Made by a program: the position numbers and the translations under genes | Shown here: in pieces, positions 1 to 64,000 of the stretch | Layout of the letters: every line of letters starts with the position of its first letter | How positions within the stretch are numbered: the first letter of the stretch is position 1 | Source: Acidobacteriota bacterium | GTDB lineage: Bacteria > Acidobacteriota > UBA6911 > RPQK01 > JAJDTT01 | Direction: 5' to 3' | Assembly (NCBI GenBank): GCA_028874215.1 | Contig: JAPPLF010000034.1 | Span: 1 to 64,000, forward strand | DNA: 64,000 nucleotides | The notes under the pieces: generated by a model | What the model saw: the letters and a program-made list of their open reading frames with translations, nothing else | Databases searched by the model: none | What the model was told of the DNA's origin: nothing

Positions 1-52
1 CGTAACCGGCGCTATTTCAATGATTTGCTAGGGCTTGAGGGGCAGTGAAGTT

Positions 53-155
53 CCGGTTAGGAAACCGCCGCTCCTTTGGTGCCTTTCCCTAATCGCCCGG
101 TCCTGTTCGCGTCTCCCGGCGCTCAAGAATCGGCGGTTAGGAAACCGCCGCTCCG
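53..155. repeat. Hairpin repeat cluster, copy 1 (REP-like)
   Basis: Two copies of a short inverted repeat are visible: a degenerate one at 53-69 and a full one at 132-149, GGCGGTTAGGAAACCGCC, whose 7-bp arms flank a four-base loop; both are followed by GCTCC. A damaged left hairpin arm ending AATCGCCC (91-98) and the stretch CAAGAATC just before the full copy match a second locus near 48 kb, so this looks like a composite unit. It lies just 3' of the minus-strand Kelch gene. No RAYT-type transposase is present in the window. The function is unknown; transcript 3'-end stabilisation or termination is possible. Confidence 0.7.
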
Positions 156-156
156 C

Positions 157-1425
157 TCACTCGATGATGGTGCCGATGACCACTTCTTCGGTGACGTTGT
201 GGGGGCTGATGACCTCACCGCCGCAGAGGTAGAGGGTCTTGTCGACCCGGCTCAGTTCCGCCGCCAGCCGGTAGACTCCCTTCGAGAGGTCGATGCCGGT
301 GGCCTCTCTGATCTGTTGCTCCCGCTCCGGGTGGACCGGGAATGGAGGAATCTTGGAAGGAAGGGTCCGGTAGGTCTTCTCCACGGTGTCGAACACCAGG
401 ACATCGAAGTTGGGGGAGCGCACCGTGGGGATCCGGTCCTTGTACCGATACGGATGGTCCACCGGATAGTCCTTGATGCCGCCGGCCATGATGATGAACC
501 GGTCCCGGTAGGCGACGGCTTCCATGCCGTGCACCGGAAAGGGAAGATCCGGAAGTCTCTGCCAACGCAAGGTTTTGAGATTGAGGACGTATCCGTCCGC
601 GCAATGGCGCAGGTGTCCCTCGAACCGGCCGTTCCTGGATTCCGCGTAGTTGACGTAGTCCCCGCCGAAGACGTAGATGTTGTCGCCGACGGCGGTCGTG
701 GCGGGTGACTCGCGGGCCATGCCCGGCAGCGGCGGCAGGTCCCGCCATCCGGCGCCGGGATCGGCCGTGTCGAAGGCCTCCACCGAGTTGACGTAGGCGC
801 CGGGGTGATCACCCATGAAAGGTACGGCGCCGAAAGTGGCCTGTCCCCCGATCACCACGATGGTGGTGCCGCTGACGGCGGCGCCCGGCAGAAACCGTCC
901 CACCCGGAGGGACGGAAGTTCCTCCCACTGTTTCCGGTCCCCGGCGCCGGAGAGGCGGAACATTCGATTGCTGGTGTTTTCGTTCTGCTCCTCGGGCCAG
1001 ATCACCCACCCGGTAAAGACATAGAAGTCCTCCCCCACGGCAGCGCCCTGAGGCCACTTGATGCCCACGGGCAACTCGGGCAACAAGCCGTACTCCTCGG
1101 TCCGGGTGTCCAGGATCCAGCCCGAGACGTGCCTTCCCCGGTCCCGGATCTGCCATCCCTTGCCCGTGGAGCGCTGGCTCGTCGGCTCCCAGCCTGGAAA
1201 ACCGGGTGACCCGGCGGCCAGGATCAGGTCGCCGATGGACGCCTGGGCCTGACCCTTGGTGGGCCAGGGAATGGAGGGGCCCATTTCCCAGCTGATGTCG
1301 AGGATCTCCGGCACCTCTTCGCCGCCCTCACTGCAGCCCGCGCAGAGTGCCAGCAGGAGCAGAGGCAGGGGCAGGACCGTCCGGTGCCTGTGGTCGGCTG
1401 CCGGTAGCCGTCTACGGTGGGCCAT
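157..1425 (-). CDS. Kelch-repeat protein, putative lipoprotein (paralogue A)
   Basis: A secreted beta-propeller protein of about 422 residues with an N-terminal basic stretch, a leucine-rich core and a possible lipobox ending at Cys31 (LCAGC). The body shows repeated Kelch-like blocks: a run of small hydrophobics, then a double glycine (VVIGGQ, YVFGGDY, IIMAGG, LYLCGGE), then an aromatic about ten residues later. The start is set at 1425 because GAGGA sits nine bases upstream; an ATG at 1434 would overlap the preceding gene's stop but has the SD almost touching it. It is a clear paralogue of the adjacent upstream gene, sharing PWPTKGQAQA near the N terminus and a matching C-terminal block EVISPHNVTEEVVIGTIIE. 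Substrate or partner is unknown; Kelch propellers often bind ligands or act as oxidases or isomerases, but no catalytic signature is evident. Confidence 0.8.
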   Translation of the reverse strand: MAHRRRLPAADHRHRTVLPLPLLLLALCAGCSEGGEEVPEILDISWEMGPSIPWPTKGQAQASIGDLILAAGSPGFPGWEPTSQRSTGKGWQIRDRGRHVSGWILDTRTEEYGLLPELPVGIKWPQGAAVGEDFYVFTGWVIWPEEQNENTSNRMFRLSGAGDRKQWEELPSLRVGRFLPGAAVSGTTIVVIGGQATFGAVPFMGDHPGAYVNSVEAFDTADPGAGWRDLPPLPGMARESPATTAVGDNIYVFGGDYVNYAESRNGRFEGHLRHCADGYVLNLKTLRWQRLPDLPFPVHGMEAVAYRDRFIIMAGGIKDYPVDHPYRYKDRIPTVRSPNFDVLVFDTVEKTYRTLPSKIPPFPVHPEREQQIREATGIDLSKGVYRLAAELSRVDKTLYLCGGEVISPHNVTEEVVIGTIIE

Positions 1426-1430
1426 GGCGC

Positions 1431-2672
1431 TCATTCCTCGATGATGGTCCCCACCAGGACCTCGTCGGTGACGTTGGCCGGACTGATCACTTCGCCTCCC
1501 GCCAGGTACAGCTTGCCCCGCACCAGGCTCAGCTCGGCGGCCAGCCGATAGACTCCCCGGGAGAAATCGATCCAGTCGACGTCCAGAGCCTTGTGCCTCA
1601 TCTCGGGAGGGGGCCGGTAGGGAGGCAGCTTGGTGGGAAGGATCCGGTAGACCTCCTCTTCAGTGTCGAAGACCATCACCTCGAAGTTGGGAGCGGGCCG
1701 GTCGGGGATCCGGTCCGCGTGGGCGTAGGGATGGTCCACGGGATAGTCTCTCATCCCCCCGGCGATGATGACGTACCGGTCCCGGTGCACGGCCGCTTCC
1801 CAGCCTCCGGCGGGAAAGGGCAGGTCGGGAAGCCTCCGCCAGCGCAGGGAGCGAAGGTTCAGGACGTACGCATCTCCGCCGTGCCGGCGATGCGGGTGGA
1901 AATCGTCTCCCCCCTCGGCGTAGTTGACGTAGAAGCCTCCGAACACGTACACCTTCTCGCCGATGGCCACGGCGGCCAAAGACTCGCGGCCGAAGCCGGG
2001 AATGGGGGGGATTTCCCTCCATCCGCGCCCGGGTTCGGCCGTATCGAAGATCTCCACCGAGTTGATGTAGACGCCCGGATGGTCTCCGGTGAAGGGGGAC
2101 GCTCCGAAGGAGGCCTGCCCGCCCAGCACGACGATGGATGTTCCGGAGGAGACTGCGGCCGCGAGAAAGCGCCCGGTGATCAGCGACGGCATCTCACGCC
2201 ACCGCCATTCTCCGGACCTGCTGGACAGCCGGAACATGCGATCCGTCGTGATGTCCACGCGGTCCTGGGGCCAGCGAACGGTTCCCGTCAGGAGGTAGAA
2301 GTCGTTTCCCACCGCCACGCCCTGAGGCCAGCTCAGGCCCACCGGCGCGTCAGGCAGAGTCCCATAGTTGTTGGTACGGGTGTCGAAAAGCCATACGCTG
2401 TTGTGCCTGCCCCGATCTCGCGAGTTCCTGGTTGGGTTCCATCCCGGATAACCCGGAGCTCCCGCCGCCACGATAACGTCGCCCAACACGGCCTGCGCCT
2501 GTCCCTTGGTCGGCCAGGGCAGCGGTTTCCCGGGGGTCCAGGTGATGTCGCGGATTCCGGCGCCCGCGGCTTGAACCGGAAGCCACAGGCACAGCAACCA
2601 GGGGACGGCTCGCACGGATCCGGCAATTGGTTGAAGAGCGCCGTGCAACCGTCGCCTCACCCGACCAGCCAT
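1431..2672 (-). CDS. Kelch-repeat secreted protein (paralogue B)
   Basis: A protein of about 413 residues with an arginine-rich N terminus, a hydrophobic segment (PWLLCLWLPVQAAGA) that looks like a signal peptide, and Kelch-type repeats with GG pairs (VVLGGQ, YVFGGFY, IIAGGM, LYLAGGE). The reading frame is open to 2717, but AAGGAG at 2684-2689 lies 11 bases before the ATG at 2672, so that start is preferred. It is first in a two-gene minus-strand unit with its close paralogue, five bases apart, which indicates a tandem duplication. The shared conserved ends and spacing of the repeats suggest both fold into the same propeller. No enzymatic role can be assigned from sequence. Confidence 0.8.
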   Translation of the reverse strand: MAGRVRRRLHGALQPIAGSVRAVPWLLCLWLPVQAAGAGIRDITWTPGKPLPWPTKGQAQAVLGDVIVAAGAPGYPGWNPTRNSRDRGRHNSVWLFDTRTNNYGTLPDAPVGLSWPQGVAVGNDFYLLTGTVRWPQDRVDITTDRMFRLSSRSGEWRWREMPSLITGRFLAAAVSSGTSIVVLGGQASFGASPFTGDHPGVYINSVEIFDTAEPGRGWREIPPIPGFGRESLAAVAIGEKVYVFGGFYVNYAEGGDDFHPHRRHGGDAYVLNLRSLRWRRLPDLPFPAGGWEAAVHRDRYVIIAGGMRDYPVDHPYAHADRIPDRPAPNFEVMVFDTEEEVYRILPTKLPPYRPPPEMRHKALDVDWIDFSRGVYRLAAELSLVRGKLYLAGGEVISPANVTDEVLVGTIIEE

Positions 2673-2819
2673 AATCGGATCTACTCCTTCGGATGTCCTG
2701 AATTGTTCCAAGAACAAGCGGGAGGCCGAATTGTAACAGCCTGGAGGAGAAGTGAGAAACGAGGCGCGGGGAGTGAGATCGGGAGGGGACGAACGGATCT
2801 GCTCTTCGCCGGCCCGACC

Positions 2820-2851
2820 TTGGAAATCCCGGCGGATTGCTGTGATATAAT
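2820..2851 (+). promoter_or_regulatory. Promoter of the GWxTD operon
   Basis: A perfect TATAAT lies at 2846-2851, preceded by TGTGA. A weak TTGGAA element at 2820-2825 is 20 bases upstream, so the -35 is poor and an extended-type -10 may carry it. Transcription would start near 2858, about 24 bases before the ATG at 2882. Confidence 0.5.
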
Positions 2852-2881
2852 TTGCTTATTCCAGGAACAGGACAGGGGACT

Positions 2882-4537
2882 ATGCGAATCCTTTACTCTC
2901 TACTCAAGACTCTGGGTGTCGCTTTCCTTTTGGTGGCGATTTCTCCCGCTCCCGTACTGGGATCCAAGGACAGGAAGACCAAGGAGGAAAGGAAACGGGA
3001 GAAGGAGGCCAAGAAGCGCGACCAGCGCCAGCGGGTGGAGGAGCAGCAGGACTACTTCAAGAAGTGGTTGACGGAGGACGTCGTCTACATCATCACGGAT
3101 GAAGAGAAAAAGGTCTTCAACAACCTGAGCACCGACGCCGAACGGGACGCCTTCATCGAGCAGTTCTGGCGCCGCCGGGACCCGGATCCGCGATCCGCCC
3201 TCAACGAATTCAAAGAGGAGCACTACCGGCGGATCGCCTACGCCAACGACCACTTCTACTCGGGCGTCGAAGGCTGGTATACGGATCGCGGCCGCATCTA
3301 CATCACCTACGGTCCGCCCAGCCAGAAAGAGAGTCACCACGGAGGCCTCTACCAGCGGAGAGTTCTGGAGGAAGGGGGCGGCTGGACCAACGTCTATGCC
3401 TTCGAACGCTGGTTCTACAACTACATCCCGGGGGTGGGCAGCGGCATCGAGATCGAGTTCGTCGACGCCAGCAAGACGGGCGAGTACAAGATCGCGCTCA
3501 GGCCTTCCGAGAAGGACGCCTTGTGGCAGGTCGGATCCAGCCCGACCGTCGAGGAGATGTTCGGAGGCGTCACCCGCGACGGTACGATGCTTGCGGATCT
3601 GGCCATGCGCAACATCGGGCTCAACGACGGGACCTTCATGCGGGGGGCCCAGCCGTTCGACCGGGTGCGCAACTACTTCCTTCTCAACAAGCCTCCCAAG
3701 GTCGAATTCGAGCATCTCCGGGGCGACGTGGAAACGCGCCTCCTGTACGACCCCATTCCCCTGGAGATGGTCATCGGGAACTATCGGGTGGGTGAGGACG
3801 CCTTCCTGGTCCCCCTCACCGTCCGGGTGCCGGCCCACGAACTGACTTACGACGCCGATCTTAAGAATGTCACCCGGGCGACCATCCAGGTTTATGGGAA
3901 GGCCCAGACCCTCACCGGCAATGTGGTCTACGAGTTCGAGGATCTGATCGCTGCCGACACTTCCAAATCGAAGGGATTGAAGGCGGGCACCAACTTCCTC
4001 TACCAGAAACAGTTGCCCCTCAGGCCGGGCCGGTACAAGCTGACGGTGATCCTGCAGGAAGAATCGAGCAAGCGGGTCGCCATCGAAGTGTCGTCGGTCC
4101 ACCTGTCCAAGACCCAGATGGGATCCCTCACCAGCAGCACCCTGGTGGTGGCCGACGGATTCGCCTCTTCTGCTCCGGAGCAGACCCTCTCCGACCCCTT
4201 CGTGACGCCCAGCGGAATCAAGGTCTATCCCAACGTCTCCCAGGAATTCTCTCCCGGGGCCTTCCTCAGCCTCTACTCGGAGGCCTATGAAGTGGCTCTG
4301 GATCAGGCGACGCGCCAACCGGCGCTGGACGCCGAGTTCGTGATCATGAAGGGACGCGAACAGATCCGGTCGGAGGAACCCAGGCTGCTGCAGATGGAAG
4401 ACCGGGTGATCTTGATGCATACCATGCCCCTGGAGGGGGTGGAGCCGGGACGTTACCAGGTCATGATGCAGCTCCGTGACCGGATCAGTGGCCAGGAGGC
4501 CTCCAAGCGCGCCAACTTCGAGATCCGGGGCGATTGA
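2882..4537 (+). CDS. GWxTD-domain protein
   Basis: A secreted or periplasmic protein of 551 residues. Residues 1-27 form a signal peptide (hydrophobic LGVAFLLVAI core), residues 28-55 are a highly charged Lys/Arg/Glu stretch, and the GWxTD domain follows with its signature GWYTDRG at 131-137 inside a block beginning KWLTEDVVYIITDEE. The C-terminal half is beta-rich and resembles the extended architecture of GWxTD proteins in Acidobacteriota and Bacteroidota. The ATG at 2882 is chosen because it starts the signal peptide and has AGGGG about four bases upstream; an in-frame TTG at 2852 overlaps the promoter. The domain's biochemical role is not established. It heads an operon with an FG-GAP/ASPIC protein and a TPR protein. 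Confidence 0.85.
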   Translation: MRILYSLLKTLGVAFLLVAISPAPVLGSKDRKTKEERKREKEAKKRDQRQRVEEQQDYFKKWLTEDVVYIITDEEKKVFNNLSTDAERDAFIEQFWRRRDPDPRSALNEFKEEHYRRIAYANDHFYSGVEGWYTDRGRIYITYGPPSQKESHHGGLYQRRVLEEGGGWTNVYAFERWFYNYIPGVGSGIEIEFVDASKTGEYKIALRPSEKDALWQVGSSPTVEEMFGGVTRDGTMLADLAMRNIGLNDGTFMRGAQPFDRVRNYFLLNKPPKVEFEHLRGDVETRLLYDPIPLEMVIGNYRVGEDAFLVPLTVRVPAHELTYDADLKNVTRATIQVYGKAQTLTGNVVYEFEDLIAADTSKSKGLKAGTNFLYQKQLPLRPGRYKLTVILQEESSKRVAIEVSSVHLSKTQMGSLTSSTLVVADGFASSAPEQTLSDPFVTPSGIKVYPNVSQEFSPGAFLSLYSEAYEVALDQATRQPALDAEFVIMKGREQIRSEEPRLLQMEDRVILMHTMPLEGVEPGRYQVMMQLRDRISGQEASKRANFEIRGD

Positions 4538-4586
4538 GAGATCCGGTTTGCTCCACAAATCCCTCATCCGTGCCGGGCTCCGTCCG

Positions 4587-6281
4587 GTGTTCCCGAGTAC
4601 GTTCGAGGGTCCCCTTCAGCGTTGGTTGAAGCTCTTTTTGTTCGTTTTCGCCCTGGCGCGCCCGCTCAGCCTGCACGCCGGCGCCGCGTCCGATTCCGCA
4701 CCCTCTTTTCGGGACGTGAGCGGTGAGGCCGGCCTCTCCTTCATCCACAGCAGCGGCGCGTCTCCGGAAAAGTACCTGGTCGAGACCATGGGTTCCGGGG
4801 GAGGCTTCCTGGACTACGATGGCGACGGCTGGATGGACGTCTACCTGGTCAACAGCGGCCCCACTCCCTCGTCTCCTTCGGCGCCGCCGGGAACGAACCG
4901 GCTCTTTCGCAACAACGGGGACGGAAGCTTCAGCGACGTGACGGAGCAGGCCCGGGTCGGCGATCCCTCCTATGGCATGGGCTGTGTCTTCGCCGACTAC
5001 GACAACGACGGGGACGTGGACCTCTACGTCACCAACCTGGGGCCCAACGTTCTTTACCGCAACAATGGGGACGGCACCTTTACCGATGTCTCGGCTGCCG
5101 CCGGCGTGGCCGACCCTCTCTGGAGCACCAGCGCCGCCTTCGGAGACTACGACCAGGACGGCTGGCTGGATCTTTACGTCGGCAACTATCTGAGGTTCAC
5201 CTTCGACACTCACCGCCGCTGCTATTCGGGAGAGCTCCTTATCTACTGTTTTCCCCACAGCTACGACGGTGTTCCCAATACGCTCTACCGCAACCGGGGC
5301 GACGGAACCTTTGAGCAAGCGAACGAGAAGGCCGGCGTGACGGAGGAGGCTCAATATTCCAAGAGCCTGGGCGTGCTCTGGCTGGATCTGGAGGGGGACG
5401 GCGATCTGGATCTCTACGTGGCCAACGACACCACGGCCAACTATGTCTTCCGGAATGGGGGCAACGGCGTCTTCGAGGACGTCTCGTTGCTGTCCGGAGG
5501 CGCCTTCAACGGGATGGGCATGGCGCAATCGGGGATGGGCGTGGACGCCGGCGATCTGGCCGGGAACGGACTCTACAGCATCTTCGTGACCAACTTCTCG
5601 CTCCAGACCAACGACCTGTACTGGAACAACGGCCAGGGGATCCTCACGGACCATACGCTCCAGGCCGGGCTCTCCCAGGAGAGCTTCCTGCCGCTGGGGT
5701 TCGGCGCCAATTTCCTGGATTACGACAACGACGGGCTGCTCGACCTCTTCGTGGCCAACGGTCACGTGTTCGACAACATCAACACCATCAATCCCAGCCT
5801 GGAATATGCCCAGCCCAACCAGCTCTTTCGAAACCGGGGCGACGGCCGGTTCGATGCCGTCTCGGCGAGGTCCGGGCCTTATTTCTCGCGCAGGAACGTG
5901 TCTCGAGGTTCGGCCGTGGCCGACTACAACAACGACGGCCGTCTGGACCTGCTGGTGACCAACAACAATCAGAAGGCGGACCTGCTGGAGAATCGGTCGG
6001 CGGGGAATCACCACTGGCTGCAACTGCGGCTCGAGGGGACTCACTGCAATCGGGACGGGGTGGGCGCCAAGGTGCGGCTTGAGGCGGGAGGCCGCCGGCT
6101 CAGCCAGGAAGTCCGGGCCGGAAGCAGCTACCTGAGCCAGAGCGATCTGCGGGTCCATTTCGGACTGGGCGCCGCGGTCAAGATCGATTCCATCGAAGTC
6201 CTCTGGCCCTGCGGCAGGCGGCAAACGGTGCCGGCCCCCGTGAATGTGGACCGTATCCTGCCGGTCAAGGAGTCGAGCTGA
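4587..6281 (+). CDS. FG-GAP/VCBS repeat protein with ASPIC/UnbV domain
   Basis: An extracellular CRTAC1-like protein of about 564 residues. A hydrophobic signal segment (LKLFLFVFALARPLSL) precedes at least six calcium-binding FG-GAP/VCBS blades, each with a DxDxDG loop: DYDGDGWMD, DYDNDGDVD, DYDQDGWLD, DLEGDGDLD, DYDNDGLLD, DYNNDGRLD. The C-terminal 90 residues match the ASPIC/UnbV domain (HHWLQLRLEG onwards, with GVGAKVRL and FGLG). The start is unsettled: the frame is open from 4476, overlapping the upstream gene by 62 bases, with GTG at 4587 and TTG at 4626 as alternatives and no convincing SD. The blades suggest a seven-bladed integrin-like propeller that binds calcium. It is followed one base later by a TPR gene, so they are co-transcribed. 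Confidence 0.85.
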   Translation: MFPSTFEGPLQRWLKLFLFVFALARPLSLHAGAASDSAPSFRDVSGEAGLSFIHSSGASPEKYLVETMGSGGGFLDYDGDGWMDVYLVNSGPTPSSPSAPPGTNRLFRNNGDGSFSDVTEQARVGDPSYGMGCVFADYDNDGDVDLYVTNLGPNVLYRNNGDGTFTDVSAAAGVADPLWSTSAAFGDYDQDGWLDLYVGNYLRFTFDTHRRCYSGELLIYCFPHSYDGVPNTLYRNRGDGTFEQANEKAGVTEEAQYSKSLGVLWLDLEGDGDLDLYVANDTTANYVFRNGGNGVFEDVSLLSGGAFNGMGMAQSGMGVDAGDLAGNGLYSIFVTNFSLQTNDLYWNNGQGILTDHTLQAGLSQESFLPLGFGANFLDYDNDGLLDLFVANGHVFDNINTINPSLEYAQPNQLFRNRGDGRFDAVSARSGPYFSRRNVSRGSAVADYNNDGRLDLLVTNNNQKADLLENRSAGNHHWLQLRLEGTHCNRDGVGAKVRLEAGGRRLSQEVRAGSSYLSQSDLRVHFGLGAAVKIDSIEVLWPCGRRQTVPAPVNVDRILPVKESS

Positions 6282-6282
6282 C

Positions 6283-7527
6283 GTGAATTTCATCCTCCCG
6301 GCCGCCTGGGGGGTGCTTTTTCTCCTCCAGGGGATTCCCCCTCGGCCTGATCCGTTGCTGGAACGGGCTCTCCGGAAGATTGCGGTCAGCGAAGACTACG
6401 TGGGGGCTCTGGCCGACCTGGAAGCGTCGCTCCGGGGACCCGATCCCAACCCGCAAGCCCATTACCAGGCAGGCGTCTGCCACACCATCCTGCGGGACTA
6501 TTCCAAGGCTCTCGACAGTTTTCGAAGTGCCAGGGAGCTGGGAGTCCACGGGTGGGAGTTGGAGCTGGGCTTCGGGATCGCCTATTTCCACTTGCATCAG
6601 GACGAAAAGGCTCGCGGACACTTCGAGAGGACTCTCTCCCTCAAGCCCGATGATCCGAACGCGCTTTTCCACCTGGGGCGGCTGGATTTCAAGGCCGGGG
6701 ATGCGGCCCGGGCCTCGGAGCGATTCCGCCAGGTGTTGGCCCGCCAGCCGGACCATCAGGGGGCCCTCTTCAGCCTGGGGTCCGCCCTGATTCGCCAGGG
6801 GAAGGAACGGGAAGGGAAGAAGGTGCTGGAGCACCATCGGCGGGTCGGCCATCTGCAGGGGCGCCTGAAATCGCTGAGTCTCATGGCCGATTCCCCCAAG
6901 TCCTCGGCCGAGGTCTTTGCCGACCTGGGAGACGTCTTTCTGGAGCTGGGCCGTAAGGAGGACGCCCTCAAGGCCTACGAGAAGGCGGAGGAGCTCACGC
7001 CGGGAACGGCCCTGACCGGGCTCGGCCGGGGAACGCTGGCCTACGGACAAGGAGACTGGACGGAGGCCAGGACCCATCTCCTGACATATCTGGAAAAAGT
7101 GGGCGGAGACTGCCAGGGGTACCTCTTGCTGGGCTTGATGGAAAAGCAGGAGAAGAAGTACGGCTTGGCCCGCCAGCACTTGAATCGCGGGCTCGAGCTC
7201 TGTCCCGGGCGCCTCCTGATTCTGGCCAGCCTGGCCGAGCTGGAGCTCCAGCGGGGAAACGTCGCCGGGGCCGAGGAATTCTCGCAGAAGATGATCCGGA
7301 TCGATGCCGATTTCGCGGCCGGCCCCTTCTTTCTGGCCTTCTGCCGCATTTACCAGCAGCGACTGGAGGAGGCCGAGGAGCTGGGCCGGCGGACCCTGGA
7401 ACTGGACGACAGGAATCCGAATCACCACCTCCTCATGAAGGCGGTCTACCAGGCCCGCGGCGCCGCCGAAAAAGCGCGTCACCACGACGAACGGGCCAAC
7501 CAGCTCCGCGGCGCAGCCGGTCCGTGA
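6283..7527 (+). CDS. TPR-repeat protein with signal peptide
   Basis: A protein of 414 residues. A short hydrophobic N terminus (NFILPAAWGVLFLLQ) suggests export or membrane anchoring, followed by tetratricopeptide repeats across almost the whole length, recognisable from A/G and P spacing (ALDSFRSARELG, ARGHFERTLSLKPDDPNALFHLG, ALKAYEKAEELTPG). The GTG at 6283 is chosen: AAGGAG at 6269-6274 is eight bases upstream, and it is one base past the preceding stop. The position after an FG-GAP/ASPIC gene suggests a scaffold role in the same cell-surface process. No catalytic residues are visible. Confidence 0.85.
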   Translation: MNFILPAAWGVLFLLQGIPPRPDPLLERALRKIAVSEDYVGALADLEASLRGPDPNPQAHYQAGVCHTILRDYSKALDSFRSARELGVHGWELELGFGIAYFHLHQDEKARGHFERTLSLKPDDPNALFHLGRLDFKAGDAARASERFRQVLARQPDHQGALFSLGSALIRQGKEREGKKVLEHHRRVGHLQGRLKSLSLMADSPKSSAEVFADLGDVFLELGRKEDALKAYEKAEELTPGTALTGLGRGTLAYGQGDWTEARTHLLTYLEKVGGDCQGYLLLGLMEKQEKKYGLARQHLNRGLELCPGRLLILASLAELELQRGNVAGAEEFSQKMIRIDADFAAGPFFLAFCRIYQQRLEEAEELGRRTLELDDRNPNHHLLMKAVYQARGAAEKARHHDERANQLRGAAGP

Positions 7528-7551
7528 ACCCCGTCGGATTCTAACGTTGAG

Positions 7552-7582
7552 TTGACATTGTGCATTTGAAATGCATAATGTC
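7552..7582 (+). promoter_or_regulatory. Promoter overlapped by a 29-bp palindrome
   Basis: A consensus TTGACA at 7552-7557 is followed, 16 bases later, by CATAAT at 7574-7579. A near-perfect palindrome runs from 7554 to 7582 with centre at 7568; 13 of 14 arm positions pair (left arm core GACATT then TGCATT; right arm core AATGCA then AATGTC). It covers both the -35 and the -10, so a bound dimeric repressor would block RNA polymerase. The gene it serves begins at 7636. A second AT box (TATAAA, 7585-7590) lies just outside the palindrome. Confidence 0.65.
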
Positions 7583-7635
7583 GATATAAAGACGGTCATT
7601 TCCCGCTTTTCCATCGACAACGATCCAGTCCCAGG

Positions 7636-8856
7636 ATGCAAAACTACATTGAGCGTTCTCTGGAACCGGTGCTCAGGAAGGCGTTCTCCCAGTTTCCCGC
7701 CGTCGTTCTGACCGGACCGCGCCAGTCCGGCAAGACAACGATCCTGCAGAGGCTCTTCGGAGGCCGCTGCCGGTACGTCTCCCTGGAGCCTCCGGACGTT
7801 CAGGCGTCCGCGCTGCATGATCCGCGCAGTTTCTTGGAAACCTGCCGGCCGCCGGCGATTTTCGATGAGGTGCAGTACGTTCCCGGGCTGCTTCCATACA
7901 TCAAGGAGAAGATCGATGCGAACAGGCATCGGACGGGGCAGTACCTGCTCACCGGCTCGCAGAACCTGTTGCTCATGGAGAAGGTGACCGAGTCGTTGGC
8001 GGGCCGCGCGGCCATGCTTCGGTTGTTGCCTCTCTCCAGACGTGAAGCCGAAGGACGGCCGCGGCTGCTTCTTCCCTGGGAACGTAGCGGGCACCCGGCT
8101 TCAATGCCGGCTTACGCATTTGGAGGACTCTGGAAAAACTTTATTCGGGGCGGGTACCCGGAACTCGTGTCCCAGCCTGAAAGGGACGTGTCCCTCTGGC
8201 ATTCCAGCTATATCCAGACCTATCTCGAGCGGGACGTTCGCACCCTCCGGCAGGTAGGCGACCTGACCCGGTATCAGAGTTTTGTCCGGGTTCTGGCGGC
8301 CAGAAGCGCTCAACTCTTGAACCTGACGGATGTCGCACGAGACCTGGGCGTCGCCGTCAATACCGTCAAGGCCTGGCTCTCGGTGCTTGAAGCCAGCTAC
8401 CAGGTCACGGTGCTGCGCCCCTACTTCGCCAACGTCGGGAAACGCCTCGTCAAGCGCCCGAAAGTGTATTTCACCGACACGGGGACACTCTGTCACCTCG
8501 TGGGTCTCAGGGACCCCGAACACGCCGCCTCGGGTCCCATGGGCGGCGCTATCCTGGAGACGGCGGTGTTGTCCGAGATCGTCCGAACGCTGACGCATCG
8601 AGGGATCGAGCCGCGGATCTACTTTTGGAGGACGATGGCCGGGACGGAGATCGACTTCGTGGTCGAGACCGGGGGGCAGATGGTGCCGTTGGAGGTAAAG
8701 CTGTCCGCCACGCCGCGCCGGGCAATGGCTGGTTCCATCAAGACTTTCCGGAAGGACCTGAAGGAGGCGGCGCTGTCGGGATACCTCGTTCATCCCGGTG
8801 ACGTTCGTTTGCCTTTGGGCTCGGACGTAACCACATGCCCCTTCGCTGACTTGTAA
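7636..8856 (+). CDS. AAA-family ATPase with DUF4143 domain
   Basis: A 406-residue protein of the common AAA_14/DUF4143 family. Walker A GPRQSGKTT lies near residue 30, and Walker B AIFDEVQ near residue 75. A winged-helix-like middle region (LTDVARDLGVAVNTVKAWLSVLE) and the C-terminal DUF4143 domain follow. The DUF4143 part has the nuclease-like core residues spread over YFWRTMAGTEIDFVVE and PLEVKLSA, i.e. an Asp and an ExK as in PD-(D/E)XK folds. The cellular role of this family is not known; members are often scattered, laterally moving singletons. It stands alone between two unrelated operons and has its own promoter with a long palindrome. No clear SD is seen (CCCAGG just before ATG). Confidence 0.85.
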   Translation: MQNYIERSLEPVLRKAFSQFPAVVLTGPRQSGKTTILQRLFGGRCRYVSLEPPDVQASALHDPRSFLETCRPPAIFDEVQYVPGLLPYIKEKIDANRHRTGQYLLTGSQNLLLMEKVTESLAGRAAMLRLLPLSRREAEGRPRLLLPWERSGHPASMPAYAFGGLWKNFIRGGYPELVSQPERDVSLWHSSYIQTYLERDVRTLRQVGDLTRYQSFVRVLAARSAQLLNLTDVARDLGVAVNTVKAWLSVLEASYQVTVLRPYFANVGKRLVKRPKVYFTDTGTLCHLVGLRDPEHAASGPMGGAILETAVLSEIVRTLTHRGIEPRIYFWRTMAGTEIDFVVETGGQMVPLEVKLSATPRRAMAGSIKTFRKDLKEAALSGYLVHPGDVRLPLGSDVTTCPFADL

Positions 8857-8947
8857 CCACTCTTCGATGATCAAGTCGTGGTTATCGCACAATGAAGAAA
8901 GGAGCTTCCGCGCCGGTTAGAATGGCCGGGTTTCACGAGGCGATACC

Positions 8948-11017
8948 ATGTCATTGAGAACGTTTCTCCGAAACCTCCCCCGCGGTCACGTGGCCACCAT
9001 CGCCGGGGTGGGCTGGCAGTCGGGAACCGAGGCCGCCTCCACCGACGCGGGTTGGCCCATGGGAGTGGTGCGCGACCCCCGGGGAGATCTCCTGGTGGTG
9101 GACTACCACGGCCAGCGGATCTGGAGGATCGACGGCCAGGGAATGCTGCACACCTTCGCCGGCGACGGAGTCCAGGGGTTTGCCGGAGATGGAGGACCTG
9201 CCAGGCACGCCCGTTTCGATTCTCCCCATGACCTCTGGAGGGACCCGGAAGGGAATCTCTACCTGAGCGATCTGGGGAACTACCGGATCCGCCGCATCGA
9301 TGCCGCCACCGGCGTCATCACTACCGTGGCCGGGTGCGGGGTCCGGGGCCGGGAAGGGGACGGAGGCCCGGCGACGGAGGCGCAACTGGACATCTCCTCC
9401 GGCATGGCCAAGGACTCGCAGGGCAATCTCTACATCGCCGACGAACCCTCGTCCACGGTGCGGAAGGTGGATACCCAGGGCATCATCCGCCGTTACGCCG
9501 GCATCGGCGTCGGGGGATACAACGGCGACGGGATCCCGGCGTTGGAGGCGGCGCTCTATCACTGCGAGCACCTGGCGGTCGATTCCCGAGACAACCTCTA
9601 CATCTGCGACAACAGCAACGACCGGATCCGCAAGGTGGACCGCCGGGGCATTCTGACCACCGTGCTGGGCAACCCCTATCCCGTGGGCGTGGACTGCGGC
9701 TCCCTCCGATCCTCCATCGGCGACGGAGGCCCGGCCTCCGCCGCCTGCATCATCATGCCCGACGCCATCTTCATCGACGCCCGGGACAATCTGTATGTGG
9801 CCGAGAAATACGGTTTCCGCGTGCGCCGGGTGGACGCGGCCACGGGCATCGTCCAAACCGTGGTGGGTACCGGGATTCCCGGGTTCGGCGAGGACGGTGA
9901 TGCCGGTCCCGACAGCCGGATCAATTCCTGCGAGTCCGGTCTCTGGGCCGATCCCGACGGCACCACCTTCTGGGGCGATTGCAGCGGGCGGCTGAGAAGG
10001 GTGGACGGGAGGACCGGCGTCGTCTCCACGGTGCTGGGGGGCTCGTCGGTGAGAGATGGCGGTGTGGCGACGAGCGCCTTCATCACGGGTCCCAACGGCA
10101 TCGCGGCGGGACCCGAAGGCACCGTTTATTTCGCCGACCTCTGGGGTCAGCGCATCCGGGCCATCGACCTGGAGACCTGGCGGATCCGGACCGTCGCCGG
10201 GAACGGCGTGCGCTTCTACGGCGGGGACGGCGGGGCAGCCGTCGACGCCTATCTGGGCAACCCTCACGACGTGGCCCGGGGGCCGGAAGGCGAGATCTAC
10301 ATTGCCGACACCCGCTACAACCGAATCCGGAGGGTCGATTCTTCGGGCTCGATTGCGACCCATGTGGGAACCGGCATGAGCTACGACTCGGGAGACGGAG
10401 GGCCCTCCGTCTCCGCCGCGGTGACGGCCCCCCTCTCGGTGGCCGCGTCGCCCCGGGGCGAGGTCTACCTCGGAGACTCGGTGGGGCGAATTCGCCGGGT
10501 CGATCCCGCCACCGGGGTCATCACCACCGTGGCCGGCACCGGGAGGCCGGGATTCGGTGGAGACGGGGGACCGGCTCGCGAAGCTTCGATATCAGGACCG
10601 TCGGCCCTGGCCCTGGACCGGCAGGGGAACCTCTATTTCGCCGATACCGGAAACCACGCCGTCCGCCGCGTCGACGTCGACGGGCGAATGCGGACCGTGG
10701 TCGGGACGGGACGGCGGGGGCGGGCTCCCGACGGCGCCCGGGCGGATGGCGCTCCTCTCGACTCTCCACGTGGAGTGGCCGTGGACCGGGAGGGCAATCT
10801 CTACATCGCGGACACGGGCAACCACCGGGTGCTGGTCTCGACCCGGGAACGGGGCGTGCGCGTGCTGGCCGGCACCGGTGAAGGCGGAGAATCGGGAGAC
10901 GGGGGTCCGGCCTCCCGCTGCCGTTTCAACCATCCTACCGGCTTGGCGCTGGTAGAGGGATGCCTGCTGGTGAGCGATCACTACAACAACCGCATCCGGG
11001 CCATTAAACTGCAGTGA
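8948..11017 (+). CDS. NHL-repeat protein, twelve-repeat double propeller
   Basis: A 689-residue protein made almost entirely of twelve repeats of roughly 45-60 residues, each of the form TVAGxG, GDGGPA, a G-x-A/V strand, NLYIAD, then RIRRVD. Twelve repeats would make two six-bladed NHL propellers. The start at 8948 has GAGG seven bases upstream. No signal peptide is visible (MSLRTFLRNLPRG), which is odd because the family is usually exported. It overlaps the next gene, a lipoprotein with Fn3-like and discoidin-like parts, by one base, so the two are translationally linked. Repeats five to seven are the most degenerate. Likely a binding or scaffold protein; no catalytic residues are recognisable. 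Confidence 0.87.
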   Translation: MSLRTFLRNLPRGHVATIAGVGWQSGTEAASTDAGWPMGVVRDPRGDLLVVDYHGQRIWRIDGQGMLHTFAGDGVQGFAGDGGPARHARFDSPHDLWRDPEGNLYLSDLGNYRIRRIDAATGVITTVAGCGVRGREGDGGPATEAQLDISSGMAKDSQGNLYIADEPSSTVRKVDTQGIIRRYAGIGVGGYNGDGIPALEAALYHCEHLAVDSRDNLYICDNSNDRIRKVDRRGILTTVLGNPYPVGVDCGSLRSSIGDGGPASAACIIMPDAIFIDARDNLYVAEKYGFRVRRVDAATGIVQTVVGTGIPGFGEDGDAGPDSRINSCESGLWADPDGTTFWGDCSGRLRRVDGRTGVVSTVLGGSSVRDGGVATSAFITGPNGIAAGPEGTVYFADLWGQRIRAIDLETWRIRTVAGNGVRFYGGDGGAAVDAYLGNPHDVARGPEGEIYIADTRYNRIRRVDSSGSIATHVGTGMSYDSGDGGPSVSAAVTAPLSVAASPRGEVYLGDSVGRIRRVDPATGVITTVAGTGRPGFGGDGGPAREASISGPSALALDRQGNLYFADTGNHAVRRVDVDGRMRTVVGTGRRGRAPDGARADGAPLDSPRGVAVDREGNLYIADTGNHRVLVSTRERGVRVLAGTGEGGESGDGGPASRCRFNHPTGLALVEGCLLVSDHYNNRIRAIKLQ

Positions 11018-12828
11018 TGTCTGGAACCATGAATCCGATCGGCCTTTTCAAATTACTGCTCCTGTCACTGATGCTCGGCGCATGCTCCCTGGAGAGCGGC
11101 GGTCCGGGAGACACGCCGGCCCCGCTTCCCGACGTGGCCACGGGGTCCGCGAGCGCCCTGGGCACGACGGCGATGACCGTCAACGGCAGCATCCACCCGC
11201 ACGGACGCTACTCCACCTACTACTTCGAGTACGGCCTTTCGACCGAGTACGGATCGCGCACCGGGGAGACGCCGGTGCCGCCGCGGCTCGGCGCCTACTA
11301 TCACGAGACCTGGGACCAGGGCCTCGGAGGATGGGCCAGTTGGCTGACGGCCGAGAGCATCGAGGCGGGAGGCGCCGAGGGCGGATTCGTCCGGTTCTCG
11401 GAGCCGAGCCGCCACGATCGCAATCACGACGACGGGATCGGCACCCTCCATCTGACCAAGTACCTCTGGACCGGATCCCTGGGTGCGGGAGAGGACACGT
11501 CCCGCGCCTGGCTGGGTGGGGGCGATCCGGATCTCCGGGGGGCACGCGTGAGCCTCTGGGCCAGGGGAAACGATTGGCGGCCCAACGGCTCCGAAGTCTT
11601 GTGGTGGACGCAGAGCCAGAGCAACATCGAGCTCGGGCACCAGCCGGGATGGCGCCGCGCCAACTGGGCCTACACGGGTTATACCCTCACCGATCAACTG
11701 CTCGACGGACGCTGGAACCTGGTCGATTACCGGTTGCTGAACGATTCCGCGCAATGGACCTATGGGGGGAACAATCCCACGCTCCAGGGAGAGAGCGCCG
11801 CCCGCTACGCCTACTGGTCCATCGATCAGGCCCAGGCCCACGTTAATTGCGACTTCTTTCACCTGGCGGCCACGGTGGACATCGACAATCCCCCTACGGG
11901 CTCTCTGGACTTCGACGACTTTCGGCTCGTCTACCGGAATCATTCCCTGGTCTATCCGTCCAACGGCGGCAAATTGATTCGCTGGCCGGAAGGGGCGCCC
12001 GACGCTCCGGCCCAGCTCACCGACGGATGGCGGCACGGACCGGGCCGCACCTGGCGCAGCGGGAGCCGGCCGGATCAGCCTCAGGAGTTCCTCTTCGAAC
12101 TGGACCGCGAGGTCACAGTGAAGACCATCCAGATCCATCAGAATCCGGAGTGGCCGGGTAAGGAACTGGAGGTTTTGGCGTCCGAAGACGACCGGCAGTA
12201 TGAGACGGTAGCGACCCTGACCCTGCCGGAAGAAGCCGAACACGGACCCAACTTCGCCTTCACTCTGGAAACGGGCCTCGCGGCAAAGGCCCGCTATCTG
12301 AAGTTCCGGCTGCTCTCCGGCTACCGGGACGAGCACTGGGGACTGGGTGAGATCGAGGTCTTTGGCAGCGGCGCCCGGATGCTTCCGGATGACGGCCTCT
12401 ATTACGTGAACACCGACCTGGAGGGTCTGACGCCGGGCGCGACGGTCCACTACCGGCTGGTGGCGTCCAGCGCGGAAGGAACCGTCTACGGCGAGGACCG
12501 CGCCTTCACCGTTCCCGAAAGCCGCAAGCCCCGCGCGCGAACCGGGCAGGCTCTTCGCGTCGGAACCCGCGAGGTCAAGGTCCAGGGCCGGCTCAACGCC
12601 ATGGGACTCCGTTCCCGGTATTACTTCGAATACGGGAACAACCCGGGTTACGGCTCCAGGACGCCCGAGCAGTATGCCGGGCAGCAGGTCAGCCCCCGCA
12701 CCGTCTTTCAGGAGATCCGGGGCCTGAAACCCGAGACCGGTTACCACTATCGTCTGGTGGTGGCCAACGACGAGGGCGTCTCCTACGGCGGCGACCGCAG
12801 CCTCCACACGGAGTCCGGCTCTCCGTAA
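11017..12828 (+). CDS. Surface lipoprotein with Fn3-like and F5/8 (discoidin)-like domains
   Basis: About 603 residues. A lipoprotein signal (LLLLSLMLGAC) anchors it. Residues roughly 45-85 form an Fn3-like unit of the type NGSIHPHGRYSTYYFEYG, repeated at the C terminus as VQGRLNAMGLRSRYYFEYG and GLKPETGYHYRLVVAN. Between them are a region with concanavalin/carbohydrate-binding-like aromatic strands and a discoidin-like segment (TVKTIQIHQNPEWPG, then ARYLKFRLLSGYRDEHWGLGEIEVFG). The ATG at 11017 shares a base with the NHL gene's stop; a second ATG at 11029 would equally yield the signal peptide. This is a plausible polysaccharide- or surface-binding partner of the NHL protein. The domain calls are by eye. 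Confidence 0.7.
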   Translation: MSGTMNPIGLFKLLLLSLMLGACSLESGGPGDTPAPLPDVATGSASALGTTAMTVNGSIHPHGRYSTYYFEYGLSTEYGSRTGETPVPPRLGAYYHETWDQGLGGWASWLTAESIEAGGAEGGFVRFSEPSRHDRNHDDGIGTLHLTKYLWTGSLGAGEDTSRAWLGGGDPDLRGARVSLWARGNDWRPNGSEVLWWTQSQSNIELGHQPGWRRANWAYTGYTLTDQLLDGRWNLVDYRLLNDSAQWTYGGNNPTLQGESAARYAYWSIDQAQAHVNCDFFHLAATVDIDNPPTGSLDFDDFRLVYRNHSLVYPSNGGKLIRWPEGAPDAPAQLTDGWRHGPGRTWRSGSRPDQPQEFLFELDREVTVKTIQIHQNPEWPGKELEVLASEDDRQYETVATLTLPEEAEHGPNFAFTLETGLAAKARYLKFRLLSGYRDEHWGLGEIEVFGSGARMLPDDGLYYVNTDLEGLTPGATVHYRLVASSAEGTVYGEDRAFTVPESRKPRARTGQALRVGTREVKVQGRLNAMGLRSRYYFEYGNNPGYGSRTPEQYAGQQVSPRTVFQEIRGLKPETGYHYRLVVANDEGVSYGGDRSLHTESGSP

Positions 12829-12878
12829 TTCGCGGTCCCGTCCCGGCTCCTGCCGGGCGGCACGGCAAGGGAGCGGCC

Positions 12879-14189
12879 ATGAATCTGCACCAACTGCTTC
12901 AAAGGCGGCTCGAAAGCCGGGGGCCGGTGCGTGCGGGTCTCATCGGCGCCGGCAAGTTCGGTTCCATGTTCCTGTCCCAAGTGCCGTCGACCCGCGGTCT
13001 GGTGGTTCCGGTCATTGCGGATCTCGACCCGGACCGGGCGCGCCGGACCTGTCTGGCCGCAGGCTGGGACCGGGAGTTGGTGGACCGCACACGCATCGTC
13101 CGCGACGGCCTGGAGCTGGCCGCCGCCGATGACGTCGATGTGGTGGTGGAAGCCACCGGACAGCCTCTGGCCGGACTCGCCCACGCCCGCAGCGCCATTC
13201 GGGCGGGGAAGCACGTCGTCATGGTCAATGTCGAGGCCGACGTGCTGGCCGGCCTGGAGCTGGCCCGGGAAGCGGCCGCCTCGGGAGTGGTCTATTCCAT
13301 GGCTTACGGCGACCAGCCGGCTCTGATCTGCGAAATGGTGGACTGGGCTCGAGCCTGCGGTTTCCGGGTGGCCGCCGCCGGCAAAGGGACCCGGTATCTG
13401 CCCTCCTACCACGCGTCGACTCCGGAGACGGTCTGGGACCATTACGGAATCACCGCCGAGGCGGCCCGGGCCGCCCGGATGAATCCCCGGATGTTCAATT
13501 CGTTCCTGGACGGGACCAAGTCGGCCATCGAGATGGCGGCGGTGGCCAATGCCACGGGGCTGACTCCGGCTCCCGGCGGGCTGACCTTTCCGCCCTGTGG
13601 AGTGGACGAGCTCGCCCAGGCGCTCTGTCCCCGGGAAGCCGGCGGCCGACTGCACCACCGGGGCCAGGTGGAGGTGGTCTCATCTCTGAACCGGGACGGC
13701 AGCGCCGTGGAAAGGGATTTGCGCTGGGGAGTCTACGTCGTGGTCGAGGCGCCCAACGATTACACCGCCGCTTGCTTCTCGCAATACGGCCTGAGTACCA
13801 ATGAGTCGGGTGGTTATGCCGCCCACTACAAGCCCTTTCACCTGATCGGGCTGGAGCTGGGCATCTCCATTCTCTCCGCCGTGTTGCGCGGCGAGCCCAC
13901 CGGCTGCCCGACCCGTTTCGCGGGGGACGTGGTGGCGGTGGCCAAGCGGGACCTCCGGCAGGGGGAGGTCCTGGACGGCGAGGGCGGCTACACCGTGTGG
14001 GGAAGGCTCATGACCGCCGCCGACAGCGTGGCGTCGCACGGTCTGCCCATCGGCCTCACCCACGGCGTCCGGTTGCGCCGCGATGTTCCGGCGGGCCGCT
14101 CCCTGAGCTGGTCCGACGTGGAGATCGATCCGGATCTGGAGGCTGTGCGGCTGCGCCGGGCCATGGAGCAGACCCTGGCGGAGACTTGA
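12879..14189 (+). CDS. NAD(P)-dependent oxidoreductase with SAF domain (homoserine dehydrogenase-like, COG4091 type)
   Basis: A 436-residue protein. A Rossmann motif GLIGAGKFGS begins near residue 20, followed by an acidic strand (IADLDPDRARR) and a VVEATGQP block typical of homoserine-dehydrogenase-like NAD-binding domains. A catalytic-region block follows, and the C terminus contains a SAF-type segment (AKRDLRQGEVLDGEGGYTVWG) ending with DVEID. AGGGAG sits six bases before the ATG. This family is usually a separate carbohydrate- or amino-acid-derived alcohol dehydrogenase rather than true homoserine dehydrogenase; no threonine-pathway gene is nearby. It is 50 bases downstream of the surface lipoprotein and may be co-transcribed or independent. 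Confidence 0.8.
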   Translation: MNLHQLLQRRLESRGPVRAGLIGAGKFGSMFLSQVPSTRGLVVPVIADLDPDRARRTCLAAGWDRELVDRTRIVRDGLELAAADDVDVVVEATGQPLAGLAHARSAIRAGKHVVMVNVEADVLAGLELAREAAASGVVYSMAYGDQPALICEMVDWARACGFRVAAAGKGTRYLPSYHASTPETVWDHYGITAEAARAARMNPRMFNSFLDGTKSAIEMAAVANATGLTPAPGGLTFPPCGVDELAQALCPREAGGRLHHRGQVEVVSSLNRDGSAVERDLRWGVYVVVEAPNDYTAACFSQYGLSTNESGGYAAHYKPFHLIGLELGISILSAVLRGEPTGCPTRFAGDVVAVAKRDLRQGEVLDGEGGYTVWGRLMTAADSVASHGLPIGLTHGVRLRRDVPAGRSLSWSDVEIDPDLEAVRLRRAMEQTLAET

Positions 14190-14395
14190 GTGGACCGACA
14201 CCCGATCCTGGTCGTCGTCGCTACGGGATTGGAACGTTTCCCTTGATCGGCAACACGCAAATTCCCGGCTTGATCACGCCGGCTCGATATCGGTGTGTAT
14301 GAAATCCCCTCCCTACCGGGTACCGGTACAACACCGGCAATGGGATGACCATGGTCGCCTCCGACAGATTCACGATATTGGGGATTGTCGATAAA

Positions 14396-14430
14396 TGGAC
14401 AAATAGGAGTAGTATTTTACTATTGATAGT
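14396..14430 (+). promoter_or_regulatory. Promoter with nested inverted repeats upstream of the HTH/DUF488 cassette
   Basis: TGGACA at 14396-14401 and TACTAT at 14418-14423 are 16 bases apart and make a good promoter. Two inverted repeats overlap the -10: TAGTA-TTT-TACTA at 14410-14422 and ACTAT-TG-ATAGT at 14419-14430. The AT-rich 268-base gap from 14190 to 14457 contrasts with its GC-rich surroundings. A likely operator for the HTH protein encoded 28 bases downstream. Nothing else is recognised in the gap. Confidence 0.55.
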
Positions 14431-14457
14431 GAAAACGTCTCTCGGTATCATCACGGA

Positions 14458-14850
14458 ATGCAGATTTCGGAGATCACAGCCGTCATTCGCCGGGAATTGG
14501 AACGCCGCGGGACCAACGCCTACCGGGCAGCCGTGGACGCGGGGCTGCCCCAGAACGCCATCCGATCGGTCCTCCGCGGCCGGGAACCCGGAAGCGAACG
14601 CCTGGCAGAAATCTGCCGGGCGCTGGAACTTGAATTTTACGTCGGGCCGCCGAGAGGGCATCGCCAGGAGACGATCCAGGAGGTGGACGGGACCCCGGAA
14701 TTGCCGGCCGGGGAACCTCATTGGGTGGCCCGGCTCCAGGCCGGGTTGCAGGAATTGCAAGCCCAGTTGGCTGTTGCGCACGAGGACATCAAGGCGTTGC
14801 GCCGACAGATCGGGCCGCGACAGGAGCCACCGCCGGAAGCGCTGGATTGA
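14458..14850 (+). CDS. Small HTH regulator with C-terminal coiled coil
   Basis: A 130-residue protein. Residues 1-55 contain a Cro/repressor-like helix-turn-helix (AYRAAVDAGLPQNAIRSVLR then GREPGSERLAEICRALE). The C-terminal 35 residues (RLQAGLQELQAQLAVAHEDI) show leucines in heptads, suggesting a dimerising coiled coil. It lies first in a run with AlbA_2, dual-OB and DUF488 genes, and the upstream promoter holds inverted repeats, so it probably autoregulates the cassette. No strong SD is present. It lacks the S24 peptidase domain seen in LexA-like repressors. Confidence 0.7.
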   Translation: MQISEITAVIRRELERRGTNAYRAAVDAGLPQNAIRSVLRGREPGSERLAEICRALELEFYVGPPRGHRQETIQEVDGTPELPAGEPHWVARLQAGLQELQAQLAVAHEDIKALRRQIGPRQEPPPEALD

Positions 14851-14912
14851 CCGGCCGTTGCTGGACACACCGGCTCCCGCTCCACCGATTAGTTAATAGA
14901 TTGGGAAATGGA

Positions 14913-16142
14913 ATGACCAACGCCGAACTTGTCAGACGAATCCGGCTCGGCGAGGACTCGACTCTGGAGTTCAAGCGTGTAGTAGTGGCTGTCGGCCGCG
15001 TATCGGAACCGAAGCGCAATCCCATGGCAGACGAGTTGGCCGCCCTGGCCAACGCCAGAGGCGGCACCGTGGTCCTGGGTGTAGACGACGAGACCCAGGA
15101 GATTCTTGGTATTCCGCTCCAGGATCTGGATGCCGTCGAAGGCTGGGCGCAGGAAATCTGCAAGGACTCCGTGAAGCCGGCGCTCAATGCCGATATCCGA
15201 AAGTTGGAGTTGCCGGCCCGGAATGGTCAGTTGGTTCCGGTCGTTCGCCTGGACATTCCCCGTAGCCTGTTCGTACACAAGAGTCCGGGCGGATATTTCC
15301 GCCGGATCGGCAGTTCGAAGCGGGAAATGGCTCCGGAGGTTCTGGCTCGACTCTTTCAGGAACGTAGCCAGACTCGAATGATCCGGTTCGACGAGTCCAT
15401 TGTGCCGGGGACCGCGACGGGCGATCTGGACTATGCGCTGACGCGCCGATTCCTTCGGGGAGAACCCGATGAGGACGGCGTCACAGAGACCGCGGCGCGA
15501 AAGCTTCGCCTCGTGGCCGACGACGATGAGGGGCGGGCGCGGATCACGCTCGCCGGTGTCCTGCTGTGCACGCGCGAACCACGAACGTGGTTGCCTCACG
15601 CATACGTGCAAGCGGTCAGCTACGCCGGGGAGCGCACCGACATCGACTATCAGACTGACGCCCGGGATATCGGCGGGTCGCTCGACGTTCAGGTCGCCGA
15701 GGCGCTGCATTTCGTGCGCCGGAACATGCTCGTGCGTGCAAGCAAAGCGACCGCGCGTGTGGATCGCCCGCAGTTCAGCGATCGGGCGGTGTTCGAGGCG
15801 TTGGTTAACGCGGTGGCGCACCGGGACTACTCGGTGGCGGGCGCGCGCGTGCGGCTGCACCTCTTCGGGGATCGCCTTGAACTCCATGTCCCGGGCGCTC
15901 TGGCGAACACTCTCACTCCTGACAGCCTGCATTTGCGCCAAGCCAGCCGGAACGAGCTGATCGTCTCACTGCTGGCGCGCTGTCCGGCGCCTACCGGCCT
16001 TGGCCGTGTGAATCTAATGGACCGGCGGGGAGACGGCGTGCCCATCATCATGCAAGAATGCGAGAAGCTGTCCGGTCGCCTCCCGGAGTACCGGCTGATA
16101 GACGACAGTGAGCTGCAGCTCGTGATCTGGGCAGCCCCGTAA
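14913..16142 (+). CDS. AlbA_2 / HATPase_c_4 protein
   Basis: A 409-residue protein. The N-terminal AlbA_2 (Schlafen AlbA-like) domain begins EDSTLEFKR and continues ADELAALANARGGTVVLGVDD; a DNA-binding fold is expected. The C-terminal part resembles the ATP-binding HATPase_c_4 domain, with FEALVNAVAHRDYS as the likely N-box and GDRLELHVPG after it. Such proteins are often annotated as putative DNA-binding transcriptional regulators or helicase-like factors. ATG 14913 is chosen because it begins the domain; the frame is open further upstream but those codons lie within and beyond the HTH gene. It is followed 20 bases later by the dual-OB gene. Confidence 0.8.
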   Translation: MTNAELVRRIRLGEDSTLEFKRVVVAVGRVSEPKRNPMADELAALANARGGTVVLGVDDETQEILGIPLQDLDAVEGWAQEICKDSVKPALNADIRKLELPARNGQLVPVVRLDIPRSLFVHKSPGGYFRRIGSSKREMAPEVLARLFQERSQTRMIRFDESIVPGTATGDLDYALTRRFLRGEPDEDGVTETAARKLRLVADDDEGRARITLAGVLLCTREPRTWLPHAYVQAVSYAGERTDIDYQTDARDIGGSLDVQVAEALHFVRRNMLVRASKATARVDRPQFSDRAVFEALVNAVAHRDYSVAGARVRLHLFGDRLELHVPGALANTLTPDSLHLRQASRNELIVSLLARCPAPTGLGRVNLMDRRGDGVPIIMQECEKLSGRLPEYRLIDDSELQLVIWAAP

Positions 16143-16162
16143 CCGGCTGGACGGGATCCGCT

Positions 16163-16843
16163 ATGCCTGTGAAACGGGTCGTGTGCCTGGCGAACTCTCG
16201 GAAGCTGGCGGAACGGTGCGTCGCCGGCCGGGAGTGGATCGGGGGCCGCAGAGTCGGCGCCTGGGTTCGACCGGTGAGCGATCGCGAGAGTCAGGGGGTG
16301 TCCGAGTACGAGCGGCAGTACGTTGACGGCAGCGATCCGCAGGTTTTGGACATTATCGATATTCCGGTGCTGGAACATCGCCCGCAGGACCATCAGACTG
16401 AGAACTGGTTGCTCGATCCCAAGTGCTACTGGGAGAAAGCGGGCCGCCTTACGCCGATCGATTTACCAACGTTCGTAGATACTACCGCCCCACTCTGGGT
16501 CGACGGATACAGTACGTTCAAGGGCCGGAACGACAAGATCCCGGTCTCGGCGATCGCTCCAGTTACCGATTCGTTACGACTTATCCGTATTGACCGTCTG
16601 CAGCTTGTCGTGTGCCGGCCCGGCGAGGCCTTCGGAAACAACAAGCGGCGGGTTCAGGGTCGTTTCCGGCACGCGGAGACGCAATACGCGCTCTGGGTCA
16701 CCGATCCCAGGTACGAGAGAAAGTATCTTTCGAAATTGGACGGCACCTATGAACTCGGAGAATGCTACATCACGATCAGTCTGGAAGAGCCGTACCAGGA
16801 CTCCTGCTACAAGCTGGTCGCGACCATTTTCGAGGTTGATTGA
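16163..16843 (+). CDS. Dual OB-fold protein (DuOB type)
   Basis: A 226-residue protein of the family annotated as dual OB domain-containing. Recognisable conserved blocks are VVCLANSRKLAERCVAG, GAWVRPVSDRE, LDIIDIPVLE, LWVDGYSTFKGRNDKIP, FGNNKRRVQGRF and LGECYITISLEEPY. Two OB folds would suggest single-stranded nucleic acid or oligonucleotide binding. In sequence families it commonly neighbours DUF488, as here: a DUF488 gene starts 11 bases after the stop. The Cys-rich start (CLAN..RC) is a family hallmark. The function is unknown. Confidence 0.75.
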   Translation: MPVKRVVCLANSRKLAERCVAGREWIGGRRVGAWVRPVSDRESQGVSEYERQYVDGSDPQVLDIIDIPVLEHRPQDHQTENWLLDPKCYWEKAGRLTPIDLPTFVDTTAPLWVDGYSTFKGRNDKIPVSAIAPVTDSLRLIRIDRLQLVVCRPGEAFGNNKRRVQGRFRHAETQYALWVTDPRYERKYLSKLDGTYELGECYITISLEEPYQDSCYKLVATIFEVD

Positions 16844-16853
16844 CAGCAGCCCG

Positions 16854-17492
16854 ATGCACCAGATTCACGGCAAGGTCTTCACCATCGGCCATTCCAACCA
16901 CGAGATCGAGGGCTTCGTCGAGCTATTGCGGCAACACCGGATAGATGCCTTGGCTGACGTCCGCTCGGCACCGTACAGCCGCTTCAATCCGCAATTCAAT
17001 CGGGAACCGTTCGCCGCCGCCCTCAAGGAAAAAGGGTTCCGATACGTATATTTGGGACGAGAATTGGGCGGCCGGTCCGACAACTTCGAGTGTTACGACG
17101 AAGAGGGACGTATCGTTTTCGATCGAGTCGCCGCAACCGGGAAGTTCAAACGTGGACTTGCACGCGTCGTTGACGGAGCCGCCAGACACCGCATAGCACT
17201 TATGTGCGCGGAGAAAGAGCCGCTCGAATGCCACCGGACGCTGCTCGTCGCCTGCAAACTCGACAATCGGAGCGTCGAGGTCGACCACATTCATGCTGAC
17301 GGCAGCCTGGAGTCGCACGACCAAGCGATGACTCGTCTGATCAAACTCGTACTTCCGCGTGAGGGCCCTCTGATTCGCCAGACTGAACCTCACAGGGATG
17401 TGATGATCGCCGAGGCCGTTGAACGCCAAGTGAGGCGCATTGGCTTCAGGGACAAGAGTCTGGCCGCCACTTTCGCGGAGTCAATGCAATGA
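16854..17492 (+). CDS. DUF488 protein
   Basis: A 212-residue DUF488-family protein. It opens with the typical FTIGHSNHEIEGFVELLRQH, then ALADVRSAPYSRFNPQFNR, and contains the hallmark CAEKEPLECHR near residue 120, which in the family carries paired cysteines and a histidine. The frame is open far upstream inside the dual-OB gene, but the ATG at 16854 begins the domain. Its stop overlaps the start of a second DUF488 gene by four bases (ATGA), indicating translational coupling. The biochemistry is not established; the conserved Cys/His pattern suggests metal or nucleotide-related chemistry. Confidence 0.85.
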   Translation: MHQIHGKVFTIGHSNHEIEGFVELLRQHRIDALADVRSAPYSRFNPQFNREPFAAALKEKGFRYVYLGRELGGRSDNFECYDEEGRIVFDRVAATGKFKRGLARVVDGAARHRIALMCAEKEPLECHRTLLVACKLDNRSVEVDHIHADGSLESHDQAMTRLIKLVLPREGPLIRQTEPHRDVMIAEAVERQVRRIGFRDKSLAATFAESMQ

Positions 17493-17926
17493 AGTTGTCC
17501 ACCATCGGATTCACCAGAAAACCCGCCAAGCGTTTCTTTCACCTGTTGCGCAAGTCGGGTGCCCGGCGGATCGTAGACGTGCGGATCCACAATACCTCCC
17601 AACTCGCCGGCTTCGCCAAGAAAAACGACCTGACCTACTTCCTCGGCGAAATTTGCGGGACGGACTAAGTCCATCTGCCCAGCCTCGCCCCCACCAGGGA
17701 GCTGTTGGGTGCGTATCGAAAAAAGACCATTCGCTGGGGCACTTTTGAGAGGCGTTTCATCGCACTGATGCGCCAGCGGCGAATCGAAGCGACGACGCCG
17801 AAGGATGTGCTGAGCGACGGTTGCCTCCTGTGCAGCGAGGACCGACCGCACCATTGCCATCGCCGGCTGGTGGCGGAGTACCTGAACCAACATTGGGGCG
17901 GAATCGAGATCGCCCACTTGCGATAG
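17489..17926 (+). pseudogene. Second DUF488 gene, interrupted by an in-frame stop
   Basis: From the ATG at 17489 the frame encodes 59 residues (MKLSTIGFTRKPAKRFF to GEICGTD), then TAA at 17666-17668, then continues in the same frame without shift for another 86 codons (VHLPSLAPTRELLGAYRKK through the hallmark LLCSEDRPHHCHRRLVAEYL) to a TAG at 17924-17926. Homologues normally have an aromatic Tyr at the stop position in a Y-V-H-x-P-x-L-A-P-T block, so a TAC or TAT to TAA change is the simplest cause. No frameshift is needed. Either an inactivated gene, a sequencing error, or stop-codon readthrough. An internal GTG-type restart (GAYRKK onwards) could make a C-terminal fragment. Confidence 0.85.
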
Positions 17927-17954
17927 CCGGAGGGCGAGGAATTTCTTCCCCTTC

Positions 17955-18869
17955 TCACGCCGGCTTCGGGCCGGCGGCGCTCCTTCTCAGGTGAAGGCAC
18001 CAGGTGATGGGGGCCAGAGGCGGAAGATCGGTTCGTCCTTCCAGATACTTGCGGTGGTGATCCGCCGGCGAGTCGTTGCCGACGATCTCCCAAAGGTCGC
18101 GCGGGTTCAGGATGGCGCCCACGCGGGCCGGGTCGAAGCGCGAAATCATGGGTTCGCCCCGTTTCTCCACGAACGCCATCAGCCGGGAAAAGAGATCGCG
18201 GTCTTCCGGCGGCACGCACTCGGCCGCGATCAGGTAATCGAAGACGATCTCCGATCCCGAACTTGCGATCTCCGCCAGCCGATCCAGATTCTCGAGAATG
18301 GACGCCCGGGTGAGGTAGTAGGTGACTCCCATCCAGTTGAAGAAGGAGCGTGCGCCGAGATCGAACCCGGCGGCAGTCAGCGCGCTTCGGAGGTCGCCTC
18401 TCTCGAAGTCGAAGGGAACCAGACGCAAACGAGCGGGAATCTCCAGATTCGCGGCGGCCAGCCGTTCCACCTTCAGGCGAATCATCTCCGCCCGGTCGAC
18501 TTCGAATACGGTCAGATCCAGGTCCGGCCGGCGGAAGGCGAAGGAATCGAAGCCGGAGCCCAGGATCACGTACTGGGTCGCGCCGTTTTCGGCCGCCGTC
18601 TCGAGCGTTTCTTCGGCGAACCGGGCGCGGGTCAACTGCTGGATGCTGATGGGCACCAGTTTGTTCATGACGATCGTCGCCAGCACCCAGTCGAGGAGAC
18701 GCGACGCTACGATTCTTCGCCACCGCTTTCCCAACAGGTGGATGGCGAACGGATCTTCGAAGATATGGGGTTTCCGGTGCCGGAGCAGGTGCCGGGCGCG
18801 GCTCACCGCCGCGAGTTCGGCGGTGCGGCTGGCGCCGGTGCTGTCATGTTCGTCGGTTGGTGCGGCCAC
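17955..18869 (-). CDS. Class I SAM-dependent methyltransferase (leucine carboxyl methyltransferase-like)
   Basis: About 304 residues of the family related to leucine carboxyl methyltransferases (PF04072 type). Shared blocks are TGASRTAELAAVSRARHL, FEDPFAIHLLGKRW, VILGSGFDSFAFRR (SAM-binding GxGxD-like) and FEVDRAEMIRLKVERL with the acidic end of the second strand. FNWMGVTYYLTRASI matches the catalytic region. GTG at 18869 is preferred: AAGGA lies about five bases upstream and the frame further upstream lacks domain sequence. The substrate is unknown; the family includes polyketide and peptide O-methyltransferases. It runs convergently toward the DUF488 cassette. Confidence 0.8.
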   Translation of the reverse strand: MAAPTDEHDSTGASRTAELAAVSRARHLLRHRKPHIFEDPFAIHLLGKRWRRIVASRLLDWVLATIVMNKLVPISIQQLTRARFAEETLETAAENGATQYVILGSGFDSFAFRRPDLDLTVFEVDRAEMIRLKVERLAAANLEIPARLRLVPFDFERGDLRSALTAAGFDLGARSFFNWMGVTYYLTRASILENLDRLAEIASSGSEIVFDYLIAAECVPPEDRDLFSRLMAFVEKRGEPMISRFDPARVGAILNPRDLWEIVGNDSPADHHRKYLEGRTDLPPLAPITWCLHLRRSAAGPKPA

Positions 18870-19111
18870 GGCTTCCTTTCGTCCGGCTCGGCCTGGATCG
18901 CTACGGCGCCATTGTATCCTGGTTGAGCTGGGCCGGCACATCGTTGGTCAGGGCGGCAGGCGGGAATCTCACGGCGTGAAGCGGCGTCGAAGGACGGGTT
19001 ACAACCAGCCGTCGTTGCAGTAAACTTCTAAACCACAGTCCGGTGGCCGCGGAGCCGGACCGTCCGAACATGACGCCGGGGGTCCCCGGATTCCGGGAAG
19101 GCAAGGGAATT

Positions 19112-22100
19112 ATGCCGTTCTTTCGACGTTTTGCGTGGGTGTCTTTGCTGGTCCTCTGGAGTTCTGCGGCGGCGACCCCCGCCGCCGAGACCGGCGGCGA
19201 TGTGTTCCGGGAGCTGGCGGTCGAATACCGGGACCGTATCCGGCCTCTGACGCAACAGTACTGCCTGTCGTGCCACTCCACCGAGAAGCAGGTGGGCGAG
19301 CTGGACCTGGAGCAGTTCGCGAACCTGGCCGACGTGAGGGGCGGCACCAAGTCCTGGCTCAAGGTCATCGAGATGCTGGACAACGGCGAGATGCCCCCCG
19401 GGTTCGCCAAGCAGCCGGCGCCCGGAGAGAAGCAGCATCTCAGGGACTGGGTGGACCGTTACCTCCAGGCCGAGTCATTGGCCAACGCCGGTGATCCGGG
19501 TCCCGTCGTCCTGCGACGGCTCAACAACGCCGAGTACACCTACACCGTCCGCGACCTGACCGGCATCGATCTGGACCCGGCCCGGGAGTTCCCCACCGAC
19601 AGTGCGGCCGGCGAGGGGTTCACCAACACCGGGAATGCGCTGGTCATGTCGCCGGCGCTCCTGGGCAAGTACCTGGACGCCGGGAAGGAGATCGCCGGTC
19701 ACGCGGTGCTGGTGCCGGACGGGTTCCGTTTCTCGCCCCATAGCACACGGCGCGACTGGACCGACGAGGTGCTGGGCCGGATCCGCGGTCTCTACGGAGA
19801 GTACGTGGAGACGGCCGACTTCGGAGTCGGTTCGGCCGTCGGCAACCTCGCCGTCCACAGCGACACCCGCATCGGATCGGCCGGACGGTTGCCTCTGGAG
19901 AAATACTTGTCCGCCACTCTCTCGGAACGGGACGCCCTGCGAAGCGGCCGGAAGAGCGTCCGGACCGTAGCCCGCGAACGTGGTCTGAGCGCCAAGTATC
20001 TGAATCTGCTTTGGACTCATCTCGCGGACCGTAAGACCACTCTCCTGCTGGACCATCTCCGGGCGGCTTGGCAGAGTGCCGGGTTGGAGGACGTCCCGTC
20101 GCTGGCGAGCCGGATCAGGGATTGGCAGCGAGGCCTCTGGACCTTCGGCCCCGTGGGTCTCATCGGACGGAAAGGGGGCCCCTCCCGCTGGATGGAGCCG
20201 GTCGATCCTCTGGTCACTCAAAAACGGGTCTGTTTTTCGGTGCCGCAATTCGCCGACGGCCGCAAGCCCGAGGACTTGGTCTTTTCGCTGGTGGTGGGGG
20301 ATGCCGGTGACGGGAACGATCACGATTACGTGGTTTGGCAACGGCCGCGCCTGGCGGCGCACGGGCGGCCCGACATTCTGCTGCGGGACGTGAAAAGGCT
20401 CGCCCAAGCCTTGGATGGAGGGGCCGCGGACGACACCTCCGAATGGGGGCTGGACCCGGGACTCTTCGGCAGGCATCCGGACGGGCGGGCCGTCGACGCC
20501 GACTCGCTCTGTGTCCAGGCGCCCTCGGTGATTCAGATCCGCATTCCGGGCCGTCTCGCTGCCGGCTACGACTTCGTCACCACCGCCGTGCTGGAGGAGC
20601 AGACCGGAAAAATGGGCAGCGTTCAGGTCGACCTGGCGCCCGGCGCCGCGGCGGCAGATACCAGTCTCCTTCCCAGCCAGGTCATGGTCACCTTCTCGAG
20701 GGTCACGCAGGTCTTCTCGGAGAGCCGGGCCGTCTCCTTCTTGAAGCCCATCCTCATCGCTTCCGAGAGTCCCATACGGGCCAGCATGGAAGCGGCGTTC
20801 GACGAACACCGGAAACTGTTTCCGGCCACCCTCTGCTACAACCAGATCGTACCCGTGGACGAGGTTCTCACCATCAACCTCTTCTACCGGGAGGACGACC
20901 ACCTGGCACGGCTCATGCTGGAACCGGAGGAGGAAGCGCGGCTCGACCGGCTCTGGGACGAGCTGCACTACGTCAGCCACAGCGCGTTCCAGCGGGTGTT
21001 GGCCCTGGACCTGCTGGAGGAGGCGTTCCAGGGGAACGGTCTGGAGGACCGGACTCAGTACGAGGCCGTGCTTCCGCTGCGCCGTCTCTACGACCGGGAT
21101 GCCGCCGACTTCCGTAAGCGTCTCCTCCGGGACGAGCCGGTCCAGCTCGACGCCCTGGTCGATTTTGCCCCCCGGGCCTATCGGCGTCCCCTGAGCGGCG
21201 ATGAGAAGGACCGGTTGCGCGGCCTCTATCGCCGGCTTCGCCACGAAGAGATGGACCACGAGGAGGCGTTCCGGTTGACGCTGGCCCGCATGCTGGTCTC
21301 GGCGCCCTTCCTGTACCGGTTGGAAGAGGCGCCCGCCGGTCCCGGCGGTCCGGTCTCCGATTGGGAGTTGGCCAACCGGCTGAGCTATTTCCTCTGGTCG
21401 TCGCTTCCGGATGGGGAACTCCGATCTCTGGCTGCCGCCGGGCGCCTGCAAGACCCCGAGGTCCTGTCCCAACAGGCCCGGCGCCTGCTCAAAAACCCGC
21501 GAGTGCGGCGCCTGGCCACCGAGTTCGCCTGCCAGTGGCTGCACATCCACGAATTCGACACCCTGGACGAGAAGAGCGAGAAACACTTTCCCGAGTTCGA
21601 CGATCTGAGGACGGACATGTACGAGGAGTCGATCCGGTTCTTCACCGACCTGTTTCGGCGCGACGCCTCGCTGCTGACTCTGCTGGATTCGGATCACACC
21701 TTCCTGAACCAGCGGCTGGCCCGCTTCTACGGAGTCGAGGGCGTGGAGGGGGAGAACTGGCGCCGGGTGGAAGGGGTCCGATCGCAGGGCCGCGGCGGAA
21801 TCCTGGGCTTCGCCACGACCCTGGCCCGGCAGTCCGGCGCCTCGCGGACCAGCCCGATTCTGCGGGGCAACTGGGTCAGCGAGGTCCTCTTGGGGGAGAA
21901 GCTTCCCCGGCCGCCCCAAGACGTGCCCCAGTTGCCCCCGGATGAGATCGCCACCGACGGTCTGACCGTGCGGGAGCTCGTGGCGCGGCACAGCAGCGAC
22001 CCCCAGTGTTCCGGCTGTCACCTGAAGATCGATCCCTTCGGTTTCGCCCTGGAGGGGTATGACGCCATCGGGCGCCGCCGCCAGCACGATCTGGGAGGGC

Positions 22101-22417
22101 GCGTCATCGATACTCGGACCACCCTGCCGGACGGGACCGAGATCGACGGCTTGTCCGGACTCAGGGACTACCTGGTCCGGAAACGGCGGGACGCCATTTT
22201 CGGCCAGTTCTACCGCAAGCTTCTGGGTTACGCCGTGGGCCGCGAGGTCCAACTCTCGGATCAGCCGCTCCTGAACGAAATACGGGACCGGATGGCGGAA
22301 AACGATTACCGTTTCTCGGTCGCCGTCGACATGATCGTCCGGAGCCGGCAGTTCCGGGAGATCCGGGGCCGGGAGCTGCAACTGGCCCGCTCGGCGGGAG
22401 CGGGAAACCTGGAATGA
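19112..22417 (+). CDS. Large cytochrome-like DUF1592/DUF1588/DUF1585 protein
   Basis: A 1101-residue exported protein. After a signal peptide (FFRRFAWVSLLVLWSSAAA), the N-terminal part has a heme-type motif CLSCH in TQQYCLSCHSTEKQ followed by EMLDNGEMPPG. A DUF1587-like NNAEYTYTVRDLTG region, a long DUF1595/DUF1592 region with LSYFLWSSLPDGELRSLA, the DUF1588 heme motif CSGCHLKIDPFGFALEGYDA, and a DUF1585 C-terminal region follow. It has the full architecture seen in Planctomycetes and Acidobacteria proteins of this class. ATG 19112 has AGGGAA just upstream. The next gene is a DUF1552 protein, the usual partner. The role is thought to involve extracellular oxidation or polysaccharide processing but is unproven. 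Confidence 0.87.
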   Translation: MPFFRRFAWVSLLVLWSSAAATPAAETGGDVFRELAVEYRDRIRPLTQQYCLSCHSTEKQVGELDLEQFANLADVRGGTKSWLKVIEMLDNGEMPPGFAKQPAPGEKQHLRDWVDRYLQAESLANAGDPGPVVLRRLNNAEYTYTVRDLTGIDLDPAREFPTDSAAGEGFTNTGNALVMSPALLGKYLDAGKEIAGHAVLVPDGFRFSPHSTRRDWTDEVLGRIRGLYGEYVETADFGVGSAVGNLAVHSDTRIGSAGRLPLEKYLSATLSERDALRSGRKSVRTVARERGLSAKYLNLLWTHLADRKTTLLLDHLRAAWQSAGLEDVPSLASRIRDWQRGLWTFGPVGLIGRKGGPSRWMEPVDPLVTQKRVCFSVPQFADGRKPEDLVFSLVVGDAGDGNDHDYVVWQRPRLAAHGRPDILLRDVKRLAQALDGGAADDTSEWGLDPGLFGRHPDGRAVDADSLCVQAPSVIQIRIPGRLAAGYDFVTTAVLEEQTGKMGSVQVDLAPGAAAADTSLLPSQVMVTFSRVTQVFSESRAVSFLKPILIASESPIRASMEAAFDEHRKLFPATLCYNQIVPVDEVLTINLFYREDDHLARLMLEPEEEARLDRLWDELHYVSHSAFQRVLALDLLEEAFQGNGLEDRTQYEAVLPLRRLYDRDAADFRKRLLRDEPVQLDALVDFAPRAYRRPLSGDEKDRLRGLYRRLRHEEMDHEEAFRLTLARMLVSAPFLYRLEEAPAGPGGPVSDWELANRLSYFLWSSLPDGELRSLAAAGRLQDPEVLSQQARRLLKNPRVRRLATEFACQWLHIHEFDTLDEKSEKHFPEFDDLRTDMYEESIRFFTDLFRRDASLLTLLDSDHTFLNQRLARFYGVEGVEGENWRRVEGVRSQGRGGILGFATTLARQSGASRTSPILRGNWVSEVLLGEKLPRPPQDVPQLPPDEIATDGLTVRELVARHSSDPQCSGCHLKIDPFGFALEGYDAIGRRRQHDLGGRVIDTRTTLPDGTEIDGLSGLRDYLVRKRRDAIFGQFYRKLLGYAVGREVQLSDQPLLNEIRDRMAENDYRFSVAVDMIVRSRQFREIRGRELQLARSAGAGNLE

Positions 22418-22559
22418 GGGGGGATTGGAGCCCCGGCCGGAAGGTGAATTCCGCTCCGCGGGATGAGTCGCCGGTCGTATTCCGCGGCGGCGATTTTTCG
22501 CGGGTTCCTGTGCTAAAATCGCGGCCAAGACCCTTGGACCTGGACCAGTGAGGCGCATC

Positions 22560-23864
22560 ATGAAGATTCAGCAACATTCTCGTCGGACTTTCCTGCGTGG
22601 GGTCGGCGTCACCATGGCGTTGCCCTGGATGGAGTCGCTGCCCGTTTGGGGCGCCGCAACCAAGGCGGCCGTCAACGGCGGAAACCAGGCGCCGCTGCGC
22701 TTCGCCGTCCTGTTCTCCGGCAACGGCTTTCACACCAAGCATTGGTGGGCCGAGGGAGAAGGATCCGAAATGCGGCTGGGCCGGGTGCTGGAGCCGCTGA
22801 ACGATTTCCGCGAGAAGCTGACCTTCGTCCAGGGCCTCTACAACGAAGAAGCCCTCAAGGGGAACATCCACAGTTCCCAGACCGGCAACCTCCTTTCGGG
22901 AGCGCCATTGGAGTCGGGAGGGGGAATCCGCTCCGGGACCAGCGTGGATCAGGTCATCGCCCAGCGCTATGGACGGTCGACGAAGGTATCGAGCCTGGTC
23001 CTGGGTTGCGAGCGGTCCAATCCGGGAATCCACAAGAACTACTCCATGCTCTACAGCTCCCACATCTCCTGGAGCTCGCCCACGGCGCCCACGCCTCTGG
23101 AACTCTATCCGGCCCTGGCCTTCGACCGCTTGTTCAAGGACGAAGTCGAGCGCGGAGACCGGAGCGTGCTGGATGCCGTTCTGGAAGAGGCCCACTCCTT
23201 CCGGCGGTCCATCAGCTCGCGGGACCAGTACAAGTTGGACGAGTACCTCAATTCGGTGCGCGAGGTGGAGCAGCGCATCGAGCGGTCCGGCAACAAGGGC
23301 GAGTTGCAGGGTTGGCGGCCGACCCTGGACAAGCCCAACGTGCCGCGTCCTCCCGACGGCATTCCTCAGGATCTGGAAGAGCACATGCGGCTCATGTGCG
23401 ACATCGTGGTGCTGGGATTTCAGACCGACGCCACCCGCGTCTGCACCCTCAAGCTCAACAACGACCACAGCTACCTCTTGTTTCGCCACCTTGGCGTCGA
23501 CGTGGGCCACCACGAGCTGTCTCACCGCAACAACGAAAAATGGCTGCGGGTGAATCAATTCTTCCTGGAGCAGTACGGCTACATCGCCCGGAAGCTGGAC
23601 CAGATCCAGGAGGGAGAGCGGACGGCGCTGGACAACTCGGTGCTCATGTACTGCTCCAGCATGCTCACAGGCCGGCACGACGCCACTCAGTTGCCGGTGG
23701 TGCTCCTGGGCGGAGGTGGCGGCCAGATTCAGGGGGGACGGATCCTGGACTACCGGGAGCGGCCCAACCGGAAGATGTGCAGCCTCTACTTGTCGTTGCT
23801 CGACAAGTTCGACGTCCACCTGGAGCACTTCGGCGACTCGGACCAGCGTCTGACGGAGATCTGA
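22560..23864 (+). CDS. DUF1552 protein with Tat signal
   Basis: About 434 residues. The N terminus QHSRRTFLRGVGV is a twin-arginine signal (Arg8, Arg9), so a folded, possibly cofactor-bearing protein is exported. The body has DUF1552 blocks RFAVLFSGNGFHTKHWW, LTFVQGLYNEEALKG, and SHISWSSPTAP. A second part carries SVLDAVLEEAHSFRRSISSRDQ and SVLMYCSSMLTGRHDATQLP. The ATG has GAGG about six bases before it. It lies 142 bases after the DUF1592 gene, which is the classic pairing in Acidobacteria. A possible -10 TAAAAT at 22513-22518 suggests a separate transcript start as well. Confidence 0.85.
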   Translation: MKIQQHSRRTFLRGVGVTMALPWMESLPVWGAATKAAVNGGNQAPLRFAVLFSGNGFHTKHWWAEGEGSEMRLGRVLEPLNDFREKLTFVQGLYNEEALKGNIHSSQTGNLLSGAPLESGGGIRSGTSVDQVIAQRYGRSTKVSSLVLGCERSNPGIHKNYSMLYSSHISWSSPTAPTPLELYPALAFDRLFKDEVERGDRSVLDAVLEEAHSFRRSISSRDQYKLDEYLNSVREVEQRIERSGNKGELQGWRPTLDKPNVPRPPDGIPQDLEEHMRLMCDIVVLGFQTDATRVCTLKLNNDHSYLLFRHLGVDVGHHELSHRNNEKWLRVNQFFLEQYGYIARKLDQIQEGERTALDNSVLMYCSSMLTGRHDATQLPVVLLGGGGGQIQGGRILDYRERPNRKMCSLYLSLLDKFDVHLEHFGDSDQRLTEI

Positions 23865-23957
23865 ACCGTCGGGTTCTCTCCCGATCCATCACCGGCTGGA
23901 TGTCCGAAAGTTCCAGGGAAACCCGCAAAGGGACCTCTCTTCCGGGTCCCACTCCTC

Positions 23958-25145
23958 TCAGACCGCCGCTTTCAGGATCTCGGCGATTCGCCGGGCCACG
24001 ATCTTCGCCTCTCCCGGCTGCAGGGTCCACACCAGGACTTCCAGTTCCTCTTTCTCCCAGGGACGGGCAATGATGGAGGGCTCCCCGTCGCGGAGCTGTT
24101 CGACGACCTGGTCCCGGTGGACCGGGACCCGGGACCGGTCCCATCCGATGTGCAGTTGAGGCGAATGGTTGGCGATGGGGGGGACGAACCTCCGGGTCCG
24201 GGTTCCCGGTATCTTCTCGACGCTCCTGGCGATGGTTTCGACCCGCCGGTCCCACTCTTTCCAGTCCTTCTCGTGATCGAGCTCGAGGTAGGTCTCCACC
24301 GCCACCATCATGGCCAGCATCTCTTCCTTGTTGACCTTCATGCCCCGGCCGATGCTGTCGGCATGGGGCAACCCGTTGAGCCTGGCGGCTGCGATCAGGT
24401 CCTTGCGCCCCAGCAAAAGCCCGGTGCTCTGAGGACCGCGCATCGCCTTGCCCCCGGAGAAGGTGACCAGGTCGAACCCCATGCGGATGAACTTGCCGAG
24501 ATTCTCCACGGGTGGGACGTCGGCCGCGCAATCGATGAAGGTGGGAATTCCGAGCTTCCTGCCCAGCCCGGCGAACTCGGCCGCCTGAATCTGGCCCTTC
24601 TCGTCGGCCAGGTTGAGAAACAGCATCATGACCGTCTGTGAACCGGCTGCTGCCTCCAGTTCTTCCGCCGTCTCCACCTCCACCATCCGGACCCCGCAGT
24701 TTCGCACGGCGTGGTCGTAGACGAATCGATGCGACTTCTGGATGATGACCTCGTCGCGCATTCCGGAGGTGTCCGGGAGGCGGCGGATGAACTCCTGGTT
24801 TTTCCCGGTCATGCAGGCGGCCGTGCCCAGCGTCAGGGCCGAGGCGGCCCCGGCGCTGACCAGGGCGGCCTCCGAGCCGACCAGGGAAGCGATCCGCTCG
24901 CCCACGGCGTCGTGGAGTTCGTCCAGGTTGACGAATTTCCGGGTGGCGTATTCCCAGGCATGCATCACTTCGGGCCGCATCAAGCTGCCCGAAAGGGCCG
25001 TGGAGGTTCCCGCCGCGTTGATGATGGGACGGACGCCGAGTTCTGCAAAATAGTCTCGATTGTTCAATCTGCCGAACAACGGGCGGAAATTGGCCAGGAA
25101 GGGCGAGGTCGACAATAGGGTCAGGAACCATCTCCGGTTGAACAT
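23958..25145 (-). CDS. SelA-like PLP-dependent enzyme with Tat-like signal
   Basis: A 395-residue fold-type I PLP protein resembling the selenocysteine synthase family. NRRWFLTLLSTSPFLANF at the start looks like a Tat signal (Arg4, Arg5), so it is probably exported. The family blocks RPIINAAGTSTALSGSLM, VGSEAALVSAGAASALTLG, GIPTFIDCAADVPP, and the PLP-lysine block FSGGKAMRGPQSTG are all present. It is most like the D-glucosaminate-6-phosphate ammonia-lyase and SelA-like aldolase relatives, not true SelA, since no SelB or tRNA-Sec gene is seen. GGAGGAG lies eight bases before the ATG. It is first gene downstream (convergent) of the DUF1552 gene and is 113 bases 5' of the dehydrogenase stop. 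Confidence 0.75.
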   Translation of the reverse strand: MFNRRWFLTLLSTSPFLANFRPLFGRLNNRDYFAELGVRPIINAAGTSTALSGSLMRPEVMHAWEYATRKFVNLDELHDAVGERIASLVGSEAALVSAGAASALTLGTAACMTGKNQEFIRRLPDTSGMRDEVIIQKSHRFVYDHAVRNCGVRMVEVETAEELEAAAGSQTVMMLFLNLADEKGQIQAAEFAGLGRKLGIPTFIDCAADVPPVENLGKFIRMGFDLVTFSGGKAMRGPQSTGLLLGRKDLIAAARLNGLPHADSIGRGMKVNKEEMLAMMVAVETYLELDHEKDWKEWDRRVETIARSVEKIPGTRTRRFVPPIANHSPQLHIGWDRSRVPVHRDQVVEQLRDGEPSIIARPWEKEELEVLVWTLQPGEAKIVARRIAEILKAAV

Positions 25146-25258
25146 GGGCCGGTCTCCTCCAAAGGCGGGTTCATGGGAATGACGTCAGCCTGAGATTACG
25201 CCGCCGCCGTGCATGCTGGCAAGCCGGATCGGAGGGGGAGGGGGAACCGGCGAAGACT

Positions 25259-26446
25259 CTACGCCGCCGCCAAACCGGGAACGATGGTGGCCTTGACGCA
25301 TCGCATCCCGGACGCGGCTTCGGTGGCCGCCATGATCCCCTCCCGGCTGAACGGGAAGAGGACCTGCATCCGGTCCCACGGATAGCGGTCCAGGCACCGT
25401 TCCAACATCCGGATGCCCAGCGGAATGTCGTTGGCCGTGAAGGCCCAGCTCCCCAGTATGGTGATGTCCTTGGAGCAGATGCGGTGCCAGTTGGTCTCGA
25501 TGGAGCCGGCGTCGGTGAACTGACCCATCTCGACGTAGGTGCCCCCGTCCCGGAGCATCTCGATCCCTTCCGGGCCCGCCGACGGGTGCCCGCTGGCCTC
25601 CACCACCAGATCGGCTCCGAATCTTCCCGCCAGCCGGCGAACGGCTTCGATTCGGGATCGAGGCTCCGGGTGTTCTTCCAACGACACGGTGCCGGCGGCT
25701 CCGAAGCGGCGGCAGAGGGCCAGACGCGGATTCTCGGGCGCGCCGACCACCACCACCCGTCCGGCTCCCATCTCCTGAGCGGCCACCAGGCAGAGCAGGC
25801 CGATGGGACCCGATCCCTGGATGACCACCGTGTCGCCCGAGCGAAATCCGCCCGCCGAGACGGCCCGGTTCAGGGCCCGGACGCAACACGCGAGAGGCTC
25901 CGAGAGAGTGCCCCGCAACGACGACAACCCCTCGGGCAGGCGGTAGATCTTGGTGGCGGGAAACATCTCCAGGTCGACGTAGACCATCTCGGCCCATCCG
26001 CCCCAGAGATGGGGGGGCTTCTCGAAGGGGATGTAGCGGCCGTAGTAGGTGGGTTGGAGACACTTGTTGGCCTGGGCCGGATAGTGGACGCAGTAGTAGC
26101 ACTCGCCGCAAGGCATCAGCGGCGGGAGCATGACCCGGGCGCCCGTTTCCAATGGCTCTCCCATGAAATCCGAATCGAGTTCCGGACCGATCTCCTCGAT
26201 CACGCCCGCCAATTCGTGGCCCAGGGTCAGGGGCCAGGGGAGAGGTTTGGGCCAATGACCCTTCAATATGTGCAGGTCGGTGCCGCAGACGCCGCAAGCC
26301 TCGATCCGGATGAGCGCCGCCTTGCGGGGCGTCGCCGGCCTCGGTACGGTGCGGATACGCGGAGAAGTCCCGGGACCGTCATAGGTCGCCACCTGAATCC
26401 GGGTCATTTCAAGCGCCATTATGTCGCCGCCGGAGACGGCCGGCAA
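25259..26446 (-). CDS. Zinc-dependent MDR alcohol dehydrogenase (threonine/sorbitol dehydrogenase-like)
   Basis: A 395-residue medium-chain dehydrogenase. The catalytic zinc site begins CGVCGTDLH; the GroES-like fold continues with TLGHELAGVIEEIG. The structural-zinc cysteines are in CGECYYC, with a later Cys at QANKC. The Rossmann core is GSGPIGLLCLVAAQEMGAGRVVVVG, quoted in part. The TTG at 26446 has GGGGAG seven to eight bases upstream; an ATG at 26419 lacks one. It probably oxidises a sugar alcohol or polyol. It diverges from a Gfo/Idh/MocA gene over a 183-base region, suggesting shared control. Confidence 0.85.
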   Translation of the reverse strand: MPAVSGGDIMALEMTRIQVATYDGPGTSPRIRTVPRPATPRKAALIRIEACGVCGTDLHILKGHWPKPLPWPLTLGHELAGVIEEIGPELDSDFMGEPLETGARVMLPPLMPCGECYYCVHYPAQANKCLQPTYYGRYIPFEKPPHLWGGWAEMVYVDLEMFPATKIYRLPEGLSSLRGTLSEPLACCVRALNRAVSAGGFRSGDTVVIQGSGPIGLLCLVAAQEMGAGRVVVVGAPENPRLALCRRFGAAGTVSLEEHPEPRSRIEAVRRLAGRFGADLVVEASGHPSAGPEGIEMLRDGGTYVEMGQFTDAGSIETNWHRICSKDITILGSWAFTANDIPLGIRMLERCLDRYPWDRMQVLFPFSREGIMAATEAASGMRCVKATIVPGLAAA

Positions 26447-26578
26447 TTGACCGTCTCCCCGAATGACGTGCGGAAGAACGCCCGGCCGGGATCGGTTTGC
26501 GGCCGTGGCGACTTTCGCCGGGGGCTGGTACGCTTTACTGCGAACTTTCGGATCCGTGGATTCGGCGTGAGGCGCTTA

Positions 26579-26609
26579 ACAGTCCGTGACGACTTTTGCC
26601 ACGGGCTGT
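26579..26609. promoter_or_regulatory. Inverted repeat upstream of the exported Gfo/Idh/MocA gene
   Basis: Arms ACAGTCCGTG at 26579-26588 and CACGGGCTGT at 26600-26609 pair over ten bases (one G-U if in RNA), with an 11-base loop containing CTTTTG. It ends 20 bases before the ATG at 26630 and sits in the divergent interval 26447-26629. It could be an operator between the two genes or an RNA hairpin in the leader. The rest of the 183-base interval shows no convincing sigma70 promoter. Confidence 0.5.
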
Positions 26610-26629
26610 CAACGGAAAGGAATCGAGGA

Positions 26630-27787
26630 ATGGATCGCAGACAGTTTCTCAAGGAGACCGCCTTCACCACCGGCGGAGGATTGCTGGGATTGGAGGCCGC
26701 CCGGAGCCTCCGGTCCGGAACAGCCCTGGCGGAGTCCTCTGCGGAGTCCGTGCGCGTCGGGATCATTACGGAGCCGGGAGGCCAGCACCTGAGCTGGTTC
26801 ACCCGGACCCTGGGCGTCCTGGACGGTGTCGAGATGGTGGCCGCCGCCGACGAGTCGGGCGAATTCTTCGAGAAGGGCCGCGAGTACCTGGGACCCCGGG
26901 CCTCCGAATTTCAGACCTTCAAGGATTACCGCCGGATGATCGGAGAGGTTCGTCCCCAATTGGTGCTGATGGCCCTGGAGCCGGTACACACGCCCCCCGT
27001 CGTGGAGGCGGTCCTTGAGGGGGGAGCCCACGTGCTGACGGACAAGCCGGGCTGCGTGCGCCTGTCCGATTTCGAAAAGGTGGCCCGCCTGGCCGAATCC
27101 AAGAATCTGGAGCTGATGCTGGGCCTCACGAACCGGACCAATCCCGCAGCCCGAAAGGCGAGGGAGCTGGTGGAATCGGGCTTGCTGGGGAAGCTCTATG
27201 GGACGTCGATTCACCTGGTGGCGGACCACACCCGTCTGACCAAGCCTTCCTACTGGACCCGATGGGTGGCGTCCCGCGAGCGGGCCGGCGGCGGCAAGCT
27301 CATCTACCACGGAATCCATTACCTGGACCTGGCCCATTACATCGCCGGAGACACCATCACCGAGGTTGCCGGATTCGCCGAGAAGGTCGGCGACCAGCCG
27401 GTCGACCTGGAGGATTCGGCCGTCCTGGCCTACCGGATGGGTCAGGGAACGGTGGGAACCCTGAACACGGGTTACTATCTGCCCCAGGGATACAGCACCC
27501 TGGTCAAGTTCTGGGGCTCGTTGGGCTGGCTCCAGTTCGACCTGGCCGCCGGTCCCCCCATGACCTGGTACTCCACGCACCCGGACGCCCCGGGCAAGGT
27601 CCGATCGTACTACTACCCCCAGGAACCGAATACCTACACGCTGATGATGGAAGAGGCGGTGAATGCCGCTCGCGGGCTGGGCCCGTTTCCCATCACCACC
27701 CGGGAGAGCTTGAATTCACTGAGGGTGGTCTTCGCCGCCTACGATGCGGCTCGTGAAGAGGCCAGCCGGACGGTGGCCTATTCCTGA
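26630..27787 (+). CDS. Tat-exported Gfo/Idh/MocA family oxidoreductase
   Basis: A 385-residue NAD(P)-dependent oxidoreductase with a canonical twin-arginine start DRRQFLKE at residues 2-9 and a hydrophobic region. The Rossmann part has VRVGIITEPGGQHLSW, and the EKP-equivalent motif is DKPGCVRL. The catalytic block is GGGKLIYHGIHYLDLAHY, with His and Asp conserved as in active members. AAGGA is eight to nine bases upstream of the ATG. Gfo/Idh/MocA proteins exported by Tat carry tightly bound cofactor in glucose-fructose oxidoreductase and in GH109 glycosidases; either type of reaction is possible. It has a close cytoplasmic paralogue two genes downstream. Confidence 0.85.
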   Translation: MDRRQFLKETAFTTGGGLLGLEAARSLRSGTALAESSAESVRVGIITEPGGQHLSWFTRTLGVLDGVEMVAAADESGEFFEKGREYLGPRASEFQTFKDYRRMIGEVRPQLVLMALEPVHTPPVVEAVLEGGAHVLTDKPGCVRLSDFEKVARLAESKNLELMLGLTNRTNPAARKARELVESGLLGKLYGTSIHLVADHTRLTKPSYWTRWVASRERAGGGKLIYHGIHYLDLAHYIAGDTITEVAGFAEKVGDQPVDLEDSAVLAYRMGQGTVGTLNTGYYLPQGYSTLVKFWGSLGWLQFDLAAGPPMTWYSTHPDAPGKVRSYYYPQEPNTYTLMMEEAVNAARGLGPFPITTRESLNSLRVVFAAYDAAREEASRTVAYS

Positions 27788-27822
27788 TAGCCGTGATTCA
27801 GGAGGTCCAGGAGAAGAGGACG

Positions 27823-28836
27823 ATGCCGGAGATCCCCAAAGTCGGGTGGGGCATCATAGGCGCCGGAGATATCGCGCACCGGGTGATGGCGCCGGCCATG
27901 CGGGAATGTCCCCACAGCGAGCTGGCGGCGGTGACCCGGACGACCCTCCAGGGAGCCCGGGAATTCGCCCGCCTGCACGGCGCCAGGCGCGGCTACGACA
28001 AGCTGGAGGATCTGCTGGCCGATTCCGAAGTCGAGGCCGTCTACGTGGCGACTCCCGTGGCCCGTCATCTGCCGGATACGCTGGCCGCCGCCTCCGCGGG
28101 ACGCCACGTCCTGTGCGAGAAGCCGCTGGCGCTGAACGTTGCCGAAGGCGAGGCAATGGAGGAAGCCTGCCGGCGGGCGGCGATCACCTTCATGACCTGC
28201 TACTACCAGCGCTTCAACGCCAGGCATCGCAAGCTGAAGGAGCTCCTGGAAGCGGACGCCATCGGGCAGGTCACCTCGGCGCGTGTCAATTTCTCAGGCC
28301 GGAGCCTGGCCAACCCGGAGGCGTGGCGCCAGGACCCGGCGTTGAGCGGAGGCGGTCCCTACATGGACAATGCGTCTCACGCCATCGACCTGCTGCGCTT
28401 CTTCCTGGGCGAAGTGATCGAGGTCGCCGCCTTCACCGACGTGCTGTCGGGCGACTATGCCGTGGAAGATACGGCCAGTTCCCTGCTGCGCATGGCGAAC
28501 GGCGCCCAGGCCGTCGTCACCGCCCACTGGAGCAGTGGGGACCCGGACGAGGACCGCAACTCCATGATCGAGATCGTGGGAACGGAGGGCATCCTCCAGT
28601 CCTCGCCGCTGCATGAGAAGTTTTCCCGGGGACGATTGTTGTTGTCCACCCGTCAGGGTGAGGAGAGGTTCGAGTTCGAAGAGAGCACCCACGTTCAGGT
28701 TCTAACCGAGTTCGCGGAGGCCCTGGCCGAAGACCGCGATCCGGCCATCACCATCCAGGACGGAGTGGCCGCCCAGCGGGTCGTGGAGGCGGTCTATGCC
28801 TCGTCCCGGAGCGGCCGGGCCATCCAACTGAAATAG
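27823..28836 (+). CDS. Gfo/Idh/MocA family oxidoreductase
   Basis: A 337-residue dehydrogenase. The Rossmann motif is WGIIGAGDIAHRVM, the substrate-loop motif CEKPLALNVAEGE (Lys of EKP intact), and the active-site block is SGGGPYMDNASHAIDLLRFF with His and Asp. The ATG at 27823 has AAGAGGA directly upstream; the frame is open 30 bases earlier. It sits between the exported paralogue (35 bases before) and another member (24 bases after), so the three form one operon. The likely reaction is oxidation of a cyclic sugar alcohol or inositol-like substrate, but the substrate is unknown. Confidence 0.85.
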   Translation: MPEIPKVGWGIIGAGDIAHRVMAPAMRECPHSELAAVTRTTLQGAREFARLHGARRGYDKLEDLLADSEVEAVYVATPVARHLPDTLAAASAGRHVLCEKPLALNVAEGEAMEEACRRAAITFMTCYYQRFNARHRKLKELLEADAIGQVTSARVNFSGRSLANPEAWRQDPALSGGGPYMDNASHAIDLLRFFLGEVIEVAAFTDVLSGDYAVEDTASSLLRMANGAQAVVTAHWSSGDPDEDRNSMIEIVGTEGILQSSPLHEKFSRGRLLLSTRQGEERFEFEESTHVQVLTEFAEALAEDRDPAITIQDGVAAQRVVEAVYASSRSGRAIQLK

Positions 28837-28860
28837 AGGACACCCAGAGGAGATTTCGCC

Positions 28861-29907
28861 ATGTCCGAAGACATCCGCGTCGGCATCATCACCAAGCACA
28901 GGGGACCCCACCTGAGCCACTACATGAGGTCGTTCGCCACCTGCCGGGGAGTGAAGCAGGTGGCCATCGCCGACTCCACCGGACGCCATTTCAAAGACGC
29001 CGGGGAGATCCTCAAGGAGCGCTATCCGGAGCTCAAGACCTACCGGAACTACCGGAGAATGCTCTCCGCCGAGAAGCCGCAACTGGTGTTGGTGACCACG
29101 GAGGCGCACATGGCGCCCAAGCGGATCCAGGCCGCCCTGGAGTCCGGCGCCCACGTGGTGTGCGAGAAGCCATCCTGTGTCCGAATCGAGGACTTCCGGA
29201 AGTTGGCGGATCTGGCGACGTCCAGGAACCTGTGCCTGATGCTGGCCATGGCCAATCGGTTCACTCCTCCGGTCCAGAAGGCTCGGGAACTGGTTCAGTC
29301 CGGAAAGCTGGGAAAGCTCTTCAGCGCCGATGTCTACATGGTGGCGGACCAGACCCGTTTGACCCGGCCCAGGACGCAAAATTCCTGGGTCTCCAAGAAG
29401 GCCCTTTCCGGCGGGGGACACCTGATCTGGCTGGGAATCCACTGGCTCGACCTGGTCCAGTACATCACCGAAGATCGAGTGCACAAGGTGGCGGGCTTCA
29501 CCAGCAACGTTGGGGGCCAGCCGGTGGATATCGAGGATGCCGCCGTGCTCAGCCTCCTCTACAGAAGCGGCATGGTGGGCACCATGCACTCGGGTTACTA
29601 CCTGGACCGCGGATACCACAGTCACATCGCCATCTGGGGCGAGAAGGGCTGGCTCCGGTTCGACCTGACGGCGCAGCAGCCGCTGGAATGGTACTTGACC
29701 CTCGAGGGGATGCCTCAGGGGATCCAGACCTTCTCGTACAGCCGGGGGACGAACTTTTATCTGGGGATCATCCAGGCCGCGGTGGACTGTGCCCAGGGCT
29801 CGGGAGACTCGGGAAAGAGCGCCGAAGAGAGTCTGAGCGTGCTCAGGACCATCTTCGGCCTCTACCGGGCGGCGGAGACGGGACGGACGCAAACTCTCGA
29901 GTCGTAG
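28861..29907 (+). CDS. Gfo/Idh/MocA family oxidoreductase, cytoplasmic paralogue
   Basis: A 348-residue member that resembles the Tat-exported protein encoded at 26630 over its whole length: VGIITKHRGPHLSH against VGIITEPGGQHLSW, YRRML against YRRMI, GGGHLIWLGIHWLDLVQY against GGGKLIYHGIHYLDLAHY, and GYYLDRGYHS against GYYLPQGYST. Here the sugar-loop motif is the regular EKPSC. There is no signal peptide. AGGAGA lies seven bases before ATG. The pair may do the same reaction on opposite sides of the membrane. It ends the three-gene oxidoreductase operon, 95 bases before a membrane-protein gene. Confidence 0.85.
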   Translation: MSEDIRVGIITKHRGPHLSHYMRSFATCRGVKQVAIADSTGRHFKDAGEILKERYPELKTYRNYRRMLSAEKPQLVLVTTEAHMAPKRIQAALESGAHVVCEKPSCVRIEDFRKLADLATSRNLCLMLAMANRFTPPVQKARELVQSGKLGKLFSADVYMVADQTRLTRPRTQNSWVSKKALSGGGHLIWLGIHWLDLVQYITEDRVHKVAGFTSNVGGQPVDIEDAAVLSLLYRSGMVGTMHSGYYLDRGYHSHIAIWGEKGWLRFDLTAQQPLEWYLTLEGMPQGIQTFSYSRGTNFYLGIIQAAVDCAQGSGDSGKSAEESLSVLRTIFGLYRAAETGRTQTLES

Positions 29908-30002
29908 CCGGCGCATTCCCCGATTCGCAGGGCCGGAATGCCGCGCAGGCTCCCAGGCTCCAGAGACTCTCGCCGGTTCATTTCTGAAAGGAGAAACGAA
30001 CC

Positions 30003-30539
30003 ATGAGCCGAATCAATCGGGCGGTGATCAAGGCTGCTCTGGCCGGCGGGGGCGTGCTGTTCGTCTGGGGAGTCCTCTACTGGGCGATCCTCCCCTTTCA
30101 CCAGGGGGTCTTCGGAGAATTCCGGGACGAGGACGCCGTCGCTTCGGTCCTCACGCAGAATGCGTCCCAGTCCGGCATCTACATCTATCCGGGCGGGCAG
30201 GACGAAGAAGCCGCGGAGAAAAGGGCGCGGGGTCCGTTTGCCTTCGTCGTCTTTCATCCCGGAGGAATGACATCCATGGTCCGGCCCCTGTTCACCCAAA
30301 TGGGCATCCAGGTCCTGGGAGCGTTCCTGATCTCCCTGCTGCTGGGCAGGGCCGGAATTGGCGGCTATTGGGGACGGGTGGGATTCGTGGTTCTCCTGCT
30401 CTTGACTGCCGGAGTCCTGTGCCATCTCCCGAACTGGAACTGGTGGCATTTCTCCACCGGGTATATCGTCCTGGTCTTTGCGGACCTCCTCGCCGGTGGA
30501 CTTCTGGCGGCTCTGGTGATGGCCCGGATCATCAGGTAG
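30003..30539 (+). CDS. Small membrane protein, unknown function
   Basis: A 178-residue protein with about four transmembrane segments ([20 protein letters not shown] near 10-30, [11 protein letters not shown] near 103-115, [14 protein letters not shown] near 125-140, [18 protein letters not shown] near the end) and a soluble loop between the first and second. AAAGGAG precedes the ATG by nine bases. No family is recognised. It lies immediately before the CarD-reg/TPR gene, eight bases apart, and may be co-transcribed with it. Confidence 0.7.
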
Positions 30540-30547
30540 GGGGTTCC

Positions 30548-31624
30548 TTGGCGCTACGATCATTTCTACGGCGCAGACTCCCAGCCATCGCATTGCTGGT
30601 TCTCTCCGGTCTGGTCCCTTCAACGTTACAGGCTGCATCCAAGAAGACCGCTCGCGAGGGTCCGTACGAGCTCCGGGGCCGGATCGTGCTGCCGGACGGA
30701 GGATCTTTCCGTGGAAGCGCCCCCGTTGTGATCCTGGAGGCGGTGCGGTTCCCATTACGGCGAAGGGCCCTCGCCGGCTGGAATGGTCGGTTCCGGATCA
30801 AGAAGCTCCCCCAGTCCTCCTACAAGATGGCGATCCTGGTTCCGGGGATGGGCGAGATGAAGCGTACCGTGGACGTCGGGCCCACCTTTGCCGACAAAAA
30901 AGGACGAATCGAGGCCACTTTCGTGTTCGAACCTACCGCATTGGCCGAGCCCATGGCCACGGTCACGGCGACGCGTTTGTCGGTGGACTCGAAGGCCGTG
31001 AAGGCGTACCGGAAGGCGTTGAAGAAACTGGAGAAAGGAGAGTCGGCCGAAGCGGTCAAGGAATTGGAGAAGGCGGTCGCGATCGATTCCAGATACGCGG
31101 AGGCCTGGAACCGCCTGGGGACCATCGCTTACGTCTCCCGGGATTTCCCCCGGGCCGAGCATTGTTTCCGCCAGGCCCTCAAACACTCTCCAGAGTCCTA
31201 TCCGCCCGTGGTCAATCTGGGCGCGGTCCTGCTGGAGTTGAACCAGACGAACAAGGCGCTGGGCATGAACCTTCGGGCCGTCCGGATGAAGGAAAAGGAC
31301 CCACTGGCCCACGCTCAGTTGGGAACGACCTATTATCAACTGGGGCGTCACGAAAAGGCGGTCGAACACCTCAATCGGGCGAAGCAGCTCGCCCCCCGGC
31401 ACCATTCCGGACCCCAGTTGATCCTGGCCGACATCTATTGGTATCGGAAGGACTATGCGGCGACCGCTGGAGAGCTGGCCGAGTTTCTCCACTATCATCC
31501 GGATTGGCCGGATGCGGCCCGGTTGAACGGCCTGCTGCAGCGGGCCAGGGCTCTTGCCGCCAGACCGGTGCAACCTCATGCCGGCGAAAAACGGGAGGCC
31601 GAAGGAGGCGAATCGAGACGATGA
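30548..31624 (+). CDS. TPR protein with N-terminal carboxypeptidase-regulatory-like domain
   Basis: About 358 residues. A signal peptide ([15 protein letters not shown]) is followed by a short beta-sandwich resembling a carboxypeptidase-regulatory domain ([37 protein letters not shown]) and TPR repeats ([22 protein letters not shown], quoted in part; [23 protein letters not shown]). The start TTG at 30548 is inferred from the signal peptide and GGGGG upstream; the frame is open to 30368. The same architecture recurs at 41161. It overlaps the next gene by four bases (ATGA). Confidence 0.75.
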
Positions 31625-32814
31625 CCGGCATCACCATGCTGGGGACCGGCCTCATCGGCGGGTTCTATACGGAGGCGCTGCAACGCAGGGGCCGGGAACA
31701 GGTTCTGACGGTCTATTCCCGGCGGCTGGAGCGGGCCCGGGAATTCGCGCGCCGGTGGGGCATTCCCCGTTGGACGGCGGACCTGGAGGAAGCCGTGGGA
31801 GATTCCCAAACCCAGGTCGTGGTGGTTGGGCTTCCCAATGACCTGCACCTGAAAGCGGTGGAGCTGGCCGCCCGCGCGGGCAAGGCGGTCCTGTGCACCA
31901 AGCCACTGGCCCGGACTGGTGCCGAAGCCCGGCGCATACTGGAGACGGTGGAGGCGGCGGGCGTGTTTGCCGGGTATCTGGAAGACCTGGTCTACACCCC
32001 CAAGACGTTGAAGGCCGTGGAAACGGTGCGGTCGGGCGCCCTGGGCCGGATTCTCTGGGTCCGTTCCCGGGAGGCCCACTCGGGGCCCCACAGCGCCTGG
32101 TTCTGGGACCATTCCCGGACCGGCGGGGGCGCCATCGTCGACCTGGGCTGCCACTGCATCGAGATCATCCGCAGTTTCGTGGGCAAGGAGGTCTACCCCA
32201 GGGAGGTCTTGTGTTGGGCCGATACCCTGGTCCATCCGGTGGAGAGCGAGGACAACTCGGTGACGCTCATCCGTTTCGACGGCGGGGCGCTGGGTCAGTT
32301 CGAGGTGAGCTGGACCTTTCGCGGGGGCATGGACCTGAGAGACGAAGTCTCGGGAACCGAGGGCACCATCTGGCTCAACCACTTCCTCAGGACCGGGTTC
32401 GAGGTCTACTCCTCGAAGGGAGGGGCCGGCTACGTGGCGGAGAAGGCGGAGGCCGAGGCCGGGTGGACATTTCCCGTGGGCGATGAGGTGGAGCAACTGG
32501 GATTCGGCCGCATGTTCGATGACATGTTCCGGTCCATGGAGGCTGGACGCTCCCCGCGGGAGACCTTCTATGACGGCTACGTGGTCAATGCAGTCATCGA
32601 CGCCTGCTATCGCTCCGCCGAGTCCAAACGGTGGGAGCCCGTTGATCCGGATCCCTGGCGTGGAATTCGCGAGGCGCCGGCCGGCGGCGCGGTGGCCGAG
32701 ACGCTGGGAGGGAGTCTCGTTGTAAAGCGGGAGCGAATGCCGGATGGACGCCTGAAGCTCATCTTGAAGGATCCCGAGTCGGGCCGGATCACGGAACGCT
32801 GGGAAGAGACTTGA
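31621..32814 (+). CDS. Gfo/Idh/MocA family oxidoreductase
   Basis: A 397-residue member with [19 protein letters not shown] at the Rossmann fold, CTKPLARTG in place of the usual EKP (T for E; Lys kept), and active-site block [19 protein letters not shown] with the His. A C-terminal extension of about 45 residues ([20 protein letters not shown]) is unusual. The ATG overlaps the TPR gene's stop by four bases, so translation is coupled. It is convergent with a short-chain dehydrogenase gene. Confidence 0.82.
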
Positions 32815-32857
32815 TCCGGCGTCTCTCGTCTCTCATTCCTCTTCTCTCTCCGAACCC

Positions 32858-33670
32858 TCAGTGCTCCATGACCATTCCACCGTCGATGTTGATGGACTGG
32901 CCATGGATCCAGGAGGCCGCCCCGGTGCAGAGATAGGCGATGAACGCCCCCACTTCCTCCCGGGTCCCGGTGCGTCCGATGGGGTGCGACTCTCCCATCT
33001 TTTCCCACTCTTCTCCCCGGCCGAACCGGTCCATGCGTGACGTGTCCACGGCGGCGGGGCAGATGCAGTTGACGTTGACCCGGTGGGGGCCCAGTTCCTG
33101 CGCCAGGGACTGGGTCATGCCGACCTGGGCGAAATTGGCGGCGCAGTAGGCCAGGGCTTCGGCGGCTCCCCGCTTGCCGGCCGAAGAGGCCACATTCACG
33201 ATCTTCCCCCCGTCCCCCTGCCGGATCAAAGAGGGGATCACCGCCCGGGCGCAAAGGTAGGTGCCCCGGACCTTGACGTCCAGCACCCTCTGGAAGACGT
33301 CCGGGTCCAATTCGCCGGTGGGGACGCGGTCGGGGCCGATCGGCATGGCCGCGTTGTTGATCAGGATGTCCACCCGGCCGAACTCCTCCAGGGTGCGTGC
33401 GACCATCCTGTCCACATCTGCCACCCGGGTCACGTCCGTCACGACGGGGAGGGCTTTTCTGCCCAGTCCGCGTACCCGCTCCGCGGTGCTCTCCACATCC
33501 CGCCACCCCAGTCTCCGCTCATCGGGTGGAAAGGTTTCCGGGTCGCGGCCGGTGCCGGTGACCGCGATGTCGGCCCCCAAACGGGCCAGGGCCATGGCGG
33601 TTTCGAAACCGATGCTCCTGAGACGGCCGGCTCCGGTGATGATGGCCACCTTGCCCTTCAATTCGCCCAT
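32858..33670 (-). CDS. SDR-family oxidoreductase lacking the catalytic lysine
   Basis: A 270-residue short-chain dehydrogenase with ITGAGRLRSIG at the cofactor site, INNAA, and NVASSAGKRG carrying the catalytic Ser at 162. The active-site Tyr175 is kept in AYCAANFAQVG, but the lysine four residues later is Asn179. The frame is open to 33691; ATG 33670 is chosen because GGGAGG sits seven bases upstream. A glucose 1-dehydrogenase or ketoacyl reductase-like role is normal for the family, but activity is doubtful here. It is convergent with a Gfo/Idh/MocA gene and divergent from a secreted-protein gene. Confidence 0.82.
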   Translation of the reverse strand: MGELKGKVAIITGAGRLRSIGFETAMALARLGADIAVTGTGRDPETFPPDERRLGWRDVESTAERVRGLGRKALPVVTDVTRVADVDRMVARTLEEFGRVDILINNAAMPIGPDRVPTGELDPDVFQRVLDVKVRGTYLCARAVIPSLIRQGDGGKIVNVASSAGKRGAAEALAYCAANFAQVGMTQSLAQELGPHRVNVNCICPAAVDTSRMDRFGRGEEWEKMGESHPIGRTGTREEVGAFIAYLCTGAASWIHGQSINIDGGMVMEH

Positions 33671-33727
33671 CTCCATGCCTCCCTGCCGCACAGTCTACTA
33701 CGGCGCCCGGTCCGCCAGGCCTCCAGC

Positions 33728-33756
33728 TTGCCGCAGTCCCGGAAAGGACGTACTAT
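33728..33756 (+). promoter_or_regulatory. Sigma70-like promoter
   Basis: TTGCCG at 33728-33733 and TACTAT at 33751-33756 have a 17-base spacer. Transcription would start near 33763, about 35 bases before the GTG at 33798, and the transcript would include AAAGGAGGG as ribosome binding site. Confidence 0.5.
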
Positions 33757-33797
33757 TCTGGTCTGAATCCGAAATTAATCCACAAAGGAGGGACGCC

Positions 33798-34295
33798 GTG
33801 AAGATTCGGTACTTGCCGGCAATCGCATTGTTTCTGGGGGCGTCCGCGACGCTTCTTTCCCATCCCCACCTCAACAAGATGGTGAAGGCCACGCTTCCGA
33901 ACAAGGTCGAGGCCAGCGTCACCTACTACACCGTGCCGGCCAACATGGAGCATGTAAAGAAGGTCCAGGTCGGGGACTTCGTCCCCACCCGCGCCGTCCT
34001 TTCCCTCTCCGGCGGCACAGCTTCCGGTTCCACCATGATTCAGGCGGGCGACTACACCATCGGCGCCATCAGGAACGCCGGCGATTGGACCCTGGCGCTC
34101 TATCCGGGCAAGCCGGCCCGCGGCATGGCTCCGGACAAGTCCAAGGTGATCTCGCTGGATTCCAGCTTCTCCGATTCGGAGGGAACCGCTCACCACGTCT
34201 CCTTCGACCTGGCGCCGGGCCACGGCAAGCTGGAAGGCAAAACCACGTTGATCTGGCACTTTGGCAATCTCTACCTTGCCGGAGCCTTGCAATAG
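33798..34295 (+). CDS. Small exported protein, DUF2911-like (tentative)
   Basis: A 165-residue protein with signal peptide (KIRYLPAIALFLGASATLL). The core VLSLSGGTASGSTMIQAGDYTIGAIRNAGDWTLALYPG is quoted only in parts here: SGGTASGSTMIQAGDYT and NAGDWTLALYPG. These look like the AGxYT...W..(I/L) strands of DUF2911 proteins, but the match is weak. GTG 33798 has AGGAGG six bases upstream. The gene is first in a plus-strand run with an isomerase-like, a cyclase-like and a Gfo/Idh/MocA gene. Confidence 0.6.
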   Translation: MKIRYLPAIALFLGASATLLSHPHLNKMVKATLPNKVEASVTYYTVPANMEHVKKVQVGDFVPTRAVLSLSGGTASGSTMIQAGDYTIGAIRNAGDWTLALYPGKPARGMAPDKSKVISLDSSFSDSEGTAHHVSFDLAPGHGKLEGKTTLIWHFGNLYLAGALQ

Positions 34296-34351
34296 GCGGT
34301 CTTCGTCATCATCCCGCGTGACGGGGAGAGCGAGGCGGGGTCCGGGTCGAC

Positions 34352-35248
34352 GTGAGAAGGGCCGCGGGTTCTCCGGGCATGATTCCCGGCATCGTGAGCA
34401 ACTGCTGGCAATGGCAGTTGGAACAGGGATCCGGGCTGGAGGACCTGCTGGGCCAGGCGTTGGATCGAGGTTACCTCGCCGTTGAATTGAGGCAGACCTG
34501 CCTCGGTTCTTTCGAGGAACCGGACGGCTTTGTGCCCAAGGTGCCCGCCCTCGGACGCTTGGCGGACCGTTTCCCCGAAATCCAGTTCGATCTGGCCCTC
34601 GCGTTTCCGTTCCTGGGTCCCGGCGGAGTCGTTGAAGACCCGTTGTTCCAAACGGGAGTGGAGGGCGCGCGGGCGCTCTCGGGCCGCTTTCGTCCCCACC
34701 TGCGGCTGGTCGACCTGGAGACGACCGGCGAAATGTTGCGGGACAGGGAACCGCAGGCCGCCCATGAGGTGGCCCGGCTCGCCGAACCGCTGGCGGACGC
34801 CGGAGGCTGGCTTTCGCTGGAGCATGCCCGGCAGCCTTGGACCAGCTTCACCCGGGTGATGGGCGAGGCCCGCCGCCTGCTGGGAAGCCGTTCGGACCAT
34901 CTCCGCCTCTGCTACGATCCGGTCAATCTGTTGTTCGCTTCCGACCGGCCCGATCCGGCCGGGGTCGTCCGGAGCCTGGACGCCGCCAATTTGTCGATGG
35001 TCCACCTGAAGCAGTTCCATGCAGGGGAGCTCCAGATCTCGATCGAGGCTGGAGAGATCGACTGGGAGGCTCAGATTTCGGTTTTGGCACGGCATGGATA
35101 CAAGGGGCCGGCCCATTTCGAGGTCCGGCCGGACGAACGAATCTGGGAGAACCTCGACCGGAGCCGGGTCTACCTGGAATCACTCGGCGGGCGTTTCAGG
35201 GACACCCGGTCCGGAGGAGAAGTGGAATGGGAAGATCGACGAATGTGA
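34352..35248 (+). CDS. Sugar phosphate isomerase/epimerase-like TIM-barrel protein
   Basis: A protein of about 298 residues that looks like a xylose-isomerase-like TIM barrel: GLEDLLGQALDRGYLAVELR near the N terminus, LRLCYDPVNLLFA and MVHLKQFHAGELQISIEAGE toward the end, and HFEVRPDERIWENLDRSRVYL at the close. Metal-ligand Glu, Asp and His residues can be placed at the strand ends (VELR, YDPVN, VHLK, FEVRP). The GTG start at 34352 is inferred; ATG at 34379 is possible. Its end overlaps the cyclase gene by 22 bases. A role in isomerising the sugar handled by the neighbouring oxidoreductases is likely. Confidence 0.7.
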   Translation: MRRAAGSPGMIPGIVSNCWQWQLEQGSGLEDLLGQALDRGYLAVELRQTCLGSFEEPDGFVPKVPALGRLADRFPEIQFDLALAFPFLGPGGVVEDPLFQTGVEGARALSGRFRPHLRLVDLETTGEMLRDREPQAAHEVARLAEPLADAGGWLSLEHARQPWTSFTRVMGEARRLLGSRSDHLRLCYDPVNLLFASDRPDPAGVVRSLDAANLSMVHLKQFHAGELQISIEAGEIDWEAQISVLARHGYKGPAHFEVRPDERIWENLDRSRVYLESLGGRFRDTRSGGEVEWEDRRM

Positions 35249-36225
35249 GTTCAGGAATCCTTCTGTTGTGCCTTGGCCTTTTTTCCGCCGGAGTGCATCT
35301 GGCCTGCGGGGGCGAGCAGGAGGCGGACCGCCATCGAATGACGGCCGCGGACATCGAGCGCTGGATGACGGAACTCTCGAACTGGGGCCGGTGGGGCGAG
35401 GGGGACGAGATGGGTGCGGTGAACCTGATCACCCCCGCCAAACGGCGGGCAGCGGCCCAATTGGTCCGGGAAGGGGTCTCCGTGTCGCTGGCCCGGAACG
35501 CGGAGATGGCCGAGGCCGTCGACAACCCCTATCCCTTCGTGCAAGAGATGAAGATGACGCCTCCTTTTGCCAGCGACGTCTTCTCCGTCCGCTATCACGG
35601 ATACGCTCACACCCACATCGATGCTCTCTGTCACCTGATGCATGGGGGAAAGCTCTACAACGGCTTTCCGGAGTCGGAAGTGACCGAGGCGGGGGCCGGC
35701 AAGCTGGGGATCCTGGAGCTGAAGAACGGCATCTTCACCCGTGGAATTCTGATGGACATTCCGAGGCTCAAGAAGGTGCCCTATCTGGAACCGAAAACGG
35801 CCATCTATCCCGAGGATCTGGAGTCCTGGGAACGGCAGGCCGGGGTTGAAGTGGCCAGTGGCGACGCGGTCTTCATCCGGACCGGCCGCTGGGCTCGGCG
35901 CGACGAGAAGGGGCCCTGGGACGTGGGGAGCAGCTCCGCGGGGCTTCACGCGTCCTGCGTCAAGTGGTTGCGGCAGCGGGACGTCGCCCTGGTGGGCAGC
36001 GACGCCGCGTCGGACGTCCTCCCGTCGCGGATCGAGGGCGCTGGCCAGCCGGTCCATCAGTTGCTGCTCGTTTCCATGGGAGTCCCCATCTTCGACAATT
36101 GCGACCTTGAGGCGCTGGGGAACGAGGCCGAGAGACAGGGGCGCTGGGAGTTTCTGCTGACGGCGGCTCCGCTTCCGGTTCCGGGAGGGACCGGCTCTCC
36201 GTTGAATCCCATCGCGACATTCTAG
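35227..36225 (+). CDS. Cyclase-family protein (kynurenine formamidase-like), putative lipoprotein
   Basis: A 332-residue protein of the PF04199 cyclase family. An N-terminal hydrophobic stretch LLLCLGLFSAGVHLAC ends with a Cys (possible lipid anchor, poor lipobox). The metal-site block is YHGYAHTHIDALCHLMHGG, related to the HxGTHxD motif; GVEVASGDAVFIRTGRW and ALVGSDAASDVLPSR are also family blocks. GGAGG lies nine bases before the ATG at 35227. These hydrolases act on amide or lactone bonds; a lactonase role after sugar oxidation would fit but is inferred. It overlaps the isomerase gene end. Confidence 0.8.
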   Translation: MGRSTNVSSGILLLCLGLFSAGVHLACGGEQEADRHRMTAADIERWMTELSNWGRWGEGDEMGAVNLITPAKRRAAAQLVREGVSVSLARNAEMAEAVDNPYPFVQEMKMTPPFASDVFSVRYHGYAHTHIDALCHLMHGGKLYNGFPESEVTEAGAGKLGILELKNGIFTRGILMDIPRLKKVPYLEPKTAIYPEDLESWERQAGVEVASGDAVFIRTGRWARRDEKGPWDVGSSSAGLHASCVKWLRQRDVALVGSDAASDVLPSRIEGAGQPVHQLLLVSMGVPIFDNCDLEALGNEAERQGRWEFLLTAAPLPVPGGTGSPLNPIATF

Positions 36226-36234
36226 GAGTCTGCC

Positions 36235-37281
36235 ATGCAGAGAGTGAGAGTGGGCTTGATTGGAGCCGGCTGGGTGGCGGTGAATCGGCACCTGCCTGCG
36301 CTTCAGAAGATCCCGGACGTGGACCTGAAGCTGATCTGGTCCCGCGATCCCGAAAAGGCCCGGGAGGTGGCCGGCCGGTTCGGCGTCCGCGCCACCGTCT
36401 CCCGGTGGCGGGATGTGATCCACTCGGCCGAGGTGGATGCGGTCATCATCGCCACGCCGCCGGTGCTGCACCTGCCGGCCACCGTCGAGGCCCTGAACGC
36501 CGGGAAGCATGTCCTCTGCCAGGCCCGAATGGCCCGGAATCTGGATGAGGCGCAGAAAATGTTGGAGGCGGCGCGGTCCTCACGCCTGGTGACGGCCCTG
36601 TACCCGCCGCTGCCCGGTCTCAAGGGCGACCGGGCCATGATCCGTCTCCTCCACGAAGAGGAATACGTGGGGACCATCCGCGAGGTCCGGATTACCGGGA
36701 TGAGCGTGGACACCGATCCCAACAGTTACCGGAGCTACCGTTGGGACCCGCAGGTCTCGGGAATCAACACCATGACTCTGGGAATGTGGAACGAGGTGGC
36801 CAATCGGTGGTTGGGGCCCACGGTCCAGGTGGCGGCGCTGGCTCAGTCGCACCGCCATGGGGGTTCCGCCGATATGGGAGTGCCCGACTCCGTGGCGGTG
36901 GCGGCCCGGCTCGAGTGCGGCGCCACCGCCACTTACCACTTCTCCAATTGGGCCGCCGGATCGCCCGGAAGCCGGATCGAGATCTACGGGGACCGGGGCG
37001 CTCTCGTCTACCAGCTTTTTGCGGAGGAGATTCGGGGGCTCACGGGAACCGGCACGGAGTTCAAGACGATTCCCGTCCCCAGTGAGGAACAGCGGGTGCA
37101 GGACACCGACTCCCAGTTCATCCGCGCCATCCTGCAAAGGACGCCGGTGGCGCCGTCTTTCCAGGAAGGACTGCTCTACATGCAGTTCCTGGAAGCCGTT
37201 GCCCTTTCGTTGAAGACGGGCCGGTCGGTCTCGCTGCCGCCCGAACCGCGAATGGAAACCTGGGACCGGTTCCTGACCTGA
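36235..37281 (+). CDS. Divergent Gfo/Idh/MocA protein lacking EKP and His motifs
   Basis: A 348-residue protein. The Rossmann motif VGLIGAGWVAVNRHLPAL is intact, and the acidic turn is present, but the EKP block is CQARMARNLDEA (Gln-Ala-Arg) and the substrate block is SGINTMTLGMWNEVANRWLG, with no GGG-xx-H-xx-D pattern. The rest keeps the family fold (VPDSVAVAARLECGATATYHF; GSRIEIYGDRGALVYQL). TAGGAG is six bases upstream of the ATG. It may be a sugar-binding or regulatory paralogue, or a reaction with a different proton relay. Confidence 0.8.
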   Translation: MQRVRVGLIGAGWVAVNRHLPALQKIPDVDLKLIWSRDPEKAREVAGRFGVRATVSRWRDVIHSAEVDAVIIATPPVLHLPATVEALNAGKHVLCQARMARNLDEAQKMLEAARSSRLVTALYPPLPGLKGDRAMIRLLHEEEYVGTIREVRITGMSVDTDPNSYRSYRWDPQVSGINTMTLGMWNEVANRWLGPTVQVAALAQSHRHGGSADMGVPDSVAVAARLECGATATYHFSNWAAGSPGSRIEIYGDRGALVYQLFAEEIRGLTGTGTEFKTIPVPSEEQRVQDTDSQFIRAILQRTPVAPSFQEGLLYMQFLEAVALSLKTGRSVSLPPEPRMETWDRFLT

Positions 37282-37323
37282 TCCAGTCTGACCCGAATCC
37301 TGCCGGGAATTGGCGGCGTGCTT

Positions 37324-38118
37324 TCAGGCCACGGTCCAGCCCGCGTCCACCATCAGGTTGTTCCCGGTGATGTGGCGAGCCGATTCGGAGCAGAGAAAAA
37401 GAATGGCCTGGGCCAGCTCTTCCGGTTCCACCAGCTCCTTTTGGGGGATGGGCCCGAACATGACCTTCTCCAGAACCTGTTGCCGCGAGAGCCCGTGAAG
37501 CTCGGCCTGCTTCTCGATCTGGTTCTCCACCAGGCGCGTCCTCGTATAACCGGGTGAGACGGCATTGACCGTGATGCCCCGGGTGGCCACTTCCAGGGCC
37601 ACGGTGCGGGTGAGTCCCAGCAGGCCGTGCTTGGCGCTCACGTAGGCCGTTTTGTAGGGCGAGGCCACCACGGCGTGAATGGAGGTGAGGTTGACGATCC
37701 GTCCCCACCCCTGGGACGCCATCCCGGGTACGAAGCGCCGGATGTAGAGAAAGGGTCCCCGCAGCAGGATGCCGTTGAGCCGGTCCCACTCCGGAATGGG
37801 GAACTCCTCCACCGGACTGAGGTATTGCACGCCGGCGTTGTTGACCAGAATCTGAACCGTCCCCAGCGCACTTGTGCAGTCTTCGTGGACCCGTTCCACA
37901 TCGTCTTCCGCGGCCACGTCCGCGATCAGTGCCAGCGCCCTGCCGCCCTGCTGCCGGATGGAAGCCGCCACGGATTCCACGGCGTCTCGCTCCAGGTCCA
38001 CGCAGCAGACGGCGGCGCCTGCCGAAGCCAGGGTGAACGCCACCTCGCGTCCGATGCCGTTGCCCGCGCCGGTCACCAGAGCAACTCGTCCCTCCAAATT
38101 CACCGTCGAGTCATTCAT
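37324..38118 (-). CDS. 3-hydroxybutyrate dehydrogenase-like SDR
   Basis: A 264-residue SDR. VTGAGNGIGREVAF is the cofactor motif, VNNAGVQYLSPVEEF the NNAG block, NLTSIHAVVASPYKTAYVSAKHG the Ser-Tyr-Lys site (complete, unlike the SDR at 32858). The late block LVENQIEKQAELHG and ITGNNLMVDAGW closely follow 3-hydroxybutyrate dehydrogenases. AGAGGA is nine bases before the ATG. It ends a five-gene minus-strand run and overlaps the TPR gene stop by four bases. Confidence 0.85.
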   Translation of the reverse strand: MNDSTVNLEGRVALVTGAGNGIGREVAFTLASAGAAVCCVDLERDAVESVAASIRQQGGRALALIADVAAEDDVERVHEDCTSALGTVQILVNNAGVQYLSPVEEFPIPEWDRLNGILLRGPFLYIRRFVPGMASQGWGRIVNLTSIHAVVASPYKTAYVSAKHGLLGLTRTVALEVATRGITVNAVSPGYTRTRLVENQIEKQAELHGLSRQQVLEKVMFGPIPQKELVEPEELAQAILFLCSESARHITGNNLMVDAGWTVA

Positions 38119-38450
38119 GGTCCGGTTTCCTCTTGCTCCAGTTCCTCCAGCGCCCGGACCAGTTCTTCCCGCGCATGCTGGTTTCCCTGGGTTTCGGCGA
38201 TCCGGATGCCCCGCGCGAGGGTCTCCCGAGCCTGCTCGATTCCTCCCGACAGGACGAGAGCCGTTCCGAACTGGTAGTAGGCCGGGACGTACCGAGGGTG
38301 GAGCTCCAACAACCGGCCGAAAGCCCGGACGGCTTCCTCGATCCTGCCCAGCCGCTTGTACTCCATGGCCAGCCCATAGAGCGGGAATGGATCGCCGGAG
38401 CCCTGCGCCGCCAATTGCCGGAGCCTTTCCAACCGGGATGGAGCAGACAT
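38115..38450 (-). CDS. Small TPR protein
   Basis: A 111-residue cytoplasmic protein with two to three tetratricopeptide repeats (PLYGLAMEYKRLGRIEEAVR, FGRLLELHPRYVPAYYQFGT, SGGIEQARETLARGIRIA). Stop overlaps the start of the 3-hydroxybutyrate dehydrogenase-like gene by four bases (ATGA on the minus strand), and it begins six bases after the NAD kinase stop. TAGGA is five bases upstream. Probably a protein-interaction adaptor. Confidence 0.7.
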   Translation of the reverse strand: MSAPSRLERLRQLAAQGSGDPFPLYGLAMEYKRLGRIEEAVRAFGRLLELHPRYVPAYYQFGTALVLSGGIEQARETLARGIRIAETQGNQHAREELVRALEELEQEETGP

Positions 38451-38456
38451 GAGTTC

Positions 38457-39311
38457 CTACCTCTGCGCCCATTTGAGCTTTTCTCTCAAGACGTCGAAAA
38501 AGCTCTTGTTGTGGGGTTTGATCAATTCGATTCGACGACGGGAGCAGGTGCAGACGATCTGGTCACCTTCGGCGAGTTCCACTCCCTGCTGGCCATCGAC
38601 GGTCAGCATGACGTCTTCGCCCGAAGTCAGAATGATGCGGATCTCGCTCTCCGGAGGAAAGACCAGGGGGCGGTTGGTCAGGGTGTGGGGACAGATGGGA
38701 GTCACCACGGTGCAGGCCAGGGAAGGCAGCACGATGGGGCCTCCGGCGGCGAGGGAATACGCGGTGGATCCGGTCGGAGTGGCGATGATGAGGCCGTCGG
38801 CCAGAAACGTGGCCATGAAGTCCTCGCCGATGTAGGCATCGAGCTGGATGATTCGGGCCAGGGCGCCCTTGGTGATGACCACGTCGTTCAGCGCGTGAAA
38901 GCTGGCGCCGGACCCGTTGCCCCGCTTCAGGGTGGCGTCGAGAAGCCGTCTCTCGTCGATCCGGTGTTGGCCCTTCAGCAGCCTTTCCAGAGCTTCATAG
39001 AGCTCGTCGAGAGTGACCTCGGTGAGGAATCCCAGGGAACCCAGGTTCACTGCCAGGATGGGCGCGGTGTTGTCGCCGATGGCGCGGGCCACCGAGAGGA
39101 TGGTGCCGTCGCCTCCGAAGACGATGATGGCGTCGACCCGCGATGGCATCTCTTCCCGGCTGACACCCGGGTATCCCGAGAGTTGGAAGTTCTCCAGGAC
39201 ACTCTCCTCCACCAGCGTCTCGCACCCTCGCCGCCGCAGCCAAAGCAGGATCTGCTCCAGGTTGCGGGCGAACTCGGTGCGGTGCGGTTTGGAAACGACC
39301 CCTACTCTCAA
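38457..39311 (-). CDS. nadK: NAD kinase
   Basis: A 284-residue ATP-NAD kinase that makes NADP+. GGDGT lies at 66-70, LAVNLGSLGFLT follows, and the NAD-binding NDVVI, TPTGSTAYSLAAGGP and VTPICPHTLTNRPLVFP blocks are all in place. It sits in a minus-strand run with TPR and YHS-like genes and a 3-hydroxybutyrate dehydrogenase-like gene. NADP supply would suit the many NAD(P)-dependent enzymes of the neighbouring island. Confidence 0.95.
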   Translation of the reverse strand: MRVGVVSKPHRTEFARNLEQILLWLRRRGCETLVEESVLENFQLSGYPGVSREEMPSRVDAIIVFGGDGTILSVARAIGDNTAPILAVNLGSLGFLTEVTLDELYEALERLLKGQHRIDERRLLDATLKRGNGSGASFHALNDVVITKGALARIIQLDAYIGEDFMATFLADGLIIATPTGSTAYSLAAGGPIVLPSLACTVVTPICPHTLTNRPLVFPPESEIRIILTSGEDVMLTVDGQQGVELAEGDQIVCTCSRRRIELIKPHNKSFFDVLREKLKWAQR

Positions 39312-39350
39312 AGTCGTTGTTCTCCCCAGGAAACGGATTCGTCCGGGTGT

Positions 39351-39629
39351 CTACCGATCCCGGCCTCCCCGAAGGAACTTGTCCCGGCATTCCGCGGAGC
39401 AGAAGTAGAGGTCCATGTTCTTCCTGCGGGTTCGGACCGCCAAGTCGGTAGCGACGTAGATTCCGCATTGCGGATCCTTCACCATCCGGCCCCGGACCGT
39501 GGCGCGGACTCTGCTGGAACCGTCCCGGGCACGTTTTCTCGACGCGTTTCGGCCCGCTCCGAAAAGGCGCGCGATGAGTGCCCGCACCACCAGGAGGAGA
39601 AGCAGAAGGATCAGAATCCGGAACAACAA
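39351..39629 (-). CDS. Small membrane protein with YHS/TRASH-like zinc motif
   Basis: A 92-residue protein. Residues 2-20 are a strongly hydrophobic helix (LFRILILLLLLLVVRALIA), and the C terminus has a Cys pattern of YHS-type domains: DPQCGIYV near 53-60 and CSAECRDKF near the end. It may bind a metal at the membrane. It lies between the TPR gene (ten bases) and nadK (39 bases). Confidence 0.65.
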   Translation of the reverse strand: MLFRILILLLLLLVVRALIARLFGAGRNASRKRARDGSSRVRATVRGRMVKDPQCGIYVATDLAVRTRRKNMDLYFCSAECRDKFLRGGRDR

Positions 39630-39639
39630 CCGTCCATCC

Positions 39640-40230
39640 TCAGGACTGCTCTTGATTCAGGCGTTCGCGAGCGTTGTTGATAAATTCCTCGATCTTCTCT
39701 TTGTCGGCATGCGCCGGATGGGCCGCCAAGAGTCTCTGCCAGATCCGGATCGCCGTTTCGAGCTCACCGGAAAAGTAGTGCGCGATGCCCAGATTCTGCA
39801 GGGTCTGGGGATGATTCGGATCCAGCGACAGGGACTTCCGATAGGACTCGATGGCCGATTCCACCTGTCCCTGGTAGAGCTGGGCCGTTCCCAGGTCGGT
39901 GCGGACGCTGACGTTGCCGGGGTCCAATTCCAGGGCCTCCGTATACCAGGCGGCGGCCGCGTCCCAGCGCTTCATGTCGTAGTACGAATTGCCCAGGCGA
40001 ATTCGCACTTCCGTGTCTTCGGGATGGTCCCTGGCGTGATCCTGGAGCCGGGCCAACTGCTCCAGCACTTCCGGCGGGGGATGATCGGATGGCAGAGCGG
40101 AGGAGTCTGCCTGCGCCTGGGGCGCCGGCTCGGGGACGGTTGCCTCTTGCTGAGTTCGAGCGGCGAAGAAACCGAGGATGAACCCTATCACGACGCCGGT
40201 CGCGGCCGCCACCCGCGGCTTTTTCTGCAT
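39640..40230 (-). CDS. Membrane-anchored TPR protein
   Basis: A 196-residue protein. An N-terminal segment GVVIGFILGFFAARTQQE is one transmembrane helix, followed by an Ala/Pro-rich linker and four TPR repeats (LQDHARDHPEDTEVRIRLG, AAAWYTEALELDPGNVSV, AIESYRKSLSLDPNHPQTL, AIRIWQRLLAAHPAHAD). It heads the minus-strand operon containing nadK. No clear SD is seen. Similar proteins scaffold cytochrome-c maturation, but that is only a resemblance. Confidence 0.75.
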   Translation of the reverse strand: MQKKPRVAAATGVVIGFILGFFAARTQQEATVPEPAPQAQADSSALPSDHPPPEVLEQLARLQDHARDHPEDTEVRIRLGNSYYDMKRWDAAAAWYTEALELDPGNVSVRTDLGTAQLYQGQVESAIESYRKSLSLDPNHPQTLQNLGIAHYFSGELETAIRIWQRLLAAHPAHADKEKIEEFINNARERLNQEQS

Positions 40231-40331
40231 TGGGGCGCGTATGTTATCATAATTTTCTCGGTGGGCTGTCGGAGTTTCGACGGATTCGATGAATTTGCGA
40301 GGCGCACTTCCCCTCCAAGGACCGTTAATCC

Positions 40332-41033
40332 ATGTATCGGGGCCAGGACATCGGTGATCGCGATCAATTGGTCGCGACCTGTATCGAGATCCTGAGGTCC
40401 GGCAGCGAAGCCGAACGCTACAAGATCCTTCCCCACGTCAGTGTGACCCGCTGCAAGCGTTTCCTGGATCCGTTGCTGGAGTTGCTGCGGTCCAGGTCTG
40501 CGCAAGACAAGGAGTTTGCAGCGCTGGCTCTGGGTGCGTTGGGCGATCCGGCGGCAATTGGCCCGTTGTTCGCCGTTTTGCAGGACACCTACATATTCAG
40601 CAAGGGCCGGAACCGCTCCTTGGAAGCCGCCGTCATCCTCACTCTGGGCGAGATCGGCCACGAGAAAGCCGTCGCTCTATTGCTTCAAGTCTATGGCATG
40701 CGGTATCTCGATGAGCCGTCGGCCCACAACCGTAAAGTGAACGTGCTGTCGGCGCTGGGCCTGCTGGCTCAGCAGGGTAGTGAGAGTGCGGTCGGCGAGT
40801 TGTTGAGCCTGGCCGCGCAGGAGGTTTCAGACCGGCAGGCGCAGGCCGTCACCGAATTGTCGGTCGCCTATTGGCATCGAGCCCATCAGGTTCCGGATAC
40901 GGTGCTTAAGATGATGTACAGGATGACCGGGGCCGGCGCGGATGATGTCAGAAAGGCGGCCGTCGCCGCCCTCTCCACGCTGGCGAACCTGGGTTGCCGC
41001 AGGGCCGCCGGCTATTTTTCCGCTCCGGGTTGA
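40332..41033 (+). CDS. HEAT-repeat protein
   Basis: A 233-residue all-helical protein. Repeats such as FLDPLLELLRSRSAQDKEFA, ALALGALGDPAAIGPLFAVL, AAVILTLGEIGHEKAVALLL and NVLSALGLLAQQGSESAVGE, each helix pair ended by D/P or G, are HEAT/PBS-lyase-like. No lyase Cys is present. It is divergent from the TPR-nadK operon with about 100 bases between. A repeat cluster follows directly after its stop. Confidence 0.7.
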   Translation: MYRGQDIGDRDQLVATCIEILRSGSEAERYKILPHVSVTRCKRFLDPLLELLRSRSAQDKEFAALALGALGDPAAIGPLFAVLQDTYIFSKGRNRSLEAAVILTLGEIGHEKAVALLLQVYGMRYLDEPSAHNRKVNVLSALGLLAQQGSESAVGELLSLAAQEVSDRQAQAVTELSVAYWHRAHQVPDTVLKMMYRMTGAGADDVRKAAVAALSTLANLGCRRAAGYFSAPG

Positions 41034-41037
41034 GGAG

Positions 41038-41147
41038 GGGCGATTGGAAACCGTCCGCTCTTCGGTCGTCGGTCGTCGCTTGGCGACGGGGGACGGGGGA
41101 GTTCGGCGGTTAGGAAACCGCCGTTCCCGGTTAGAAAACCGCCGCTC
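41038..41147. repeat. Hairpin repeat cluster, copy 2 (REP-like)
   Basis: Three related elements are seen: a degenerate hairpin GGCGATTGGAAACCGTCC near 41038-41056, a perfect one GGCGGTTAGGAAACCGCC at 41105-41122, and a partial one CCGGTTAGAAAACCGCC at 41127-41143 followed by GCTCC. The stretch from 41034 to 41160 lies between the convergent ends of the HEAT and TPR genes and holds nothing else. Copies share the core of the 0.1-kb and 48-kb clusters. Confidence 0.7.
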
Positions 41148-41160
41148 CGCTCCTCGCCGC

Positions 41161-42183
41161 CTAGTTGCCGTCCTTCAACTGCTTGACCAGATCGCGGGCC
41201 ACCGGCGCGTTCTCGCCGTTGGGGTTGAGCTTGGCGTATTCGGCCAGATGGTTGATGGCCCCGTCGATCTGGTTCATTCCCAGCAGGACGATACCGAGCT
41301 GATAGTGGGCTTCGGCGTGCGTGGGATCGGATACCACCGCGTTTTTAAGGGCCTCTGAAGCCTGCTTGTTCTGCCCCTTGTTGATGAAGGTGACACCCAT
41401 ATTGTAGTAGTTGATGGCTGCGGCGGCCGGATCGACGGCGGCGTTGAGTTCGGCCGATTTCTTGAAGGCTTTCTCCGCATTGGACGAATCGCCCAGGTTG
41501 GCGTAGATGTTGCCCAGGTTCTGGTAGAAGGTGGCGTTGCCGGGAGCGATCTCGATGGCCTTGTTGTACGCATCGATCGCTTCCTTGTGTTTCTTCAGAT
41601 TCAGGTAGGCATTTCCCAGGTTGGCCCAGATGGCCGGCCTCCTGGGATCCTTGGTGACGCATTCCCGGAACGCAACGACCGCTTCCTCATTCTGGCCCAG
41701 ATTCAACGCCATGATTCCCCGGTTGTAGGCGGCGCGAACTTCCTTGACCACGGTCTGCTGCTTCATGAACTGCTCGCGCTCTTCCTTGGTCATTTCAAAG
41801 GCCAGCTTGCCCGACTTGCCCTCCTTGAGGGTGAAGTTGACCGTGCCGCGTTTCCCGCCGCCCCTGGGGTCGAAGCCGCCGTCATCGACGCCGAAACTGG
41901 CGCGAACGCCCGACTCGTACTCGGTGCGGAAGCCCGCCTTGCGAGCCACTACGGTGTAAGTGGCCTGGAGGTTCACCGCGCCGTGGTAGTACTTGCCCTT
42001 TTTGTTGGTCTTGAGGTTGTATTTCCGGCTGGTGTTCTCGCTTTGAATCGAGATTTCGACACCTTCGACGGGTTTGCCTGCGGTATCCGTGACGGTTCCC
42101 TCCAATTGCCCGACCTGAGCTTCCAGGCTCGGTGCGGTGAGAAGGAGCATCACGACGGCGATGGAGATCGTGGAGTATTTCAT
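41161..42183 (-). CDS. TPR protein with N-terminal carboxypeptidase-regulatory-like domain
   Basis: About 340 residues: a signal peptide (STISIAVVMLLLTAPSLEAQ), a carboxypeptidase-regulatory-like beta-sandwich (GQLEGTVTDTAGKPVEGVEI, then YKRKYNLKTNKKGKYY-type strands, read here as SRKYNLKTNKKGKYY), and five or more TPR repeats (YNRGIMALNLGQNEEAVVAF, NLGNAYLNLKKHKEAIDAYN, QNLGNIYANLGDSSNAEKAF). ATG 42183 is chosen because it starts the signal peptide. It is the second member of this architecture in the window. It lies 17 bases after a helicase gene and is likely the last gene of a four-gene run with rpiB and glyA. Confidence 0.8.
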   Translation of the reverse strand: MKYSTISIAVVMLLLTAPSLEAQVGQLEGTVTDTAGKPVEGVEISIQSENTSRKYNLKTNKKGKYYHGAVNLQATYTVVARKAGFRTEYESGVRASFGVDDGGFDPRGGGKRGTVNFTLKEGKSGKLAFEMTKEEREQFMKQQTVVKEVRAAYNRGIMALNLGQNEEAVVAFRECVTKDPRRPAIWANLGNAYLNLKKHKEAIDAYNKAIEIAPGNATFYQNLGNIYANLGDSSNAEKAFKKSAELNAAVDPAAAAINYYNMGVTFINKGQNKQASEALKNAVVSDPTHAEAHYQLGIVLLGMNQIDGAINHLAEYAKLNPNGENAPVARDLVKQLKDGN

Positions 42184-42200
42184 GAGTCCGCCTTTCTCAT

Positions 42201-44171
42201 TCAGGGCTGGCCGGTCGCCGGATCGGGCCGATCCTGGCCCCCGGGCCACCACTCATTGGCTGAGATCCTGATGCGGTCAATATTATCGACGACGGGAAAG
42301 CTTGGCAAGCTGCGGAGGAAGAGAGAACCGTAGCGCCGCGTGCGAATTCGGCTGTCGAACACCCCCACGATTCCGCGGTCTTTCCGGGACCGGATCAGGC
42401 GGCCCAAACCCTGCCTCAGGGCGATGATCGCCGCCGGAACCGAGTAGCGGAGAAACGAGTTGTCCCCCTGTTCCTCCAGCCGTTTGAGCCGAGCGGCCAC
42501 CACCGGTTCGGTGGGGACCTGGAAGGGAAGTTTGTCGATCAGGACCGCCCTGAGGGCGTCTCCGGGAACGTCCACTCCCTGCCAGAAGCTGGAGGTGGCG
42601 CAGAGGACCGCGTGGGGCGTATGCCGGAACTCGTGGAGCAACTGCGATTTCGGACGGTCTCCTTGACGAAGCAGGGGATAGGGAAGGCGCCCCTTGAGCA
42701 GATCGTGGACCCGGTTGAGCTGCTGGTAGCTGGTGAAGAGCAGGAACGCGTGTCCCCGGGTCAGATCCAGGATTTCTTCCAGTTGCCGGACCAACCGGAT
42801 CACGTATCCGGGCGAAGCCGGCTCCGGGAAACGCTCGGGTATGTAGAGGAGCGACTGTTTCGAGTAGTCGAACTCGCCCTCCGTGACCAGTTGGCGGGCG
42901 TCGCCGAGCCCCAGGCGGGTGCGAACGTACGAGAAGTCTCCGTTGGCGGTGAGAGTCGCGGAGACCAATACGGCGGTGGGGACCTGGGAGAAGAGCCTCT
43001 CGTCCAAGGTTGAGGCCACTTCGATGGGAGTCAGGTTGAGGAACGTGCCGCGGCCCCGCCGCCGCATCCAGTGGACGCTCTCCCGATCTTCCAGGTCGAA
43101 AAACCGATCCAGGTGAAGCGCCAGCGACTCCACCCGGCGCAGCAGCATGTCCCGTTCCTGGTGGGACGGGTCCCGCAGGCTCAATTCGTCGTGCAGGTTC
43201 GACAAGGTCCTTGCCAACTGGCGGTAGGCGGGCAGGGCGGGCGCCCGCAAGTCGGCCGGCGTGCCGTCGGCGCCTCTCGCCGAGTCGAGACCCCATGTTC
43301 CTTCCGCGGCCGGCAGGGCGGAAAACAACATCCCGGCGCGGGACTCCAGGTCGCGGACGGTCCTCATTGAATCGGTGTCGGGGTAGGACGCGGCCAGGTC
43401 CCGGGCCAGCTCCTCCACCTGGTAGCTGCTGACTCGCTTTCCCAGGTGGGTGCAGGCGATCTCCTCGACCGCGTGGGCTTCATCCAGGATCAGCGTGGAG
43501 AAGCCGGGGAGGATGCTCCCCAGTTCATCGACTTCCAGGGCCAGATGCGCGAAGAAGAGGGCGTGGTTGACGATGATGACGTCCGATTCCAGGGCTTTCT
43601 GGCGCATTCGCGTGATGAAGCAGCCATCGAAGTGCGGGCATTTCTGGCCGGTGCAGTTTTCGCTGCGGGCATCCAGATCTCTCCAGAGGGGATCCGAATC
43701 GGACATCCATTCCAATTCGGAACGATCCCCGGTTTCGGTCTCCAGGGCCCACTCCGATACGGCCTGCCGGGACTGGAGCCAATCTTGGGACAGGGAAGGC
43801 GCCCTGGTCTGCCGTTCCAGCTTGCGAAGGCAGAGATAGTTCTGGCGCCCCTTCATGGTGGTCACCTTCAGGTCGGGGAACAGGTGCCGGCGAATGAAAG
43901 GGATGTCCTTCAGGTAGAGCTGTTCCTGAAGATTTCGTGTCGCCGTGGAGATGATGGTCTTGCGGCGGCTGGCGAGGGCCGGAACCAGGTAGGCCAGGGT
44001 CTTGCCGGTTCCGGTGCCGGCTTCGGCACAGAGGTGATGGCCTTCCCGGATCGCTTCCAGGACCGAGAGGGCCAGTTCCAGTTGGGAAGGCCGGAACTCG
44101 TAACCCGGGAGCTCACCGGCCAGCATCCCTCCCGGGGAGAACACCTCCTGAAGCGTGAATTTCGACGCCAT
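42201..44171 (-). CDS. DinG/YoaA-family ATP-dependent helicase
   Basis: A 656-residue superfamily 2 helicase with an XPD/DinG-type layout: Walker A GTGTGKTLAYL near 50-60, DEAH-box LILDEAHAVEEIA near 235, and motif VI QGLGRLIRSRKDRG at the end. Four cysteines (NYLC, ENC, QKC, DGC) lie between motifs I and II, the position of the 4Fe-4S cluster in this family, so it probably uses an iron-sulfur cluster. It starts 75 bases downstream of glyA and ends 17 bases upstream of a TPR gene, all on the minus strand. It likely unwinds DNA in replication or repair. Confidence 0.87.
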   Translation of the reverse strand: MASKFTLQEVFSPGGMLAGELPGYEFRPSQLELALSVLEAIREGHHLCAEAGTGTGKTLAYLVPALASRRKTIISTATRNLQEQLYLKDIPFIRRHLFPDLKVTTMKGRQNYLCLRKLERQTRAPSLSQDWLQSRQAVSEWALETETGDRSELEWMSDSDPLWRDLDARSENCTGQKCPHFDGCFITRMRQKALESDVIIVNHALFFAHLALEVDELGSILPGFSTLILDEAHAVEEIACTHLGKRVSSYQVEELARDLAASYPDTDSMRTVRDLESRAGMLFSALPAAEGTWGLDSARGADGTPADLRAPALPAYRQLARTLSNLHDELSLRDPSHQERDMLLRRVESLALHLDRFFDLEDRESVHWMRRRGRGTFLNLTPIEVASTLDERLFSQVPTAVLVSATLTANGDFSYVRTRLGLGDARQLVTEGEFDYSKQSLLYIPERFPEPASPGYVIRLVRQLEEILDLTRGHAFLLFTSYQQLNRVHDLLKGRLPYPLLRQGDRPKSQLLHEFRHTPHAVLCATSSFWQGVDVPGDALRAVLIDKLPFQVPTEPVVAARLKRLEEQGDNSFLRYSVPAAIIALRQGLGRLIRSRKDRGIVGVFDSRIRTRRYGSLFLRSLPSFPVVDNIDRIRISANEWWPGGQDRPDPATGQP

Positions 44172-44246
44172 GATCCGTACCCGGTGAAGGTATCACGGGG
44201 CACCGAAACCGGGGATGCGCCCGCCGGGCCCGGTTGGAGCCCTGGC

Positions 44247-45506
44247 TCACGCGGACTGCCGGAGGCGGCCGGCATAGAAGGCGTGACGCCGGGTCAGAGA
44301 CACGACTTTGCGGCCGATTCCGTCCAGGACACCCTCGTCGTCGCAATGCGCAAGAGCCTGGCCGATCCAACGGCCGATTCGATCCATCTCGGCCTCCTTC
44401 ATGCCGCAGGTGGTCACCGTGGGGGTCCCGACGCGGATCCCGCTGGTGACCAGGGGGGGGTGGGCGTCGAAGGGGATGGTGTTCTTGTTGACCGTGATCC
44501 GGGCCCGCTCCAGCGTCGCTTCCGCCTGCTTGCCGGTCAGGCCTCGAGACAGGACGTCCACCAGGAAAAGGTGGTTGTCGGTGCCTCCCGAAACGATCCG
44601 GAACCCCTGTTGGGCGACACTCCGGGCCAGGGCCCCGGCATTGGAAAGAACCTGTTCCTGGTAGCTCTTGAATCCGGGGCTGAGGGCTTCCTTCAGACAG
44701 ACTGCCTTGGCCGCGATGATGTGCACCAGAGGCCCGCCCTGGGTGCCGGGAAAAACCAGCCGGTTGAGACGCTTCTTGTGCTCTTCGCGGCAGAGGACGA
44801 TCCCGCCTCGGGGGCCGCGCAGGGTCTTGTGGGTCGTCGTCGTGACGAAATCGGCGTAGGGAACGGGGCTGGGATGCAGGCCGGCGGCCACCGGACCCGC
44901 AATGTGGGCAATGTCGGCCAGCAGATATGCTCCGACGCCTCGAGCGATCCGGGAGAGGCGATCGAAGTGGATGGTGCGGCTGTATGCGCTGGCCCCGGCG
45001 ACGATCATTCGGGGTTTCTCCCGTTTGGCCAGATCCTCCAACTCGTCGTAGTCGATCTCTTCCGTATCGCGGCGGACGCCGTAGGCGGCGACGCGAAAAT
45101 ACTTTCCGGAGAAGTTGAGGGGATGCCCATGGGAAAGGTGGCCGCCGTGGGACAGGTTCATGCCCAGAATCTTGTCTCCCGGCTCGAGCGCGGCCAGATA
45201 GACGGCGATGTTGGCCTGGGTCCCCGAGTGAGGTTGGACGTTGGCATGGTCGGCGCCGAAGAGCTGCCTGGCCCTCTCGATGGCCAACGACTCCACCACG
45301 TCCACGTGCTCGCAGCCCCCGTAGTACCGGCGGCCCGGGTAGCCTTCTGCGTACTTGTTGGTGAAGACCGATCCCATGGCCTCCAGGACGGCCTCGCTGA
45401 CGTAGTTCTCGGAGGCGATGAGTTCCAGGGTCTCGCTCTGCCTGCGGGTCTCTTGGAAGATGGCCTCGGCCACCTCCGGGTCTGACTCGTGCAAGGATGG
45501 ATGCAT
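44247..45506 (-). CDS. glyA: Serine hydroxymethyltransferase
   Basis: A 419-residue PLP enzyme interconverting serine and glycine with tetrahydrofolate. [44 protein letters not shown] and [15 protein letters not shown] (PLP-Lys227) are all standard. GGAG lies about 11 bases before the ATG. It lies 156 bases after rpiB on the same strand; the gap (45507-45662) shows no gene. It supplies one-carbon units. Confidence 0.95.
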
Positions 45507-45662
45507 GGCGGCTATTTCTCCAATTGCGGCCCGGGAACGGTTCCCTTGGCCGGTCGTACCATTATGACGCTTTGCGTGCCCGGCGCGCCTTGGCCAGCGG
45601 GTTCTTCAGCGGGCGGGTGATCTGCGGGGTCTCTCGCCACGGACTGTCGAGCGCCGGCGGAG

Positions 45663-46100
45663 TCAGCGCTCCAGCGAGGAAATCTTGCGGACCCGGCGGT
45701 CATGGCGGCCACCTTCAAAACCGACCCGGAGCCATTCCCGCACCATGGAAAGAGCCAGCTTCGGCTCGAGAGTCCGAGCGCCCAAAGCCAGTACGTTGGC
45801 TTGATTGTGTTGACGGCTGAGACGAACCGTTTCCAGGTCGTGGCAGACGGCCGCCCGCACACCGGAGATCTTGTTGGCGGCGATGGCCATGCCGATGCCG
45901 GTGCCGCAGACGAGGATGCCGCGCTCGGCGCTGCCGGAAGAGACCCCCTGGGCCACGGACGCCGCGAAGTCGGGATAATCGACGCTGTCGTTCGAGTGGG
46001 GCCCCCGGTCGGTCACCTCGTGATTATCGGCTTCAAGCAGATCCTTGATCTGCTCCTTCAATTCCACCCCGGCGTGATCGGCACCAATCCAAATCTGCAT
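45663..46100 (-). CDS. rpiB: Ribose-5-phosphate isomerase B
   Basis: A 145-residue RpiB/LacAB-type isomerase linking ribose-5-phosphate and ribulose-5-phosphate. IGADHAGVELKE opens it (Asp8, His9), and GILVCGTGIGMAIAANK carries the catalytic Cys65; ARTLEPKLA closes it. The frame is open to 46175, but Met at 46100 begins the domain and leaves a divergent spacer to proS. Likely co-transcribed with glyA. Confidence 0.93.
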   Translation of the reverse strand: MQIWIGADHAGVELKEQIKDLLEADNHEVTDRGPHSNDSVDYPDFAASVAQGVSSGSAERGILVCGTGIGMAIAANKISGVRAAVCHDLETVRLSRQHNQANVLALGARTLEPKLALSMVREWLRVGFEGGRHDRRVRKISSLER

Positions 46101-46133
46101 GCGCGACGGTCCTGCCGATGGATGGTAGCTCAC

Positions 46134-46162
46134 TTGACTTGACCCGGTCAAACCGATAGAAA
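46134..46162 (+). promoter_or_regulatory. Candidate promoter and palindrome in the rpiB-proS divergent spacer
   Basis: TTGACT at 46134-46139 with TAGAAA at 46157-46162 has a 17-base spacer toward proS, whose start at 46174 would then be near the 5' end of the message. A perfect 13-base palindrome TTGACCCGGTCAA lies at 46139-46151 and could also supply a -35 for rpiB. The -10 is weak, and no strong SD precedes proS. Confidence 0.35.
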
Positions 46163-46173
46163 CAGCGCTTCCC

Positions 46174-47877
46174 ATGCGCTGGTCCCGGTTCTATGCGCCC
46201 ACCTTGAAGGAGACTCCTTCGGAGGCGGAGGTGCCCTCCCATCGCCTCCTGCTGCGCGCCGGATTCATCCGTCAGTTGGGTTCGGGCATCTATTCCTTCC
46301 TTCCCCTGGCGAGGCGGACCTTGCGGAAAATCGAGGACATCATCCGCCATGAGATGGACGCCATCGGCGCTCAGGAGTTCGTCCTGCCGGCCCTCCACCC
46401 GGCCGAGCCGTGGAGGGAATCGGGCCGTTGGGAGGCCATGGGCGACGAGATGTTCCGGCTCAAGGATCGTTCCGGCCGGGACATGTGCCTCGGGATGACT
46501 CATGAGGAGATCTTCACCACCATCGCTCGCGACGAAATCAGGTCCTACCGCGCGCTGCCTCAGATCTGGTACCAGATTCAGCTCAAGTTCCGGGATGAAC
46601 CCCGCCCCAAGTCGGGTCTGCTGCGGGTGCGGCACTTTCACATGAAGGATTCCTACAGCTTCGACCTCGACGCCGAAGGATTGGACCGCAGCTACCGGCT
46701 TCACGAGCAGGCCTACCGCAGGATTTTCGATCGCTGCGGCCTCCGGTACCTGGTGGTCGAGGCGGACTCGGGAGCCATGGGGGGCAGCGTCTCTCACGAG
46801 TTCATGGTCCGGACCGATGCCGGAGAGGACCATGTCGTCACCTGTGCCTGTGGGTATGCCTCCAACCTGGACCGGGCTGTCTCGGCATTGGAGGCGCAGG
46901 AAGACGAGGTGGTGGACCTTCCGCCCCGGAAGGTGCATACGCCGGGCCGCAAAACGATTCAGGAGGTGAGCGACTTTCTGAATGTCCCTCGGTCCCGGCA
47001 GATCAAATCTCTGGTCTACCTGGTGGGGGAGACGCCATGGCTGTTGTTGCTGCGGGGCGACCACCAGCTCAATGATCTGAAGCTGAGCCGGCTGGCCGGC
47101 AGCGGCGACTTCCGAATGGCCCGGTCCGAGGAGATCAGGGACCTGTTCGGAGCCGGCGCGGGCAGCCTGGGACCGGTGGGCGCCGACTTCGTCAAGGTGG
47201 TGGCCGACCGGGGCCTGGAGGGCCGGCGGAACCTGGTCTGCGGCGCCAATCAGGACGACTACCATCTGCTGCATGTCACTCCGGGACGGGATTTCCAGGC
47301 GAGCTTCCAGGATCTGCGTTTGGTCGAGCAGGGGGACGCCTGTCTGGATTGCGGTCAGCCTTTGCAGGTCGAGAAGACGCTGGAAATCGGACATATCTTC
47401 AAGCTGGGATACAAGTACAGCGAGTCCATGAAGGCCCGCGTGCTGGACCGGCAAGGTAAGGAGCGGCCCTGGATCATGGGCAGCTACGGAATCGGCCTCG
47501 AGCGGATCATGGCCGCCGCGGTGGAGCTGTACCACGACGAATTCGGTATCGTCTGGCCCCGGGCGTTGGCGCCGTTCCAGGCCGTGGTCACGGTCGTGCG
47601 GGCGGACGACCGGAAACAATTCGCGGCCGCCCGCGAGATCTACCGGACCCTCTGGGACCGCGGCGTCGACTGTCTCCTGGATGACCGGAACGAGCGGCCC
47701 GGCTTCAAGTTCAAGGACGCCGAACTCATCGGGGTTCCGATCCGAATCACCGTGGGACGGGCCCTCCGGCAGGGACGGGTCGAGATCTTTTCCCGCCAGG
47801 ACGCCAGCAAGAGGGAAGTCCCGCTGGGCGATGCCGTAACCACCGTCGTGGAGATGCTCCAGGCTTACCCGGTCTGA
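46174..47877 (+). CDS. proS: Prolyl-tRNA synthetase
   Basis: A 567-residue bacterial-type ProRS. Motif 1 is in LRAGFIRQLGSGIYSFLP, motif 2 in FRDEPRPKSGLLRVRHFHMKD (in part), and motif 3 in MGSYGIGLERIMAA. Between motifs 2 and 3 lies the editing insertion (roughly 225-390) beginning CACGYASNLDRAV. The anticodon-binding C-terminal domain follows. It charges tRNA-Pro. The start has no clear SD, which fits an initiation near the transcript 5' end. It stands divergent from rpiB. Confidence 0.95.
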   Translation: MRWSRFYAPTLKETPSEAEVPSHRLLLRAGFIRQLGSGIYSFLPLARRTLRKIEDIIRHEMDAIGAQEFVLPALHPAEPWRESGRWEAMGDEMFRLKDRSGRDMCLGMTHEEIFTTIARDEIRSYRALPQIWYQIQLKFRDEPRPKSGLLRVRHFHMKDSYSFDLDAEGLDRSYRLHEQAYRRIFDRCGLRYLVVEADSGAMGGSVSHEFMVRTDAGEDHVVTCACGYASNLDRAVSALEAQEDEVVDLPPRKVHTPGRKTIQEVSDFLNVPRSRQIKSLVYLVGETPWLLLLRGDHQLNDLKLSRLAGSGDFRMARSEEIRDLFGAGAGSLGPVGADFVKVVADRGLEGRRNLVCGANQDDYHLLHVTPGRDFQASFQDLRLVEQGDACLDCGQPLQVEKTLEIGHIFKLGYKYSESMKARVLDRQGKERPWIMGSYGIGLERIMAAAVELYHDEFGIVWPRALAPFQAVVTVVRADDRKQFAAAREIYRTLWDRGVDCLLDDRNERPGFKFKDAELIGVPIRITVGRALRQGRVEIFSRQDASKREVPLGDAVTTVVEMLQAYPV

Positions 47878-47930
47878 TTCCCGGTCCCAGCCCGGACCCG
47901 CGATCTTCCCGCCGTCCAAGAAAAAGGAAG

Positions 47931-48057
47931 GGCGATTGGAAATCGCCGCTCCAGTTCGGCGGTTAGGAAACCGCCGCTCCTATGGGAGGGGCGATTTCCA
48001 ATCGCCCGGTTTCCCTTCGTTCGCCGGTGTCCAAGAATCGGCGGTTGGGAAACCGTC
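47931..48057. repeat. Hairpin repeat cluster, copy 3 (REP-like)
   Basis: Four hairpins occur in the 386-base stretch between proS and mraZ: GGCGATTGGAAATCGCC at 47931-47947, GGCGGTTAGGAAACCGCC at 47958-47975, the exact reverse complement of the first, GGCGATTTCCAATCGCC, at 47990-48006, and GGCGGTTGGGAAACCGTC at 48040-48057. The two stem types differ at paired positions, so pairing is preserved. The latter part, with CCAAGAATC, matches the 0.1-kb cluster. The stretch beyond (48058-48177) shows no gene. Confidence 0.75.
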
Positions 48058-48177
48058 GTTCCTTTCCTTGTTTCTACCGGGCGTCCGCCGGACCGGGCCG
48101 GTGGGAAAGCTCCTTACAAATTCGCCACTCGAGTCCCGGGTCCACGGTCAATCGGCGTCGTTTTATTCGGAATTTTC

Positions 48178-48209
48178 TTGACACTTGGGCGGCGATAGGA
48201 ATATTGTGG
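48178..48209 (+). promoter_or_regulatory. dcw promoter with candidate MraZ boxes
   Basis: TTGACA at 48178-48183 and TATTGT at 48202-48207 have an 18-base spacer. Three GG repeats, TGGGC at 48186, TAGGA at 48196 and GTGGC at 48206, begin at exact 10-base steps across it; this is the TGGGN-N5 layout bound by MraZ in E. coli. Transcription would start about 50 bases before mraZ. MraZ is known in other species to repress its own cluster. Confidence 0.5.
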
Positions 48210-48263
48210 CCAAAATCAGTTCAAAAAGGGATAAATAGGTCTAAACAACACCGGATTGTCACT

Positions 48264-48704
48264 GTGTTCAGAGGAAACTTCCCCACCAAGATCGACGCTC
48301 AGGGGCGCATCAAGATCCCCGCGGCGTATCGCAGGATCTTCGAGGAGAAGTACGGCACGGAACTCTATGTCACCAGCACCAACGGCGAATCCGTCCTGAT
48401 CTATCCCCTCAGCGAATGGGAGCAGATCGAGAGCAAGTTGCTGGAGCCGCCCAAGATGCTGCCCGAGAAGATCAAGTTCCTGCGCAACACGAACTACTAC
48501 GGCCAGATGGTCTCCATGGACAGGCAGGGGAGAGTCCTGATTCCTCCCCACCTCCGGGAACGGGCCGAAATCACCAACGGCGTGGCGGTCATGGGGTCGT
48601 TGACTTATCTGCAGCTTTGGAACCGGAAACGCTTCGAGAGTCTGCTCGAAGCTGATCCGTATACGCGTGAGGACGAGATCGCTCTGGCGGAGTTGGGGCT
48701 TTGA
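48264..48704 (+). CDS. mraZ: MraZ transcriptional regulator
   Basis: A 146-residue double-AbrB-fold DNA-binding protein. The two signature blocks are DAQGRIKIPAAYRRIF and DRQGRVLIPPHLRERA, separated by LRNTNYYGQ. GTG at 48264 is used because the family starts MFRGNF; no SD is visible. It is first in the dcw cluster and likely controls the cluster promoter. Its stop is five bases short of the rsmH ATG. Confidence 0.92.
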   Translation: MFRGNFPTKIDAQGRIKIPAAYRRIFEEKYGTELYVTSTNGESVLIYPLSEWEQIESKLLEPPKMLPEKIKFLRNTNYYGQMVSMDRQGRVLIPPHLRERAEITNGVAVMGSLTYLQLWNRKRFESLLEADPYTREDEIALAELGL

Positions 48705-48706
48705 CC

Positions 48707-49750
48707 ATGACGGGAACGGATACGGCCCACATACCGGTGTTGTGCAAGACGGTTCTGGACCACCTCCAGGTCCGGCCGCGAGGCGTCTACGTCGATTGCA
48801 CGGTGGGTCTCGGCGGTCATTCCCGAGAGATCCTGAAGAGGTTGGGAGCGGGACGCCTGGTGGTTCTGGACCTGGACGAAGATGCGCTCCGGCTGGCGGC
48901 CCGGCGCCTCGCGCCATCGAAGGCCAGGCTGAGTCTGCACCGGGAGAACTTCAGGAATCTTCCCCGGTTGCTCCGGAGACTCCGGATCCGCCGGATCGAC
49001 GGCTGTCTGGCCGACGTGGGGGTTTCCTCACTCCAGTTGGACGTGGCCGAGAGGGGATTCAGCTTCCTGAAAGAGGGACCCCTGGACATGCGGATGGACC
49101 GCGCCCAGACGGTTACCGCGGCGAGCCTGGTCAATGATTCGCCTCCCGAGCGTCTGGTGGAGATTCTGCGGGCCTACGGCGAGGTCACGGGGGCGGCAAG
49201 AGTGGTGGCGGCGATGGTCGAGGAGCGCCACCGGAAGCGTTTCGAAACGACCACGGAGTTGGCGGCGGTGGTGGAGCGAGTCAAAGGTTGGCCCCGGGGG
49301 ACTCGTCTCCACCCCGCAACCCAGGTCTTTCAGGCCCTTCGAATCGAGGTCAACCAGGAATTGAAGAACCTGGAAGCGTTCCTCTCCGGCGTCGTGGATT
49401 TTCTGCGGCCGGGAGGCCGGCTCGTGGTGTTGGCCTTTCACAGCCTTGAGGATCGATTGGTGAAGCGGGCCTTTGCCCGGGAATCGGGGAAGTGCATCTG
49501 TTTTTCTCCCCGGGATCTGTGCGGATGCCCCCGGCGCCGCCGCGTGCGAGTCCTGACCCGGCGGCCGGTCCGGCCATCGGGGCAGGAGATTCGAGCCAAC
49601 CCGCGCGCGAGAAGCGCCAAACTCCGGGCCGTTGAACGGCTGAACGCCTCGTCCGAAGGTTGCGGCGCCGCCGGTTCCCGCACGGAGCGCGGCCGGAAGG
49701 CGGAAGGATTCCGATGGGGTGACGGGGTGAGGGAAGCGAACAGAGGATAG
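48707..49750 (+). CDS. rsmH: 16S rRNA (cytosine-1402-N4)-methyltransferase
   Basis: A protein of 347 residues, the RsmH (MraW) methyltransferase acting on C1402 of 16S rRNA. HIPVLCKTVL, VDCTVGLGGHSREIL (SAM site), ADVGVSSLQLD, GPLDMRMD, and HPATQVFQALRIEVNQEL are standard. An ATG at 48707 is used; a TTG at 48701 overlaps the mraZ stop. The C terminus carries an Arg-rich tail of about 50 residues, longer than usual. Confidence 0.93.
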   Translation: MTGTDTAHIPVLCKTVLDHLQVRPRGVYVDCTVGLGGHSREILKRLGAGRLVVLDLDEDALRLAARRLAPSKARLSLHRENFRNLPRLLRRLRIRRIDGCLADVGVSSLQLDVAERGFSFLKEGPLDMRMDRAQTVTAASLVNDSPPERLVEILRAYGEVTGAARVVAAMVEERHRKRFETTTELAAVVERVKGWPRGTRLHPATQVFQALRIEVNQELKNLEAFLSGVVDFLRPGGRLVVLAFHSLEDRLVKRAFARESGKCICFSPRDLCGCPRRRRVRVLTRRPVRPSGQEIRANPRARSAKLRAVERLNASSEGCGAAGSRTERGRKAEGFRWGDGVREANRG

Positions 49751-49755
49751 GGCAG

Positions 49756-50154
49756 ATGGTGGATTGCTGTTTTCAACAATTTCGCAACCGTCCGGTTCAG
49801 GAGAGGTCCGGGGCGAATGGTTGGCAGATGCTGGGCTGGTTGTTGGCGGTGGGCGTAGTCGCGGGGTTGGTCCTCGTTTACGCGGGCCTGCGGATGGGGA
49901 TCCTGGAATCCCAGTACGAAGCCGCGCGGCTGCGGAAGGAGAACACGGAGCTTCGCGAATTCAACAACGCGCTCCGCGTCGAGCATGCCACGCTCATCAA
50001 TCCCGAGACCATCGACCGGCGGGCCTCGAGCCTGGGTCTCATCGCTTCCAGTAACGGGTCGGTCAGGATCATCGAAGGAAAATCCCGCCTCTCCGAGCCG
50101 GGACGCGAGCTGGTCGTCGCGGCCCGCGGCCGTTTCGAGGTTTCGCCGGAATGA
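49756..50154 (+). CDS. ftsL: FtsL-like division protein
   Basis: A 132-residue bitopic protein with one transmembrane helix (MLGWLLAVGVVAGLVLVYAG, about 25-44) and a following coiled coil (ESQYEAARLRKENTELREFN). Position between rsmH and ftsI identifies it despite low sequence conservation. It would partner FtsQ/DivIB and a FtsB-like protein at the septum. ATGA overlap with ftsI shows translational coupling. Confidence 0.85.
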   Translation: MVDCCFQQFRNRPVQERSGANGWQMLGWLLAVGVVAGLVLVYAGLRMGILESQYEAARLRKENTELREFNNALRVEHATLINPETIDRRASSLGLIASSNGSVRIIEGKSRLSEPGRELVVAARGRFEVSPE

Positions 50155-52280
50155 GTGCCGATTCCCAAGACCGCAACCGAGCCCTGGTCCCAAGACGGGT
50201 AATTGTGTTCTACATGCTCGTCCTGGCCTCGGTCGTGGGCCTGGTCGTCCGCCTGGTGGACCTCCAGGTCTTGAAGCGGGACCATTTCCGCCAACTGGCG
50301 CAGGCCCAGAGCGAGGGTCACGTCTACGTCAGGGTCAAACGTGGCGAAATTCTGGACCGGAATCTCCGGGAGCTGGCCGTAAGCGTCGAGAGCGGCTCGG
50401 TCGGGAGTCACCCCGGGCAGGTTCCGGAGCCAGGAAAGGCTGCCACGGCCCTGGCCCCGTTCCTGCCTTTGAGCCAGGAGGAGATCCGGGAGACGCTCGA
50501 TTCCAACACCGGCTTCACCTATCTGGCCAGAAAGATCCCTCCGCACCAGGTCACGACCATCAACGCGCTGAAGCTCAAGGGCATCCAGGTCGACTGGGAC
50601 GTGAAGCGAACCTATCCCCAATGGGAACTGGCGGCTCACGTCCTGGGTTTCGTCGGGGTGGAAAACGAAGGTCTGGGCGGGGTCGAGTACCTCTACGACG
50701 GAGTGATGCGCGGCGAGAAGACTCGCGTCAATCTGAAGGTGGACGGCCGGCGGCACGTCTACAACCGTGAAGCCTCGGGCACCGGTTCCGGAGGGAACAT
50801 CGTGGTCCTCAATCTGGACGAGTCCATCCAGTACTCGGTGGAACAGATCCTGGGGGATACGATACGCGAATGGAAAGCGTCGTCGGGATCGGCGATCGTC
50901 ATGGACGTTCACACCGGCGAAATCCTGGCCCTGGCCTCCCATCCCACCTACAACCCCAACGACTACACCAGTTACGGCCCCGAGGAAAAACGAAACCGCG
51001 CCATCCTCGACATCTATGAGCCAGGGTCGACCTTCAAGCTGGTGACGCTTTCGGCCGCCTTGGAGGAGGGGCTCGTCCAGTCGGGAGAACTGGTGGACTG
51101 CCGAGTCGGAACGGTGCGTCTGGGCCGCAAGGTCTACCGGGAAGCCAAGAGGAGCTACGGCACCCTCAGCTTCGAGGAGATTCTGGCCAAGTCGAGCAAT
51201 GTCGGCACCATCAAGATGGGACTTCGACTGGGTGAGGAAAAATTGTATTCCTTCATCCGGCGTTTCGGGTTCGGAAGCAAGACGGGAATCGAATTGCCGG
51301 GCGAACAGGTGGGACTGCTGGTTCCGCCCGAGCGCTGGTCCCGAATCTCCATCGGGGCTCTCTCCATCGGACAGGAGATTGGAGTCACGCCGATTCAGAT
51401 GGTGCGGGCTCTGGCGGTTTTCGGAAACGGAGGCTATCTGGTGAAGCCTCGCCTGGTCCGGCACATCCTCTCCGAGGATGGGAGGATACTGGAAGAGAGC
51501 CGGGTGGAACGTGAGAGGGTGCTGTCGGAGGAGACCGTCCGGACCATCAGGAACGCCATGGGCATGGTCGTGGAGCGGGGGACGGGACGCAGGGCCCAGC
51601 CGACCGGATACTCGGCCGGCGGAAAGACCGGCACCGCTCAGAAGTTCGTTGACGGCAGCTATTCGCGCACCCGCTTCGTAGCCTCGTTTGCGGGAATCGC
51701 CCCCCTCTCCAATCCCGTGCTGGCCGCGCTGGTCGTCATCGACGAGCCTCGAGTCCACCACTATGGCGGACTGGTGGCCGCTCCCGCCTTCCGCCGAATC
51801 ATGGAACGGGCTCTGGTCAGTCTCCATGTCCCTCAGGATCGACGGCTGCCGCAGCCGAACAAGCGGCTGGCCCGCCAACAGAAGAAGCGGCCGAACCGGC
51901 GGGTGGACCTGGCGGCGTCGCCGGCCGAGGAGCCGTGGACGCGGGATGGACTGGCCGCGGAATTGTCGAGCCTGATGGGAGACGGGAATCCGGACTCGGA
52001 TGGAGGTAAATCGGTGACGGTGGCAACCGGGACCTTTCCGCTCCCGGACCTGAGCGGTCTCAGCCTCCGGGAAGCACTCCGCAAGGCCGGCAGTCTCTCT
52101 CTGAGGTTGAGAGTGACCGGCAGTGGCGTGGTCGTGGCCCAGCATCCCAAACCCGGGACTCCGGTTTTCCCCGAATCCATGTGTCAGGTCCATTTGGACG
52201 GCACGGAAAGCTCCACCTATGAGACTCAGCAACTTGCTCTCGGCCGAAGGAGTCAGAGCGTTCGTGAGAGCCGTCGCTGA
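50151..52280 (+). CDS. ftsI: Septal transpeptidase with PASTA domain
   Basis: A 709-residue class B penicillin-binding protein. A membrane anchor (VIVFYMLVLASVVGLVVRLV) near 18-37 is followed by a dimerisation domain and the transpeptidase: catalytic Ser293 in PGSTFK, SSN at 348-350, and KTGT at 492-495. A C-terminal PASTA-like segment (LPDLSGLSLREALRKAGSL) is present. The last 20 residues are read from bases that also encode the start of murE in another frame, a 62-base overlap. Crosslinks septal peptidoglycan. Confidence 0.95.
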   Translation: MSADSQDRNRALVPRRVIVFYMLVLASVVGLVVRLVDLQVLKRDHFRQLAQAQSEGHVYVRVKRGEILDRNLRELAVSVESGSVGSHPGQVPEPGKAATALAPFLPLSQEEIRETLDSNTGFTYLARKIPPHQVTTINALKLKGIQVDWDVKRTYPQWELAAHVLGFVGVENEGLGGVEYLYDGVMRGEKTRVNLKVDGRRHVYNREASGTGSGGNIVVLNLDESIQYSVEQILGDTIREWKASSGSAIVMDVHTGEILALASHPTYNPNDYTSYGPEEKRNRAILDIYEPGSTFKLVTLSAALEEGLVQSGELVDCRVGTVRLGRKVYREAKRSYGTLSFEEILAKSSNVGTIKMGLRLGEEKLYSFIRRFGFGSKTGIELPGEQVGLLVPPERWSRISIGALSIGQEIGVTPIQMVRALAVFGNGGYLVKPRLVRHILSEDGRILEESRVERERVLSEETVRTIRNAMGMVVERGTGRRAQPTGYSAGGKTGTAQKFVDGSYSRTRFVASFAGIAPLSNPVLAALVVIDEPRVHHYGGLVAAPAFRRIMERALVSLHVPQDRRLPQPNKRLARQQKKRPNRRVDLAASPAEEPWTRDGLAAELSSLMGDGNPDSDGGKSVTVATGTFPLPDLSGLSLREALRKAGSLSLRLRVTGSGVVVAQHPKPGTPVFPESMCQVHLDGTESSTYETQQLALGRRSQSVRESRR

Positions 52281-53682
52281 GGCGGGCGACCCGGAGATCG
52301 AGTCCCTCGCTTACGACTCCCGGCAAGCGGAAACCGGAAGCCTTTTTTTCGCCATCCAAGGGTTCGAAAGCGACGGACATCTCTACCTGGATCAGGCAGT
52401 GAAACGGGGCGCGGTTGCCGTAGCCTCCCAACGGCCCGCTCCGGACGATTGCGGCTTTGCCTGGATCCAGGTGTCCCGTATCCGGCGCTTCATGGCCAGC
52501 GTCTCCGATCGTTTCTTCGGACAGCCTTCGGCCAGGCTGAGGCTGGTGGGCATTACCGGGACCAACGGGAAGACCACGACCGCGTTCCTGGTGCACTCCA
52601 TCATGAGCCAAGGGGAACCTTCTCTCGTTATGGGCACCCTGGGAGCCCGTCTCGACGGCAGGAATTGGGCCTCGGAGCGAACCACGCCGGAATCCGTGGA
52701 CATCCAATCCATTCTGAACCAGGCAGTCGAATCCGGCTGCGGCCGGGGCGTGATGGAGGTCTCCTCCCATTCCCTCGCCCTGGACCGGGTCTACGGCTGC
52801 CGCTTTCCGGTGGCCGTCTTCACGAATCTGACCCGGGACCACCTGGACTTTCATCACACTCGGGAGAACTACCTCCAGAGCAAGCGCCTCCTGTTCCGGT
52901 CCGATTACAACCCCGGTCTGGCCTGGTCGGTGATCAATCACGACGACCCGGCGAGCCGCCGGCTCGATCCGGAAGGCGAGGCCGTGACCTTCGGCATGAC
53001 ACCGGAAGCGCAGGTCCGCCCGATCACGCGGAAGACCACGGTTGACGGGACGCGGGTGGAGCTCGAGTGCCGGGGTCGCCGCCTGGCCTTGAGCAGTCCC
53101 CTGGTGGGAAACCACAACCTCTACAACATCATGGCGGCGGTGGCGGCCTGCCATGCATTGGGGATCGGAGACCGGCAGATCTGCGCGGGCATCTCCGGAC
53201 TCGACCGCGTCCCCGGCCGTTTCGAGAAGGTCGACGTGGACCGGGACTACACGGTGGTCGTGGACTACGCTCATACGCCGGACGCGCTGGAGAACGTGTT
53301 GCGCCTGGCCCGGGGCTTGACCTCGAACCGGGTGCTCTGCGTTTTCGGCTGCGGTGGAGACCGGGACGCGTCCAAGCGGCCGCGGATGGGCGAAATCGCC
53401 ACCCGCCGGTCCGACTGGACCATTTTGACCACGGACAACCCGCGGAGCGAGGATCCGGAGGCCATCCTCCAGCAGATCAGGGCAGGAATCCCTGCCGAAC
53501 GGGACAACTTCGAAACCATCGCCGATCGAAGGGAGGCCATCGGCCGCGTCGTGAAGCTGGCCGGGACCGGAGACATGGTCCTGGTGGCGGGCAAGGGACA
53601 GGAAACCTATCAGGAAATCCAGGGGACTCGAATCCCCTTCGACGATCGGGAAGTGGTGAGGGATTCGGTGTGTTTGGACTAG
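52219..53682 (+). CDS. murE: UDP-N-acetylmuramoyl-tripeptide synthetase, meso-DAP type
   Basis: A 487-residue Mur ligase. The ATP loop GITGTNGKTTT is near 110, and the DNPR motif at 406-409 specifies meso-diaminopimelate. EVSSHSLALDRV and NLTRDHLDFH are further standard blocks. It adds the third amino acid to UDP-MurNAc-L-Ala-D-Glu. ATG 52219 lies inside the ftsI end. Confidence 0.95.
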   Translation: MRLSNLLSAEGVRAFVRAVAEAGDPEIESLAYDSRQAETGSLFFAIQGFESDGHLYLDQAVKRGAVAVASQRPAPDDCGFAWIQVSRIRRFMASVSDRFFGQPSARLRLVGITGTNGKTTTAFLVHSIMSQGEPSLVMGTLGARLDGRNWASERTTPESVDIQSILNQAVESGCGRGVMEVSSHSLALDRVYGCRFPVAVFTNLTRDHLDFHHTRENYLQSKRLLFRSDYNPGLAWSVINHDDPASRRLDPEGEAVTFGMTPEAQVRPITRKTTVDGTRVELECRGRRLALSSPLVGNHNLYNIMAAVAACHALGIGDRQICAGISGLDRVPGRFEKVDVDRDYTVVVDYAHTPDALENVLRLARGLTSNRVLCVFGCGGDRDASKRPRMGEIATRRSDWTILTTDNPRSEDPEAILQQIRAGIPAERDNFETIADRREAIGRVVKLAGTGDMVLVAGKGQETYQEIQGTRIPFDDREVVRDSVCLD

Positions 53683-55094
53683 ATTTCCGGCAAGCGGCCC
53701 AGGTCATGGGCGCCCGAACCTGGGGCCGGGATCTGGGTCGGCAGGCGCGTCGGCCTCTGCCCCGGGTCGTCATCGACAGCCGGCAGGTGAAGCCGGGCGA
53801 TTGCTTCTTCGCCATCAAGGGGGATCGCCTGGACGGGCACGATTTCCTGGAGGCCGCCATGGAGCGCGGAGCGGCGGTGGGGGTTTGTTCCCGCACGCCG
53901 AACCTGGATGCCGGCGCCTATGAAGACCGGATCTTCCTCCGCGTCGCCGACACCACACTGGCGCTGCAGGAACTGGCTGCCGAACTCCGCAGACGGTGGG
54001 GCCGGAGTCTGGTGGGCGTGACCGGCAGCATGGGGAAGACCACGACCCGCACTTTCACCACCCGGCTGCTCGAATCCGGCCACCAGGTTCTTCAGTCTCC
54101 CGCCAACTTCAACAACGCCTTCGGAGTGCCCCTTTCCCTTCTCCTGTTGGAGGAACGGCATGACCTGGCGGTGCTGGAACTGGGCATGAACCATGCCGGC
54201 GAGATCCGGCGTCTGGCCCGGATCTGCCGTCCCGATCTCGCCGTCATCACCAATGTGGCGCCGGTGCATCTCGAATTTTTCTCCAGTGTCGACGAGATCG
54301 CTCGAGCCAAGGGCGAGATCCTGGAGGACATGGCGCCGGCGGGGGTCTTCGTCTACAACGCCGACGACCGCCGGGTGGCGGACCTTGCTTCCGCCTTCCA
54401 TGGGCGCAGCGTCTCCTTCTCGCTGGAGAGGAAAGCGGACGTCCAGGTCACGGACGTCCGGGTGGTCGACTCGAACAGCACCCGGTTCATCCTCCGGGCC
54501 GGATGGGGAGAGTCCTCCTGCCGGGTGTCCTTCGTCGGCCGCCATCATCTCTACAACCTGGCTGCGGCCGTGGCTGCGGCCCGGACCCTGGGTTTGAGCC
54601 GTGAACAGATCGAAGGGGCGATTCCCAGCCTGTCGCCGCTGCCCATGCGAGGGAAGATCCGGGGGTTGGAGATGTCCGGTTCCCGGCGGATCAGGATCTT
54701 GGACGACTCCTACAACTCGAACCCGCAAGCCGTACGGATGGTGTTGGAGGCCGTGGGAAAGTCGGCCGGCGCCGGCCGCCGGATCGTCGCTCTGGGAGAG
54801 ATGCTGGAGTTGGGTCCCGAGAGCGCGGTCTGGCATCGCCGGGTCGGAAGGATGGCGGCCCGCATCGAGCCTCATCTCCTGGCGGCGGTGGGCGCGGGAG
54901 CCCGGCCGGTTCTGGATGGAGCTCGCGAGGCGGGTTTGGCAGACGGCAGGACCCTCTACTTCGGGACTTCGGAAGAGGCGGCAGAGTACTTGGCCGGCTT
55001 CATTTGCAGCGGCGACTTCCTCTTGATCAAGGGGTCTCGCGGAGTCGGAATGGAACGCATCGCCGCACTTCTGGAAAAGGGGAAGGGCTCTTGA
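53670..55094 (+). CDS. murF: UDP-N-acetylmuramoyl-tripeptide-D-alanyl-D-alanine ligase
   Basis: A 474-residue Mur ligase. The start is set at GTG 53670 with GAGGGA six bases upstream. The ATP loop VGVTGSMGKTTTRTF is near 118, with ELGMNHAGEI, LDDSYNSNP and GEMLELGP matching the family. It joins D-Ala-D-Ala to the tripeptide. It overlaps murE by 13 bases, and its stop overlaps mraY by four. Confidence 0.95.
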   Translation: MFGLDFRQAAQVMGARTWGRDLGRQARRPLPRVVIDSRQVKPGDCFFAIKGDRLDGHDFLEAAMERGAAVGVCSRTPNLDAGAYEDRIFLRVADTTLALQELAAELRRRWGRSLVGVTGSMGKTTTRTFTTRLLESGHQVLQSPANFNNAFGVPLSLLLLEERHDLAVLELGMNHAGEIRRLARICRPDLAVITNVAPVHLEFFSSVDEIARAKGEILEDMAPAGVFVYNADDRRVADLASAFHGRSVSFSLERKADVQVTDVRVVDSNSTRFILRAGWGESSCRVSFVGRHHLYNLAAAVAAARTLGLSREQIEGAIPSLSPLPMRGKIRGLEMSGSRRIRILDDSYNSNPQAVRMVLEAVGKSAGAGRRIVALGEMLELGPESAVWHRRVGRMAARIEPHLLAAVGAGARPVLDGAREAGLADGRTLYFGTSEEAAEYLAGFICSGDFLLIKGSRGVGMERIAALLEKGKGS

Positions 55095-56203
55095 TCTATC
55101 ACCTGTTGTACGCTCTTCACGACCAGTTCTCGGTCCTGAACGTACTCCGCTATATTACGTTTCGCACCGCCTACGCCACCCTCACGGCTCTGGCCTTGAG
55201 CCTGATTCTGGGTCCCTGGCTCATCGCCAAGCTCAGGGACTATCAGATCGGTCAGTTCATCCGGGAAGACGGTCCCGAACATCACCTTCAAAAGGCCGGC
55301 ACCCCCACCATGGGCGGAGTGCTCATCGTCGTCAGCATCGTACTGCCCACCCTTTTGTGGGCTGATCTGGGAAACCTTTACGTCTGGATCGCCGTCGCTT
55401 CCCTGATCCTGTTCGGTGCTGTGGGCCTGGCCGACGACTACCTCAAGGTCTCCAGGAAGAACTCGACCGGCCTGCGGCCGCGGCGCAAAATCCTGTTCCA
55501 GGTGCTGATCGCCCTGGGCATCGGGCTGACTCTCGTGGCGCTCCACTACCAGGGGCTCTACAGCATTCAGTTGAGCGTCCCCTTCTTCAAGCGTTTCACG
55601 CCGGAACTGGATCTGGTGGTGCTGGGGGTCTCGACCTTCATTCCCCTGATCGTGTTCACGGCTCTGGTCATCGTGGGAAGCAGCAACGCCGTGAACCTGA
55701 CGGACGGCCTGGATGGACTGGCCAGCGGCCTGATGGTGATTGCGGCTTCGGCCCTGACGGTTCTGGCTTACGTGACCAGCCACGCCACTTTCGCCACTTA
55801 TCTGGGGCTGATCAAGAACACCTACGCCAGCGAGCTCTCCATCTTCTGCGGAGCCATGGTGGGAGCCAGCCTGGGGTTTCTCTGGTACAACTCCCACCCC
55901 GCCGAGATCTTCATGGGAGATGTCGGGTCCATGTCTCTGGGTGGCGCCATCGCCACCGTGGCGGTGCTCATCAAGCAGGAACTCCTGCTGTTGTCCATCG
56001 GGGGCATCTTCGTCCTGGAGGCCCTGTCGGTCATCTTCCAGGTCCTTTACTTCAAGGCCACCGGGAAGCGCATTCTGCGAATGGCCCCCCTGCACCACCA
56101 CTTCGAGCTGCTGGGCTGGGACGAGCCCAAAGTGGTGGTGCGTTTCTGGGTGCTGGGCCTGCTGTTCGCACTCTTCAGCCTGACCACGCTGAAGATCAGG
56201 TAG
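55091..56203 (+). CDS. mraY: Phospho-N-acetylmuramoyl-pentapeptide-transferase
   Basis: A 370-residue polytopic enzyme making lipid I. GTPTMGGVLI, GLADDYLKV (Asp-Asp), SNAVNLTDGLDGLA and EIFMGDVGSMSLGG with LHHHFELLGW are all standard. About ten transmembrane helices. The start is a TTG overlapping the murF stop by four bases. Confidence 0.95.
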   Translation: MIYHLLYALHDQFSVLNVLRYITFRTAYATLTALALSLILGPWLIAKLRDYQIGQFIREDGPEHHLQKAGTPTMGGVLIVVSIVLPTLLWADLGNLYVWIAVASLILFGAVGLADDYLKVSRKNSTGLRPRRKILFQVLIALGIGLTLVALHYQGLYSIQLSVPFFKRFTPELDLVVLGVSTFIPLIVFTALVIVGSSNAVNLTDGLDGLASGLMVIAASALTVLAYVTSHATFATYLGLIKNTYASELSIFCGAMVGASLGFLWYNSHPAEIFMGDVGSMSLGGAIATVAVLIKQELLLLSIGGIFVLEALSVIFQVLYFKATGKRILRMAPLHHHFELLGWDEPKVVVRFWVLGLLFALFSLTTLKIR

Positions 56204-56224
56204 AAGGGGGGCGAGGGTTTGGCG

Positions 56225-57583
56225 ATGAAGTTGTCGGGTCGAAACATCCTGGTGGTCGGACTGGCCCGGACCGGCCTGGCCGCGGCCAACTTCCTGATTG
56301 CGAAGGGGGCCCGCGTCAGCGTCACGGATCTTCGCACGAGGAATGATCTGAATGACCAGATCGCAAGGCTCCAGGGGAAGGTTCGGTTGGTCCTGGGACG
56401 TCACCGGGAAGCGGATTTCACCGGAGCCGACATGATCGTATTGAGCCCCGGGGTGCCGTCCGGGATCCCTCCGCTGGTGCGGGCCCGGGAGCGGGGAATA
56501 CCGGTCTGGAGCGAGATCGAGCTGGCTTGCCGTTTCCTGAAGGGCACGCTCATCGGGGTCACGGGAACCAACGGCAAGACCACCACGACCACACTGATCG
56601 GCGAGATGCTGGCCGCGGGCCGGCGGCCCCATGTCGTGGCGGGCAACATCGGAGTCCCCCTGCTGGAGAAGCTGGAGGACGCCAATGACGAAACGGTCTG
56701 GGTCGTGGAGCTCTCATCCTTTCAACTGGAGACGACCCGGACGCTGCACTGCCGGGTGGCCGTCGTCCTCAACGTAACTCCGGACCATCTGGATCGTCAC
56801 GCGAGCTTCGAAGACTACTGGCAGGCGAAGCGCCGCATTCTGCTCAACCAGGAAGCGTCGGATTTCGCCGTGTTCAACCGGGACGAACCCAATTCCAGGC
56901 GCATGGCCGACGGCGCCGAGGCACGTTCCCTCTTCTTCAGCCGGTCGGAACGGTGCGCGGGCGCTTTTTCCCGGGACGGAAAGATCTGGATTCAGGTGGA
57001 CGGCGAGCCGCACCAGGTGATGGACCGGAGCCAGGTCCGGCTCAAAGGGGAACACAATCTGGAAAACGTTCTGGCCGGCGCGGCCGCCGGCTTCATGGTG
57101 GGCGTCGAACCCGAAGCGATCGCCCGTGCCTGCCGCCGCTTCGCCGGCGTGGAGCACCGCCTGGAATGGATCCGGGACCTGGAGGGCGTCTCCTTCTACA
57201 ACGATTCCAAAGCCACCAACGTGGAATCGGCCGCCAAAGCCATGGAAGCCCTGGAGCAGCCCCTGGTCGCCATCATGGGGGGGACCAACAAAGGGTCCGA
57301 CTTCCGGGTGCTGAGGCCGCTGGTCAAGAGGAAGGTCCGGCACCTGGTCCTTTTGGGAGAGGCCAAGGACAGTCTCGTGGAGGGGCTGCGCGGAACCGCC
57401 CCGGTGAGCGAGGTAGGAGGGTTTGAGGAAGCGGTTCGCCGGGCATTCGTCGTGGCGGTGCCCGGAGACGCGGTGCTGCTGGCCCCGGCCTGCGCCAGTT
57501 TCGACATGTTCCGCAACTATGAGGAACGGGGCAGAACCTTCAAGGATCTGGTTTCACGGTTGACCGGAGGTGAGTGGCAGTGA
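56225..57583 (+). CDS. murD: UDP-N-acetylmuramoylalanine-D-glutamate ligase
   Basis: A 452-residue Mur ligase with a Rossmann start VVGLARTGLAAANF, ATP loop GVTGTNGKTTTTT near 110, ELSSFQLE, LNVTPDHLDRH, and NDSKATN and GGTNKGSDF. GAGGG is nine bases before the ATG. It adds D-Glu to UDP-MurNAc-L-Ala. Its stop overlaps the ftsW GTG by four bases. Confidence 0.95.
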   Translation: MKLSGRNILVVGLARTGLAAANFLIAKGARVSVTDLRTRNDLNDQIARLQGKVRLVLGRHREADFTGADMIVLSPGVPSGIPPLVRARERGIPVWSEIELACRFLKGTLIGVTGTNGKTTTTTLIGEMLAAGRRPHVVAGNIGVPLLEKLEDANDETVWVVELSSFQLETTRTLHCRVAVVLNVTPDHLDRHASFEDYWQAKRRILLNQEASDFAVFNRDEPNSRRMADGAEARSLFFSRSERCAGAFSRDGKIWIQVDGEPHQVMDRSQVRLKGEHNLENVLAGAAAGFMVGVEPEAIARACRRFAGVEHRLEWIRDLEGVSFYNDSKATNVESAAKAMEALEQPLVAIMGGTNKGSDFRVLRPLVKRKVRHLVLLGEAKDSLVEGLRGTAPVSEVGGFEEAVRRAFVVAVPGDAVLLAPACASFDMFRNYEERGRTFKDLVSRLTGGEWQ

Positions 57584-58710
57584 CCCGACGAACGACGTAC
57601 GACCCTGTGATTCTGTTGGTCCTCCTGGTTCTGGTGGGCTTCGGCCTGGTCATGGCCTTCAGCGCCTCCGGAATGGTGTCGCTGGACCGGTACGGCGTTT
57701 CCACCCGTATTTTCCAAAGGCAGCTGGTGAGTGTCGGTATCGGCCTGGTGGTCTTCTGGATCGCGGCGCATTGGGACTATCGGCGATATGCGACTCCCGC
57801 ATTCATCTATCCGGCGCTGGCCGCCACCGTGATTCTCCTGGTTCTTCCCTTGGTGCTACCCACCGGTCAGGATGTCCGGCGCTGGATTCCGGTCGGTCCC
57901 ACGAGGTTCCAACCCTCGGAACTGGCCAAGCTCGGGGTCGTGGTTTTCGCGGCCTACTACCTCACCCGATACCGCTCGAGCCTCCAGTCGTTGGCCGTGT
58001 TGGCGCCGTTGCTGGGGATTGTGGGGCTGGTCCTGGCTCTGATCGTGGTCGAGCCCGATCTGGGGACCGCCTGCGCCATCGCGCTCACGGTGGGAACGGT
58101 GCTCTTCCTGGCCGGCGTTCGCCTGATCTACCTGATCGGCCTCGCCGGCTTGAGTATTCCTGTCGTCCTGGCCCTCATTTTTAGCGCTTCCTACCGCAAG
58201 GACCGGATTCTGGCCTTCCTGAATCCGGACGTCGACCCCTCCGGCATCGGATACCAGATTCGCCAGAGCCTCATCGCCGTGGGCTCCGGCGGATGGACCG
58301 GACTGGGTCTGACCCAGAGCAAGCAGAAGCTCCATTTTCTGCCCGAGTCCCACACCGATTTCGTCTTCGCCGTCGTGGGGGAGGAGCTTGGATTGCTGGG
58401 TTCGCTCGTCATGGTGGCGCTCTTTGTTCTGCTCTTCTGGCGAGGAGTGCGGATCGCTTTCCGGGCCGACACCGATTTCGGCTCTCTGCTGGCCATGGGG
58501 ATCGTGTGCATGGTGGTCCTGCAAGGCATGTTCAACATGTGCGTCGTGGTCAGCCTGCTGCCCACCAAGGGAATTCCGCTCCCGTTCGTCTCGGTCGGCG
58601 GATCCTCCATGTTGGCCATGATGGCCGGCATGGGCATCCTGCTGAACATTTCCCGCCGCTGCCGGACCGACCGGGAGGAGGCCGTTCCCCGGGACCGGGG
58701 GTTCCAGTGA
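57580..58710 (+). CDS. ftsW: Septal peptidoglycan glycosyltransferase, SEDS family
   Basis: A 376-residue SEDS protein with about ten helices. FQPSELAKLGVVVFAAYYL, IVVEPDLGTACA (catalytic Asp region), GSGGWTGLGLTQSKQKLHFL and PESHTDFVFAVVGEELG are typical, ending KGIPLPFVSVGGSS. GGAGG is nine bases before the GTG at 57580. It polymerises glycan with FtsI. Its end overlaps murG by four bases. Confidence 0.95.
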   Translation: MTRRTTYDPVILLVLLVLVGFGLVMAFSASGMVSLDRYGVSTRIFQRQLVSVGIGLVVFWIAAHWDYRRYATPAFIYPALAATVILLVLPLVLPTGQDVRRWIPVGPTRFQPSELAKLGVVVFAAYYLTRYRSSLQSLAVLAPLLGIVGLVLALIVVEPDLGTACAIALTVGTVLFLAGVRLIYLIGLAGLSIPVVLALIFSASYRKDRILAFLNPDVDPSGIGYQIRQSLIAVGSGGWTGLGLTQSKQKLHFLPESHTDFVFAVVGEELGLLGSLVMVALFVLLFWRGVRIAFRADTDFGSLLAMGIVCMVVLQGMFNMCVVVSLLPTKGIPLPFVSVGGSSMLAMMAGMGILLNISRRCRTDREEAVPRDRGFQ

Positions 58711-59816
58711 TCGAGCGAGGGTTGCTTTTTGCCGGAGGAGGCACCGGAGGTCATGTCTACATGGCGGTGGCGGTCATCCAGCGCCTGCGGGAGTTGGGGT
58801 CGAGTCCTGAGATTCTCTTCGTGGGAACCCGCCGGGGAATCGAAAATCGAATTCTGCCGGATATGGACGTGACGGTGGAGAGGATTTCATTGGGAGGACT
58901 CAAACGAACCGGTCTCCTGAAGGCGTTTCAAACCTTGCTGCAACTTCCGGCGGCGCTGCTCCGGGCCGCGGGAATCCTCCGCCGCTTTCGGCCCGCGGCC
59001 GTGGTGGGGCTGGGAGGCTATTCCTCCGGGCCCGTGGTCCTCGTGGCGTCCTGGATGCGAATCCCGTGTCTCGTGATCGAACCCAACGTTCACCCGGGTC
59101 TCGCCAACCGGCTATTGGCTCCCTGGGTGGACAGGGTTGCGGTGGCGTTCGAAGAAACAGCCGGACGCTTTGGACCGAAGGCCGAGTTGACCGGAATCCC
59201 GGTTCGACCCCAATTCCACCGGGACCGTAAACGTCCGAACGCGGGTGGGCCCCTCAGGGTGTTGATCTTCGGAGGGAGTCAAGGAAGCGTCGCCATCAAT
59301 CGTCTGGTTTGCGAGGCACTGGAAGAGCTCTCGCCCGGCCGCATCCGGCTGATCCACCAGACGGGGCCCCGGGACCGCAGCCGGGTGGAAGAGCGTTACC
59401 GGAAGTTGGGCTTTTTCGGCGCGGTTCTGGAGTACATCCACGATATGCCGGATCGGCTGCACTGGGCCGATCTGGTGATCTGCCGGGCCGGAGCCTTGAC
59501 CCTGGCCGAAGTCGCGGCGGCGGGAAAGGCCTCAATCCTGATTCCGTATCCCCATGCGGCCGATGACCACCAGCGGACCAACGCCCAAGCCCTGGTTCGC
59601 CGGGGCGCCGCCCTGATTCTGGAGGAAGGGGAGGGGGCGGGACCCGCACTTGCCCGGATGATTCGCGATTTGGACCGTGACCGTCTTCAACTCGGGGCTC
59701 TGGCCGAAGCCAGTGGAAATCTGGGCGACCCCCGGAATTGCGACCGGATCATCCAGGTGCTCGTGAAACTGGTCGACATGGAGAGGAGTGGACCGAATCG
59801 AAACCGGACACCGTAG
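58707..59816 (+). CDS. murG: UDP-GlcNAc-undecaprenyl-PP-MurNAc-pentapeptide transferase
   Basis: A 369-residue GT28 enzyme forming lipid II. FAGGGTGGHVY near 10, GLGGYSSGPVV, EPNVHPGLANRLL, IFGGSQGS and CRAGALTLAEVAAAGKASIL are standard. GTG 58707 overlaps the ftsW stop by four bases. Confidence 0.95.
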   Translation: MIERGLLFAGGGTGGHVYMAVAVIQRLRELGSSPEILFVGTRRGIENRILPDMDVTVERISLGGLKRTGLLKAFQTLLQLPAALLRAAGILRRFRPAAVVGLGGYSSGPVVLVASWMRIPCLVIEPNVHPGLANRLLAPWVDRVAVAFEETAGRFGPKAELTGIPVRPQFHRDRKRPNAGGPLRVLIFGGSQGSVAINRLVCEALEELSPGRIRLIHQTGPRDRSRVEERYRKLGFFGAVLEYIHDMPDRLHWADLVICRAGALTLAEVAAAGKASILIPYPHAADDHQRTNAQALVRRGAALILEEGEGAGPALARMIRDLDRDRLQLGALAEASGNLGDPRNCDRIIQVLVKLVDMERSGPNRNRTP

Positions 59817-59870
59817 GGGCGCCCCGCGCAGGTGCGCTCCTGGGGCCGAACGACGCCGGAGAAGATGCGA

Positions 59871-61271
59871 ATGGAGCAGGTGAAGGGAATGGGGTCCAAC
59901 CGGACGGAAGGTCTCGATCAGTTCCGGAAGGTCCATTTCGTCGGTATCGGCGGGGTGGGGATGAGCGGAATCGCCCAGATTCTGGCCCAGAAGGGTTGGG
60001 AAGTCTCAGGTTCCGACCTGGTCTGTAGCGACGCCGTATCCAGTCTCCGTTCGATCGGGGTCAGGGTCAGTATCGGACACAGCCCGGACCATCTGGGAGA
60101 TGCCGAGATCGTGGCCTTTTCCAGTGCCGTCGGCAGGGACAATCCCGAACTCCAGGAGGCTCGCAGACGGGATATCACGGTGGTGCACCGGGCGGACCTG
60201 TTGGCCCGGATCATGGCCGGCGGCGAAGGGATCGCCATCTCGGGAACCCATGGCAAGACGACCACCACCTCCATGATCGGCGTGCTCATGGTCGAAGCCG
60301 GCCTGGACCCCACGATCCTGGTTGGAGCCCGGGCCGTGGACCTCGGCGGCAACGCACGTCTCGGAAAGGGGCCGTGGGTCGTAGCCGAAGCGGACGAGAG
60401 CGACGGCAGCTTCCTGAAGCTCCGGCCCAGGCACGCAGTGATCACCAACGTCGACCGCGATCATCTGGATTTCTACGGAGGACTCGAGGAAATCGGCGAC
60501 GCCTTCGTCGCCTTCATGAACCTGCTCCCGGCAGACGGCCGTGCGGTCGTCTGTACCGACGATTCCAACCTCAGGCGGCTCCTGAAAAACGTTCACCGGC
60601 CCGTGATAACGTACGGCACGGCGCCTTCTGCCGACGTCTGGGCCGAGGCGGTGGAGTGGACGTCCGGAGGTTCTTCCTTCGTGTGCGTCCATCGGGGCCG
60701 CCGTTTGGGGAGGCTCCGGCTGAATGTGGCGGGCCGGCACAACGTATTGAACTCTCTGGCCGCCGTTGTGGTGGGTCTTGAGTTGCAGGTGCCCTTTGAC
60801 GTGATCCGGCGGGCGCTGGGAACGTTCTCCGGCGCACAACGTCGTCTGGAGTTCAAGGGCATGCGCGGGGGGGTCCGTGTGATGGACGATTACGGTCACC
60901 ATCCGGTTGAGATCCGAACCACGTTGGACGCGTGCCGCCGAATGGGACGGAGAGTGGTCGTGGTGTTTCAGCCGCACCGGTATACGCGAACCCTCCATTT
61001 GAGGTCGGAGTTGGCCGAGTGTTTCCAGGATGCGGATCTTCTTTACCTGATGGATGTCTATCCGGCAGGGGAGGCGCCTGTCGCCGGCGGGCTCGGCGAG
61101 GATCTGTACCGGGCCGTGGGCCGGCGCCGCCAGGTCTGCTATCAGCCGCAGCCCGGCGCCATGTTGCGGGCCCTGCGGGAAGACGTGATGCCGGGAGACC
61201 TGCTCCTGACGCTGGGAGCGGGCAACGTCTGGAAGATCGGAGAGGATTTTTTGAAAGGCCGGGCCGTTTGA
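59871..61271 (+). CDS. murC: UDP-N-acetylmuramate-L-alanine ligase
   Basis: A 466-residue Mur ligase starting the peptide stem. HFVGIGGVGMSGIAQIL near 20, SGTHGKTTTTSM near 125, ADESDGSF, TNVDRDHLDFY and DDYGHHPVEI all match. ATG 59871 has GGAG nine bases upstream; ATGs at 59865 and 59889 are alternatives. No murB or ddl follows, unlike many dcw clusters. Confidence 0.95.
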   Translation: MEQVKGMGSNRTEGLDQFRKVHFVGIGGVGMSGIAQILAQKGWEVSGSDLVCSDAVSSLRSIGVRVSIGHSPDHLGDAEIVAFSSAVGRDNPELQEARRRDITVVHRADLLARIMAGGEGIAISGTHGKTTTTSMIGVLMVEAGLDPTILVGARAVDLGGNARLGKGPWVVAEADESDGSFLKLRPRHAVITNVDRDHLDFYGGLEEIGDAFVAFMNLLPADGRAVVCTDDSNLRRLLKNVHRPVITYGTAPSADVWAEAVEWTSGGSSFVCVHRGRRLGRLRLNVAGRHNVLNSLAAVVVGLELQVPFDVIRRALGTFSGAQRRLEFKGMRGGVRVMDDYGHHPVEIRTTLDACRRMGRRVVVVFQPHRYTRTLHLRSELAECFQDADLLYLMDVYPAGEAPVAGGLGEDLYRAVGRRRQVCYQPQPGAMLRALREDVMPGDLLLTLGAGNVWKIGEDFLKGRAV

Positions 61272-61291
61272 AGGCGCCGGAAGTATAGAAG

Positions 61292-62104
61292 ATGCCAGTC
61301 CAACGCCCTTACAAGCTGCGTAAATTGCTGATCTTTGCCGGACGCCTTCTGGGGACGGGTCTCTTGATCCTGGGGCTGCTGACGGCGCTTCGACATGCGG
61401 CTTACTCTTCCCAGGGTGGGGCGCTTTTCGGGATTCAGGATATTCGCTTCGAGGGGGCCCGGCATCTCTCCTGGCAGAAACTCAGGACGTTCATGCTTGA
61501 GACCTATTCGGGGAACATCCTGCGGGTCGACCTGGAACAGCTCAAGGATCTGGTGGAATCGGAGTCCTGGGTGAGGGCTGCGACCGTGCGCCGCCAGTTG
61601 CCCGGCCATCTCATCGTCAGTGTCCGGGAACGAGTTCCGGTGGCAGTGGCCGCAATCGACCAGGATCTCTATGTCGTCGACGAAGAGGGCGTCGTGCTGG
61701 ACCGGTACGGATCCGGCCACCTGCAGTTGGATGGGCCGATTCTGAAAGGCCTGGGGAACATCGCCCGCGAGAACCCTTCCGCGACCCGGGAGAATCTCGA
61801 GAAGATGGGAATCTATTCCAGGTTGATGTCCGATCTCGGTTCTTCAGACGGGGACTATACCCTCTCCATTTCCGAGGTCCTGCTGGCGGACCCGGAGCGG
61901 ATCGCCATCGTGAGGGAGGACGACCCGGTCCCCATCTACCTGGGAAGCGGCCGTTTCCGGGAGCGGTATGAGAACTTTCTGGCCCAGAAGGACATTTACC
62001 AGCAACTCAAGAAGGAGTACGGCCGCATCGAATATATCGATGTCTCCTTCGACAACAAGATCATTTTCCATACTCCGGGCGAGTCTCGTGAAAGGAGTAC
62101 ATAG
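61292..62104 (+). CDS. ftsQ: FtsQ/DivIB-type division protein
   Basis: A 270-residue bitopic protein. A transmembrane helix (LLIFAGRLLGTGLLILGLLT, near 12-31) is followed by a POTRA domain (FGIQDIRFEGARHLSWQKL, VRAATVRRQLPGHLIVSVRE) and an FtsQ-type beta domain (VAAIDQDLYVVDEEGVVLDR). Position between murC and ftsA supports the call. It links septal synthesis to the divisome. Confidence 0.87.
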   Translation: MPVQRPYKLRKLLIFAGRLLGTGLLILGLLTALRHAAYSSQGGALFGIQDIRFEGARHLSWQKLRTFMLETYSGNILRVDLEQLKDLVESESWVRAATVRRQLPGHLIVSVRERVPVAVAAIDQDLYVVDEEGVVLDRYGSGHLQLDGPILKGLGNIARENPSATRENLEKMGIYSRLMSDLGSSDGDYTLSISEVLLADPERIAIVREDDPVPIYLGSGRFRERYENFLAQKDIYQQLKKEYGRIEYIDVSFDNKIIFHTPGESRERST

Positions 62105-62158
62105 GGGAACCGGACCGGACCGGAGATTCGCGGTCGCAAATTGGATGGAACCAGATCG

Positions 62159-63397
62159 ATGAGGAAGAAAACGCTGGCCGGAGTTGATGTCGGAACCACC
62201 AAGATCTGTTCCGTCATCGCGCAAGTCGAGCGAGAAGTTTTTCGGGTTTCCGGGGTGGGGATGACTCCGTCGGCCGGTCTCAAGAAGGGCGTGGTCGTCA
62301 ATTTGACGGAGACCATCGAATGTGTGAAGAGATCGCTCGAACAGGCGGAGCGGGACGCGCGCGTCGGGGTCGATTCGGTTTTCGTGAGCGTGGGCGGGGT
62401 CCACGTGCAGGGCCTCAACCGGTCCGGCAAGACCGACATCAGGAGCAAGACGGGCGAGATCACCAAGGAGGACATCAGTCGAGCCCTCGCCGATGCCAAA
62501 TCGATTCAACTCCCCCGGGGTTACGAGGTCATTCACATGCTGACCCAGGGCTTTAACGTGGATGGACAAGGACATACCAGGGATCCGCTCGGTCTGATCG
62601 GTCGCCGTCTGTCCGTCAATCTTCATCTGGTGCTCAACGCCGCCGCCGCGCTTCAAAACGTCGTCAACGCAGTCAACAAAGTCGGCGTGGGAGTGAACGG
62701 TGTGGTGATGCAACAGTTGGCATCCGCCGAGGCCGTGCTGACCGAAGACGAAAAGGAACTCGGTGTCATCCTCTTGGATATCGGCGGGGGAACGACCGAT
62801 TTCGCTTTCTACCGGCTGGGAAGCGTCTGGGAGTCGGCGGTCCTGCCCATAGGTGGAGATCTGGTCACCAAGGACATCGCCATCGGGCTCAAGGTGACCC
62901 TGGAAGAGGCGGAGCGGCTCAAGAAGGATCAAGGAACGGTCTTTCCGGAGCGGGTGGATGAAGAAGCAGTGCTTGAGATCCGCGAGATCGGGACCGGCCG
63001 CCCCCGGAGTCTCCTCTACCGGGATCTGTGCCGAGTGATTCAGGCCCGCTGCCGGGAGATTCTGTTGGAGGTGCGGAAGCTGGTGGATGGGATCCACATG
63101 CGAAGGGAAATGCTGACCGGTGTGGTGCTCACGGGCGGCGGAGCACTACTGGATGGCCTGGCGGAACAAGCCGAGGAGATTCTGGAGATTCCGGCTCGTG
63201 TCGGCTATCCCATGCCCCTGGAATCGGACAAGGATCTGGCCTTCGATCCTTCCCACGCAACGGCTCTGGGCCTGGTGAGATACGCAAAGGACATGCATGG
63301 CCCGGGGTCCGGCAACGGCGCCGGGACGATGTTGCAGGAACCCAACCGAGGCACACGGGGAGGCCTGGTGAATTGGATCTTGAAAAAGATCACTTAG
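62159..63397 (+). CDS. ftsA: FtsA actin-like division protein
   Basis: A 412-residue actin fold that anchors FtsZ to the membrane. VDVGTTKICSVIAQVE, VVNLTETIECVKRSL, LLDIGGGTTDFAFY and VLTGGGALLDGL are the phosphate and adenosine motifs. The C-terminal region ends GLVNWILKKIT, an amphipathic membrane-targeting helix. ATG 62159 is used; a TTG at 62141 is alternative. Confidence 0.95.
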   Translation: MRKKTLAGVDVGTTKICSVIAQVEREVFRVSGVGMTPSAGLKKGVVVNLTETIECVKRSLEQAERDARVGVDSVFVSVGGVHVQGLNRSGKTDIRSKTGEITKEDISRALADAKSIQLPRGYEVIHMLTQGFNVDGQGHTRDPLGLIGRRLSVNLHLVLNAAAALQNVVNAVNKVGVGVNGVVMQQLASAEAVLTEDEKELGVILLDIGGGTTDFAFYRLGSVWESAVLPIGGDLVTKDIAIGLKVTLEEAERLKKDQGTVFPERVDEEAVLEIREIGTGRPRSLLYRDLCRVIQARCREILLEVRKLVDGIHMRREMLTGVVLTGGGALLDGLAEQAEEILEIPARVGYPMPLESDKDLAFDPSHATALGLVRYAKDMHGPGSGNGAGTMLQEPNRGTRGGLVNWILKKIT

Positions 63398-63460
63398 CAT
63401 TTTGGAAGGCGCCGCGGCCCTGAAGGCCGTTGGTGTGAAGATTCGTCTGGGAGGCAACTC

Positions 63461-64000
63461 ATGGACCATCCGGAACTGGAAGATAACGGCAGCATGAAAT
63501 GGGTCTTTGAGGACGACTTGGGAAGTGAGGCCCGTATCAAGGTCATCGGTGTCGGCGGCGGGGGTGGAAACGCCGTCAATCGCATGGTCCGGATGGGGGT
63601 CCAGGGCGTCGACTTCATAGCCGCCAACACGGACCTCCAGGCGCTCAGGCAGTCGAAAGCGGGGATCAGAATCCAACTCGGCAACAAGATCACGAAGGGG
63701 CTTGGAGCCGGCTCGAACCCTGATATCGGGCGGCAGGCCGCCTTGGAGGATACCGAGCGGATCATGGATCTGCTGGAGGGGTCGGACATGGTCTTCGTGA
63801 CCGCGGGCCTCGGCGGCGGGACCGGAACCGGAGGCGGACCCCTGGTCGCGGACCTGGCCCGTCAATTGGGAGCTCTCACCGTGGCCGTGGTGACGACCCC
63901 TTTTGTTTTCGAGGGACAGCGGAGAACGCGGCAGGCGCAACGAGGTCTGGAAGAGTTGATGGAAAATGCGGACACGGTGGTCACGGTGCCCAACGAGCGG
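63461..64000 (+). CDS. ftsZ: FtsZ cell division GTPase (partial, runs past window end)
   Basis: 180 codons of FtsZ are present, open to the window end. [46 protein letters not shown] and the tubulin signature [15 protein letters not shown] are seen; the last usually reads GAAP rather than GGGP. GGGAGG is seven bases before the ATG. It polymerises into the Z-ring. Confidence 0.95.

Follow-up and report, generated by a model that had tools for sequence, protein, structure and literature searches.

The locus described here lies in a window of 64,000 nucleotides, the whole stretch of DNA that was analyzed, from an Acidobacteriota metagenome-assembled genome (MAG; contig JAPPLF010000034.1). Five collinear genes on the + strand encode a helix-turn-helix (HTH) protein, a Schlafen-type AlbA_2/HATPase protein, a dual OB-fold protein (DuOB), and two DUF488 proteins, DUF488-B and DUF488-C. 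An earlier note, made from the letters alone, had read five same-direction genes spaced by 62, 20, and 10 nt and then overlapping by 4 nt, and this layout is exact on rereading. The HTH gene ends at 14850 and the AlbA_2 gene starts at 14913 (62-nt gap); the AlbA_2 gene ends at 16142 and DuOB starts at 16163 (20-nt gap); DuOB ends at 16843 and DUF488-B starts at 16854 (10-nt gap); and DUF488-B and DUF488-C share the ATGA at 17489-17492. Four of the five open reading frames are intact in the window, and the fifth, DUF488-C, is broken. The AT-rich promoter that the note had placed in front of the operon (14396..14451, + strand) is borne out by a scan for promoter-like sites and by cross-species conservation. 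Two sigma-70-like sites precede the HTH gene on the + strand, as compared to 0.8 expected: TTGATA at 14423 with TATCAT at 14446-14451, and TGGACA at 14396 with TACTAT. A palindrome, ACTATTGATAGT (14419-14430, + strand), overlaps the -35-like box. The AT-rich stretch upstream of the HTH gene is kept in the four species of the genus, in which the palindrome core and the TTGATA/TATCAT hexamers are largely conserved. The palindrome is plausibly an operator for autorepression by the HTH protein, in keeping with the self-regulation that had been proposed.

The HTH gene (14458..14850, + strand) encodes a repressor-like protein of 130 aa with a helix-turn-helix and a probable C-terminal coiled coil. 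The gene families named in the earlier note are upheld by Pfam for AlbA_2/HATPase, DuOB, and DUF488, but the HTH_3 match of this protein is weak (E = 4.6e-4, 20.6 bits) and below the family cutoff. It also matches phrog_4583, a transcriptional repressor (2e-4). The gene is single-copy and occupies the same locus in 4/4 species of the genus, with dN/dS values of 0.22-0.57 versus sister species. Among the ~37 DuOB loci read, it was not seen beside DuOB outside the genus, and within the genus it also occurs without AlbA_2 and DuOB.

The second gene (14913..16142, + strand) encodes a Schlafen-type protein of 409 aa with an SLFN_AlbA_2 domain (residues 14-139; PF04326, 57 bits, 3e-15) and a GHKL-type HATPase_c_4 domain (residues 310-404; 2e-15). 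A profile alignment places E14, E19, and D59 opposite the catalytic residues E205, E210, and D248 of SLFN13 (PMC5862951). Among relatives, E14 is invariant, and E19 and D59 are conserved in at least 90%. The residues are observed; the protein is a predicted RNase, and RNA cleavage would follow from their presence. Bacterial Schlafen RNases with a C-terminal histidine-kinase-type ATPase have been reported from at least 1017 taxa as BREX-linked effectors (PMC12839542, which cites an anti-phage preprint). The window protein shares their AlbA_2 and HATPase_c_4 architecture, with the SLFN13 acids aligned. In contrast to those RNases, it is paired with DuOB and DUF488 rather than with BREX, and Pfam detects no C-terminal wHTH in it.

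DuOB (16163..16843, + strand; 226 aa) matches PF22557 over its full length (6e-69, 232.7 bits) and the PADLOC family PDC-M45A over residues 3-224 (E = 3.7e-89). Its AF2 model (pLDDT 89) is beta-rich and gives weak fold matches, the best of them (E 9e-4) to OB proteins known for gripping the ends of DNA or its single-stranded form: CST, telomere end-binding protein, HIN domains, and SSB. DUF488-B (16854..17492, + strand; 212 aa) is intact and is identified by PF04343 (1.5e-25, Pfam), by PDC-M45B (E = 1.1e-74, PADLOC), and by a C-x-E-x5-C-H-R motif. Its residues C118, E120, C126, H127, and R128 are invariant in the 16-18 proteins aligned, and the conserved cysteine/arginine pocket of the rhodanese-phosphatase superfamily is present. 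The AF2 model of DUF488-B (pLDDT 91.5) gives weak fold matches, among them PTP-fold phosphatases such as SsoPTP (E 0.03-0.16, TM 0.36-0.38). No solved structures related by sequence to DuOB or DUF488-B were found.

DUF488-C (17489..17926, + strand) is disrupted. An N-terminal open reading frame of 59 aa is followed by an in-frame remnant with the CSE...CHRR motif; both halves match PDC-M45C (2e-26 and 4e-30) and are split by an in-frame premature TAA at codon 60 (17666..17668, + strand). The earlier note had counted two DUF488 proteins by reading across this TAA. The residue at codon 60 is an invariant Tyr in 14/14 homologues from several phyla, plasmids included, and DUF488-C is intact in both operon-bearing sister species, in which the codon is TAC and TAT. 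Recoding or readthrough of the TAA is unneeded as an explanation, because TAA also serves as the stop codon of the AlbA_2 gene in this operon and the sisters have Tyr codons. The half lost past the stop holds the invariant CSE...CHR active-site motif, and a search of the 5.7-Mb assembly found no third DUF488 to replace it. A dN/dS comparison with the sister species shows no excess of amino-acid replacements past the stop, which is therefore either very recent or an assembly error. Unless it is a MAG artifact, loss of the active-site half leaves the enzyme pair incomplete in the window, and the module is probably impaired or damaged in this genome.

The note had regarded this locus as a candidate for an undescribed system. 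However, the DuOB, DUF488-B, and DUF488-C proteins match PDC-M45A, -B, and -C and stand in the same DuOB-DUF488-DUF488 order, so the core is already cataloged as a candidate defense module. PDCs are candidates nominated by guilt-by-embedding, most of them unvalidated (PMC12988326). As compared to PDC-M45, the window has two additional genes, the Schlafen gene immediately 5' of DuOB and, ahead of it, the HTH gene, and its C component is interrupted by the stop. Judged from its sequence, the window locus is related to PDC-M45 by descent and is incomplete as a system here. What may be new is the AlbA_2/HATPase Schlafen-type partner rather than the known core. A literature search on DUF488 and PDC-M45 returned nothing specific. 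A 2023 study by Burroughs and Aravind, outside the reach of that search, reportedly describes DUF488 cysteine enzymes of conflict systems that are predicted to process nucleic-acid ends; DUF488 cysteine enzymes are common to those systems and the window.

The site was compared across the genus. The same flanking oxidoreductase is present in 4/4 species, and the flank on the methyltransferase side also aligns. The full operon is found in G000, G001, and G003, and at the same site G002 (L034:5564-6691) has the HTH gene and one intact lone DUF488, without Schlafen, DuOB, or a second DUF488. This DUF488 is 65% identical to DUF488-B of the window, with flanking DNA 83-89% identical, and its retention with the HTH gene suggests that DUF488 may also act independently of DuOB. 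The window copy is surrounded by metabolic genes at this fixed site, and no other defense gene was noticed beside it. The mobility suspected in the earlier note is not supported here as a recent event: recent mobile insertion is disfavored by the shared site in four species, the absence of a tRNA from the window, the lack of any integrase or IS noticed beside the operon, and the failure to find an empty site. The GC content of the DuOB/DUF488 part (~59.5% vs ~64% around) is a weak hint of mobility.

The window locus might already be a dead remnant, its five-gene look without present function; we consider this possible but doubtful, and it is compatible with the reading that we favor for intact copies (below). 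In its favor are the stop in place of an invariant residue, the lack of another copy of DUF488-C in this genome, the reduced locus in G002, and a Schlafen-type gene broken by a deletion and a frameshift in a Vicinamibacteraceae MAG (L005, from which DUF488-C is also absent). However, constraint acts on the four genes with intact reading frames, HTH, Schlafen, DuOB, and DUF488-B, dN/dS versus sister species being about 0.15-0.25 for the last three (purifying selection), and the stop could be a MAG base error.

Outside the genus, DuOB is patchily distributed. It is present in 10/396 Acidobacteriota genomes, in 18/395 genomes of the phylum of a Binatia MAG (L006), on 22/72,556 plasmids, and on four viral contigs, with no matches in named phage genomes (50,697 records). 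The DuOB-DUF488-DUF488 triad or a reduced form of it was found in more than 20 loci, which come from the genomes sampled in the two phyla and from plasmids and viral contigs. The gene order is DuOB-DUF488-DUF488 in most loci read, and small plasmids carry a reduced form, DuOB-DUF488-DUF4326. DuOB loci often lie near defense genes, and their neighbors include CBASS on an Agrobacterium plasmid, type III CRISPR on an Allochromatium plasmid, NotI restriction-modification (R-M) on a Klebsiella plasmid, and viperin on a Moraxella plasmid. Of the chromosomal loci, L051 encodes a type I R-M system, and the BREX locus L054 (PglXI, BrxHI) has the triad inside it, together with a Schlafen gene. These positions beside or inside known systems are taken as support for a function in defense. 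In L054 (2944-10214), the Schlafen AlbA_2 gene and DUF488-DUF488-DuOB stand a few genes apart, a looser second association of the two. In two loci, a viral contig (L106:6643-9754) and an Agrobacterium conjugative plasmid (L056:6361-9827), the triad stands behind an HTH and ImmA/IrrE pair, annotated in L056 and recognized by eye in L106; recombinase or integrase genes lie nearby, marking a mobile, differently regulated version.

DuOB is also fused to RecQ helicase in five loci, as the C-terminal part in L113:5631-8411, L114:7742-10714, and L115:5658-8693 and as the N-terminal part in L052:10138-12093 and L053:1039-4068. Both types of DUF488 gene adjoin these fusions, as they do DuOB in the window, so RecQ is a second type of partner for the triad; the window has the Schlafen protein where those loci have the helicase. 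This alternation of RecQ and Schlafen suggests that the partners are interchangeable around a common core that processes ends. The fusions, along with the OB and phosphatase-like folds and the fixed, metabolic-gene setting of the window copy, would also fit a housekeeping or stress module in which DuOB, RecQ, and DUF488 heal broken ends of DNA or RNA while the Schlafen-type protein acts as a regulator that binds nucleic acid, with no part in defense. The patchy distribution, the plasmid and viral-contig copies, the embedding in BREX, R-M, CBASS, and CRISPR loci, and the repeated decay (the DUF488-C stop and the broken Schlafen gene) argue against such a module, which we regard as distinctly unlikely. 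If the core does work in defense, it would help settle the function of DUF488.

The link between the Schlafen gene and DuOB was examined by recurrence and phylogeny. AlbA_2 lies directly 5' of DuOB in the window, G001, G003, L005, and L006, a minority of the DuOB loci read (5/~37) that spans three lineages and two phyla. Intact operons are located at L004:2228-5780 in G001 and at L006:8735-11745 in the Binatia MAG. The earlier note had made its grouping depend on finding both the AlbA_2 and the HTH gene linked with DuOB/DUF488 in other genomes. The AlbA_2 part stands, in the sister species and in the Vicinamibacteraceae and Binatia MAGs; the HTH part does not extend beyond the genus, and a recurring five-gene set that includes the HTH gene is not supported. 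The five DuOB-linked AlbA_2 proteins form one clade (support 100/99), and the DuOBs of the same loci form one clade (support 88/81). In later work on alignment A2, row L070 was left out. The DuOB-linked AlbA_2 of the Binatia MAG is 76% identical to that of the window, as compared to at most 57% for unlinked AlbA_2 in the window's own phylum. Because the Schlafen proteins and the DuOBs are both single clades, the pair has probably moved together. Chance adjacency is rejected by the recurrence in other lineages and the congruent clades. The short gaps and the congruent clades of a pair retained in two phyla favor selection, although joint transfer alone could suffice. The main rival to a Schlafen-bearing system is that the PDC-M45 triad functions as a unit by itself and that the Schlafen gene is an independent defense or regulatory gene, once a neighbor and then carried along. 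Most DuOB loci have no Schlafen gene, no AlbA_2 stands beside DuOB in the plasmid and viral copies read, and AlbA_2 relatives, held by 51/396 Acidobacteriota genomes at E<=1e-20, are common without DuOB. Set against the pairing kept in two phyla, which joint transfer could also explain, these observations leave an independent Schlafen gene rather unlikely in our estimation.

Our analysis leads us to favor, with some reserve, the view that the locus is a Schlafen-bearing variant of PDC-M45, itself a candidate anti-phage module, and represents a defense-type nucleic-acid-end system with an RNase-like accessory. In this genus the HTH protein would control it, and the copy in this genome is probably impaired. 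The nucleic-acid-handling, defense-type module put forward in the earlier note is supported to this extent, with AlbA_2 recurring 5' of DuOB in congruent clades. In an intact copy, the HTH protein would hold the operon at a low level through the palindrome over the promoter. DuOB may grip exposed or single-stranded nucleic-acid ends, as suggested by its OB folds, its weak structural similarity to proteins that bind ssDNA ends, and the RecQ fusions. The DUF488 pair, with its C-x-E-x5-C-H-R pocket, would process these ends by transfer or removal of phosphate or sugar ends, as reportedly predicted for the family by Burroughs and Aravind (2023). From its residues, the Schlafen protein would be an accessory or backup effector that cuts RNA, probably tRNA, with the ATPase domain as a switch. 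A tighter arrangement, in which a single machine is built from Schlafen, DuOB, and DUF488, with Schlafen cutting tRNA on infection and DuOB/DUF488 altering the ends to block resealing by phage repair, appears very improbable. The Schlafen-bearing variant ties the unvalidated PDC-M45 to a named effector type, the bacterial Schlafen RNases, with candidate catalytic residues on both sides (E14/E19/D59 and C118).

Two further observations concern the sister genomes. The interval between the oxidoreductase and HTH genes in G001 (L004:1290-2050) contains, by eye, a PIN-domain (VapC-like) toxin-like gene and a probable antitoxin; this pair is absent in the window and is present as remnants in G003. 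The MAG COS4_bin_49 (L003), whose record calls it 'Candidatus Aminicenantes', matches G003 at ~92% protein identity, and its name may mislead.
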